43,354 nucleotides of DNA from Opitutaceae bacterium (lineage in GTDB: Bacteria; Verrucomicrobiota; Verrucomicrobiia; Opitutales; Opitutaceae): assembly GCA_030648295.1 (NCBI GenBank), contig JAUSID010000130.1, positions 1-43,354 on the forward strand, read 5' to 3'. Below, piece after piece: positions 1-43,354 of the stretch (position 1 is its first letter; every line of letters begins with the position of its first letter). The notes under the pieces were generated by a model, which was not told the origin of the DNA, did not search any database, and saw nothing but the letters and a program-made list of their open reading frames with translations. The translations under genes were made by a program, and so were the position numbers.

Positions 1-70
1 CGAACCGTTCGATATAATCCCGCCGCTGCTGCGCCGTGAACACGCGCCGTTTCCTCGAGGTAATAGCCAT
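1..70 (-). CDS. Start of a transposase-like protein (partial, runs off left edge)
   Basis: An ATG at 70 on the minus strand opens a frame that stays open to the window edge. It encodes 23 residues beginning MAITSRKRRVFTAQQRRDYI. A short basic start followed by RRxFTxxQRxxYxxxF resembles the helix-turn-helix start of IS66-type accessory proteins or other transposase OrfA proteins. Only the start is visible, so the family is a guess. It lies just downstream, on the same strand, of a broken integrase fragment, and an ISL3-like relic is nearby. This fits a decayed mobile-element junction. Confidence 0.35.
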   Translation of the reverse strand, partial: MAITSRKRRVFTAQQRRDYIERF

Positions 71-100
71 CCCCGAGTCTATCGGGATCACGGTCGACCG

Positions 101-340
101 TCACCACGTCCAAGTTGAACGGTTACGGAAATCCTTGAGCAGGTGCGAAAGCATCTGGCGAGTAAGTTTACTCAGGCGTCCGCGCCAACGATGCTCGCAC
201 AGCCAACGGGCCACTCTCACCAAACGCCGTTGGAAATGTTCGATCGTGAAGTCCGCGAAGCCGCGTTTGCGCAGATAGGCGGTGAAACTGCCGTGAATAA
301 CCGCAATATCCTCGGCCAGCCCCTGCTCTGCGGTCGCAAG
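101..340 (-). pseudogene. Tyrosine recombinase N-terminal fragment
   Basis: The minus-strand frame ending at the stop at 101 contains FTAYLRKRGFADFTIEHFQR, followed by a basic helix ending in ARWLCEHR. This is typical of the SAM-like core-binding N-terminal domain of phage-type integrases (a helix, then xxYLxxRGxxxxTIxxY/Fxxx, then LxxFxxWL). No ATG precedes the domain, and the frame stops after about 70 recognisable residues. The catalytic R-H-R-Y domain is absent. I read it as a gene remnant, not an active integrase. The longer open frame upstream (to 736) shows no recognisable protein. Confidence is moderate for the domain and high that it is broken. Confidence 0.45.
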
Positions 341-535
341 CGAGCAGCGTGTGCCGTTTCGGTAGGCGAATTTTTGGCCTACTGTCGTTTGGTGTGGGAA
401 AGCCGGTTTTCCCCGGCCTGAGACGGGAGTTTTGGGGTAACGGTGGAAAGCAGGACGGCGGAGAGCAGCGCACGCCGAGAACGACGCACAACGGACTGGT
501 CTTCGCCTCCGGCTCCGAACCACAATCGGCTTTGA

Positions 536-778
536 ATGAAGGATGAGACGACCGTTTTTGCACTGGCGCTGGAGCTGCACGGCACGCCCTGGCAGGTGCA
601 GGAAATCAATTTGAATGCGCCGAACAAGAAGCTGACCATCCGGCTGGATTTCGCTCGCGGCAGCCGCTTCCCGCACCCGAAGACCGGCGAGTTGTGCCGG
701 TGCACGATACCCTGGAGCGAGTGTGGCCGAGCACATGAACTACCGCTCAAGCCCGCGGCGAATGAACCACCGTAGTGC
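536..778 (+). pseudogene. ISL3-family transposase N-terminal remnant, frameshifted
   Basis: ATG at 536 begins MKDETTVFALALELHGTPWQ. It continues through a segment in which LDFARGSRFPHPKTGELC matches the usual ISL3 transposase start (hydrophobic start, PWQV, then LDFxxGxxFxCPxCG with a zinc-finger-like region). After GELC the expected continuation PVHDTLERVW is present only in the next reading frame. A further shift gives MNY, which matches the WRHMNYF block of the family. At least two frameshifts are therefore visible, and the DDE catalytic region is missing. It is a dead fragment. The right boundary is uncertain. Confidence 0.55.
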
Positions 779-849
779 AGACTTTTGAAATGTCCGACTT
801 GATTTGCACAGAGTTGCACTTCTTGGAGGCCCGAATCGGCGAAGTCGGG

Positions 850-1749
850 TTAGAACGATCGCGAAGTCTTGTCGTTCGAATACTGCATGAGGAAATCATC
901 GAACGCCGGAGGAACACTCCAGTCAGGCACAAGTTGCCGCGTCAGATACTTCATTCCAGCAAATGCGGATTTGAGGGCATCTGATAGCTCATTTCGGTCA
1001 AGACGTGCGCTTACGCGCACCGACGACAGTTCTATCGACGAAAGCAGAACTTCCACACGCCGGCCTAATCCGAACGATGGCAGAGACGCACCGCGGCGTA
1101 GCCGAATTTCGCGCAGAAGCCGGAGATTGGTTTCGACTAGCTGCCGATGCAGCGAATATTGCACTGCCACGAGTTCACCGCGATCCAGTCGCTTCATGGC
1201 TACTACCATATTGACAAGAAAGAGATCGGCCAACTCGCGAACAGCGATATCTCGCAGTCTCACGCCAGGCATTTCGTTTACGACTCTGGAGTATATATCG
1301 CCCGACAAATGCGCGCCCTTCAAGAATCGGTAGCCCGTCCGCATGCTTGTAGCCATTTCGTTGAGCGCATCGCGAATGAAACGGACTTTTCGATGGAGTC
1401 CAAACCGCATAGCCCAACGAGCAAGTCGCATCTGCGTTTTACTCACAATTACTACGTCCAACTGGCCATCACTAAATATCACCGTCATTTTATTGGTGCC
1501 ACCGGTCGCCGGCTGTATTGCACAAAAGCATAACCGATGTGTTGGTAGTGCGCGTGTCCAATCGATTTCGTACACTCTTCTTCGATTGCTTGTAACTACG
1601 TGTAGATCGATATCTGACCATTCGTCGGCATGATGCGTTTCCAGTGCACCGTTGGCCCCAGAGCCATATAGCACAGCTGATTCGATTGTAGGCTCCGCGG
1701 TCAGCCAGGCGACGATGGCAGCCAGAAAAGCCGAGTCGGGCATGTTCAT
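850..1749 (-). CDS. Nucleotidyltransferase-domain protein (aminoglycoside-adenylyltransferase-like fold)
   Basis: A 299-residue protein. Near the N-terminus it has VLYGSGANG (G29-S30), then SDIDLHVV (D46 and D48). This is the GS(x)nDxD metal- and nucleotide-binding signature of the polymerase-beta nucleotidyltransferase superfamily, with spacing like ANT/AadE or Lnu-type enzymes. The rest is helical and I cannot assign a substrate. It could be an antibiotic-modifying enzyme or an uncharacterised relative. The frame extends upstream to a GTG at 1779, but ATG 1749 is preceded by GGTGAGG at a good distance, so I chose 1749. It lies 91 bases downstream of the kinase/ketosynthase operon on the same strand. 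Its composition is AT-richer than most of the window, suggesting transfer, next to transposon relics. Confidence 0.7.
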   Translation of the reverse strand: MNMPDSAFLAAIVAWLTAEPTIESAVLYGSGANGALETHHADEWSDIDLHVVTSNRRRVYEIDWTRALPTHRLCFCAIQPATGGTNKMTVIFSDGQLDVVIVSKTQMRLARWAMRFGLHRKVRFIRDALNEMATSMRTGYRFLKGAHLSGDIYSRVVNEMPGVRLRDIAVRELADLFLVNMVVAMKRLDRGELVAVQYSLHRQLVETNLRLLREIRLRRGASLPSFGLGRRVEVLLSSIELSSVRVSARLDRNELSDALKSAFAGMKYLTRQLVPDWSVPPAFDDFLMQYSNDKTSRSF

Positions 1750-1840
1750 AGGCTTCGCCTCACCGCAAATCTTTCGCACAAGGTTCCCAAAGCGATTTGG
1801 CAGGATTCAAACAGTAAAAAACCGTTTGCGAGCTACGGAA

Positions 1841-3619
1841 TTACAGCTTCCGAAGCGAAATTAGAATCTCGGTGCCTTCAATTCCCGGACCAGCATGAAT
1901 ATCGCCCCGGTGTAATCGAAGGATCTCTTTCGCTAGAAACACTCGCAAGCGCCCTTGGTTAGGCACAGACCCGTTCGCGGGTTCCGGAAGGATTCCTTCG
2001 AGTTCTAGGTGTTTGCCTTTGAGCGATAGCAAAGCAGTCACGTCCGGTCCGGTTCCCGCTGAGCGGACCTTTAACGCAAGATCTCTCAGGCCTTGTTCAG
2101 GGCGATTTTCGCCCAACGTTCGAATAAGCGCGCGTATGGCAAACTCCAGCAACTTCTTGCTGGCGTTTAGCGTGACCGGGTCGGGACCAACCTCGACACG
2201 AACGCCGAGCGAATGGCCGACATGCTGTGCGATATCACGAACATCGATACTGGCTGCCTCGGCTTCGTGAAGGCTCTGCATGAGTGCCAGATTCTCGTTC
2301 AACGCCTCGAGATTCGCGACATCCATTTTCATCGTTTCGAGTAGTGGGAATGGTAACGGGCGATCCGGACCTGCCTGCCGGAACGTCGCGAGCGAAACCA
2401 AGGCATTTCCCAACTCGTGGCTCAAAGTGAGTGCGAGTTCCTGCAACATGTCACGGCGTCCCGCGCGTTCACGTGCCTGCGCATCATGCACCTCTCCGCT
2501 CGCTTCCTCCCAAAACGCCCAAACGCCGCCTGTTTCCGTGATGATTCCGGCCCGAACCCTGAATGGCTGTTCCACGCTCGGGGTAATCCGGCAGACTTGC
2601 CGGTTACGGCGTGCCTGACCGATTGCATCGCGTACCACCAACGGGACGTGTCTGGGCGCATCTTCATCGCGACCCAGCACAAGCGTGCCGGGCAAGTATT
2701 TGGCTCCCACGTTTGCCTGTTCGGCAAGATGATTAAGTCGGGTCACCTGTGCAGATTTTGCGAGAAAATGTCGAAGCAGCCGCGCAAAATAAACTACCCG
2801 ATTACGGTCGGCTTCATCATACGGCTGTCCATCGTCACGGACGCCCAGTGCGATAAGGCCAAGCAGTCGACCATTGTCGTGAATGGGGACGAGCAACCGA
2901 GCGCCCCAGAGTGCGAGTCGATTTCGCACCGTCAGTTCCGCGACGGGATCGGCCGGTGTATCCCAGTTTGTGCCGTCGATTACGGCGGGATGACTTTCAA
3001 AAAATCCGACGAGCGGATCATCCGGCGCGAAAAAGGAAGTCCCTCGATCAGCACGAAAACCGTCCGGCTCTCGGAGAAAAAACACCGCATGTGACGCCCG
3101 CAACAAATGCCGTGACGCTCGGCGAAATTCCGCCAGCAATCGATCACGCGTATCGAGGTTCTCGATGGCTCCTTCGAGGAAATCCCACAGCTCTGCTGCG
3201 TCCCCCGTTGGCGGACGTTGCACTTGCCTAGCCGATTCGCTACGCCGAGTTTTTTCCCCCAACATCTCAACGAGTGATTGCTTTTCCGCGACTTCTTCAA
3301 CCAATGGGACGAACTCGCGCAGCCGCGTGGTGCTTTCCTCGTAAGACAGAAACACCTTTGCACGTCGCGCCATTTTCGCCTGTTCGAACGGAAGGCTGCG
3401 TGGCTCTCCGACGTAAATGGTTGCGCACCGAACAAGCGATTGCGGCAGCGTAGACTCAGCGACTGCATCCAGGACAACCAAAGCGGAGAAACCGGGAGCT
3501 GTGCCCCCAGGAAACATAGGCGCGGCCAACCGCAATACTATCCGACCGGGGAGCAGTTGACGTTCCCAGGCATCGGCCAGCGCGGAGTCAGGCGTCGCTA
3601 GGATGACAAGGGTTGGCAT
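1841..3619 (-). CDS. GAF-domain sensor with degenerate histidine-kinase core
   Basis: A 592-residue protein with no membrane segment. Residues 1-110 look like a pseudo-receiver (hydrophobic strand, ALVVLDAV, then IYVGEP). A GAF-like region follows at about 150-290, containing RLLVPIHDNGRLLGLIALG. Around residue 401 is a HisKA-like helix, LTLSHELGNALVSLATFRQ, with a candidate phosphoacceptor His401. The ATP-binding half is very divergent: I see no clear N box, DxGxG or GTGLGL box, only a terminal strand pattern ending GTEILISL. It may therefore be a phosphotransfer or scaffold protein and not an active kinase. It is the last gene of a four-gene operon, and its ATG overlaps the end of the upstream kinase gene by 22 bases. 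Membership of this operon supports a signalling role. Its partner and ligand are unknown. Confidence 0.7.
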   Translation of the reverse strand: MPTLVILATPDSALADAWERQLLPGRIVLRLAAPMFPGGTAPGFSALVVLDAVAESTLPQSLVRCATIYVGEPRSLPFEQAKMARRAKVFLSYEESTTRLREFVPLVEEVAEKQSLVEMLGEKTRRSESARQVQRPPTGDAAELWDFLEGAIENLDTRDRLLAEFRRASRHLLRASHAVFFLREPDGFRADRGTSFFAPDDPLVGFFESHPAVIDGTNWDTPADPVAELTVRNRLALWGARLLVPIHDNGRLLGLIALGVRDDGQPYDEADRNRVVYFARLLRHFLAKSAQVTRLNHLAEQANVGAKYLPGTLVLGRDEDAPRHVPLVVRDAIGQARRNRQVCRITPSVEQPFRVRAGIITETGGVWAFWEEASGEVHDAQARERAGRRDMLQELALTLSHELGNALVSLATFRQAGPDRPLPFPLLETMKMDVANLEALNENLALMQSLHEAEAASIDVRDIAQHVGHSLGVRVEVGPDPVTLNASKKLLEFAIRALIRTLGENRPEQGLRDLALKVRSAGTGPDVTALLSLKGKHLELEGILPEPANGSVPNQGRLRVFLAKEILRLHRGDIHAGPGIEGTEILISLRKL

Positions 3620-5598
3620 GGGAACGTGACACGGAAAATCGCCCCCTTCCCAGGCACGGGCGGGTCGACCGAAATACTGGCGTTCAAGTTGGAAAGAATA
3701 TCACTGCAAATCGCAAGGCCCAGCCCAAAACCCGTCGATTTTGTTGTCTGAAATGGCTGGAAAAGCCGCGGACGAATCTCCGCTGGCACACCAGGTCCGC
3801 TATCAGCTACGGCCATTTCAATGCCAACGGCGGTGTTGCGCGTTCCGATTCTCACCCACCGGCCAGCACCCTCATGCGACTCGGCTGCTTGAATTGCATT
3901 AAAACAAAGGTTAAGCATGACCTGCTTTGCTGCCGAAGCATCAGTGTACGCGCGATCGGGCACAGCTTGAAAATCGGTGAGGAAAAGCACATTTTTTTGC
4001 GCTGCTTTGGCCGCTACTAAGTCGACACCAGCCTCTAATACGGGATGTAGGTCGATTAACTCCGCAGAATATGCGCGCGGTGAGGCGAGGTCCAAAAGTT
4101 GCTCAGTAAGCTGGTCAATCCGCCCGACTTCGCCGCTAATAAGTCGGAAGAACTTTTCCCGAAAAGCGGGGTCATGATGGTGGGTTGGAAGCAGCTGTAC
4201 GAACGTTTTGATTGAGACGAGTGGATTCCTGATTTCGTGTGCAAGACTAGCGCCAAGAAGACCTACGGTGGCGAGTTGCTCCGCGTGTTGAACTTTTGTA
4301 GAAAAGTGTGCGCGTTCAAGCGCCGCCTGCATAATTGAAGCCAATTCCATCAATTGGGTGACCTGTGGATATGTAAATGGACGCCTTGCTGCACCAACCG
4401 CCACACCAACAAGGACGGATAGAACGGCTCCTTCCTCAAGAACCACTACACCCAAATTATGTTTTGATAAAAAGGCCCGTACAGCGATCCGCTCAGTGGT
4501 AATGCGTTCTCGAGTCAGTCGCTCCGGCGTTGCCCATCGCAGTTGCTTCAAGGCTTGAATAACGATATGGTCGCCCGGGAGCTCGATCCCGTCGCCACAT
4601 AACAAACCCTTTGTTCCGGAAATAATTACGGCGTGCTCGGCTTGACCCCAGCCCCTTAACAACTGTTGAAACGAGCGCTCGAGAGTATCGAGTCGCGTCT
4701 CTCGTTGCGCAGTTGCGAATGCCGCCTGTCTCGCCGCTAGTCCTTCAGGCAAGAATTGGAATTTTCGGTCCAGCCAAGCATTGGATTTTGCGGCAATCCA
4801 TAGGACTCCCATCGTTGTAAGCAAGAGTGCAGCTGTCTGCGAAAGGACTGCGAGGAGCAATTTGTTCAATCCAAACGCGGTGACAGCGACAATCGTCACA
4901 AGCGCCGTCTTTTCTACGACCACGAGCAGTATTTGGCGGGCATCAAACATTCTGTGCGACGTGATCGCGTAACCGGTCCCGGCGTAGAATACCAAGACTG
5001 CGAGTGGCTGTAATCGCCTATAAAATGGGTCATTGGTAATGGCACTGAGCGCAATTAAGCCATAAATAATCGCGGCAACAACACAACCGCCGCCGAGCCA
5101 TACGAGCAACTCCTGCCGTCGAGCGCCAATGAGGGTGTTGAGGTCCTTAATAGCGGTTCGTAGCAACACGATGTAATACGCAATGAGTGCCACATAATAG
5201 GCAGGATACGCCCAACCGCGTAGGCGTTGAACTTCCGTCGAATAAGAGGGAATAAACCACTCGGTAAATGGTAGGATGCTTGCAAGCAGCGGGAAGATAA
5301 ACCATCCACAGTTTTGCCACACCCACTTACGATCTGTCAGATCCAAGTCATCCAAAATGCTTTTTTTTACGATCCAAAGAGTCAGAGGTACAAAGCCCCC
5401 GACAGCGCATGTCCATCGCAACCATATCAGACCGTCTGTAGATAGCCCAGTCATATGGCTGCACGCCAGCCAAGCTGCAACGGTGAAAGATGAGACAAAA
5501 ACGGCGCGGTTTACAGCGCGGCCCGCATTCGCCCATAGAATCAATACACCAACAAGGGTCACCACGATGGCGGCAAACGATGCGATCGAAAAGCTCAT
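3598..5598 (-). CDS. Membrane sensor histidine kinase (PrsK-like layout)
   Basis: A 666-residue kinase. The first 300 or so residues contain many hydrophobic segments, beginning IASFAAIVVTLVGVLILWA and followed by YYVALIAYYIVLL, and form a multi-pass membrane sensor. A GAF-like linker follows. The HisKA block SLAHEIRNPLVSIKTFVQLL places phosphoacceptor His at about residue 454. The catalytic domain has MLNLCFNAIQAAE (N box), VADSGPGVP (G1), FQPFQTTKSTG (F box) and GLGLAI (G2), so it should be active. The layout resembles PrsK of exosortase systems, but nothing here proves that link. ATG 5598 was chosen because it shares ATGA with the stop of the upstream ketosynthase-like gene, indicating translational coupling. 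An earlier in-frame start at 5622 would lie inside that gene. Confidence 0.85.
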   Translation of the reverse strand: MSFSIASFAAIVVTLVGVLILWANAGRAVNRAVFVSSFTVAAWLACSHMTGLSTDGLIWLRWTCAVGGFVPLTLWIVKKSILDDLDLTDRKWVWQNCGWFIFPLLASILPFTEWFIPSYSTEVQRLRGWAYPAYYVALIAYYIVLLRTAIKDLNTLIGARRQELLVWLGGGCVVAAIIYGLIALSAITNDPFYRRLQPLAVLVFYAGTGYAITSHRMFDARQILLVVVEKTALVTIVAVTAFGLNKLLLAVLSQTAALLLTTMGVLWIAAKSNAWLDRKFQFLPEGLAARQAAFATAQRETRLDTLERSFQQLLRGWGQAEHAVIISGTKGLLCGDGIELPGDHIVIQALKQLRWATPERLTRERITTERIAVRAFLSKHNLGVVVLEEGAVLSVLVGVAVGAARRPFTYPQVTQLMELASIMQAALERAHFSTKVQHAEQLATVGLLGASLAHEIRNPLVSIKTFVQLLPTHHHDPAFREKFFRLISGEVGRIDQLTEQLLDLASPRAYSAELIDLHPVLEAGVDLVAAKAAQKNVLFLTDFQAVPDRAYTDASAAKQVMLNLCFNAIQAAESHEGAGRWVRIGTRNTAVGIEMAVADSGPGVPAEIRPRLFQPFQTTKSTGFGLGLAICSDILSNLNASISVDPPVPGKGAIFRVTFPCQPLSS

Positions 5599-6818
5599 GT
5601 TCGCACCATTGTTGCGTCGCACCGTCGCAATAGAATCGCAGCATTTGTGCCCGACAACCCATGCGAGTTGATAAGCGCAAATGAAAACTGCAGATATCGC
5701 GCCTGACTAGATAAGTTCAGCCGACACGCAGGATCTGCATGTCTCCAATTTACTGTCGGAGGAATGAATGATTGCTGAATGCCGAGAGCGGCGCAACCAA
5801 TCTGGATCGCGCCCGCCGCAGCAAACGGGTTTCCGATTGCGCCTTTAATCGAAACCGTGGGAATTCGATCTAAGCACTCCCCGAATATTTCTCTCAATAC
5901 AGCGGCCTCAACCGCATCGAGCTCGCGATGTCCGGGGCCCCACGCACTAATCATGTCCACTTGGCCCGGGGAAACGCCTGCATTCGCTAGACAGAGACGG
6001 ATCGCTGCATGGAGGCCGTCTCCAGCTCTCTTGCCGGAATCGGTGGCAAATGAGTAACCGGCGACTTCGGCATAGCCGCTACGTGGACTGCTATCCGGCT
6101 CAAGGATCATCATGCATGCGCCCTCGCCGATTACACCTGTCGTCCGCCACAAGTCGAACGGACGATTCAGTTGGTCGGCTCGTTCGGAGGTCGCTGGTGA
6201 TAACTCAGCCATTTTCAGCTCGAGCATCGGATGATAATAAAGGGGCGCCTCCGTCCCTCCGCATATTGCCAAATCGGTTTCTCCGTTAGCGATCATTGCT
6301 GCTGCGTGGCCGATTGCATCGGCACCGGAACAACATGCACTTTGCAGAGAGAGTGTTCTCCCAGCTCCAATATATTGCGCAACGGCCGCAGCAATCGACG
6401 CCACAGGTCCTTGAAACACGACCCGTGTCAGTCCGAATCGCGGCCCCTTTCGCGTGACATCCTCAATCGTTTTGTTGATCACTCCGCTATCCATCAGCGA
6501 GGTACCGGTTACCACGACGGGATCGAGCGCACCAGCAACTGACCGTGTTAGTTTCGCATCCTCAATCGCAAGTTTCGCAGCAGCCAACGCAAACTGAGTA
6601 TGACGCGGCATTCGTTTTGTGCCGTGATTGTCGAAAAATTCAGCGATATTGAATTTCTTGACTTCGGAACCCACAAAAGCGCCCGCGTCTTCGGGGAACC
6701 GTTTGATCGGGTGGACGTGACTCCGATTTTCCAGAATTCCCGCTTGAAACGCCTCTTTCCCGACACCCGCCGGCGTTACGAACCCGATGCCTGTGATCTT
6801 GACGCGCCGGCGCTTCAT
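5595..6818 (-). CDS. Beta-ketoacyl-ACP synthase-like protein with altered active site
   Basis: A 407-residue thiolase-fold protein of FabF length. The start VKITGIGFVTPAGVG and the nucleophile elbow SACCSGADAIGHA (Cys162) are typical of condensing enzymes, as are the GGTE strand and the C-terminal NSHGLSGTNAAILL. The two catalytic histidines are not. The HGTGT position reads SAWGPGHRELD (Trp293), and the KSxxGH position reads SIKGAIGNPFAAAG (Lys325 kept, Asn330 in place of His). Either it belongs to a ketosynthase subfamily with different chemistry, or it is a binding or acyl-transfer protein. ATG 6818 was chosen because it shares ATGA with the stop of the receiver-kinase gene, and its own stop shares ATGA with the membrane kinase. 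A fatty-synthesis-like enzyme between sensor kinases is unusual, and no acyl carrier protein is visible nearby. Confidence 0.82.
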   Translation of the reverse strand: MKRRRVKITGIGFVTPAGVGKEAFQAGILENRSHVHPIKRFPEDAGAFVGSEVKKFNIAEFFDNHGTKRMPRHTQFALAAAKLAIEDAKLTRSVAGALDPVVVTGTSLMDSGVINKTIEDVTRKGPRFGLTRVVFQGPVASIAAAVAQYIGAGRTLSLQSACCSGADAIGHAAAMIANGETDLAICGGTEAPLYYHPMLELKMAELSPATSERADQLNRPFDLWRTTGVIGEGACMMILEPDSSPRSGYAEVAGYSFATDSGKRAGDGLHAAIRLCLANAGVSPGQVDMISAWGPGHRELDAVEAAVLREIFGECLDRIPTVSIKGAIGNPFAAAGAIQIGCAALGIQQSFIPPTVNWRHADPACRLNLSSQARYLQFSFALINSHGLSGTNAAILLRRCDATMVRT

Positions 6819-7966
6819 CCTTTCGGGGCCGCGGGGAAGGTCAGGCACACGGTCGTTCCTTTTCCGAGAACCGATTCCAATGCGAAGCTCGCGCCATGCG
6901 TCCCCGCAAGGTGACGGCAAATGCTCAGGCCGAGCCCGGTGCCACTCGCCTTGCTGCTAAACCCGCCGTGCAGTGCACGCTTCACCCGGTCGGGTTCCAT
7001 CCCCGCCCCGTTATCCGCGACTGTCAGTTCGACCTTCTGCTCGCGGTGCAGGAAAGTCACCACCACCGTCTTCGCCCCGGCTTCGAGCGAATTCTTGAGC
7101 AGGTTCTGGAGAATCCGCATCAATTCAAAACGCGAGCCGCGTATCCACACGGCCGAGTCTCCAGCCATCTGAATGGCCGAGTTTCCAAAAAAGATGACTT
7201 GCTTAACTTCCCTCGCGACCGCCACCAGGTTGACGCGTTCGAACTCGGTCGCCTGCTTCGACGCCAACCGCCAGTTCTCCGATAGGTGGTGGCAGTATTC
7301 CGCCGCCTTTTCCACCATCTCGCAATAATCCATCAGCTTGCGCGCGGTATCCGGATCACGCTGGCTCAACACGCGCGCCTCTTCCGCCACGAGCGAGGCG
7401 TAGCCGATCACCACGGTCAGCGGATTGTTGAGATCGTGGACGAGTTCGACCGACGCGCGCGCCTGCCAGATATGGGGTTCGTTCGCCTCAATCTCGCGCT
7501 TCAACGCGACGTTCATTTCCTGCGCGGCGTGAGCGGCGTCCGCCTGGGCCCGCCGCAGTCGTGTTGCCTGCGCCTGCTTCCGCACCGATTCGATCAGTTC
7601 GGCAATGTCTGGTGGCTTGCGCAGGTATTGGTTCGCTCCTGCGAGCATGGCTTGCTGGGCGGTGAGCAGAGTGCCGTATCCCGTCAACATGATGACCGAC
7701 ACATGGGGATCGATCTTCCGCAATTCCTCCAACGTGCGAATGCCATCCATCTCCGGCATCCGAATATCCAATACGACCGCCGCATATGCCTTCGACTGCA
7801 ACTTCGCCAGCGCCTCTCGCGCCCTCTCCGCCGTGTCGACGGCGAACTCGCCGGACAGGCTGAACGCGATGGATTCGCGCGGTCCGTATTCGTCGTCGAC
7901 GACGAGGACAGGGGGCTTTTCGGCAGCCTGAGGAAATGCGGTGGCCGGCGGTTTCTCGGTCAGCAC
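6815..7966 (-). CDS. Receiver-histidine kinase fusion
   Basis: A 383-residue cytosolic protein. Residues 18-130 form a receiver domain: acidic pair VDDE, phosphoacceptor Asp67 in VVLDIRMPEMDG, the conserved Thr in VIMLTGYG, and Lys117 in LRKPP. After a short helical linker the HisKA block ELVHDLNNPLTVVIGYASL carries His177. The ATPase follows with LQNLLKNSLEAGA (N box), VADNGAGM, GGFSSKASGTGLGLSI and a final GTTVCLTFP. It is thus an input-REC kinase without a DNA-binding output, expected to pass phosphate to or from its operon partners. The start codon is GTG at 7966, and no Shine-Dalgarno is seen. It leads the operon and its GC is like the housekeeping genes, unlike the three genes after it. 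Confidence 0.85.
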   Translation of the reverse strand: MLTEKPPATAFPQAAEKPPVLVVDDEYGPRESIAFSLSGEFAVDTAERAREALAKLQSKAYAAVVLDIRMPEMDGIRTLEELRKIDPHVSVIMLTGYGTLLTAQQAMLAGANQYLRKPPDIAELIESVRKQAQATRLRRAQADAAHAAQEMNVALKREIEANEPHIWQARASVELVHDLNNPLTVVIGYASLVAEEARVLSQRDPDTARKLMDYCEMVEKAAEYCHHLSENWRLASKQATEFERVNLVAVAREVKQVIFFGNSAIQMAGDSAVWIRGSRFELMRILQNLLKNSLEAGAKTVVVTFLHREQKVELTVADNGAGMEPDRVKRALHGGFSSKASGTGLGLSICRHLAGTHGASFALESVLGKGTTVCLTFPAAPKG

Positions 7967-8132
7967 TGGAGGAGGAATGAAAAGTTGAAGCGGGCCCGAC
8001 GAACACGGGCGGCCGTCGAGGCGTAATGGTGTTCGCAGGGGCGATCCCAGGTGTCAAGGCGTGCATGCCGTCGGGCATTCCGCGGCAATTACCCACGGCG
8101 CGGGCCAGCAGCGCCGCTCTTCGAACAAACTC

Positions 8133-8207
8133 TGGAGGCGCGGGTCGGAATCGAACCGACGCATAGAGGTTTTGCAGACCTCGGCCTTACCACTTGGCTA
8201 CCGCGCC
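8133..8207 (-). tRNA. tRNA-Cys (GCA)
   Basis: Read on the minus strand from 8207, a full cloverleaf is present. The acceptor stem GGCGCGG pairs with CCGCGCC. There is a short D arm, an anticodon stem GAGGT/ACCTC with loop CTGCAAA (anticodon GCA), and a T arm GTCGG-TTCGATT-CCGAC. The discriminator is U and the CCA end is encoded. It sits between the signalling operon and the ParA-like gene. Confidence 0.95.
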
Positions 8208-8425
8208 CTACCTTGCGACCAGCGTAAGCGCGCGCTTACAGCCGACCAGAGCCGACATGAATACGAATGAGCGAAAGGCAACGGCAAGGGAAAATTACGG
8301 TTCGTGCACCCTTGCGGCCCACCCCGGCTCCCCTTGGGAGGCGTCGGACCAGCAACATGCGCCATCGGGCTTTCCCGACGCGACGCTTGCGGCGCCGAAC
8401 CGCATTCGTCATTAGCAGACCGTTC

Positions 8426-9226
8426 ATGCCCACCACTGTTTTCACCATCGCCAACCAAAAGGGCGGCGTCGGCAAAACCACGACGGCCGTCAATCTCGCC
8501 GCGGCGCTGGCCGAGAAGAAGATCCACACGCTGCTGGTTGACCTCGACCCTCAGGCGAACGCGACCAGCGCAATCGGCGTGGAAAAGAAGGCCGGCCGCA
8601 GCCTTTACGGGCCGCTCCACGGCGAAGGCACGGCGGTGGAGATGATTACGGCGACGGACTACGAGCATCTGGCGCTCATCCCCAGTGAGGAGGATCTGGC
8701 CGCCGCCGAAATCGAACTCGCGCAAACCGAGAATTACCTCCTCCGATTGCGTGCCGTGCTGGAACCCGTTCGCAGTTCCAACGGCTATCGCGTCATCATC
8801 ATCGATTGCCCGCCCGCGCTCGGCCTACTTTCGATGAACAGCCTCGCCGCTGCTGATTTTCTCCTCATCGCACTGCAGTGCGAATACCTCGCTTTGGAGG
8901 GCCTCGGCCAGATTTTGCGTAACGTAGAGCGACTGAAATCCGCTCATATCAACGACAATCTCGAACTCGGCGGCATCGTGATGACGATGTTCGATCTCCG
9001 CACCAACCTCTCCCGGCAGGTGGTCGACGAGGTCAAACAGCACCTGCCCGACAAGATTTTCACCACGGTAATTCCGCGCACCGTGCGACTCAGCGAGGCG
9101 CCCAGCTTCGGCAAACCGATCTTCGCCTACGATGCGCTCAACCCCGGCTCGACTGCGTACCGCAGTCTCGCCAAGGAGGTCATCGCCCGGTTTGGGCTGA
9201 AGGAAGGCGCGGCAGAAAAGAAGTGA
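8426..9226 (+). CDS. ParA/Soj-family ATPase
   Basis: A 266-residue protein. Right at its start it has the deviant Walker A motif KGGVGKTT (signature Lys12 and Lys17), LLVDLDPQANATSAIG (A' motif), and IIIDCPPALGLLSMNSL (Walker B region). It ends with PRTVRLSEAPSFGKP, typical of chromosomal ParA/Soj rather than MinD. The role inferred from the family is ATP-dependent dimerisation on DNA for chromosome segregation, normally with ParB. No parB follows: the next gene is an unrelated permease after 190 bases. ATG 8426 was chosen because the P-loop domain normally starts a few residues later. The longer open frame upstream is low-complexity and unlikely to be translated. Confidence 0.9.
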   Translation: MPTTVFTIANQKGGVGKTTTAVNLAAALAEKKIHTLLVDLDPQANATSAIGVEKKAGRSLYGPLHGEGTAVEMITATDYEHLALIPSEEDLAAAEIELAQTENYLLRLRAVLEPVRSSNGYRVIIIDCPPALGLLSMNSLAAADFLLIALQCEYLALEGLGQILRNVERLKSAHINDNLELGGIVMTMFDLRTNLSRQVVDEVKQHLPDKIFTTVIPRTVRLSEAPSFGKPIFAYDALNPGSTAYRSLAKEVIARFGLKEGAAEKK

Positions 9227-9418
9227 AGTGAATTTCAGGCGCCGGAGCAGAGAAGAGACGCAAGCAGCACGACCAGAACCGCGAACGAGATTCTCCAAAT
9301 CAATAAACCATTGGCCAATAGCGGGGTGTTCTGGCGTTTCTCCTCCTCCCTGCCCCGTTTTCCTTGCTCCCCTTTGCGGATTCACGTGCCGTCTCCCACT
9401 TCCAACCGACGGCCGATC

Positions 9419-10228
9419 ATGCTCTCAGCGCTGGATAAATACCGCCACGCCTTCCTCGTGGGGCTGCAGAGCAATCTGATCTATCGCTGGAACTTCGCGG
9501 TTCGCGGGTTCTTTTCGCTCTTTCACCTCGCGGTCGTGTTCATCCTCTGGGGCGCCGCATTCGCCGGCACGCGCTCAATCGGCGGGTTCGATCTTCGCCA
9601 GACGCTGACCTACTTCATCACGTTGCTGGTGCTCCAGTTTTTCGTCAGCGCCTTCAACGAGGATTATCAAATCAGCGAGGAAATCCGGAACGGACTCATC
9701 AACCAGTTCCTGCTGAAGCCGATTAACTACTTCCTGTATCGGTTCAGCATCTTCGTCGCGGCGCGACTCGTTTCCGGCGCGCTCGTGATCCTGCCGCTGC
9801 TCGTCGCATTGCCGTTCGTCCACGACGTCCTGACTTTTCCCTTCGAGGGCTGGCGAATCGCTCTCGGACTGCCGGCGATCTTCATGTCTGCGATGATTCA
9901 ATTCACCATCGCGTATTGTTTCGGAATGCTGACGTTCTGGTTTCTGGAAATCCAGGGATTCGTGATTCTTTCGATGGCAATCGAGGCCGTGCTGGGCGGA
10001 CAGATCTTCCCGCTCGACCTCATGTCGGCGGACATCTTCGCCGGCTCGATGTTGCTACCCTATCCTTACCAAATGTATTTCCCCGCCGCGATTCTTACCG
10101 GCCGGTTCGGTTTCGAGGAGGCAATATGGTGCCTCGGGATTCAAGCCTGTTGGGTCGCGTTGCTCGTCATGATTAGCCGCGCGTTATGGGCGCGAGGTTT
10201 GCGCCGGCACACCGCCGTCGGTGGCTGA
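9419..10228 (+). CDS. ABC-2 family transporter permease (first of pair)
   Basis: A 269-residue integral membrane protein with about six hydrophobic segments, for example FHLAVVFILWGAAFAG and LVSGALVILPLLVALPF. The blocks ALDKYRHAFLVGLQSNLIYR at the start, ISEEIRNGLINQFLLKPINY, and PYPYQMYFPAAILTGR are typical of the COG4587-type exporter permeases that work in pairs with an ATPase of the COG4586 type. The substrate is unknown. The second permease is 127 bases downstream. No ATPase gene is visible on either side, so it must be encoded elsewhere. ATG 9419 begins the conserved N-terminus; the frame is open upstream from 9311 without recognisable sequence. Confidence 0.82.
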   Translation: MLSALDKYRHAFLVGLQSNLIYRWNFAVRGFFSLFHLAVVFILWGAAFAGTRSIGGFDLRQTLTYFITLLVLQFFVSAFNEDYQISEEIRNGLINQFLLKPINYFLYRFSIFVAARLVSGALVILPLLVALPFVHDVLTFPFEGWRIALGLPAIFMSAMIQFTIAYCFGMLTFWFLEIQGFVILSMAIEAVLGGQIFPLDLMSADIFAGSMLLPYPYQMYFPAAILTGRFGFEEAIWCLGIQACWVALLVMISRALWARGLRRHTAVGG

Positions 10229-10242
10229 CGCCACGGACAGCC

Positions 10243-10345
10243 GGTTTTGAATTTCGGGTTTTGGGTCTTGAGTTAAAAACCGCACCGGATTCCAAATCCG
10301 ACGGAGAATCCGGAACTCGGAACGCGAAATCCGGAACGACCCCGC
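10243..10345 (+). repeat. Composite simple repeat between the ABC permease genes (period 7)
   Basis: The 127-base gap between the two permease genes is largely low-complexity. An AT-rich start (about 10246-10278) is followed by words of seven bases that change step by step: AATCCGG, AACTCGG, AACGCGA, AATCCGG, AACGACC. The same style of array is found at 21103-21340 and inside mnmA. The arms CCGGTTTT and AAAACCG near the ends could pair in RNA. Confidence 0.55.
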
Positions 10346-10355
10346 AACGACACTC

Positions 10356-11153
10356 ATGCTACATTACGGAAGGATATGGCTCGCCAGCGTCCGATACTCG
10401 ATCGTGCGGACGATGATGTTCCGAGGCGACTTCATCGTGTGGTCGCTGGTGGAGCTGTTCTGGATGAGCGTGAACCTGCTGCTCATCTCGGTCATCTATC
10501 GCCACACGGACTCGGTCGCGGGCTGGAACAAATACGAGATGATGCTGCTGGTCGGCACCTCGATGCTGATCCAGCGCTTTCTGATGGGATTCTTCTGGAG
10601 CAGCATTTTCGAAATGGGCCGCAACGTACGCTCCGGCAATTTCGACTTCTTCCTCGCGCAGCCGGGCAACATCATGTTCATGGCCACGACGCGCAAACTC
10701 GACCCCGACGGGCTCGCGAACTCGATCATCGCGATCGGCATCGTGGTATATGCGGCCAACCAGCTCGGCTTGCAGCCGGGTGTGCTCGACGTGACGCTCT
10801 ATGCGTTGATGGTCTTCTGCGGATTGGTGATTCATTACAGCATCCTGGTGATGTCGATCTCGCTCGTGTTTTGGCTCACCAGCGCACACGGCGTTGAAGG
10901 CACGTATTTCACCCTGACCGAGTTTTCCCGCCTGCCGCGCGAGGCGTTCAAAGGCCTCGTGAGCCAGGTCATGTTCGTCTGGCTTCTGCCCGTCGTGGTC
11001 GTCAGCAACGCGCCCGCGCGGACATTGCTGGATCGGTTCGAATTCAGCTGGAAATGGACGCTCGGCCCGTTCCTGTTCGCCGCCGCGTGGTTCGCACTCG
11101 CCGTCTTTGTCTTTCAGCGTGGGTTGCGCCGCTACACGAGCGCGAGTTCTTAA
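10356..11153 (+). CDS. ABC-2 family transporter permease (second of pair)
   Basis: A 265-residue membrane protein, COG3694-like. It begins LHYGRIWLASVRYSIVRTMM and has about six transmembrane stretches (for example FIVWSLVELFWMSVNLLLI and VMFVWLLPVVVVSNAPA). The conserved motif GNFDFFLAQPGNIMF matches the region of this family that lies just after the second membrane segment. It would form a heterodimeric channel with the permease encoded just upstream. It shares orientation with that gene and is probably co-transcribed despite the repeat between them. The ATP-binding subunit is missing from the window, and the transported substrate cannot be told from sequence. Confidence 0.82.
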   Translation: MLHYGRIWLASVRYSIVRTMMFRGDFIVWSLVELFWMSVNLLLISVIYRHTDSVAGWNKYEMMLLVGTSMLIQRFLMGFFWSSIFEMGRNVRSGNFDFFLAQPGNIMFMATTRKLDPDGLANSIIAIGIVVYAANQLGLQPGVLDVTLYALMVFCGLVIHYSILVMSISLVFWLTSAHGVEGTYFTLTEFSRLPREAFKGLVSQVMFVWLLPVVVVSNAPARTLLDRFEFSWKWTLGPFLFAAAWFALAVFVFQRGLRRYTSASS

Positions 11154-11165
11154 TGAACCACCCCC

Positions 11166-11303
11166 ATGGATACAACCGTGGCCGAATGGTGGGTCGGCCC
11201 GCTGGCGATCGCCGCATCCTTGGCAAGTGCCAGACAACGGTGGCATGATCCGTTTGGTTGCGGCTTGAGCCGCGGTGCGAAATCGCCGGACTACGACGCG
11301 TGA
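11166..11303 (+). CDS. Possible 45-residue small protein coupled to rnc
   Basis: A short frame starting at ATG 11166 encodes 45 residues with one hydrophobic stretch (WWVGPLAIAASLASA). It ends at a TGA that overlaps the rnc ATG (TGATG, 11301-11305). That overlap geometry is common in coupled bacterial genes and is the only argument for translation. I recognise no family, and there is no clear ribosome-binding site. It may be chance. Confidence 0.25.
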   Translation: MDTTVAEWWVGPLAIAASLASARQRWHDPFGCGLSRGAKSPDYDA

Positions 11304-11998
11304 TGGATGAGAACCTGACACAACTCGAGCAGCGCATCGGGCACACCTTTCGTGATCGCACGCTGCTAGAGCGCGCCATCACGCACGCGTCGTTTCTCCA
11401 GGATCATCCCGAGGTCGGCGAGAGCAACCAGCGGCTCGAGTTTCTGGGCGATGCGGTGCTGCAGCTGATCCTGACCGAGGCGCTGTTCAATCTGTTTCCC
11501 ACCGAACGTGAAGGGATGTTGAGCAAGCGCCGCGCCGCACTGGCAAACGGCACGTTCCTGGCGCAACTGGCCACCGAAGCGGGAATCGATCGATCGCTGC
11601 GGCTCGCCACGAGCGAGGAATCGACCGGCGGTCGCACGCGCGCGTCAGCGCTGGAGGACGGAATCGAGGCGCTTATCGGCGCGGTTTACCTCGACAGCGA
11701 CCTGCCCACGGTTCGCACCGTGGTGCTCGCGCTTTATGGCGATATCGGCGCCCGGTTGGCGTTGGGGGAGGAAGTCGAGAACCCCAAAGGCCGGCTGCAG
11801 GAACTCATCCAGCCCATCTACGGCAACAACGCACTGCGGTATGAAGTGACTGACATTGCGGGCGAGGATCATGCCCGCGATTACGAGGTGCGCGTTTACT
11901 TGCTGGAGCGCCCGCTCGGCTCCGGACGCGGACCCTCCAAGAAACTCGCCGAGGAAGCCGCGGCCCGCGAAGCGCTTGCCGAATTGCAGAAGGACTGA
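11303..11998 (+). CDS. rnc: Ribonuclease III
   Basis: A 231-residue double-strand-specific RNase that processes rRNA precursors and structured mRNAs. The signature NQRLEFLGDAVLQLI (residues about 34-50) carries the catalytic Glu and Asp. The second acidic cluster is in ASALEDGIEALIGAVYLD. A C-terminal double-stranded RNA-binding domain runs from NPKGRLQELIQ to SKKLAEEAAAREALAEL. The usual NERLEFLGD box reads NQRLEFLGD; that first position is not one of the main metal ligands. ATG 11303 was chosen because it aligns with the family start and overlaps the upstream stop. Mfd follows after 83 bases on the same strand. Confidence 0.95.
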   Translation: MDENLTQLEQRIGHTFRDRTLLERAITHASFLQDHPEVGESNQRLEFLGDAVLQLILTEALFNLFPTEREGMLSKRRAALANGTFLAQLATEAGIDRSLRLATSEESTGGRTRASALEDGIEALIGAVYLDSDLPTVRTVVLALYGDIGARLALGEEVENPKGRLQELIQPIYGNNALRYEVTDIAGEDHARDYEVRVYLLERPLGSGRGPSKKLAEEAAAREALAELQKD

Positions 11999-12081
11999 GC
12001 GGCGCCTCCTCCCCGACGAATGCTTTCTCTCCAACCGGCTTGTGGGAACCCACCCGCGACCTACATTCGAGCTTTTTCCCG

Positions 12082-15000
12082 ATGCCCGTCTCCACGCTCC
12101 AGCGCCGCAAGGTCACCGGTGTCTGCCCGCCCGCCCGCGGTGCAGTCATCGCGGAGCTTTGCCGCCGGCATCCCGCGCCCGTGTGGCTGGTCGTGGCCGA
12201 GGATCTGAAAATCGCCGAGCACCTGGCGGAGGACATCGCGTTTTTCCATGGCGCCGGCGGTGATCCGCGCCCGCAACAGCAACTCGTCTTTCCCGAATCC
12301 CTCCAGGAAAGCCGCGACATGCGCGAGGCATTCGCCGCGTCGAGCGATCGCCTCACCGTGCTTTCGCGGCTGCGCGCGCTGCGCGGGCTCACCTCGACTC
12401 CGGACACTCTCGTCATCACCACGACTCCGGCGGCGCTGTTGCAGCCAGTGCCGGCGCTGGAGGAATTTGCCACCCGCGAGCTCACGTTGCGCCGCGGCCA
12501 GGTGCAGCCTTTCCAGGCGCTGCTCGATCAGCTGCAGAAACTCGACTACGACTCGGAGGCGGTTTGCGAGGCGCCCGGCCATTACGCCATTCGCGGTGGG
12601 ATCATCGACGTGTATCCGGTAACCGCCAACACGCCATATCGTCTCGATTTCTTCGGCGATGAAATCGAATCGATCCGCGAATTCGATCCGGTGACGCAAC
12701 GCTCCGGCGCAGCGGTCGAGAGCATCAGCGTTGCGGCCTCGCCCCACGTGCAACTCGACGCCTCAAAAACCGGCATCGCGGATTATCTCACACCCAGTGC
12801 ACACCTCGTGTTCGTCGAGCCCGCGTCTCTCGACGAGGAATTCAGTGCGTTCGCGCGCGAAGGTTCGGACGGACTCACGCCTTTGCTGGAGAAATGCGCG
12901 GCGGCCTTTGGCGTCAGCGACATCGACGAGGCGAGCGCGTTGTTCGATGCCGGCGCCGGGGAGATTACTTGGGACAGCGAAAGCCTGGTGCACCACCGCC
13001 GCTACCCGGACGACGCACTCGTGGCGCAGGAGCGGCTCCAGAGCGAGGAGGAAGCGCGCGCGCTTTTCCTGCAGCAACTGGTTGCGTGGGCAAAAGGTGG
13101 TTACGACGTGGCCATCGTCACGGCAAAATCAGGTGAGGAACAGCGGGCCCAGGAAATCCTGGCCGACGACGCGGCGCTCAAGGCGCTGAAGCCACGCTGG
13201 CTCCGCGGCACACTGAATGAAGGGTTCCGGATCACGTTTCACGAAGGAGCGGAGTTTGGGTCGCTGGAGCCGGCGCGCCCCGGTGCCGGCCGGGCGCGAC
13301 ACCGCGGCGAAAGCGCCGCAGCTCCATCGGTCGGCGCGGGCTTGGTCGTCGTCACCGAAACTGAGATTTTCGGCCGGCAGCGACAACGCCGCCCGGCACT
13401 CAATCAGCGCGCGATCGCGCAGCGCGCGCAGATCGACCAGTTGCTGGACTTTTCCGAGCTCGTCGAAGGCGACTTCGTCGTGCACTTGCAGCACGGCATC
13501 GCGCTGTATCGCGGATTGACGAAACTCGACACGGCGCAGGGCCTCCGCGAGGTCATCTCGCTCGAGTTCGACGACCACGTGACACTGCACGTGCCGCTCC
13601 AGGAATCGCACCTGATCAGCCGGTATGTCGGGTTGAGCAAGGCCAAGCCGCAACTCGGCCGCATCGGTTCCAACCGTTGGGAAAAGGCGCGGCAGGCCGC
13701 CGAGCACGCGACCATCGATCTTGCGGCGGAGCTCCTGCGCATCCACGCCGCGCGTGAAGCGCAGGCCGGGTTCGCGTTTCCCGCGGATACCACTTGGCAG
13801 AAGGAATTCGAGGCGTCCTTCCCGTTCACGGAAACGCGCGACCAGCTGAGCGCCATCCAGGAAACCAAGGTGGACATGGAGAAAACCCGCCCGATGGATC
13901 GCCTGATCTGCGGCGATGTCGGGTTCGGCAAAACCGAGGTGGCGATTCGCGCTGCGTTCAAGGCCGTGCAGGGCGGCCGGCAGGTAGCGGTGCTCGTGCC
14001 GACCACGGTGCTCGCGCAGCAGCACCTCAACACATTTCGCGAGCGGATGACCGGCTATCCGATTTCAATCGAGATGCTAAGCCGCTTCCGTTCCCGCGGT
14101 GAACAGCGCAAAATCATCGAGGCGATTGCTGGTGGCCAAGTCGACATTCTCATCGGCACCCATCGGCTGCTCCAGCGCGACATCCAGTTCAAGGAACTCG
14201 GCCTCGTCGTCATCGACGAGGAGCAGCGGTTCGGCGTGAAGCACAAGGAGGTGTTCAAGCGCATGCGCGAAATGGTTGACGTGCTCTCGATGAGCGCGAC
14301 ACCGATCCCGCGCACGCTCTACATGGCGCTGACGGGCGCGCGCGATCTCAGCGTGATCGAAACGCCACCATCGAATCGCCATCCGATCCAAACCGTGGTG
14401 AAAACCTACGACGAAAAGGTCGTCGTCGACGCGGTGCGGCATGAGATTCGGCGAGGCGGACAGGTGTTTTACCTGCACAACCGCGTCCAGACGATCGATT
14501 TGGTCGCGGCGCGTCTCCGGGAAATGATGCCGGATCTGAGCATCGGCATCGGGCACGGCCAGATGCACGCGAATGATCTCGAGAAAGTGATGACGGAGTT
14601 TGTGGCCGGCAATTACCACGTCCTGGTTTGCACGACGATCATCGAGAGCGGGCTGGATATCCCAAACTGCAACACGATCGTCATCGAGGGCGCGGACCGG
14701 TTCGGGCTTTCGCAACTCTACCAACTCCGCGGCCGGGTCGGACGATTCAAGCACCAAGCTTACGCATATCTGCTGCTGCACCGGCACACGCGATTGCTCG
14801 AGGTGGCGCGACAGCGACTCACCGCGATGCGACAGCACAACCAGCTTGGCGCCGGTTTCCGGATCGCGATGCGCGACCTCGAGCTGCGCGGCGCCGGAAA
14901 CCTCCTCGGGGCGGAACAGAGCGGCCACATTGTCGGCGTCGGCTTCGAGCTTTATTGCCAGCTGCTTCGGCAGTCGGTCGCGCGGTTAAAGGGCGAAAAG

Positions 15001-15540
15001 AGTGCGGCGGCGATCCGGGCGAGCGTGAAACTGGACTTCGTGTTTGTGGGCGAGGGTGCTGCGGCCGGACGGGACGGCACTCATGCCGCTCGCGGTCGCC
15101 ATGTCGATGGCTACACCGCCTTGAAAGACGCAGAAGACGAAAGCTCGATCGATGTCCCGCGCATCCAGGCGCGGATTCCCAGCTCCTACATCGCGGAAAC
15201 CCGGCTGCGGATCGATTTTTACCGCAAACTGGCGATGGCTGACAGCACCGCGACCCTGAAACAAATCGAGGCAGACCTTAAGGATCGTTTCGGCAAATTT
15301 GGGGATGAGGTCGGGGCACTACTGCTCATCACGGAGATTCGTATCCGAGCGGAACAAAAGGGCATCGTTTCCGTCGAATCCGAGTCCAGCCGTTTGAAAT
15401 GTCTGCGCAACAGCGGTCGCCGCGACGATTGGGTGCAGGTCGGCACCCGGTTTCCAAGGTTGACCGCCCCCAAGCCCCTTCTACGTTTGCGGGAAATTAT
15501 CGTTTTCCTGAACAATCTTGTCAGCCCGTCAGGTGCGTGA
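12082..15540 (+). CDS. mfd: Transcription-repair coupling factor Mfd
   Basis: A 1152-residue protein of normal family length. It releases RNA polymerase stalled at DNA lesions and recruits UvrA. The N-terminal third is the UvrB-like module (RGGIIDVYPVTANTPYRLDF). The RNA-polymerase-interacting CarD-like domain starts near residue 455 (DFVVHLQHGIALYRGL). The translocase motor has Walker A GDVGFGKTEVA near residue 611, VVIDEEQRFGVKH near 712, SATPIPRTLYMALTG, and QLRGRVGR. The C-terminal TRCF domain lies around AETRLRIDFYRKLA. ATG 12082 gives the expected N-terminus; an earlier in-frame ATG at 12040 adds only 14 unconserved residues. Confidence 0.96.
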   Translation: MPVSTLQRRKVTGVCPPARGAVIAELCRRHPAPVWLVVAEDLKIAEHLAEDIAFFHGAGGDPRPQQQLVFPESLQESRDMREAFAASSDRLTVLSRLRALRGLTSTPDTLVITTTPAALLQPVPALEEFATRELTLRRGQVQPFQALLDQLQKLDYDSEAVCEAPGHYAIRGGIIDVYPVTANTPYRLDFFGDEIESIREFDPVTQRSGAAVESISVAASPHVQLDASKTGIADYLTPSAHLVFVEPASLDEEFSAFAREGSDGLTPLLEKCAAAFGVSDIDEASALFDAGAGEITWDSESLVHHRRYPDDALVAQERLQSEEEARALFLQQLVAWAKGGYDVAIVTAKSGEEQRAQEILADDAALKALKPRWLRGTLNEGFRITFHEGAEFGSLEPARPGAGRARHRGESAAAPSVGAGLVVVTETEIFGRQRQRRPALNQRAIAQRAQIDQLLDFSELVEGDFVVHLQHGIALYRGLTKLDTAQGLREVISLEFDDHVTLHVPLQESHLISRYVGLSKAKPQLGRIGSNRWEKARQAAEHATIDLAAELLRIHAAREAQAGFAFPADTTWQKEFEASFPFTETRDQLSAIQETKVDMEKTRPMDRLICGDVGFGKTEVAIRAAFKAVQGGRQVAVLVPTTVLAQQHLNTFRERMTGYPISIEMLSRFRSRGEQRKIIEAIAGGQVDILIGTHRLLQRDIQFKELGLVVIDEEQRFGVKHKEVFKRMREMVDVLSMSATPIPRTLYMALTGARDLSVIETPPSNRHPIQTVVKTYDEKVVVDAVRHEIRRGGQVFYLHNRVQTIDLVAARLREMMPDLSIGIGHGQMHANDLEKVMTEFVAGNYHVLVCTTIIESGLDIPNCNTIVIEGADRFGLSQLYQLRGRVGRFKHQAYAYLLLHRHTRLLEVARQRLTAMRQHNQLGAGFRIAMRDLELRGAGNLLGAEQSGHIVGVGFELYCQLLRQSVARLKGEKSAAAIRASVKLDFVFVGEGAAAGRDGTHAARGRHVDGYTALKDAEDESSIDVPRIQARIPSSYIAETRLRIDFYRKLAMADSTATLKQIEADLKDRFGKFGDEVGALLLITEIRIRAEQKGIVSVESESSRLKCLRNSGRRDDWVQVGTRFPRLTAPKPLLRLREIIVFLNNLVSPSGA

Positions 15541-15685
15541 TGCACATCGAACTATCCAGTCACCTACCGAGGTCCTTCTGCGGCATGGCCGCAACCTGAG
15601 GACTTGGTGGAAACGGCCAGTTCGCCGCCGACCAGAGATATCCAAATTTTCCCACGCGCTTTCGTTTCCGCCCGACCCATTTCGC

Positions 15686-16690
15686 ATGATTTTTCGCCGT
15701 CTTGCCACCTTCTGCTGTGTCGCCGCCACGAGCGGACTCGCCATGGCACAGCCGGCGCCCAAAGCCCCGTCCGCGGCCGAGAATCTCAATCTGCGTTTTG
15801 CGAACGGCATCGTGGCGGTGGCGGAGGAGAAAATCATCACGGTCGCCGACGTCATGCGCGAAGTTGCGCCGCTGCTGCCCGGCATTCAGCGCGAGGCGAA
15901 GAACGAGAAGGAATACAACGAGCGCGTGGAGCAACTTTACGACGACGCGATCCAGGACCTCATCGATCGCGTTCTCATCATCAAGGAATTCAGGAAGGAC
16001 GAGAAGCGGCACATCCCGATCAGCTACATCGACAACGCGATGGCGGACGAAATCGCCGAGCGGTTCGAGGGCGACCGCTCCAAGTTCCTCGCTTACCTCA
16101 AGTCTCAGGGAAAAACGATTCGCGAGTACCGCCGCGACAAGGAGGAGGAGATTATCTACCACTACATGCAGGGCCAGCAGCGCAAGTCGCAGAGCATCGT
16201 CAGCCCCGTGCGGATCGAGACCTATTACAACGAGAACAAGGATCGGTTCTACCAGGAGGACAAGGTCCACCTGCGGCTGATTCAGCTGACGCGCAATGAG
16301 GGTGAAACCGATGTGGTGCTACTCGAGCAGGCCAAACAGATTTTGAGCCGGTTCAAGAGCGGGGAAAAGTTCGTGGATCTCGCCAAGGAATACAGCAAGG
16401 ACGCGCGCCGTTCACGCGGCGGCGACTGGGGCTGGCTGCAGCGGTCCGATTTCCGCAAGGAATTCAGCGATGTGGCGTTCAACCTGAAAAAAGGCGAAGC
16501 GTCAGAGCCGCTGGTGCTGCCCGAGGGCTGCTTCATTCTTTTCGCCGAGGACCGCAAATATGCGGGCATCCAGCCGATCGACGAAGTCCGCGACCAGATC
16601 GAGCGCATTCTGCTCTCCCAGATGTCGCGCACGAACCAGGAACGCTGGCTGGAACGGCTCCGCCGCAACGGTTACGTGAAGCATTATTGA
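15686..16690 (+). CDS. SurA-like periplasmic peptidyl-prolyl isomerase
   Basis: A 334-residue secreted protein. It starts with a basic n-region and hydrophobic core (FRRLATFCCVAATSGLAMAQ), a signal peptide with a likely cut after AMA or AQ. The N-terminal chaperone-like helical region (about 35-180) includes IVAVAEEKIITVADVMREV, as in SurA. A parvulin domain follows at about 190-295: VHLRLIQLTR, FVDLAKEYSKDARRSRGGDW and EPLVLPEGCFILF. Its inferred role is folding of outer-membrane or secreted proteins. ATG 15686 was chosen because it begins the signal peptide; the frame is open further up without coding character. It follows mfd after 145 bases. The inverted repeat TTCGGC...GCCGAA just past the stop could end transcription but lacks a T run. 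Confidence 0.88.
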   Translation: MIFRRLATFCCVAATSGLAMAQPAPKAPSAAENLNLRFANGIVAVAEEKIITVADVMREVAPLLPGIQREAKNEKEYNERVEQLYDDAIQDLIDRVLIIKEFRKDEKRHIPISYIDNAMADEIAERFEGDRSKFLAYLKSQGKTIREYRRDKEEEIIYHYMQGQQRKSQSIVSPVRIETYYNENKDRFYQEDKVHLRLIQLTRNEGETDVVLLEQAKQILSRFKSGEKFVDLAKEYSKDARRSRGGDWGWLQRSDFRKEFSDVAFNLKKGEASEPLVLPEGCFILFAEDRKYAGIQPIDEVRDQIERILLSQMSRTNQERWLERLRRNGYVKHY

Positions 16691-16743
16691 TTCGGCCCGG
16701 GCTCGACGCCGAATGGCTTGTCGGTGGTCACACCTATAAGCGT

Positions 16744-16798
16744 GGGCCTCTGGCCCGCAATTCAGACCAATGCGGGCGAGACGCCCGCGCTCCCAGGC
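16744..16798. repeat. Palindromic intergenic repeat pair (GGGCC-TCT-GGCCC and GCGGGCG-AGA-CGCCCGC)
   Basis: Two short hairpin units lie between the convergent PPIase and ThuA-like genes. One is GGGCC TCT GGCCC (16744-16756). The other is a perfect 7-bp palindrome, GCGGGCG AGA CGCCCGC (16772-16788), followed by GCTCCCAGG. The second recurs almost exactly at 18462 and 20261, with variants at 29995 and 40719. Confidence 0.7.
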
Positions 16799-16830
16799 AA
16801 GCGCATTCGCGCAAGCAATAGGAGAAGCGT

Positions 16831-17589
16831 TCAACGCTTCTTCGTCCGATCCTCCGGGCGGTTGATTGGCTCGATCGGTTCCTTGATGTTCACGCACGCG
16901 TCAGGCCAATGGCCTTGCGGCCGCGCCCAGTCGACGGCGTTGGCGATGACGCGGCGGACGTTCCGGTCGAGATAAGTCGGATACGTTTCGTGTCCCGGTC
17001 GGAAATAAAAGATCCGGCCGTTGCCGCGGCGCCAGCAGCAGCCGCTGCGAAAGACCTCACCGCCCTCGAACCACGAGATGAACACGTGTTCCTCCGGCGC
17101 CGGCACCGCGAAGGGTTCGCCGTACATTTCTTCGTGCGGCAGTTCGAAACAGCGGTCGATGCCGCGCGCAATTGGGTGACCGGGATTGCAGACCCAGAGC
17201 CGCTCGCGCTCTCCGGCCACGCGCCAGTTGAGCGAGCAGGTCGTGCCCATCAGCCGCTTGAAGATCTTCGAGAAGTGTCCCGAGTGCAGCACGATCAGGC
17301 CCATGCCTTCGAGCACACGCCGGTGCACGCGATCGACGACGATATCCGCGACTTGCTCGTGCGCGCGATGCCCCCACCACGTCAATACGTCCGTTTGCGC
17401 GAGCCGGGCTTCGGTTAGCCCGTGATCGGGTTCCTGGAATGTCACGGTCTCCACCGCTGCGCCCACGAGGTACTCCCGGATTCCCACGGCGATCGCATGG
17501 TGCATGCCGTTGGGGTAAACCGACCGCACCGCAGCGTCGGTCTGCTCGTGGACGTTCTCGCCCCAGACGGTTACGCGCAGGGAGGGCAT
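16831..17589 (-). CDS. ThuA-like (trehalose-utilisation domain) protein
   Basis: A 252-residue cytosolic protein. It begins [15 protein letters not shown], then [42 protein letters not shown] and [15 protein letters not shown]. These blocks are typical of the ThuA family, which has a class I glutamine-amidotransferase-like fold and is often found with sugar oxidoreductases. The biochemical activity is not settled for the family. The open frame continues far upstream, but that part is antisense to radC. MPSLRV at 17589 is the natural start. The start codons of this gene and of radC overlap in the bases CATG (17587-17590), leaving no promoter space between them. Confidence 0.85.
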
Positions 17590-18364
17590 GGTGCACGGAA
17601 GGGTTGGCACCGCGTTGAAATCTGTCCAAACCATTCCCGTGGCCGAAGTCCCTGAGTACCCCCTGGCTAACCGGCTGCGCGAAACTGCGGTGGCCGAGCG
17701 GCCGCAAGAACGGCTCGAGAAATACGGGCCGAAGGCGCTGAGCGATACCGAACTGCTCGCGATGCTCCTGCGCAGTGGGACCCGCGGGCACGACGTGATC
17801 ACCCTCGCAACGCGGCTCATCGCCGAAGCGGGCTCGCTCGCGGGGCTGATTGCGTGGCACGCGGCCGATTTCCGAAAACTAAAAGGCATCGGCCGCGTGA
17901 AATCGCTCCAGCTCATCACGGTGATGGAGGTCGCCGGCCGCGTCGTCGTGCAGCAGGCGGGCGAGACACCATTGCTCAACCGCGCCGACCTCGTCGCCGC
18001 GTATCTGCGGCCGATCGCATCGTCACTGGAAGTCGAAAAATTCTGGGTGCTTTGTCTCAACCGGAAGAACCGCTTGATCAAGCGCGTCGAAATCACCTCG
18101 GGCACGGCGACGGCCGCCCTGGCGCACCCGCGCGAAGTTTTCCGCGCCGCCATTCGCGAATCAGCCTCCGCCGTGGTCTGCGCGCACAATCATCCCAGCG
18201 GCGACCCGGCGCCGAGCGCGCCGGACATGCACGTGACGCGGCTGCTGCGCGAAGCGGCAAAGACGGTCGACATCCAGCTGCTCGACCACGTGATCGTCGG
18301 CCGTCCCGCTGCCGATCCCCTCGGCCGTGGCTATTTCAGTTTTCGAGAGTCGGGGGTGTTGTGA
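17588..18364 (+). CDS. radC: RadC family JAMM/MPN-domain protein
   Basis: A 258-residue protein as drawn. [20 protein letters not shown] is the helical N-terminal region, and [11 protein letters not shown] is a helix-hairpin-helix. The C-terminal JAMM metalloprotease-like domain has the metal motif [15 protein letters not shown] and ends LLDHVIVG...SFRESG. The historical DNA-repair role is doubtful, and the function of the family is unsettled. The start is uncertain. ATG 17588 has GGAGG only two bases away, GTG 17591 has better spacing, and GTG 17639 would clear the ThuA-like gene and still keep the whole conserved domain. Confidence 0.9.
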
Positions 18365-18461
18365 GCGAGACAACGTACGACGTGTTCTCGCGACGGAGAG
18401 CGAAGAAACGTAGCGGCGAGCGCCAGCGAGCCGAGTTTGGGTAGACCGCATTCAATACTTT

Positions 18462-18487
18462 GCGGGCGAGACGCCCGCGGCTCCCAG
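18462..18487. repeat. Palindromic intergenic repeat (GCGGGCG-AGA-CGCCCGC)
   Basis: A perfect inverted repeat with a 3-base loop at 18462-18478, followed by GGCTCCCAGG. It lies between the convergent radC and cardiolipin synthase genes and matches the unit at 16772. In RNA it could act as a terminator stem, but no T run follows on either strand. Confidence 0.7.
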
Positions 18488-18488
18488 G

Positions 18489-19940
18489 TTACAGCAACGG
18501 CGCGAGCAGCCGGCTGAGATCCTCGATTAGGTTTCCGACGATCCGGAATTTCCGCGGTCGCTCGATCTTCGGTGGGTGGCAGTACTGCGCCAGCGCCATT
18601 GCCCATGCTCGTATCGCCATGACATCAGGCGGCGAATGCACGAGGATTCCGATCTCGAAATTCACAAACAGGCTGCGCAGATCGAAATTTGGCGAACCGA
18701 ACATCGCGATGTGATCGTCGACGACCATCGCCTTGCTGTGAAGCATGCCATGGCTGTACAGCTGGACGTTCGCGCCGGCGCGCTGCATCTCGCGGATGTA
18801 ATGGCGCCGGGCGAAATCGGCGACGGGATGGTTCGAACTGCGCGGCGTAATCAACGTCACCTCCTTGCCCGAGCGCGCCTTGACAATCAACGAGCGCAGC
18901 AGGACGTCGTCAGGAATGAAGTACGGTGTCACAATCAAGATGCTGCGCTGGGCTTCCTGAATCATGGACACGATGCCCTCGTAGAGCGCGTCACCGGGGA
19001 CGTCCGGCCCGCTCGCGACCACCTGGAGCTCGCTGGAGCCGTGGACCTGCGTTGCGCAGTCAATGGGAATCTCGGCGTGCAGCGCGTCCGGCGACTCGCG
19101 CGTGGCAAAGCACCAGTCGGCGAGGAACACCTCGTTCAAGAGCGCCGCGGCGGGGCCGTGAATCACGGCCCCGAAATCCTGCCAGCGTTTCGCGAGGCGG
19201 AGCGGGCCCATGTATTCGCGGGCGAGGTTATGGCCGCCAACCATCGCAGTGCAGTGGTCAAACACGGCAATCTTGCGATGATTCCGCAGGTTGGCCGAAC
19301 CGCGCGACGTGAACGGCAGCACCGGCATGAAAACACCCACCTTTCCGCCGGCCTGGCGGATCGGATTGGCAAAAAGTCCGCACGTGAACATCGAACCGAC
19401 GGCATCGAGCAGCACGCGCACCTTCACGCCGGCACGCGCGCGTTCGGCAAGGAGCTTCACGAGCCGGCGCCCAGTGTCATCGCGGCCGAGGATGAACGCC
19501 GTGATATGAATGTGCGATTGCGCCGCACGAATATGTTCCTCGAGCGCGGCATAGGCTTCCTCCCCGCTCGTGATCAATCGCAGCGTATTGCCCGCCACCG
19601 GCGGAGTCGCGCCGGCGGCAACGAGGGCGTGGATGGTCGGTGAATGCGCGACAGTCCGTGGGTGAGCGGTGTGCCCGGGCAAGGTGGGCCGAAGCCGCGA
19701 TTTGCGCTCCGCCAGGCGGCGGAGTTTTCGGCCGCCGAGCAGCAGGTAGAGCGGCACACCGACCCACGGCACGAGCAGAATGATCAGCAGCCAGGCAAAC
19801 GTGTTCGCCGGCGCGCGTTTTTCGCTCATCAACCGCGCGACGAGAAACAGCGCGAGAATGAAACCGGCGATGGCGAAGACCTGCGCGATCAACCCATTGG
19901 CAATGAGATTCGCGATGAATTCCCGCAGGTCTTCGAACAT
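18489..19940 (-). CDS. cls: Cardiolipin synthase (phospholipase D family)
   Basis: A 483-residue membrane enzyme that joins two phosphatidylglycerols to make cardiolipin. Two N-terminal hydrophobic segments (VFAIAGFILALFLVARL and FAWLLIILLVPWVGVPLYLL) are followed by GGRKLRRL. The first HKD motif is NHRKIAVFD (His near 222), with MVGGHNLAREYMG after it. The second is HSKAMVVDDHIAMFGSPNFD (His near 401). Both HxKx4D sites are complete, so it should be active. The N-terminal membrane region matches bacterial ClsA-type proteins. No operon partner is visible. Confidence 0.93.
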   Translation of the reverse strand: MFEDLREFIANLIANGLIAQVFAIAGFILALFLVARLMSEKRAPANTFAWLLIILLVPWVGVPLYLLLGGRKLRRLAERKSRLRPTLPGHTAHPRTVAHSPTIHALVAAGATPPVAGNTLRLITSGEEAYAALEEHIRAAQSHIHITAFILGRDDTGRRLVKLLAERARAGVKVRVLLDAVGSMFTCGLFANPIRQAGGKVGVFMPVLPFTSRGSANLRNHRKIAVFDHCTAMVGGHNLAREYMGPLRLAKRWQDFGAVIHGPAAALLNEVFLADWCFATRESPDALHAEIPIDCATQVHGSSELQVVASGPDVPGDALYEGIVSMIQEAQRSILIVTPYFIPDDVLLRSLIVKARSGKEVTLITPRSSNHPVADFARRHYIREMQRAGANVQLYSHGMLHSKAMVVDDHIAMFGSPNFDLRSLFVNFEIGILVHSPPDVMAIRAWAMALAQYCHPPKIERPRKFRIVGNLIEDLSRLLAPLL

Positions 19941-20045
19941 GGCGGCGACGGGAGACTAGGTGGCAATGACCGGCTGGCAAAACCAAGTGAGAAAAACCTT
20001 GCCGTCGGCCAGCCGAGTGGCGACGTTCCGCGCTCCCTGTTTTTT

Positions 20046-20132
<87 letters not shown>

Positions 20133-20260
20133 TTCCTCTCGCGCGGAGCCGTGTACTCATGACAGGGCCAAGCCACTCCACTCGCGTCGCTGCCGGCGAC
20201 GGCGTTCAGCGGCTCTTACTCAGCCGCAAACTAGTGCCTACTTGCTGCCACTCATTCCTT

Positions 20261-20287
20261 GCGGGCGAGGACGCCCGCGCTCCCAGG
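20261..20287. repeat. Palindromic intergenic repeat (GCGGGCG-AGGA-CGCCCGC)
   Basis: Third copy of the unit, with one extra base in the loop (AGGA), at 20261-20278. It is again followed by GCTCCCAGG and lies just past the tpiA stop. The sequence between tRNA-Tyr and this unit has no gene that I can support. Confidence 0.7.
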
Positions 20288-20297
20288 ACGATCCGCG

Positions 20298-21068
20298 CTA
20301 CTTTACTGCGGCCGCGGCGGTCACCAACTCCACGAAGCTGCGCGCTTCGAGGCTCGCGCCGCCGATCAGCCCGCCATCGATGTCTTTTTGGGCAAGCAGT
20401 TCCGGCGCGTTCGCCGGCTTCATCGAGCCACCGTAGAGGATCCGCACCTTTTGTGCCACGGGCTCGGTGAACAGTTTCGTGAGCAGCCCGCGAATGAACC
20501 CGTGGACTTCCTGCGCTTGCGCCGTCGTCGCAACCTTGCCCGTGCCAATCGCCCAGACCGGCTCGTAAGCCACGATGACGGTCGGCGCCAGATCCTTGCT
20601 CACGCCTTCGAGCCCTCGCTCGACCTGCGTCTGCACGACCTTGAGCGTCGATCCCGCTTCGCGTTCCGCCAGCGTCTCCCCCACGCAGAAAATCGGACGC
20701 AACTGGTTCTTCAGCGCGGCCAGCACCTTCTTGTTGATGAGTTCGTCGGTCTCGCCGAAGTAACTGCGGCGCTCGCTGTGCCCCAAGATCACATGCGTGG
20801 CAAACAACGCGCGAAGCATCGGCGCGCCGATTTCGCCCGTGAACGCACCGTTGGCCTCGAAATGCATGTTTTGGCCGCCGAGCTTCACATTCGAGCCGTC
20901 GAGCGCCTTCGCGGCACTCTCGAGCCCGGTGAACGGCGGACACACCACAACGTCGACGTCGGACTGTTTGCCCACGGCGGCGACAATGTCGCGCACGAGC
21001 ACGGCACCGTCGGCCGGCGTCTTGTTCATTTTCCAGTTACCAGCGATGACTTTTTTGCGGAGAATCAT
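20298..21068 (-). CDS. tpiA: Triose-phosphate isomerase
   Basis: A 256-residue glycolytic enzyme interconverting dihydroxyacetone phosphate and glyceraldehyde 3-phosphate. The family motifs are all present: AGNWKMNK (substrate Lys), GHSERRSYFGE (catalytic His), VAYEPVWAIGTGK (catalytic Glu and the start of loop 6), and ILYGGSMKPAN (phosphate binding). Length and order are normal. It is the third of three glycolytic genes on this strand (gap, pgk, tpiA), but a 293-base repeat-filled gap separates it from pgk. Confidence 0.97.
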   Translation of the reverse strand: MILRKKVIAGNWKMNKTPADGAVLVRDIVAAVGKQSDVDVVVCPPFTGLESAAKALDGSNVKLGGQNMHFEANGAFTGEIGAPMLRALFATHVILGHSERRSYFGETDELINKKVLAALKNQLRPIFCVGETLAEREAGSTLKVVQTQVERGLEGVSKDLAPTVIVAYEPVWAIGTGKVATTAQAQEVHGFIRGLLTKLFTEPVAQKVRILYGGSMKPANAPELLAQKDIDGGLIGGASLEARSFVELVTAAAAVK

Positions 21069-21102
21069 GACGAAAATCGGTTCGGTGTTCTGAGCCGTGC
21101 TA

Positions 21103-21340
21103 TGAGTTCTGAGTTCTGCGTTCTGCGTTCTGCGTTCTGCGTTCTGCGTTCTGCGTTCTGCGTTTCGCGTTCTGGGTCTTGCGTTTCGCGTTCTGAGTTC
21201 TGAGTCGACCGTCGCCAGTCACAAGTCGTTTCGCGTTTCGCGTTTCGACCTCTGACCTCTGACCTCTGACCTCTGTCTTCTGTCTTCTGTCTTCTGCTCT
21301 TCCGCTCGGGCTTCAACCCAGCACCCAAAACTCAAAACCA
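21103..21340. repeat. Period-7 tandem repeat array with changing words
   Basis: The pgk-tpiA gap is almost wholly repetitive. GTTCTGC is repeated about six times from 21113. It then drifts through GTTTCGC, GTTCTGG and GTTCTGA. After a short break come GACCTCT four times (from 21247) and GTCTTCT three times. The unit length is seven throughout while the word changes. The last 40 bases are an AT-richer tail (reverse reading GGTTTTGAGTTTTGGGT) resembling the start of the 10243 array. No CRISPR-like unique spacers are present. Confidence 0.8.
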
Positions 21341-21361
21341 GAACTGTTTTTCGAGAGTCTG

Positions 21362-22612
21362 TCAGGATTCGAGAAAAACGACGCCCGGTAACGGTTTGCC
21401 TTCGAGGAACTCTAGGCTGGCCCCGCCGCCAGTGGAACAATGCGTGACCTTGTCGGCGACCTTGAATTTCTTGGCCGCCGTCGCCGTGTCGCCGCCGCCA
21501 ACGACCGTCGTCGCGCCGGAAGCGGTCGCCCTGGCGATCGCATCGGCCATCGCCTTCGTTGAGCCGGCAAACTTGTCGAATTCGAAAACGCCCGATGGCC
21601 CGTTCCACACGATCGTACGGGCGCGACCGATTACCTGGTTGTAGAGCTCGATCGATTTCGGCCCGGCATCGAGTCCCATCCAGCCGGCGGGAATGCCCTC
21701 CTTGTCGCTCACCACCTTCGAGTTCGCGTTGGCGTCGAACTTGTCCGCGATGATGAAGTCGACCGGCAGCGTGATCTTTACACCCTTGGCAGCCGCCTTT
21801 GCGAACAGCTCCTTCGCGATTTTCGCGCCTTCAGGATCGAAGAGGCTGTCACCAATCTGCATGCCCTCGAGTTCCTTCTTGAACGTGAAGGCCATGCCGC
21901 CACCGATGATCAGCTCGTTTGCCTTCTCGAGCAGATTATTGATCAGCGGAATTTTGTCGGCGATCTTCGCGCCGCCAAGAATCGCGAGCAGCGGCCGTTT
22001 CGGATTCTCCACCACCGCGGCGAAGGCGTTGAGCTCCGCTTCCATCAAAAAGCCCGCGGCTTTTTGCGGCAGGTTCACGCCGACCATCGACGAGTGGCCG
22101 CGATGCGCGGTGCCGAACGCATCGTTCACATAGACGTCACCGAGCTTCGACAAACTGGCACGAAACGCGTCGACCGCCGCCTTGTCGGCCTTCTTCGACG
22201 TCCCGTCCTCGAGCTTCACCTTGCCCTCCTCCTCGATGTGGAACCGCAGGTTTTCGAGCAACACGACATCGCCGGCCTTCAATTTGCCGGGCGCACATGC
22301 CGCCTCCACCGCCGGGCCGACGCAGTCGTCGAGAAATGTAACCTTCCGGCCGAGCAGCTTCTCCAGCTCGGCAGCCACCGGTTTGAGCGAATACTTCGCC
22401 TTCTTCTGGCCGTCGGGCCGGCCGAGATGCGACATGAGAATCACCGACGCCTCCTTGTCCAGGGCGTGCTTGATCGTCGGCAGCGCCGCCACGATTCGCT
22501 GGTTGTTGGTGATCGCGCCGGTGGTCTTGTCCTGCGGCACGTTGAAGTCGACGCGCATCAGCACGCGCTTGCCCGCTACATCGAGATCTCGGATCGATTT
22601 GAATTTCGGCAT
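21362..22612 (-). CDS. pgk: Phosphoglycerate kinase
   Basis: A 416-residue enzyme making ATP from 1,3-bisphosphoglycerate. [12 protein letters not shown] is the N-domain signature. SHLGRPDG and [10 protein letters not shown] bind 3-phosphoglycerate. [13 protein letters not shown] and [15 protein letters not shown] are the C-domain nucleotide site. The start is ATG 22612, because GAGGGA lies seven bases upstream and [11 protein letters not shown] fits the family. A TTG at 22627 is the next in-frame candidate. It lies 116 bases downstream of gap and is probably co-transcribed with it. Confidence 0.97.
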
Positions 22613-22633
22613 GGCAGATTCCCTCAAAAGATT

Positions 22634-22712
22634 TAACCACGGATCACACGGATGTTCACGGATAAGCCCTGGTCATCCGTGTTCATCCGTGCCATCCGTG
22701 GTCGAGACACGT
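22634..22712. repeat. CACGGAT-type interspersed repeat between gap and pgk
   Basis: The gap-pgk intergenic stretch is built from variants of one word and its complement: AACCACGGATCACACGGATG and TTCACGGAT, then CATCCGTG three times and CATCCGTGG. The two halves are inverted relative to each other, so transcripts could fold into a long imperfect stem with the loop near GCCCTGG. Confidence 0.65.
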
Positions 22713-22728
22713 CGGACGTGCGTCCGGC

Positions 22729-23793
<1,065 letters not shown>

Positions 23794-24045
23794 TCAGTGT
23801 TTGTTGGCTGACTTTGAAATGATCCCGCGCAAACGCGGACCGTCGACTGAAGGACGCCGTTGGACGAGATGCAAGGGTTTTGGCGGTTCAATTCTTGGCA
23901 TAATTGCCGCGACAGTTGGGCGAGGAGTTTGTCGGATGCGGCACGAATGCGAGAAGCGAATGCAAATCCTTCCGGCAACGAACGGCCCGTTTCGACAAAC
24001 TCCTTGATTCGCCGCCATGCGGCGAAAACCCGAACCGGCTGCTGG

Positions 24046-26514
24046 CTATTTCTCTTCACTGACCCACAGCGCGCAGCTGAGCGGTGGAATGAACAACTCC
24101 GGCTCGACTGGCATCCGGGCTCCGTGCGGCGTCGTCTCGTAAAAACGTTCCTGATCCGCGACTTGGTGCCAGCGCCGCCCCTCACCCGTCGTTTCCGGAT
24201 CAATCGGAATCGTGGCATCGCCGAGGGCCGGGTTGACAGCAAACAGCAGCCGCCGCGGGCCCTGCGACGCGTCGGCGTTATACAATGCCGCAAAGGCCGA
24301 CGAATCCTTGGCGTGAAAGAACTGAAAAAAGCCCTCGGTCGGCCGGGAAAACTGCCGCAGCAGCCGGCCGAGCGGGCCACGGCGAAACGCGATCCACTCG
24401 GAGAAATAGGTGTGCGTGCCCAGAAACCGGTGGAGCCGCCGATAATCGAGCGCATTGAGATCGCCGCGCTGATAGGTGTTGTTCAATCCGCGTTTCGAGC
24501 GGAGGAAATCCTGCCCGGCGGAAAGCATCGGGATGCCAAGCGACATGAAAAGCAGCGCGGCCATCAGGTGGGTACGCCGGCGATCGTTGGCCGTGGGACC
24601 GGAGCCATTGAAGTTAGGGTTCTCCGTGATCACGTCGATCCACGTGCGGTCATCGTGCGACTCGGTATAGTTGATTGTCTGCGCCGGCCACTTCGCGAAG
24701 TACCACGGCGACCCGCGCAGGAAATACTCCATCCGCTCCGCCGGGCCGCTGCCGCGGACGTATTCGCGGACGAAATCGCGGAAGCCGTCGTTCCATGACG
24801 CCCAGCCCGTGTCGCGCAACGCGCCGGCAATATGGCCGCGAAAACTCCACGGTTCCGCGATTAGGATCACGCCCGGCTTCACGCGCTTGAGCGCGACCTC
24901 GATTTCGCGCAGCACTTCAACCCCCAGCAACTCCGCGAGGTCGAACCGGAACCCATCGATCCCATACGCCTCCATGTAGTGCACGCAGCTGTCGATGATC
25001 AGCCGGCGGGTCATCGCCGAGCGGGCGCGGAGATCGTTGCCGCAGCCACTCCAGTTGGTCAGCGCACCGTTGGCGTCCTGCTCGAAGTAATACAACCGGT
25101 CGATGAACATCAGGTGCGACGGCACGCCCACGTGGTTGAAGACAACGTCGAGGATGACTGCCATCCCGCGGTGGTGGAACGCGCTCACCAGCGCCTGCAG
25201 CTCGCGAATCCCCGAGGCCTGCTCCGGCACAACCGCGTAGCTGCTCTCGGGCGCGAAGAAGTTCGTCGTCATGTACCCCCAGTGGTACTCGTCCAGCGTC
25301 GCGTTATCAAATTCGTGCACCGGCTGGAGTTCCACCGCGTTGACGCCGAGGTGGTGCAGATAAAAATTCGGATTTTCGACCCACTTGCGCAGCCCGGCGA
25401 ATCCCCGGCGCTCCTTTGCGTCCCCCGCCACGGGAGCGTTCGCGGCGAGATCGCGCACGTGGGCTTCCGCAATCACCAGGTCATGCCACGGTGGCGTCCG
25501 GAAACGCTCCTCCGGCCCTCCGATCCACGAACGGTCGACAACGATCCCCGGGCCATCGCGGCCAGCAGCCGCGAGAGCGTACGGGTCGAGGACACGGACC
25601 CTTGGATTGAAACCGTTGCCCTTCGGATCCGGCGTTCCGTCGATCGAGTACCAATAGTACCATCCGTGCAGGTTTTGATCGAGGGAGAGTTCCCAGACGC
25701 CCGCCGCGCCATCGAGATCGCGCCGGCGTTGCAGCGCGAAGTGCTGCGCCTGATCCAGTTCGTCGAGTTCCGGCGCGATGAAAAGCCGCACACTCTTCGC
25801 GCGCGGCGCGAAGATTCGAAACATCGTTTCGTCGCTGCTGACCAGCGCGCCCAGCGGAAGCTCGGTTTTCAGCTCGTAGAAAAAGCTGCCGGGAGTGACC
25901 GGAACGCCGCTGCCGGTGCCGTTGGCCCAGCCGACCGTCCACGCGTCCGCGAGGTTCAGTGGTTCGGAAAGAGTGAACCGCCACAGGTGCCAGCCCGTGC
26001 GCGCCGGATCGAGGAGCCGGTTGATGTTGCCCTGCTCGTCGGGCACGGCGTTCGGCGCGTCGACCGGCGGATGCAGCCATTGGTTTTCACCCGTCACAAA
26101 CTTGAATCGCCAGCCGGGGACGGCCAGGAATCGCGCCGCATCGCCCGTCCAGGCCAGCACGCGTTCGCCCTCGAGCGTCGTGGGCTGCATCTGCCACTCC
26201 GCGATGCCAACCGCCTGCTGCCAGTCGTTGAAATCGCCGGCGAGGTAAACGACATCGCGCGCCGGATCGATGTCGCAGCCGTGTTCGAGCGGCAACACGA
26301 ACGAGACTTCCCCCCTCTCGTTGAAATAATAACCGTAGGCGCGGCCCGCCGCGAGGCCTGGCGCCGGCTTCAGCGCCGCCGGCGTCGGACAATGTTTGCC
26401 CAACGTGAACCGTGGCACCTGCCGTACGGTCCAGTCGCGATCGAGCTCGATGATCCCGGAGTTGAGCGATTCCAACCAGGCGCGAACAATCCGGTGGTGG
26501 TGAGCTTCGGCCAT
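24046..26514 (-). CDS. GH13 alpha-glucan debranching enzyme (pullulanase / glycogen-debranching type)
   Basis: An 822-residue enzyme. The N-terminal part holds a glycogen-binding-like module (VVYLAGDFNDWQQAVGIAEW) and a second CBM48-like module (FRIFAPRAKSVRLFIAPELD). The TIM barrel has GVNAVELQPVHEF, AVILDVVFNHVGV (region I), GIDGFRFDLAEL (nucleophile Asp, region II), VILIAEPWSF (acid Glu, region III) and YTESHDDRT (region IV Asp). All three catalytic acids are present. It should cleave alpha-1,6 branches in glycogen or related glucans. The frame extends upstream to 27144, antisense to another gene. MAEAHHH at 26514 is the likely start. No signal peptide is seen, so it is probably cytosolic and feeds the glycolytic genes beside it. 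Confidence 0.88.
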   Translation of the reverse strand: MAEAHHHRIVRAWLESLNSGIIELDRDWTVRQVPRFTLGKHCPTPAALKPAPGLAAGRAYGYYFNERGEVSFVLPLEHGCDIDPARDVVYLAGDFNDWQQAVGIAEWQMQPTTLEGERVLAWTGDAARFLAVPGWRFKFVTGENQWLHPPVDAPNAVPDEQGNINRLLDPARTGWHLWRFTLSEPLNLADAWTVGWANGTGSGVPVTPGSFFYELKTELPLGALVSSDETMFRIFAPRAKSVRLFIAPELDELDQAQHFALQRRRDLDGAAGVWELSLDQNLHGWYYWYSIDGTPDPKGNGFNPRVRVLDPYALAAAGRDGPGIVVDRSWIGGPEERFRTPPWHDLVIAEAHVRDLAANAPVAGDAKERRGFAGLRKWVENPNFYLHHLGVNAVELQPVHEFDNATLDEYHWGYMTTNFFAPESSYAVVPEQASGIRELQALVSAFHHRGMAVILDVVFNHVGVPSHLMFIDRLYYFEQDANGALTNWSGCGNDLRARSAMTRRLIIDSCVHYMEAYGIDGFRFDLAELLGVEVLREIEVALKRVKPGVILIAEPWSFRGHIAGALRDTGWASWNDGFRDFVREYVRGSGPAERMEYFLRGSPWYFAKWPAQTINYTESHDDRTWIDVITENPNFNGSGPTANDRRRTHLMAALLFMSLGIPMLSAGQDFLRSKRGLNNTYQRGDLNALDYRRLHRFLGTHTYFSEWIAFRRGPLGRLLRQFSRPTEGFFQFFHAKDSSAFAALYNADASQGPRRLLFAVNPALGDATIPIDPETTGEGRRWHQVADQERFYETTPHGARMPVEPELFIPPLSCALWVSEEK

Positions 26515-26740
26515 GCGAAAGGAACAGCATTTGGTTCGCGCCGAAAGCGACAAGCGGGAATTCCAGCGACCGCATTGGACGCCGGCAGCTTTACGCGTGA
26601 CTTTTCCGGCGGCACCGGCTGCGTTGCCCTGGGCTGTCGTATTACGCCCGTTTCGGGGGTCTTGACGTCGGCTTCGCGCGCGCGGAAGCAAGCGAGCTTG
26701 CCGGAACGCGACAACGTTTTCATTTTCTCGTGCGCTGCTC

Positions 26741-28057
26741 GTGTCACGCTCGCCCTTCCATCGCCTACAGCCGGTCATAGTGTTGCTATTCACGGCGGCC
26801 GCGGTCGCCGCGAGTATCTGGTTGTTTCGCGACCGGTCCAACGCCACGCCCCGCATCGCAGTCGCGACCCCGCGACCGGCCAGCAGCGAATCCGTCACGT
26901 CGAACGAACGTCCGGCCAAAACTGACCCGACGACCGCGACTCTCGCCGAAGCGCTCGCGCTGCCCAGCCCCGCCGAGCGCACCCGCGAGTTTGGCCGGTT
27001 GATCGAAGCGTGGATCATGCGCGATCCCGAAGCTGCCCTCGAATATGTCCGGCAGATGCCGCGCGGGCGCGAATATACGTCCGCGTTGCTGATGCTGCTC
27101 GATCGGATCAGCCGGCGCGATCCGTCACGCGCGCTCACGCTCACTCGCGAGCTCGTGCAGTCTCCCGAGGAGATGCAGATTTACAGCGTGATCTTCGATC
27201 GCATGGCCCGCGAGTCGGTGGCCGCCGCGGTCGACAGCCTGTCATTGGTGCCGGCCGGCGAGGGTCGTCTGGGTGCGATTCGCACTCTGCTGAGCGTCTG
27301 GACACGTCAGAACTTCGACGCCGCGATGGCGTGGGCGCAGCAACTACCCGACGCGCAGGAGCGGGCGGTGGCGGTCGAGTCGGCGTTGGGCGATCTCTCC
27401 AGCACGGACCCCGCGGCGGCGATCGAGCTGGCGAGAAAATCACTCACGGGCCGCGCGTTCGAACGCGCGGTTTCCAACGCGTTGCGACGACTGACCGAAA
27501 CGGATCCCGCGGCCGCGAGCCGCCTCGTTGGTTTGTTGCGGCCAGGTGATGAGCACACGATGGCGGCCAGCAGCGTCGCGCGGGCGCTGGCCCGCCAGGA
27601 TATCGAGAGCGCGCTCGCCTGGGTCAACACGATCCCGATCGATCTCACCCGCTGGATGGTGCTGAATAGCGTGCTCGCGGTGTGGGCGCAAAAGGATCGC
27701 GACGCCGCCGCACGCTACGTGCTCGCGGTGCCGCCGGGTCACGCGCTCGACTTCGCCGTTCGGCAGGTAGCGCCTTATCTCGCCGCCGAACCGCACGACG
27801 CAATTGCGTGGGCCGCCGCGCTGCCGACGGACGCCGCCCGCGCCGCGGCGTATCCGATGATCGCATCGGCCTGGGCGCAGCGGGCTCCGGCCGAGGCGGT
27901 GCGGTGGGCGGCGGGCTTGCGGGAGGATCCGAAAAACGCCGAAGCGATCACCGCCGCGTTCGGCTACTGGCAGCTCCAGGACGCGCGCGCCGCGCATGCC
28001 TGGCTCGAAACCGCCGACCTCGTGCCCGCGATGAAGCGCCGGCTGCTCGGCCACTGA
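26741..28057 (+). CDS. Membrane-anchored helical-repeat protein (WA/LP repeats)
   Basis: A 438-residue protein starting at GTG 26741. One N-terminal membrane segment (VIVLLFTAAAVAASIWLF, residues 12-29) is followed by a Ser/Thr/Pro linker and then only helical repeats of roughly 30-35 residues. The repeated pattern is an A-rich helix with AMAWAQQLPDAQERA-type words, then a W or L position and DPAAA. Examples are AAMAWAQQLP, ALAWVNTIP, AIAWAAALP and AVRWAAGLR. This is a style of repeat protein common in Verrucomicrobiota, of unknown function. It probably forms a protein-binding solenoid on the outer side of the inner membrane. It is divergent from the GH13 gene and convergent with the CehA/McbA-like gene. 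Confidence 0.75.
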   Translation: MSRSPFHRLQPVIVLLFTAAAVAASIWLFRDRSNATPRIAVATPRPASSESVTSNERPAKTDPTTATLAEALALPSPAERTREFGRLIEAWIMRDPEAALEYVRQMPRGREYTSALLMLLDRISRRDPSRALTLTRELVQSPEEMQIYSVIFDRMARESVAAAVDSLSLVPAGEGRLGAIRTLLSVWTRQNFDAAMAWAQQLPDAQERAVAVESALGDLSSTDPAAAIELARKSLTGRAFERAVSNALRRLTETDPAAASRLVGLLRPGDEHTMAASSVARALARQDIESALAWVNTIPIDLTRWMVLNSVLAVWAQKDRDAAARYVLAVPPGHALDFAVRQVAPYLAAEPHDAIAWAAALPTDAARAAAYPMIASAWAQRAPAEAVRWAAGLREDPKNAEAITAAFGYWQLQDARAAHAWLETADLVPAMKRRLLGH

Positions 28058-28089
28058 TGCCGCTCCACCCGCCCACGGGAAATCCCCCA

Positions 28090-29901
28090 TCAGCGGCGGC
28101 GGGACAGCTCTTCCAGCTTCGCCTCCGCGACGGCAATTCGTTGCTCCAATCGCGCGCGCGCCTCGCGGTAAGCCAGCGGTCCAGGCGCCGAACGCGCTGA
28201 CGGTCGCGGCGTGTCGGTCGGCGCGCGCAGCAGTGCGCGTATCTCCGCCAGATACTTTCGCGAGACGTCGATCTGCGCGGTCAGATTCGATCGATTGTGA
28301 AAACCATCGCCACCGGCCGTGACGTACACCGGGGTCGTATGTGCCATTTGCGACGGGCCCGCCTCCGCGCGCGCGGCCAGCCAGATCCCATGCTTCACCT
28401 CGTGTTCGAATTCGAGCCTGAGCAGGCTCGCATCCTGGCCGGGCTCGCCGGCCTTCGCTTCCGCCAGGATCTTCCCGTGGCCGATCACTTGGAGCCGTCG
28501 GAGCGGAATCTGCGAGGCGTGTCCATTCGCCGTCGCGACAATGCGCACCTTCGCTCCCGGCTTCACGTCGACCGCGGAACCGGGAATCTGTCCGTTCACC
28601 TTGAGATCGATCACCGGGCCGCTGGTGACAAACGTGTGCCCCGCTTTCACGCCGTCGAGCCAGCGCGGGAAACCGAACTCGTCGCCGACGTAGGTATAAA
28701 AACGGGCGTTGCCGATCTGCGCGCCGACCTGTTCCTCGCCGGGCCGCGCGCCGCGGCCACACCATGGGAAATCGGAGCCGGCGAGCGCCGTCAGCCGGTA
28801 GCCGAGATCGAGGAACCGATAATAATGTTCCACCGCCAGCGGCCCCTCCGGCACGCAAAACTGCATCAACTCGAGAAAATCGATCTTCCCGGCGAGAACA
28901 TCGAGCGTCATGCCACGATAACCGTGGAACGACATGCCTTGGTGCGCGTAGCCGGAAACACCGCCGAGCTCATGCACGCGGTCGAAGAGTTTGTCGTAGA
29001 GAAAGTAGTCGTCCTGAAACCGGACGAACGCCTGCGCGCCGAGCGAAATGGTGTGCCCGAGTTCACCCGTGCGCGGCTCCTCCTGCCCCGAAGTGAGGAC
29101 GTATTCGCCGGCACCATACCGGCCCTTCTCGCCCCACGCATATTGCGCGAAATACGTCGTCCAGAAATCGCCCATCTGCAGCAGGACGCCGACGTGCACA
29201 TCCTCCGCTGCGACCCAGTCGAGGATCAGCGGATTTTCGCGCGGCGACCGGCGAAGGTGTATGTGATCATCGGCCGAGTACCAGCCGCGCTGCGGCATGT
29301 CGACCCAGCGGCCAAGGTCGTAGGCGCGGATGAGATGGTCGCCGGCCTTGAACGTGAGTTCCTCGGTTTGCTGCACGAACTCGTAACCCTTCGCGATCGT
29401 AATCAGGAATTTCCCGGCCGGCATCGCCAGGTCGAAGGAGCCGTTGACGTAAAATGCGCCGTCCATCTGGAAAGCGTAACCTTGGGCCGTATCGTTCGGG
29501 CCGTACATGATGCCGATGGCCTGGGGCGGCAGACCGATCACGGTGCCCGGCAGCGAAAGCCGCGCCTCGGCGGCGGGAGGTGCGTTTCGCGGCAGCGCGG
29601 TGAGCGCGAGCGGCCCAAGCGGTTTGCCCGTCTCATCCGTGATCCGCACTCGCGCCGGCGTCGGCTGTTGCAGCTTCGCGTCGCGAATCGTCACGGAGAG
29701 CCGTGCATCGGCGCGAACCGGTGCCGTGGTTGCCGGTGGCTGCGGATCACGCCGCGGCGCCGCCGCCGCGACTTGTGACACGGCGTGATTCGGATGGGCC
29801 AGGAGGACAGATGGCGAAGCGGCCAGTGCGGCGAACGCGAGCGCGATTCGCGTAACGGATAATGGCACCGCCGGTGCAAAGGCGGACTCTGGGGTTTTCA
29901 T
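28090..29901 (-). CDS. Secreted CehA/McbA-like metallohydrolase-domain protein
   Basis: A 603-residue secreted protein. The N-terminal signal is SVTRIALAFAALAASPSVLL, ending at AHP. A beta-rich domain (about 60-220) precedes a PHP-like domain. That domain has WYSADDHIHLRR (metal-binding His/Asp), GGVSGYAHQGMSFHG, TALAGSDFPWCG and AGHTFVTSGPVIDLKVNGQ, as in CehA/McbA carboxylesterase-like metallohydrolases. A C-terminal coiled region (AREARARLEQRIAVAEAKLE) ends the protein. The substrate is unknown; these proteins are common in environmental bacteria and are often annotated hypothetical. MKTPES at 29901 was chosen as the start because the signal peptide follows. An in-frame M at 29913 is also possible. 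Confidence 0.75.
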   Translation of the reverse strand: MKTPESAFAPAVPLSVTRIALAFAALAASPSVLLAHPNHAVSQVAAAAPRRDPQPPATTAPVRADARLSVTIRDAKLQQPTPARVRITDETGKPLGPLALTALPRNAPPAAEARLSLPGTVIGLPPQAIGIMYGPNDTAQGYAFQMDGAFYVNGSFDLAMPAGKFLITIAKGYEFVQQTEELTFKAGDHLIRAYDLGRWVDMPQRGWYSADDHIHLRRSPRENPLILDWVAAEDVHVGVLLQMGDFWTTYFAQYAWGEKGRYGAGEYVLTSGQEEPRTGELGHTISLGAQAFVRFQDDYFLYDKLFDRVHELGGVSGYAHQGMSFHGYRGMTLDVLAGKIDFLELMQFCVPEGPLAVEHYYRFLDLGYRLTALAGSDFPWCGRGARPGEEQVGAQIGNARFYTYVGDEFGFPRWLDGVKAGHTFVTSGPVIDLKVNGQIPGSAVDVKPGAKVRIVATANGHASQIPLRRLQVIGHGKILAEAKAGEPGQDASLLRLEFEHEVKHGIWLAARAEAGPSQMAHTTPVYVTAGGDGFHNRSNLTAQIDVSRKYLAEIRALLRAPTDTPRPSARSAPGPLAYREARARLEQRIAVAEAKLEELSRRR

Positions 29902-29994
29902 GCCAGCCGTCATTTCGCCAGAACCTGGCTGAATCGCACCACTAAACTTTCGCGACACAGCCCCCGCGCATCCGCCGGTTGGCGGTTGATGTGG

Positions 29995-30013
29995 CACGGG
30001 CGTCCCGCCCGTG
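29995..30013. repeat. Palindromic intergenic repeat (CACGGGCG-TCC-CGCCCGTG)
   Basis: A perfect 8-bp inverted repeat with a 3-base loop, just beyond the alpha/beta hydrolase stop codon at 30017. It is a variant of the GCGGGCG-AGA-CGCCCGC family at 16772, 18462 and 20261, with the outer bases changed together so that pairing is kept. Confidence 0.65.
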
Positions 30014-30016
30014 GGC

Positions 30017-31300
30017 TCATTTACGCGCCGGTTTCAGGTGTTGATCGAACCATGCCAGCGCCTGTTCCTGGATTTCCTGATCGTAGCAATGCGGTTTCGG
30101 GGGCGTGTAGCTGCGGAACCGGCCGGGATCGCCCGCCCACGCGAACGCCTCTGCCATCTGGCGCGCCGCTTCGCGCTGCCCCAGCGGCGGGAAAAGTTTA
30201 TCTTCGCTCATGCTCACGACCATGCAGGCCTTGGGCGCCGCCATCGCGATGAGGTCCGGCACATCCAGCCGGTTCCACACGCCGGGCAGCAGGCAAAACG
30301 AACCGATCGCCCCGGCGACATTGTAGGCTTGCTGGGTGTCGCCCGTCGTCATCCAGCCAACGGATACAACCGCTTTCAGCCGGGGCTCCAACGCCGCCAT
30401 GATATTCGTGCGCCAGCCGCCGCCGGATAATCCCGTGCACCCGATTCGGTTCCCGTCCACTTCCTTCCGTGAAAGCAGGTAATCGATGCAGCGACTGTCA
30501 TCGCCGAAATTCACCCCGGCCCAGGTGGCCCCGGCCCAGTTGAGCTGCCTCACACCAAGGTAAAGCTGTTCGCGCGCGAGAGTGTGATATTTTGTCAGCG
30601 TCGCTTCATCGAGAGCGACGGGGTCATACGACTCCGGCAGCCCGCCAATGCCCCGGGGGGCGCGCCGCCCGAAATGGTACGCGTCGATTACGATGACGGC
30701 ATAGCCATGCGAGGCGTACCAATCGGCCAGCGCCCGTCCGCCGGTGTAGGTATCACGATGGCTGACGATCACGGGATGGACGGGCTCGCCGCAGATCCGT
30801 TCGGCGCCGAACAGCATCGGACCGCCCCACTCGTGGAACACGACGAGGGCGGGCGCAGGAAGCGGCACGTTCTTGGGGGTATAAAAATAACCGGGCACTC
30901 GAAACCACGGTGTGGTGTTAAACTCGATACGTTCGCGGATGAAGGATGCGGTCTCGATTCGCTCCAGCATCCGCGCCTGGAGGTCGACGGGCGGGAGTTC
31001 GTAATGCAGGCCCGTCATCAGGCACTCCCTCGCCTGCCGCGCCCACTCCTGATGCGTCCTGCCGGGATTAGCCTTTCGCCACACGGCGGCATTGAGATCC
31101 TGCGGACGATGCGCGCGCATGGCTCGCAGCGGCGCTTCCAGCGATCCGTAGTGGTTCAGCGGCTTCCGGCCCAACTCGACTTCTGTCAGCGAAGCGGCCG
31201 CGGATCGAACGCCGGTTTGGGCGGCGAGAGGGTACACGAGTGCGGCAAAAACAATCGGCCAGATGCGGACGATGATCCCGGGCAGTGGATGGAATTGCAT
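30017..31300 (-). CDS. Secreted alpha/beta hydrolase (acetyl-xylan-esterase / dienelactone-hydrolase-like)
   Basis: A 427-residue protein with an N-terminal hydrophobic segment ([21 protein letters not shown]) that acts as a signal peptide. The alpha/beta hydrolase core includes [24 protein letters not shown] (strand with oxyanion region), the nucleophile elbow CTGLSGGGW (Ser292), [11 protein letters not shown] (acid) and PKPHCYDQE (His). The complete Ser-Asp-His triad predicts an active esterase or peptidase-like enzyme. The substrate cannot be read from sequence. It has the same orientation as the CehA/McbA-like gene, with 115 bases between them. Confidence 0.8.
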
Positions 31301-31475
31301 GGGGCAACCGCGATTCAGCCGAACTGCAGGGCGGTTGTCATCAGCTGAATGCGGGTGCTCGTGCGCTGGCAGGCTGGTTCCTCACTGCCCCGGCCCCCTG
31401 CGAATCCGGCGGGGCCGACACACACGTTTGACATCGTGCGGCGCCGCCGTGTGGGTGTTCTGCGTTTTCGTCCGC

Positions 31476-32723
31476 ATGCCTGCCCGGGAAAGAATCCTCG
31501 TCGCCATGTCCGGCGGAGTGGACAGCTCCGTCGCCGCCCTGCTGCTCCAGCGGCAGGGTTGCGACCTCGTGGGCGCGTACATGAAGAACTGGATCAACGA
31601 GGACAACGTCATCGGGCATTGTCCGTGGATGCAGGACATCGAGGATGCCCGGGCGGTGTGCGACCGGCTCGGGATTGAGTTTCGCATCGTCAACCTGATG
31701 CGCGAGTATCGGGAGCGGATTGTCCAGTACCTGCTGGATGGTTACGCGCGCGGGCTCACGCCAAATCCGGACATCATGTGCAACCGCGAAATCAAGTTCG
31801 GCGTGTTCCGCGCCTGGGCGAAGGACAACGGGTTCGCGGCGGTGGCGACAGGCCACTATGCGCGGCGCGTCGAAGCGGGAGACAATTGCGGATTGCGGAT
31901 TGCGGATCGCGGATTCGCTGAAACCGGAAACCGGATAGCGGATACCGGAGACACCCGAGATACCGGAAACCGGACACCGGAAACCGGCTTCGAATTAATC
32001 TTCGAAACAAAATTTCTTCCGGGAATCCGAAATCCGAAATCCGAAATCCGAAATTGGCAGCTTTGGGAGGGGGCGGACAAGAACAAGGATCAGTCGTACT
32101 TCCTCGCGTTGCTCAACCAGGAGCAATTGCGCGATGCGCGGTTTCCCATTGGCGATCTCACCAAACCGCAGTTGCGTGCGCTCGCGCGCGAAGCGGGGCT
32201 GCCAACGGCAGCCAAGAAAGACAGCCAGGGCATCTGTTTCATTGGCGAGGTTAAGATGGCGGATTTTCTGCGCGCCTACGTGCCGGACGCACCCGGGCCA
32301 ATCGTCCGCGCCATGGATGGCCGCGAACTCGGCACGCATCGTGGACTCCATTTTTACACCCTCGGCCAGCGCAAGGGCATTGGCGTCCCCTCCAACACCG
32401 ATAACGAGGCGTACGTGGTGGTCGGCAAACGCGCCGCGGATCGCGCGCTGCTGGTCGCCTTCGATCATCCGGATGCGCCGGGACTCTTCCAAACCGAGGT
32501 TCGGGTGCACTCGGTGAGTTGGATTGGCGAACCCGTGACGACAGATCGCGAACTCGAAGGGCGCGTCCGTTACCGCGACCCACGCGTGCCGCTGCGCTTT
32601 GTCCCCGAGGAGGGCGATACCGCGCGAATCAATTTCCAGACCCCGCAGCGCGGTCTGGCCAGCGGCCAGGTTTTGGCCTTCTACGAGGGAGAGCGACTGC
32701 TCGGCGGCGGAATTTATCTTTAA
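31476..32723 (+). CDS. mnmA: tRNA-specific 2-thiouridylase MnmA with an in-frame repeat insertion
   Basis: A 415-residue enzyme placing the 2-thio group on U34 of Lys, Glu and Gln tRNAs. [16 protein letters not shown] is the PP-loop. GHCPWMQD carries the first catalytic Cys. [32 protein letters not shown] and [16 protein letters not shown] (second catalytic Cys) all match the family. Between GHYARR and ADKNKDQ, where homologues have only a few residues, about 60 residues are encoded by a period-7 repeat (31883-32057). The reading frame stays open through it. Because all catalytic motifs are intact on both sides, I expect the protein to be functional, with an exposed extra loop. ATG 31476 fits the family start; the frame is open upstream without homology. 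Confidence 0.93.
31883..32057 (+). repeat. Period-7 repeat array inside mnmA
   Basis: Words of seven bases run from 31883. GGATTGC occurs several times and drifts to GGATCGC. Then come ACCGGAA and ACCGGAC variants, an AT-rich break with two TTCGAA sites, and CCGAAAT about four times up to 32055. Since seven is not a multiple of three, the translated peptide has a 21-base, 7-residue period, seen as NPKSEIRN. The word CCGAAAT resembles AATCCGG at 10243. Confidence 0.85.
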
Positions 32724-32736
32724 TCGGCACTACCGA

Positions 32737-34179
32737 TCAGAAGCTCAACAACAGTTGCCAGATATACATGTTGCCGAAGCTATCTACATTCTCCCATACG
32801 CGGCGGATCAGGTCCTTGTCTCCGGTTATCGGCGGCATCTCCCTTTCCTTCACGTCCCACGGCAGACACGTTCCGGGCCGGATGCGAGCTGCGGGCTGAC
32901 CGCTCGTCCCGGCGATATTCCGGCGGTCGGCTACTGACCGGCCGAGATCACACGGCGGAGTCGACGTTGGTGGATTGAAGGTGCCGGCCGGATACACGCC
33001 ATGCTCGCGGCAGACTTCGGTCAGCACTTTCATATTCTCCACGCTGGTGTCGTCCTGCATGATTGCACCCGCGTCCATAATGTAGCCGCCGTCCCGCGCC
33101 ACTTCGTCGATCACGCGCCGGCAGAAGTCCCGCACTTGTTGCGGTTGACCGAAGCTGAGCATCACGTTCGGAATGCCGCCGCTCAGGGCAAACTTGTCGT
33201 GGAGCTTGCGATGGGCCTCGAAAATGTCATCCCGGTCGCAGTGAAAGACGATGCTGCGGTCGGGGAGTTCGCGGAAGGTGTCGAAGTGGTACCCCCATTT
33301 ACCCTCCGCGTAGAAAAGCGTCTGATGCCCGTTCTTCCAAAACTCCTCGATGCAGGGCTTCAGCGTCGGCCAGTAGTGCGTGTCAAACGTCTTGGGATTG
33401 ATAAAGGGCACGCAGCCGCGATGCATCCAGAAGCCAATCGGAACGAGTTTGCTTGGATCGGCCGTCGTGAGACCGACGTGAACCAAGTGCGGCATGAGCG
33501 CTTCACACGCGGCCAGCACTTTGTCGGGCTGATTGACCATGTCCATGGTCAGGCCCACGTATCCGCGCAGTTTGTCCGCAATAATATCGAATGGCGCCTT
33601 GAAGATGCCGGCGATCGCCGACACGGTGCCGCATTCCGTCCGCAGCCGGGCGATCTGCGGTCCGAACGCATAAAAGTAGCTCAGCATGGCCATGCTGCTC
33701 TTAACCAAGGCGAGATTGCTGCGATATGTGGAGGGCTCCCCGATCTTGCTCACCTCGGTGCTGACGCGCGGCAGCCAGACGTTATAAAGGAAGCCGGTTG
33801 GATCTTTGATCAGATCATCGTATTCATCCGCGCGCATGAACCCCTCCTCTTCCGGCGGCTCGATGTAGTTGAACCCGCTGGTGTGGGGAATGCCGATTCC
33901 CGGAATCCCGTAGTAACGCAGCCCCGCTGCCTGGGCCAGGCCGGTCCAGACATAGACCATGTTCGGCACCACGGCGTCCCAATCGAAATCCTTTGCCGTC
34001 TTGATGGCTGCTTCGAACGCTTTCGTATAGTCGTGCGCAACCTCCTGGCACGTGAAGCCGGCATACCTGGCGGTGAACTCAGCGACAAACGGCCGGATGG
34101 GAATGCGATCCGGCTTCTCGTTGCGCATCGCGGTGACGTAGCGATTGAGCCGCGCTTGATAGAGCTGTTCCGTGTTCAT
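32737..34179 (-). CDS. URO-D superfamily protein (possible corrinoid-type methyltransferase)
   Basis: A 480-residue protein. The N-terminus MNTEQLYQARLNRYVTAMRN and KPDRIPIRPFVAEFTARYAG match the uroporphyrinogen-decarboxylase superfamily (including MtaA/CmuA-like methyltransferases), as do the TIM-barrel blocks GFWMHRGCVPFINPKTFDTH and GKWGYHFDTF. The C-terminus RPGTCLPWDVKEREMPPITG and VWENVDSFGNMYIW is typical of a non-heme-biosynthesis branch. It is longer than true HemE and, by length and context, is not the heme enzyme. Its substrate is unknown. It is divergent from a Tat-exported oxidoreductase. The start is uncertain: ATG 34179 or 34197, neither with a clear ribosome-binding site. Confidence 0.75.
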   Translation of the reverse strand: MNTEQLYQARLNRYVTAMRNEKPDRIPIRPFVAEFTARYAGFTCQEVAHDYTKAFEAAIKTAKDFDWDAVVPNMVYVWTGLAQAAGLRYYGIPGIGIPHTSGFNYIEPPEEEGFMRADEYDDLIKDPTGFLYNVWLPRVSTEVSKIGEPSTYRSNLALVKSSMAMLSYFYAFGPQIARLRTECGTVSAIAGIFKAPFDIIADKLRGYVGLTMDMVNQPDKVLAACEALMPHLVHVGLTTADPSKLVPIGFWMHRGCVPFINPKTFDTHYWPTLKPCIEEFWKNGHQTLFYAEGKWGYHFDTFRELPDRSIVFHCDRDDIFEAHRKLHDKFALSGGIPNVMLSFGQPQQVRDFCRRVIDEVARDGGYIMDAGAIMQDDTSVENMKVLTEVCREHGVYPAGTFNPPTSTPPCDLGRSVADRRNIAGTSGQPAARIRPGTCLPWDVKEREMPPITGDKDLIRRVWENVDSFGNMYIWQLLLSF

Positions 34180-34439
34180 GAAAGTTTTTGCCGGCATTCG
34201 AGAGCGAAGCGGCCGCATCGAGGCAGAAGAACCGTGACGCCAGCAGGACCTAGCAGCAGATTCTCACGAGGGCCATGCGAATCGAAACGGCAAGGATGAC
34301 CGCCACCGTTCCTGCGCGAGCGAGCACGTTCACGTGAATTCGTTGCGCACATCGATTCTCTCGGCCAGAGAGTGGTGCATTCATTGGCAGGGTCTCTTCC
34401 AGCCACGTCAAAAAACCCGACTTCCAATCGATGGAGGAC

Positions 34440-35822
34440 ATGAAACATAAAATGAATCGACGACACTTTCTCGCCCTCTCGGCTGCCGCCGGCGTCTGGG
34501 GCGTTTTGCCCGGCTGTTTAACCACCCGACGACGACGCGTTTCTCCCAGTGGCAAAATCAACCACGCCTGCATCGGCGTAGGTGGCATGATGGGGGGCGG
34601 CGATCTCGGCAGCTTCAAATCTCACCCGAAGGTGCAGATTGTCGCCATTTGCGATGTGGACAAAAATCATCTGGAGAAGGCGGCGTTGGTCGCGCCGGAT
34701 GCCCGCAAATATACAGACTGGCGCGAGATGTTTGCCCGGGAGGGCGATAAAATAGATTCCGTAAATGTCACGGTGCCGGATCACATGCACGCCCTTATCG
34801 CGATGTCGGCCGTCCACTCCGGGAAGCATGTCTATTGCCAGAAGCCGCTGTGTCACGACGTGGCCGAATGCCGCGCGCTGGCGCTCGCCGCAAGCAGAGC
34901 GGACGTCGTCACGCAGCTTGGCACCCAGGTTGCCGCCGGAATAGGCGACAGAACGGGGGTGCAATTCCTGCGTGACGGAATCATCGGCAAGGTGAAAAAG
35001 GTCATACTCTGCTCGAATCGCCCGGGTGCGGTTGAAGCCTATCGCCTGGCCGGGCCGCGCCCGGCGGCGGGCGAACGCGCGCCAGCCGATCTGGACTGGG
35101 ATTCATGGATCGGCACAGCGCCGGAGCGACCTTATGTACCCAAGATATATCATCCCGCGAAGTGGCGTGCCTGGCAGGATTTTGGCACGGGGTGGTCGGG
35201 TGATATTGGATGCCATATCTTCGATGCGGTTTGGAAAGGCCTGGGACTGACAGCACCCCTTTCGGTGGTGGCGGAGGTGCAGGACTCGTGGAAGGCGTCG
35301 ACCTTGCGTCGCGCCGATACCTGGCCGCAGAGCAATCACATTACGTGGATTTTTCCCGGTAACGAAAAGACGGAAGGCAGAGAGCTTCCGGTCGAATGGT
35401 TTGATGGCGACAAGTATCCGCCCGAAGAGGTGCAGGCCGTGGTGAGAGCGGGCGGTTTCCAGAAATATCCTCCGGAATCTGCGATGGTGATCGGCACCGA
35501 AGGCTCGATGTTATTGCCGCACCAGTCGGGCCCGCTGTTGTTCCCGAAGGAAAAGTTTCAGGGGTATCCACGGCCGAAATTCGAGCCACGTAGTCATTTT
35601 CATCATTTCATCGATGCCTGCTTTGGCGGGGAAATGACGGAATCACATTTTGGACGGAGCGGCCCGATGGCGGAGGCCATCATACTTGGAACGGTGGCGA
35701 TACGCATGCCTGACACCGTGCTGCGGTGGAATGCCGCGCGCCTGAAAATCACGAATTCAACTGAAGCCGAGAGGTTCCTCCGACGCACCTACCGCAAAGG
35801 CTGGGAGGTCAAAGGGGTGTAG
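34440..35822 (+). CDS. Tat-exported Gfo/Idh/MocA family oxidoreductase
   Basis: A protein of about 460 residues. The start MNRRHFLALSAAAG has the twin-arginine motif RRxFL followed by a hydrophobic stretch and GC, so it is probably exported folded by Tat and possibly lipidated. The NAD-binding Rossmann start is ACIGVGGMMGGGDLG, then VAICDVDKNHLEKA. YCQKPLCHDVAECRAL is the family EKP-type motif. DIGCHIFDAVWKGLGL and SHFHHFIDACFGGEM are substrate-domain blocks. It should oxidise a sugar or inositol-like compound. Three in-frame starts exist (34431, 34440, 34452). GGAGG at 34433-34437 is too close to 34440 and far from 34452, so the choice is open. Confidence 0.85.
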   Translation: MKHKMNRRHFLALSAAAGVWGVLPGCLTTRRRRVSPSGKINHACIGVGGMMGGGDLGSFKSHPKVQIVAICDVDKNHLEKAALVAPDARKYTDWREMFAREGDKIDSVNVTVPDHMHALIAMSAVHSGKHVYCQKPLCHDVAECRALALAASRADVVTQLGTQVAAGIGDRTGVQFLRDGIIGKVKKVILCSNRPGAVEAYRLAGPRPAAGERAPADLDWDSWIGTAPERPYVPKIYHPAKWRAWQDFGTGWSGDIGCHIFDAVWKGLGLTAPLSVVAEVQDSWKASTLRRADTWPQSNHITWIFPGNEKTEGRELPVEWFDGDKYPPEEVQAVVRAGGFQKYPPESAMVIGTEGSMLLPHQSGPLLFPKEKFQGYPRPKFEPRSHFHHFIDACFGGEMTESHFGRSGPMAEAIILGTVAIRMPDTVLRWNAARLKITNSTEAERFLRRTYRKGWEVKGV

Positions 35823-35861
35823 AAGGCCGTTCTGCTTCCACAATCCCAGCATCACTTCCCG

Positions 35862-35876
35862 CCGGCCTCTGGCCGG
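35862..35876. repeat. Inverted repeat CCGGCC-TCT-GGCCGG
   Basis: A perfect 6-bp palindrome with loop TCT, in the 74-base gap between the convergent oxidoreductase and LysE genes. The pattern is the same as GGGCC-TCT-GGCCC at 16744. It may serve as a bidirectional transcript end, though no T run follows. Confidence 0.5.
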
Positions 35877-35896
35877 TGGGGTGCGTTACCAGCCGA

Positions 35897-36532
35897 CTAT
35901 TTCAACGACCCCAGCGCGAGGGTGGCGGCGAAACCGAGGAACACGATTCCGAGGGCCCGATCGATCCAGTGGCCGTGCCGGAGGAATTTTCCGCGCACGT
36001 CATCGCGCGTGAAGACGAGCGAAACGAAGCAGAACCAACCCATCGTCGCCGCGGCCATCCAGATTCCGTAACCAGCCTGAATGGGTTTCGGCGTCTGCGG
36101 GCTGACAACGATGACGAAGAGTGAAATGAAGAAAAGCGTCGCCTTGGGGTTCAGCACGTTCGTGAGGAAACCGGTGGCGAACGCGCCGCGATGGGCGGGA
36201 ATTGCGCCTGGCGGAATGTTGCCGCCGGTCACGTCGCTCCGCGCTCGCGCGCGCAACGACTGCACGCCAAGCCACGCCAGATACGCCGCGCCAAGGTACT
36301 TCACGACCGTGAACCACAGTTCCGAACTGCGCACCAGAAGCCCAAGCCCAAGCAGTGAATAGGCGACGTGCAGGAAAATCCCGGTGCCAATGCCAATGCT
36401 CGTCCAAATCGCCGTGCGCCGCCCGTGTTCCAGGCTTTGCCGGAGTACGATTGCAAAGTCGGGTCCCGGGCTCGCCACCGCGAGCAGATGCGCGATCGCG
36501 ACCTGCAGGAACTCCACCCCATAGTTGTGCAT
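35897..36532 (-). CDS. LysE/RhtB family amino-acid exporter
   Basis: A 211-residue membrane protein with about six hydrophobic segments. ASPGPDFAIVLRQSLEHGRR near the start and LGAAYLAWLGVQSLRAR are the family signatures. GFLTNVLNPKATLFFISLF is the conserved central block. Family members export lysine, homoserine, threonine or related amino acids; the substrate here is not predictable. It follows the TPR lipoprotein on the same strand after 32 bases. Confidence 0.88.
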   Translation of the reverse strand: MHNYGVEFLQVAIAHLLAVASPGPDFAIVLRQSLEHGRRTAIWTSIGIGTGIFLHVAYSLLGLGLLVRSSELWFTVVKYLGAAYLAWLGVQSLRARARSDVTGGNIPPGAIPAHRGAFATGFLTNVLNPKATLFFISLFVIVVSPQTPKPIQAGYGIWMAAATMGWFCFVSLVFTRDDVRGKFLRHGHWIDRALGIVFLGFAATLALGSLK

Positions 36533-36564
36533 CAGGAGCCCGTGATGCGAAGCATCCGGTCGGA

Positions 36565-37077
36565 TTACAGCGCCATCTGCTTGAAAGTGGGATCGGCGAG
36601 CATCGCTTCAAATTGCTTGCCCTCGATGAAGGCGCGCACATCGCGGCTCTCCGGAAACCGTTTCGCCATTTTTTCGAGCAGCTTCCGGCTGTCGTCAACG
36701 CGCCCCATCAGCGCGAGGACATAAACCTGCTGCAACCACGGCTCGACGTCCTTGGGGTTCTTCTTCGCCTCGTCCTCGTAGGCCTGCAGCGCACTCTTGT
36801 AGGCGTCGCGCGCGGGACCACGCTTGTCGATCCGGACTCGGAGCGAACCGAGACTCACCCAATACGGGCCGGCGTCCGGGCAAACCTCGACGACTTTCGT
36901 CATCACCGACTCCGCTCGCGCCCAGTCGCGGAGGTTCATCGCGAACTGCGCCTCGCTCGCCAGGTGCGCGGCTTCCTTCCGCTGCAACTCCGTGACTTCC
37001 TTGCGCCGGCCGCCGCAGCCGGAGCTCCCGAGGAACGCGATGCCGAGGAGAATCAACGCGGTTTGTCGCAGCTTCAT
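36565..37077 (-). CDS. TPR-containing lipoprotein
   Basis: A 170-residue protein. MKLRQTALILLGIAFLGSSGC is a lipoprotein signal with lipobox SSGC and predicted lipidation at Cys21. The rest forms about three tetratricopeptide-like helix pairs: ASEAQFAMNLRDWARAESVM, YWVSLGSLRVRIDKRGPARD and VYVLALMGRVDDSRKLLEKM. It is probably a periplasm-facing adaptor. Its position after the pilus ATPase (229 bases downstream, same strand) may be a link to the pilus, but that is only context. Confidence 0.75.
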   Translation of the reverse strand: MKLRQTALILLGIAFLGSSGCGGRRKEVTELQRKEAAHLASEAQFAMNLRDWARAESVMTKVVEVCPDAGPYWVSLGSLRVRIDKRGPARDAYKSALQAYEDEAKKNPKDVEPWLQQVYVLALMGRVDDSRKLLEKMAKRFPESRDVRAFIEGKQFEAMLADPTFKQMAL

Positions 37078-37306
37078 GGCGCCCCCATACCGACAGTTCG
37101 GCCCTCGGCGTCAATCCGGCGGTGCAGCCCGCGCCGCCCACCCGGCGTCTTGAACCAACCGCGCCGGGGATTCCACGCGGCCGCAGGCCGCTCATCGGCC
37201 TGGACGCAGCGCAGCCCGTTTCATGCCGTCGAAGGCGGACGCATCCCCCGACTTTCGAGACCGTCCACCGCGGATGCCGATCGCAACGGCGTATCCGCCA
37301 TGTGGA

Positions 37307-39016
37307 TTACATGTCCGCCGGGACGTTGGCCAGGGCCTCCTCGATCGTCGTGAGCCCCTCTTTCACCTTGAGCAGGCTGTCCTGGTGCAGCGTCTTCATG
37401 CCGCTGCGCATCGCGATCCTCTTCAGCTCGGCCGTCTCCGACTCCTTGTTGATCGCGGCCACGAGTTCCTCGTTGTTGACCATCAACTCGTGGATGCCGA
37501 CGCGGCCCTTGTAGCCGCTGCCGCTACACTTCGGGCAGCCCTTCGGGTTGATTTTGAAGATCTGGCCGCTCCAGCCGATCGCCTTCTCGATGATTTCCTT
37601 CTCCCGGCCCTCCGGCGTGTACGGCACCCGGCAGGTCTTGCACACGCGACGCATCAGCCGCTGGGCACACACGCAAAGCAGCGACGATGAAACCATGAAC
37701 GGCTCCACGCCCATTTCCGTGAGGCGCGACACCGTCGTCGGCGCATCGTTGGTGTGCAGAGTCGAGATCAGAAGGTGACCGGTGAGCGCGGCTTCAACCG
37801 CGATGCCGGCCGTTTCCTTGTCACGAATTTCGCCGACGAGAATGATGTCGGGATCCTGCCGCAGGAAGGCGCGCAACGCCGACGCGAACGTCAGCCCGAT
37901 TTGCCGGTGCATCTGCATCTGGTTCAGCCCGGGAAGCGTGTATTCGATCGGATCCTCCGCCGTGCGGATGACGATGTCCGGCGTGTTAATCTCGTTGAGC
38001 GCCGAATACAGCGTCATCGATTTGCCCGAGCCGGTCGGTCCGCAGTGCAAAATCATCCCGTAAGGCTGGCGGATGCACTCGCGGTATCTCCCCAGATTCT
38101 CCTCGGAGAAACCGAGCGCCGGCAGCGGCAGGGTCGACTTCTGCTTGTCGAGGATACGCATGACCACGCCCTCGCCGTGATTGAGGGGCGCGGTGGATAC
38201 GCGCAAGTCGAGGTCGAGATTCTTCTTCGTGAACTGCTTGAACACGATGCGCCCGTCCTGCGGCAACCGCCGCTCCGAGATGTCCAGGTTGCACATGATC
38301 TTCAGGCGCGCGACCAGCGCCGGTCCGACCTTCTTCGGGAGCCGCAGTTTTTCCTGGCATAGTCCGTCGATGCGGTAGCGAACGATGATCTCCTTCTCCT
38401 GCGGCTCGACGTGAATATCGCTCGTGCCGAGGTAATACGCGTCCTCGATGATCCGGTTCGCCAGCTGGATGATCGGGCCGGACTCCTCGTTGACCTCGTC
38501 GTCCTTGAGTTCGCCGTCGCCCTCGTGGCCGTACTCCACGCCGATTTGCTGGACAACGTCATCGAAACCGGCCGTCCGCTCCTGGCCCTTGTTGAACTTG
38601 TCCTTGAGATCCTTCTCCCGCGCCAGCAGCCGGACCACGTTCTTGCCGGTCATCTCCTGGATCTTCGTCGGCAGGGTGACCTCGAACGGATTGGCGAACG
38701 CCACCAGCAGCATCTCGCCCACCTGCCCGACGGGCAGCACGAGATTTTCCTGGCAGAACTCCTGCGGGATCCGCTCGAACGTCTGCGGTGTCACGCGATA
38801 ATGCGCGACGTTGAATGGCGACAAATTCAGCGCGCGCGCCTTCGCCACGAGGCACTGGAACGCCGTGATCTTGAACTCCTCCTGGAGCAGCTTGTCGAGG
38901 GCGTCGCCGTTGAGGTCATCCGGGCGCGTGACGAGCGTGTTCTTCTGCTCGTGGTCGAGCCGGCCCATTTCGACGAGCTTGGAGACAATCTGAAGCTGTA
39001 TTTTTCCGAGCGGCAT
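37307..39016 (-). CDS. pilB: Type IV pilus assembly ATPase PilB / GspE family
   Basis: A 569-residue hexameric motor. The N-terminal MshEN/GspE_N-like domain is at about 1-150. The core motor has [34 protein letters not shown] (Walker A near residue 327), [16 protein letters not shown] (Asp box), [16 protein letters not shown] (Walker B) and [18 protein letters not shown] (His box). A four-Cys zinc element, CKTCRVPY then [12 protein letters not shown], near residue 460 is typical of extension ATPases rather than PilT. It would power pilus or secretion pseudopilus extension. The start is three bases after the stop of the upstream MshEN-like gene. Confidence 0.93.
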
Positions 39017-39019
39017 GGC

Positions 39020-39598
39020 TTATTTGGCGGCGGCGGGGGCGGGGGCGGAAACGGCGGCGGCGGGGTTTGCCGGCGCCGCAGGCGCCTTTGGTGGGGCAAC
39101 CGGCTCGACGCTCGCATGTGGCACCGCAAGTTTCTCCAGGTAGTCGGCGATGGTTTCGAGCGTGGTCCCAAACCACAGCACCGGACCGCCGAGTTGTTTT
39201 TCCCAGTAACTCCGGACGGCCGGGCTGAGATAATAAGCGGTGGCGACGAAGAAAAATTCCTCTTCGCGATCGAACGGGATCGACCACGTCGCCCAGCAGG
39301 CGTCGACGTCGATGTATTTCTTCGCGTCGTCGGGCACTTCGTATTCGCGCAAATCCACCAGGCCGACCCCATCGGTCTCCACGATGTGGTGCAGCATGTC
39401 GTCCTCCTTCAGCACCTTCAAGTCGTACGCGAGGATGCCGAGAATCGTGCACTGCCGCGGCTGGCCGGCGCCGACGAGTTCGATCAACTTCTCGTTGGCC
39501 GTCTCGAGATCCTCAATCTTGACCAGATTGTGCTCGACGAGGGCCGCACCGAGCAGCCGGTTTGCGCGCATCAGAAGCGGACGATGTTCCTTGGACAT
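39020..39598 (-). CDS. Small MshEN/GspE_N-like protein upstream of pilB
   Basis: A 192-residue protein. RANRLLGAALVEHNLVKIED followed by LETANEKLIELVGAG resembles the N-terminal domain found in PilB/GspE-type ATPases and related GspE_N proteins. It has no Walker motifs. The C-terminus (about 165-192) is a low-complexity Ala/Pro tail. The gene lies 20 bases after obg and three bases before pilB, so it is surely co-transcribed with pilB. It may be a free-standing adaptor or regulator of the pilus ATPase, possibly one that binds cyclic di-GMP as some MshEN domains do. I infer this and cannot see the binding residues with confidence. Confidence 0.65.
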   Translation of the reverse strand: MSKEHRPLLMRANRLLGAALVEHNLVKIEDLETANEKLIELVGAGQPRQCTILGILAYDLKVLKEDDMLHHIVETDGVGLVDLREYEVPDDAKKYIDVDACWATWSIPFDREEEFFFVATAYYLSPAVRSYWEKQLGGPVLWFGTTLETIADYLEKLAVPHASVEPVAPPKAPAAPANPAAAVSAPAPAAAK

Positions 39599-39618
39599 GT
39601 TGGGAACGGGAAGTTGGC

Positions 39619-40659
39619 TCAGGCCGCGCGAGCACGCGACGATTTTTCAGCGGATCGGAATCTGGCGACCCGTTTTAACAGTTCTTTTTTCAACCGGTCC
39701 AGCCCTTCGCCCGTCAGGCACGAGATTTCGAGCACATCCACGATCTTGTAGCGCTTCTTGAATTTCGCGAGCTGCTCCGCGGCGGCCGCCACGTCCATCT
39801 TGTTCGCCACGACGACGCGCGGCTTCTCGAGCAACTTTGGGTCATACAGTTTCAGCTCGTTGAGCAGGTGCTTGTAGTCGTCCCGCGGATCCCGCGCATC
39901 CGTCGCCGCCATGTCGATGAGGAAGATCAGCAGCGCGCAGCGTTCGATGTGGCGCAGAAACCGCTGGCCCAGCCCGCGGTTCTCGTGCGCGCCTTCGATC
40001 AACCCCGGAACGTCGGCCAGGAGCAGACGTTTGTGCCCCTTCACCTCATCGAGATAATCGATCACCCCAATTTGCGGGTGCAGCGTCGTGAACGGATACG
40101 CCGCGGTCTTCGGCCGCGCCTTCGTAATCCGGGTGGTGAGCGAGGATTTTCCGGCGTTCGGAAAGCCCACCAGCCCAACGTCGGCGATGCTCTTCAACAC
40201 CAGGCGATACGTTCCCTTCTCACCCTCCTGTCCCGCGTTGGCGCGGCGAGGCGCGCGGTTGGTCGACGTCTTGAAATGCGTGTTGCCCCACCCGCCGTTC
40301 CCGCCCTTGCAGAGCGTGATGCGCTGGCCGTCCTCAATCACTTCCGCCACCGGCTTTTCGCTTTCAACGTCGGTGACGATGGTGCCGAGCGGCAGCCGGA
40401 TGATGCACGGTTTACCGTCGCGGCCGTTGCAGTCGGACCCCTGGCCATGCTCGCCGCGTTCCCCCCGCCAGTGCGGCTGGAACTTGTAGTCGACGAGGTT
40501 GTTGGTGTTGACGTCGCCGACGAGGATCACGTCACCGCCGCGGCCGCCATCGCCGCCATTGGGTCCGCCCCAGGGCTCGAATTTTTCACGGCGAAAACCA
40601 ATGCAACCGCGCCCGCCGTCACCGGCCGAAAGCTTAACTGTGCACTCATCGACAAACAT
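39619..40659 (-). CDS. obg: GTPase Obg/CgtA
   Basis: A 346-residue ribosome-associated GTPase involved in large-subunit assembly and stress control. The glycine-rich Obg fold is at the start (GDGGRGCIGFRREKFEPWGG, PNGGDGGRGGDVILVGD). The GTPase domain has GFPNAGKSSLTTRI (G1), the switch I Thr in FTTLHPQIG, DVPGLIEGAHENRGLG (G3), ANKMD (G4) and SCLTGEG (G5). The C-terminal OCT domain is absent, which is common outside Firmicutes. It leads the obg, MshEN-like, pilB operon and is divergent from the MNT-HEPN remnant. Confidence 0.96.
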   Translation of the reverse strand: MFVDECTVKLSAGDGGRGCIGFRREKFEPWGGPNGGDGGRGGDVILVGDVNTNNLVDYKFQPHWRGERGEHGQGSDCNGRDGKPCIIRLPLGTIVTDVESEKPVAEVIEDGQRITLCKGGNGGWGNTHFKTSTNRAPRRANAGQEGEKGTYRLVLKSIADVGLVGFPNAGKSSLTTRITKARPKTAAYPFTTLHPQIGVIDYLDEVKGHKRLLLADVPGLIEGAHENRGLGQRFLRHIERCALLIFLIDMAATDARDPRDDYKHLLNELKLYDPKLLEKPRVVVANKMDVAAAAEQLAKFKKRYKIVDVLEISCLTGEGLDRLKKELLKRVARFRSAEKSSRARAA

Positions 40660-40718
40660 GAGACCACGATGCAGAACCCCGGGACTTTGCCAAGGGGCGG
40701 GTGCGGGGAACCGTGATC

Positions 40719-40733
40719 CGGGCGTCTCGCCCG
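40719..40733. repeat. Palindromic intergenic repeat (CGGGCG-TCT-CGCCCG)
   Basis: A 6-bp inverted repeat with loop TCT, upstream of obg and of the MNT gene. Its complement (CGGGCG-AGA-CGCCCG) is the core of the units at 16772, 18462 and 20261, so it is the same family in the opposite orientation. Confidence 0.55.
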
Positions 40734-40904
40734 TGGGTTGTGAGTGGCACCGGCATCCCTGGTCGCCTACGGCGCCGCCAGAGGCGGGTAAACCTGCCGG
40801 TGGTTTTCGTGTTTCCTCATGAGCAGGCCGCTCCCGCCCCCAGCGAAGTAAAGGGCGGATGGGGTGGGCTTGCCTCGGTGGGCGACGCTGAACATGGTTC
40901 GCGC

Positions 40905-41312
40905 ATGAACGTTGCCGGCCTGCCCATCGCGCTCGACCGCGAAACGCTCGCGGAGTTTTGCCGGGCGCGTGGCATCCGGAAGCTGAGTCTGTTCGGCTCG
41001 GTCTTGCGCGATGATTTTGATCCCGGTCGCAGCGACGTGGATGTGCTCGTGGAGTATGAGCCCAACGTCAGGCCGAGTTGGGACATCTTTGAACACGCGC
41101 GTGATTTCGGACGACTCGTCGGCCACTCTGTTGATATGAACACGCCCGGCATGCTGAGCCGTCATTTTGCGGACGCGGTGATGCGCGTCGCGCTCCCCAT
41201 ATATCATGCTGTGAGGCCAGACATCGTGTGGAACACCGCTGTCGAGCATCTTGCGCCACTGGAAGCCCAGATCGCATCGATCCTCCACGCGGACTTTGAC
41301 GAAGAGCCTTGA
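40905..41312 (+). CDS. MNT-domain nucleotidyltransferase fused to a HEPN toxin tail (deletion remnant)
   Basis: A 135-residue protein. Residues about 15-60 form a minimal nucleotidyltransferase: LSLFGSVLRDDFDPGRSDVD carries GS and the DxD metal pair of MntA/Nth-type antitoxins. It continues to a normal MNT end (SVDMNTPGMLSRHF). After about residue 100 the sequence changes to RPDIVWNTAVEHLAPLEAQI, which matches the C-terminus of DUF86 HEPN toxins. The toxin body with its R(x)4-6H active site is missing. I infer an internal deletion that joined the antitoxin and the last helix of its toxin in frame. ATG 40905 was chosen by family length. Confidence 0.7.
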   Translation: MNVAGLPIALDRETLAEFCRARGIRKLSLFGSVLRDDFDPGRSDVDVLVEYEPNVRPSWDIFEHARDFGRLVGHSVDMNTPGMLSRHFADAVMRVALPIYHAVRPDIVWNTAVEHLAPLEAQIASILHADFDEEP

Positions 41313-41383
41313 ATGCCGCGCCCAGGCCGGGTTTCTCTTTTCTCCCGAACAATCCTTTCTCTCTCACCCGGAACCGAAAAATC

Positions 41384-41389
41384 TAAAAT
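41384..41389 (+). promoter_or_regulatory. Possible -10 box before the hairpin element
   Basis: TAAAAT at 41384-41389 lies about 27 bases before the base of the large hairpin. A transcript started near 41397 would begin just outside it. No good -35 is visible. Low confidence. Confidence 0.2.
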
Positions 41390-41415
41390 CCATTTCGCGT
41401 AGCTTCGGCTGCTGT

Positions 41416-41526
41416 CCAAGACGAAACCGCTAGATTTCGACACAGAGGACATCGCTCGACGCACGCCCCCGACTGGGGGCGTGTCGAAAGCGTCTCTCTG
41501 TGGGCTCCTAGCGGTGCCTGTCTTGG
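41416..41526. other. Large multi-segment imperfect palindrome (possible structured RNA or DNA element)
   Basis: Four separated helices nest perfectly around a GACT tetraloop. CCAAGAC (41416) pairs with GTCTTGG (41520). CCGCTAG (41427) pairs with CTAGCGG (41508). CACAGAG (41441) pairs with CTCTGTG (41496). CACGCCCCC (41462) pairs with GGGGGCGTG (41475). The largest internal loop can add CGCT/AGCG pairs. That is 30 or more Watson-Crick pairs over 111 bases, interrupted by small internal loops, in a 480-base stretch without a gene. I do not recognise it as a known RNA class; function and transcribed strand are unknown. Confidence 0.6.
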
Positions 41527-41606
41527 GGCGTGTGTAGGCACGTCCCTTTCGCGTTTTTAGGAGCAGGCACCTCGCAGAGTCTCACAAGAGCAAAGCCATC
41601 CCGACA

Positions 41607-41640
41607 GAGGGCTGAACATCACGCGACTGTTCACGCCCTC
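41607..41640. other. Second strong hairpin in the same gene-free stretch
   Basis: GAGGGC-TGAACA (41607-41618) pairs with TGTTCA (41628-41633), a bulged C, and GCCCTC (41635-41640), giving 12 pairs and a 9-base loop. A weaker CAGGC/GCCTG hairpin follows at about 41702-41718. The region 41313-41795 otherwise holds no recognisable gene. Confidence 0.5.
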
Positions 41641-41795
41641 GTGCCCCGAACCTTCGATCTCTTCGCGCAAGCGCTGCTGCTTGCCCTTCGCGCAATTCCG
41701 TCAGGCCTTTTTAGCCTGGCGCTGTTCTCAGATCCACTGGGGCTTCGTTGCCGCGTGCAGTGTATGTTCGCCAAGGCCTGCTGATTCGCACCGCC

Positions 41796-43354
41796 GTGGC
41801 CCGCAAATACGACGACCTTACGTGCGAGCAATTGATTGCTCTGCTCAAGGCCCATGATGAGCACCGCTTTGGTCTCATCTGGGAACGCGACGAATCTGTC
41901 ATCGGCGTAGATCGCTCGCGCAATTCCGATTTCATCGCCTTCAACTTTGAGTCTTCGCTCTCTATCGGTGACGTGCCTCATCACCACCTGCTCATTGAGG
42001 CCGACAACTTCGACGCGCTCCGAGCCCTGCGCATGACGCATAAAGGCCGCGTGAAATGTATTTTCATCGATCCCCCCTACAACACTGGAAGCGACGACTT
42101 CGTCTACAACGACCGCTTCCTCGATCGCGAGCACCGCTACCGCCACTCGGTTTGGCTGGAGTTTATGTACCAGCGACTGGTTCTTGCTCGCGATCTGCTC
42201 ACGCCCGATGGCGTTATTTTCGTCTGCATTGGCGAGGAGGAGGTTCACCGCCTCGGCTGCCTGCTCGACGAAGTTTTTCCCGGCAAAAAGGTTGGCACGT
42301 TCGTCTGGCGCACCCGCTCTGGAGCCAATGACTCCCGCGAATACTTTCGGAGCACCGATCACGAATACGTTCTTTGCTATGCCAACCCAGCCTTCGCCTT
42401 TGGCGGCAACGTCAAAGACACCTCTGCCTACACCAATCCCGATAAGGATTCACGCGGCCCATGGCAAAACGACAACCTCGTCAAAGCCCATAATCGCCAC
42501 CAGCGCCCCGAAGCTTTCTATCCAATTCAAAATCCAACAACCGGCGTCTGGTATGCCGCCGATCCCGATAGTGTGTGGCGTTTCGCTTCTGAGAAGAAGT
42601 TGAAGCCGGGCCAAAAGCTCCGCGCCAAGCCGATGGAGCAGCTCATCCGCGAAGACAAAGTAATTTGGCCCGGGGACGCACGCACCGTCCGCTACGAGAC
42701 GCTCGCTGAACTTCACGCCGCCATTGATGCTGGCACCGCTCCGCGCAATCTGCGCCGCGACGTCCCGGATCTCGAGTTCTGGATCGGCAAGATCATCGGC
42801 TACGGCAAGCCCCGCTACAAACGCCATCTCGCCGAGGTGAAGCGCAGCGAGAAACCCTTCTCCACATGGATTCGTCCGGTCGCCGACAAGGAGGTCGCGC
42901 CTGATGACGTGGAATCGCTTGAAGTCGGCGGCACCAACGAGGGCACCGCGCTTATCAAACAAATCCTCGGCAACAAAGATTTCGCTTATCCCAAGCCGCT
43001 CTCGCTCGTGCAAGGTCTGCTCGCGCAGTCCATCGGTCCCGATGACATCGTCCTCGATTTCTTCGCCGGTTCCGGCACGACCGGCCACGCCGTGCTCATG
43101 CTCAACGCCGAGGACGGCGGCAACCGGCGCTTCATTCTTGTATCCAGCACCGAAGCCACCGCGGACCAGCCCGACAAAAACGTGTGCCGCGATGTCTGCC
43201 AGCAGCGCCTAGCCCTGCGCTTGCCCCACAAAAGGGACTGTAGCGCATCAGTCGTCGGCGCCGCGGGCGCGCCTCCGGCTCAGGCCGACGATTTGAACCA
43301 TGGCGCGAAACTGCGCGTAGCCTTTCCACAAGCACTCGTATCCAGGATTCCCAT
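41796..43354 (+). CDS. Type III-like (Mod) adenine DNA methyltransferase, 3' end disrupted
   Basis: A frame open to the window end, starting at GTG 41796 with ARKYDDLTCEQLIALLKAHD, the usual start of type III Mod-like methyltransferases. IFIDPPYNTGSDDFVYND (motif IV, DPPY near residue 92) precedes VLDFFAGSGTTGHAVL (motif I near 422). That order marks the beta class of N6-adenine enzymes. After NVCRDVCQQRLAL (about 43215) the translation loses family likeness, and the opposite strand carries what looks like a transposase C-terminus. I infer an insertion-sequence junction near 43215-43245, so the methyltransferase is probably broken. No restriction subunit is visible. Confidence 0.82.
   Translation, partial: MARKYDDLTCEQLIALLKAHDEHRFGLIWERDESVIGVDRSRNSDFIAFNFESSLSIGDVPHHHLLIEADNFDALRALRMTHKGRVKCIFIDPPYNTGSDDFVYNDRFLDREHRYRHSVWLEFMYQRLVLARDLLTPDGVIFVCIGEEEVHRLGCLLDEVFPGKKVGTFVWRTRSGANDSREYFRSTDHEYVLCYANPAFAFGGNVKDTSAYTNPDKDSRGPWQNDNLVKAHNRHQRPEAFYPIQNPTTGVWYAADPDSVWRFASEKKLKPGQKLRAKPMEQLIREDKVIWPGDARTVRYETLAELHAAIDAGTAPRNLRRDVPDLEFWIGKIIGYGKPRYKRHLAEVKRSEKPFSTWIRPVADKEVAPDDVESLEVGGTNEGTALIKQILGNKDFAYPKPLSLVQGLLAQSIGPDDIVLDFFAGSGTTGHAVLMLNAEDGGNRRFILVSSTEATADQPDKNVCRDVCQQRLALRLPHKRDCSASVVGAAGAPPAQADDLNHGAKLRVAFPQALVSRIP
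43248..43354 (-). CDS. Probable transposase C-terminus (partial, runs off right edge)
   Basis: On the minus strand a frame entering from the window edge reads NPGYECLWKGYAQFRAMVQ, followed by a basic tail ending GADD and a stop at 43248-43250. The pattern PGYxxLWxGYxxFxxMV resembles the C-terminus of IS4-type DDE transposases, though I cannot confirm the family. It sits exactly where the methyltransferase loses homology, supporting an insertion. The bases between the two (about 43216-43247) would contain the terminal inverted repeat. Confidence 0.45.
   Translation of the reverse strand, partial: GNPGYECLWKGYAQFRAMVQIVGLSRRRARGADD

Follow-up and report, generated by a model that had tools for sequence, protein, structure and literature searches.

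The window, a stretch of 43,354 nucleotides of an Opitutaceae bacterium (contig JAUSID010000130.1 of assembly GCA_030648295.1), carries at positions 1841..7966 four genes, RRHK, KS, MHK and GAFHK, all on the minus strand (Table 1). Their arrangement and domains agree with the original prediction, including its junctions: RRHK/KS and KS/MHK are joined by ATGA, read directly in the sequence, and MHK and GAFHK overlap by 22 bases, as calculated from the coordinates 3619 and 3598. Among relatives, the KS/MHK junction was overlapping in 18/18 loci and the MHK/GAFHK junction in 23/23, which is more than chance; start codons for this survey were chosen by a script (with misplaced NT starts for L053 and L055). 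The predicted operon of four genes is real, but its extent had been underestimated, as a fifth gene, NT, had been missed and is part of the same unit. NT stands beside KS in all 37 T1 loci (T1 denotes the KS loci of Opitutaceae) and in most relatives overlaps or almost touches GAFHK; in the window the two are ~60-100 bases apart. A scan for sigma-70-like promoters, which constitutes weak evidence, found none on the minus strand inside the operon (2 matches, both on the plus strand; shuffled sequences give 3.5). A tRNA-Cys gene lies upstream of the operon in the window; it was absent from 27 other loci and was rejected as a shared part of the locus.

Table 1. Genes of the operon and active-site codons of KS, in window coordinates
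Feature	Position	Strand	Description
NT	850..1743 (GTG at 1779 possible)	-	LinB-like nucleotidyltransferase
GAFHK	1841..3619	-	receiver-like N-terminus, GAF, DHp-like helices with His401, degenerate ATPase part; 592 aa
MHK	3598..5598 (ATG; GTG at 5622 also possible)	-	multi-pass membrane histidine kinase; HisKA, HATPase_c
KS	5595..6818	-	FabF-fold ketosynthase-like, 407 aa; ketoacyl-synt N and C (PF00109, PF02801)
KS His386 codon	5661..5663	-	just before the loop reading GFGG in FabF
KS Asn330 codon	5829..5831	-	position of second catalytic His
KS Trp293 codon	5940..5942	-	position of first catalytic His
KS Cys162 codon	6333..6335	-	acyl-accepting Cys position, alignment to 1j3n
RRHK	6815..7966	-	receiver + HisKA + HATPase_c, 383 aa; Response_reg 1.5e-25

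Relatives of RRHK, KS, MHK and GAFHK recur across Verrucomicrobiota, and we compared two sets of loci: T1, and T2, the lower-scoring KS loci elsewhere in the phylum. L037-L039 were dropped (same contigs as L041-L043), as was L143 (KS identical to L035); in L056 KS is cut by the contig end, so that it shows a gap at the later residue positions, and it was left out of the KS tree, which is a quick tree and not a careful maximum-likelihood one. The T2 survey covered non-T1 matches of at least 263.6 bits, with weaker ones outside it; 38 of these 39 were examined (G216 was left out), comprising 34 with wide flanks, two with short flanks (L088 and L092) and two that are FabF-like (L124 and L161).

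The original prediction had proposed a search for the same gene order with KS as the query, and in this search the order recurred. All other KS-bearing T1 loci that could be read at this place (37/37) have the order KS-MHK-GAFHK. In 36/38 of the loci examined in the T2 range KS is directly followed by a membrane kinase of the MHK family. None of 20 FabF-like control loci (the downstream side could be seen in 18) had a same-strand MHK after KS; in 3/20 a weakly similar kinase (68-79 bits) lay next to KS on the opposite strand, in tail-to-tail orientation. Among 252 genomes of the family, 83 had KS, 92 had GAFHK and 77 had both, and in 74 of these 77 both genes lay on one contig, 3.2-3.8 kb apart. 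The opposite pattern, KS homologues never beside kinase genes, was looked for and not found. Since KS relatives stand beside kinases in both T1 and T2, KS is no accidental neighbour, and chance was rejected on gene order, controls and co-occurrence together. Fifteen genomes had GAFHK but no KS, of which 8 were inspected. Two of the fifteen, G030 and G191, retain all three kinases, with neither KS nor NT found anywhere in the genome; KS is therefore dispensable to the three kinases.

KS matched the fabF model TIGR03150 with 223.3 bits, below the FabF / KAS II cut-off of 493.75, and matched PDB 1j3n over its full length (4.4e-49), which places it in the thiolase-like ketosynthase fold. It shares with FabF / KAS II the fold, full-length homology, and the Cys and Lys, but differs in its low score, its link to kinases and, in T1, the loss of both catalytic His. 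The acyl-accepting Cys is present in 39/39 T1, 34/34 T2 and 15/15 canonical ketosynthases. The position of the first His is occupied in T1 by W (37/38) or C (1/38), and by H in 30/34 T2 and 15/15 canonical proteins; that of the second His is N, S or T in 38/38 T1 proteins, N in 27/34 T2 proteins and H in 15/15 canonical ones. His386 occurs in 38/38 T1, 32/34 T2 and 0/15 canonical proteins and, like His297, is new relative to FabF. Thus T1 proteins lack the Cys-His-His triad of FabF / KAS II and show the residue pattern of KS0 domains, with Cys kept and the decarboxylation His gone, whereas most T2 proteins retain the first His. The same loss is described for KS0 domains of type I PKS in the available part of PMC4661987; KS differs from these in being free-standing in a kinase operon, without PKS modules and with Cys at its normal place. 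Judged by its residues, the loss of both His speaks against condensation by KS in the Opitutaceae lineage, and the T2 proteins, which mostly retain His and Asn, suggest catalysis. The Cys-His-His, Cys-His-Asn and Cys-Trp-Asn forms found in living genomes are likely intermediates. The original prediction called KS a condensing-enzyme homologue; in T1 it lacks both His of such an enzyme. Chain-length factors generally lack the active-site Cys; this identity was rejected for KS, in which Cys is kept and which has no second ketosynthase beside it in T1 loci.

RRHK matched the NCBIfam LvrB model over its full length (6.8e-17), but with 61.7 bits against a cut-off of 500. Its five REC and four kinase residues are invariant (35/35), and it has the Rec-DHp-CA layout and intact REC of a REC-controlled kinase. 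In MHK, the kinase residues H, N, D and G are invariant (38/38), and the N-terminal membrane part, approximately residues 1-285, is fast-evolving, as indicated by hydropathy and domain divergence. RRHK and MHK thus carry the residues of intact two-component kinases and receivers, but GAFHK carries only the His. In GAFHK the GAF domain was the sole one above cut-off, and no HATPase match reached E 1; all 37 proteins compared retain His401, whereas at the presumed positions the N-box Asn occurs in 2/37 and the G1 Asp in 0/37. The earlier label of degenerate kinase is apt, and GAFHK resembles a pseudokinase: its His is invariant, but ATP binding appears lost. Its AlphaFold model was poor (pLDDT 54.5) and was used for secondary structure only; GAFHK could be aligned with HK2, a T2 kinase, over 585 columns. 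For NT, the Polbeta match (2.5e-4) was below the Pfam cut-off, and the predicted fold matched the lincosamide nucleotidyltransferase LinB (3jyy; E 1.3e-8, 16% identity, TM-score only ~0.5). The Gly-Ser and three Asp of the nucleotidyltransferase fold are invariant (37/37). Unlike LinB, NT has a fixed place in a sensory operon, and no resistance role is implied.

The Pfam domain search found no DNA-binding domain in RRHK, KS, MHK or GAFHK. The predicted lack of a DNA-binding output is therefore correct for the operon in the window but not for the wider phylum, where a full-length NtrC-type regulator lies downstream in 15/34 T2 loci. One T2 regulator is closest to AtoC (1.7e-109); when the T2 regulator was used as a query to find a counterpart elsewhere in Opitutaceae, it gave many generic matches (32-39% identity), and this candidate was rejected. 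REC-kinase genes are often found beside the T2 KS-MHK pair, and FadL-type genes beside the T2 module in 25/34 loci. FadL was not found in 7/10 Opitutaceae genomes tested, including the present one (G000), and its role as a constant component was therefore rejected.

We compared the divergence of KS with that of its partners, controlling for the history of the operon (partial r), in complete sets: 33 of the 38 T1 sets whose KS is full-length, and 26 of the 34 T2 sets. KS co-diverged with the transmembrane part of MHK in both T1 (0.56, n=33, 0/999 permutations) and T2 (0.46, n=26, 0/999 permutations). The values were 0.08 (T1) and 0.25 (T2) for the middle part of MHK, 0.27 for its kinase part in T2, and -0.01 for GAFHK in T1. 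The divergence of KS is most strongly tied to the transmembrane part of MHK in both sets. Conservation and co-divergence of KS and MHK suggest that the system senses a lipid-like compound. The link to such a compound in the original prediction finds circumstantial support in this co-divergence and in the FadL-type genes of T2, but FadL was not found in the genome studied here.

Our leading reading, held tentatively and at somewhat less than an even chance, is a ketosynthase-coupled multi-kinase sensory system, in which a KS-derived acyl ligand is detected by MHK, which in turn feeds a REC-kinase relay. In this best explanation we infer the ligand, the chemistry and every phosphotransfer step. 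KS would load an acyl group on Cys162 and make, modify or present an acyl ligand, and the neighbouring MHK would detect this ligand with its transmembrane domain. The Opitutaceae KS may carry out acyl transfer in place of decarboxylative condensation; in the wider phylum, condensation may still take place at the Cys-His-Asn site. The small molecule handled by KS is probably also modified by NT. MHK would phosphorylate the RRHK receiver and so activate this REC-controlled kinase, much as LvrB is switched on by LvrA in Leptospira, and GAFHK, with its intact phospho-accepting His, could take part in phosphotransfer or act as a scaffold. In Opitutaceae the output would be a regulator encoded elsewhere, whereas the phylum-wide version often has its own NtrC-type regulator. 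Several results weigh against this reading: the correlations of KS with the middle and kinase parts of MHK in T2, the occurrence of the three kinases without KS in G030 and G191, the FadL result in Opitutaceae, and the weakly similar kinases beside KS in three control loci. A more general form of this proposal, possible but somewhat doubtful, is that across the phylum a FabF-derived enzyme makes or presents a self-made acyl signal, which a dedicated kinase reads through its transmembrane domain, with enzyme and sensor co-diverging into specificity groups and, in Opitutaceae, a Cys-His-Asn site changed to a Cys-Trp site with a relocated His. If this is true, a core fatty-acid enzyme has been recruited into a sensory apparatus.

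Alternatively, KS could be a direct intracellular sensor subunit: acyl-ACP or acyl-CoA would be bound on Cys162 but not turned over, and KS, docked on MHK (or GAFHK), would signal to the kinases how fatty-acid synthesis stands. The overlap of the KS and MHK genes in every locus surveyed would fit such a subunit, as would the T1 active site, where an invariant Cys has outlived both decarboxylation His, as in KS0 domains (available part of PMC4661987). We nevertheless consider it unlikely, as the divergence of KS in T1 follows that of the MHK membrane part and not that of the MHK middle part or of GAFHK, T2 relatives mostly retain residues suggesting catalysis, and NT is missing together with KS in G030 and G191. 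It is improbable that KS is an ordinary lipid-biosynthetic enzyme, merely co-regulated with kinases that control its pathway and with a product not sensed by MHK: lipid-type genes do occur near the T2 module (PlsY in 7/34 loci, a FAD oxidase in 13/34, a FeeM-like acyltransferase-aminotransferase in 6/34, and OlsB- and OlsA-like genes in 1/34), but the Pfam search of the five genes of this operon turned up no further domain of fatty-acid synthesis, the catalytic His are lost in T1, and the strongest co-divergence in two sets is with the membrane sensor.

Co-divergence of neighbours can also arise from exchange of a KS-to-MHK block, and in T1 the correlation indeed peaked in the opening windows of MHK (0.58, 0.44; 0.58 at residues 1-60, 0.22 at 61-120, 0.36 at 151-210) and gone past ~residue 270. 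That a recombination block without functional matching is the whole explanation is improbable, as the far end of KS in T1 (0.48 at residues 1-60) was no weaker than its MHK side (0.27 at 331-390), the pairing is also present by windows in T2, where it is more even, and exchange as one block would in any case point to a matched pair, as at the agr locus of Staphylococcus.

Our literature search found no published description of a ketosynthase with several kinases, in line with the original prediction, which knew of none. To our knowledge, no lipid or cell-cell signal has been described for Verrucomicrobiota, a phylum abundant in soil and water; the conserved enzyme-kinase pair with its co-varying sensor is a concrete, testable candidate for one. 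The kinase part of MHK is closest to AtoS (2.7e-50), as a T2 regulator is to AtoC, but the scores are far under the curated cut-offs for AtoS/AtoC and NtrB/NtrC, and the extra kinases, KS and FadL set the system apart. In CqsA/CqsS, LuxM/LuxN and LqsA/LqsS, a signal synthase gene lies beside that of a multi-pass kinase receptor; these synthases are not ketosynthases and are not known to have a REC-kinase, pseudokinase or NT partner. PpyS, the ketosynthase of PpyS / PluR photopyrone signalling in Photorhabdus, belongs to a different KS branch. Its Cys-His-Asn triad, given in the available part of PMC4578411, resembles the commonest T2 site. In that system a ketosynthase-made signal has a dedicated receptor, which is a LuxR-type regulator and not a kinase. 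As far as the available part of PMC13269768 goes, LvrB of the Leptospira Lvr system (LvrA-LvrB-LvrC) is activated by an upstream kinase and has the Rec-DHp-CA layout shared by RRHK, and the system, unlike the operon here, apparently has no ketosynthase or NT. Two features of autoinducer synthase/receptor pairs are present in the operon: the enzyme gene is coupled to the membrane-kinase gene (overlap 18/18), and enzyme and sensor co-vary (0.56 and 0.46, values to which block exchange may contribute).

All parts of the original prediction were found at the expected place in the window, which belongs to a genome of 9.1 Mb: the genes for a receiver-kinase (RRHK), a FabF-fold ketosynthase-like protein (KS), a multi-pass membrane histidine kinase (MHK) and a GAF/degenerate kinase (GAFHK) form a four-gene operon, whose two ATGA junctions were read directly in the sequence and whose 22-base overlap at the third junction follows from the gene coordinates. 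A fifth gene, encoding a LinB-like nucleotidyltransferase (NT), is separated from GAFHK by ~60-100 bases, whereas in most relatives the two genes overlap or nearly touch; because of this gap, we infer co-transcription of NT in this genome from the relatives. A tRNA-Cys gene lies ~165 bases upstream of RRHK, unlike in the relatives, where no tRNA was detected in any of 27 loci scanned.

Genes of the operon and neighbouring features in the window
Feature	Position	Strand	Remark
RRHK	7966-6815	minus	
KS	6818-5595	minus	
MHK	5598 or 5622 to 3598	minus	alternative starts
GAFHK	3619-1841	minus	
NT	850-1743		fifth gene, after GAFHK
tRNA-Cys	8133-8207	minus	

With KS as the query, orthologues were detected in 16 of 56 other genomes (E 1e-66 or better), and their contigs, where long enough, carry RRHK-KS-MHK. 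Profile scans of wider regions of this Opitutaceae set (T1) yielded 18 distinct KS-bearing loci in a first set and 19 in a second. The gene order recurs: KS, MHK and GAFHK are consecutive and co-directional in all 37 distinct covering loci, and NT is nearby in each. With gene starts chosen by script, KS and MHK overlap in 18/18 loci, MHK and GAFHK in 23/23, and RRHK and KS by 4 bases in 14/18. The position of RRHK is variable: it lies ~1.5 kb away in L137 and L138, and NT is placed between RRHK and KS in L130, L131, L133, L134 and L140; in L132 and L136, the region upstream of KS showed no RRHK match of the usual score. Among 252 genomes of the family, GAFHK was detected in 92 and KS in 83; 77 have both, and in 74 of them the two genes share a contig, their starts separated by 3.2-3.8 kb, while list comparison left 6 genomes with KS only and 15 with GAFHK only. 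Eight of these 15 were inspected; in six the contig ends before the place of KS, and the two complete ones (G030 and G191) have RRHK-MHK-GAFHK without KS. The NT profile gave no match anywhere in these two genomes and was matched in all seven KS-bearing genomes searched alongside. Since G030 and G191 may be related, the absence of KS and NT may represent one event.

Seven of the first 18 loci (L041, L047, L049, L051, L053, L054 and L055) carry a divergent second MHK relative (189-310 bits) upstream of RRHK. A receiver-domain gene follows it in L041, as detected by Pfam, and in L054, as judged by eye; this arrangement may represent a duplicated sensor pair. In L045, NT is followed by a further kinase-like protein (11450-13441), in which Pfam detects only a HATPase domain.

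We then searched 387 Verrucomicrobiota genomes with the KS profile. All 16 matches above 540 bits came from the family of the window; below them was a gap, and many other families followed from 349 bits downward. We examined 38 of the 39 matches outside T1 with at least 263.6 bits. The neighbourhood of ketosynthase and kinase genes extends to these homologues, 36 of which are directly followed by a same-strand MHK-family kinase. In the two exceptions, L161 and L124, the active site is the canonical Cys-His-His, and both belong to the canonical FabF-like clade; L161 has no MHK-family kinase directly downstream of KS, and the contig of L124 stops ~250 bases past KS, so its downstream side is uninformative. 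As a control, these two and 18 canonical loci with 5-6 kb flanks were scanned (L190 also stops, ~300 bases past KS): in none of the 20 is KS followed by an MHK-family gene on the same strand, and all kinase-profile matches are at most 79 bits. However, L192, L193 and L194 carry a 68-79-bit kinase gene tail to tail with KS, and L189 has a 74-bit same-strand match ~1.2 kb downstream. In the lower-scoring, phylum-wide set (T2), MHK scores 190-349 bits if its whole gene is covered. Among 34 T2 loci with wide flanks, some on contigs that stop too early to tell, a second kinase (HK2) was found in 31, a divergent RRHK in 27, a FadL-family gene in 25 and a full-length NtrC-type regulator in 15. Pfam confirmed Toluene_X (FadL) in 5/5 and Sigma54_activat in 3/3 proteins tested.

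KS is a full-length FabF homologue, yet it scores below the FabF cut-off. Cys162 is kept throughout (39/39 T1, 34/34 T2 and 15/15 canonical), also in L079, the T1 KS of G072, whose CC motif has Ser as its second residue. Loss of the catalytic histidines in ketosynthases abolishes decarboxylative condensation, but need not block acyl loading on Cys. The first His, present in 15/15 canonical and 30/34 T2 sequences, is Trp in 37/38 and Cys in 1/38 T1 sequences; the second, likewise His in 15/15 canonical sequences, is Asn (25), Ser (7) or Thr (6) in the 38 T1 sequences, and Asn in 27/34 and His in 2/34 of T2. His386 is found in 38/38 T1, 32/34 T2 and 0/15 canonical sequences, and His297 in 38/38 T1 and 11/34 T2. 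The photopyrone synthase PpyS has the same triad as the commonest T2 residue set, Cys-His-Asn (PMC4578411). In a quick tree, a branch with support of 100 sets T1 apart and another (100) sets the canonical enzymes apart, with T2 in between and L123 and L164 drawn beside the canonical clade. This tree would allow, but does not prove, that the kinase-linked KS arose only once.

All tested catalytic residues are kept in RRHK (35/35) and MHK (38/38). GAFHK retains the His (37/37), but at the presumed N-box and G1 positions Asn occurs in 2/37 and Asp in 0/37 sequences, and Pfam detects no ATPase domain, indicating that it is likely a pseudokinase. Its predicted model is poor (pLDDT 54.5), with receiver-like strand/helix alternation in the first 100 residues. 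Profile-profile alignments between T1 and T2 span 373 columns for RRHK, 656 for MHK and 585 for GAFHK/HK2, so GAFHK is homologous to a kinase with a retained ATPase domain (HATPase_c in HK2 of L115, 3.4e-20). The membrane domain of MHK is multi-pass: in a simple hydropathy analysis of the window protein, four hydrophobic regions lie in the N-terminal part and a further one at 391-409, and one T2 MHK matched HisKA_7TM at 5.4e-5, a score that does not reach the curated cut-off. The predicted fold of NT is LinB-like (pLDDT 79.3; 3jyy, E 1.3e-8, TM-score ~0.5), and its catalytic residues are invariant (37/37).

Co-divergence was measured with Kimura distances in 33 complete T1 sets and 26 T2 sets. 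Mean T1 distances are 0.57 for RRHK, 0.73 for KS and 0.77 for GAFHK, and within MHK 1.32, 1.06 and 0.56 for the membrane, middle and kinase parts. KS follows the MHK membrane part with r 0.69 (partial r 0.56 with RRHK, the MHK kinase part and GAFHK controlled; 0/999 permutations), and each of the remaining nine partial values is at most 0.19. The same pair is the highest of 11 in T2 (0.46; 0/999), above MHK membrane-middle (0.39) and RRHK-HK2 (0.32); there KS also follows the MHK kinase (0.27) and middle (0.25) parts, so the pairing is less exclusive than in T1. KS versus FadL gave 0.20 (24/999, n=22). Such co-divergence would be expected from a matched enzyme-sensor pair, as well as from exchange of neighbouring genes as a block. 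By window, the T1 signal is restricted to the first ~270 MHK residues; along KS, it is at least as strong at the end distant from MHK as at the near one. The T2 signal is fainter and more evenly spread.

We tentatively propose that KS is the signal-side partner of MHK; beside this stand the pairing of T1 KS with the membrane and not the middle part of MHK, the joint absence of NT and KS, and the FadL-type proteins by many T2 versions. The main alternative, that KS is a direct sensor subunit binding acyl-ACP, is judged somewhat less likely. With KS as signal-side partner, phosphate from MHK would most likely pass to the receiver of RRHK, by analogy with LvrA/LvrB (PMC13269768), and GAFHK would act as a pseudokinase partner; the whole path from ligand to output is one that we infer. 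Both two-component systems and synthase-receptor pairs are established types of signalling system, and in the open-access literature searched we found no description of a ketosynthase as a fixed partner of a multi-kinase system.

Further T2 neighbours identified by profile are an FAD oxidase (13/34), a methyltransferase (8/34), PlsY (7/34), a fusion of FeeM-like acyltransferase and aminotransferase (6/34) and OlsB-/OlsA-like proteins (1/34). The FeeM-like N-acyl amino acid synthase domain fused to a class-V aminotransferase in L116 (13355-14989) looks unusual, and in L115 (11545-13892) RRHK is directly followed by a methyltransferase and then OlsB-like and OlsA-like ornithine-lipid acyltransferases.
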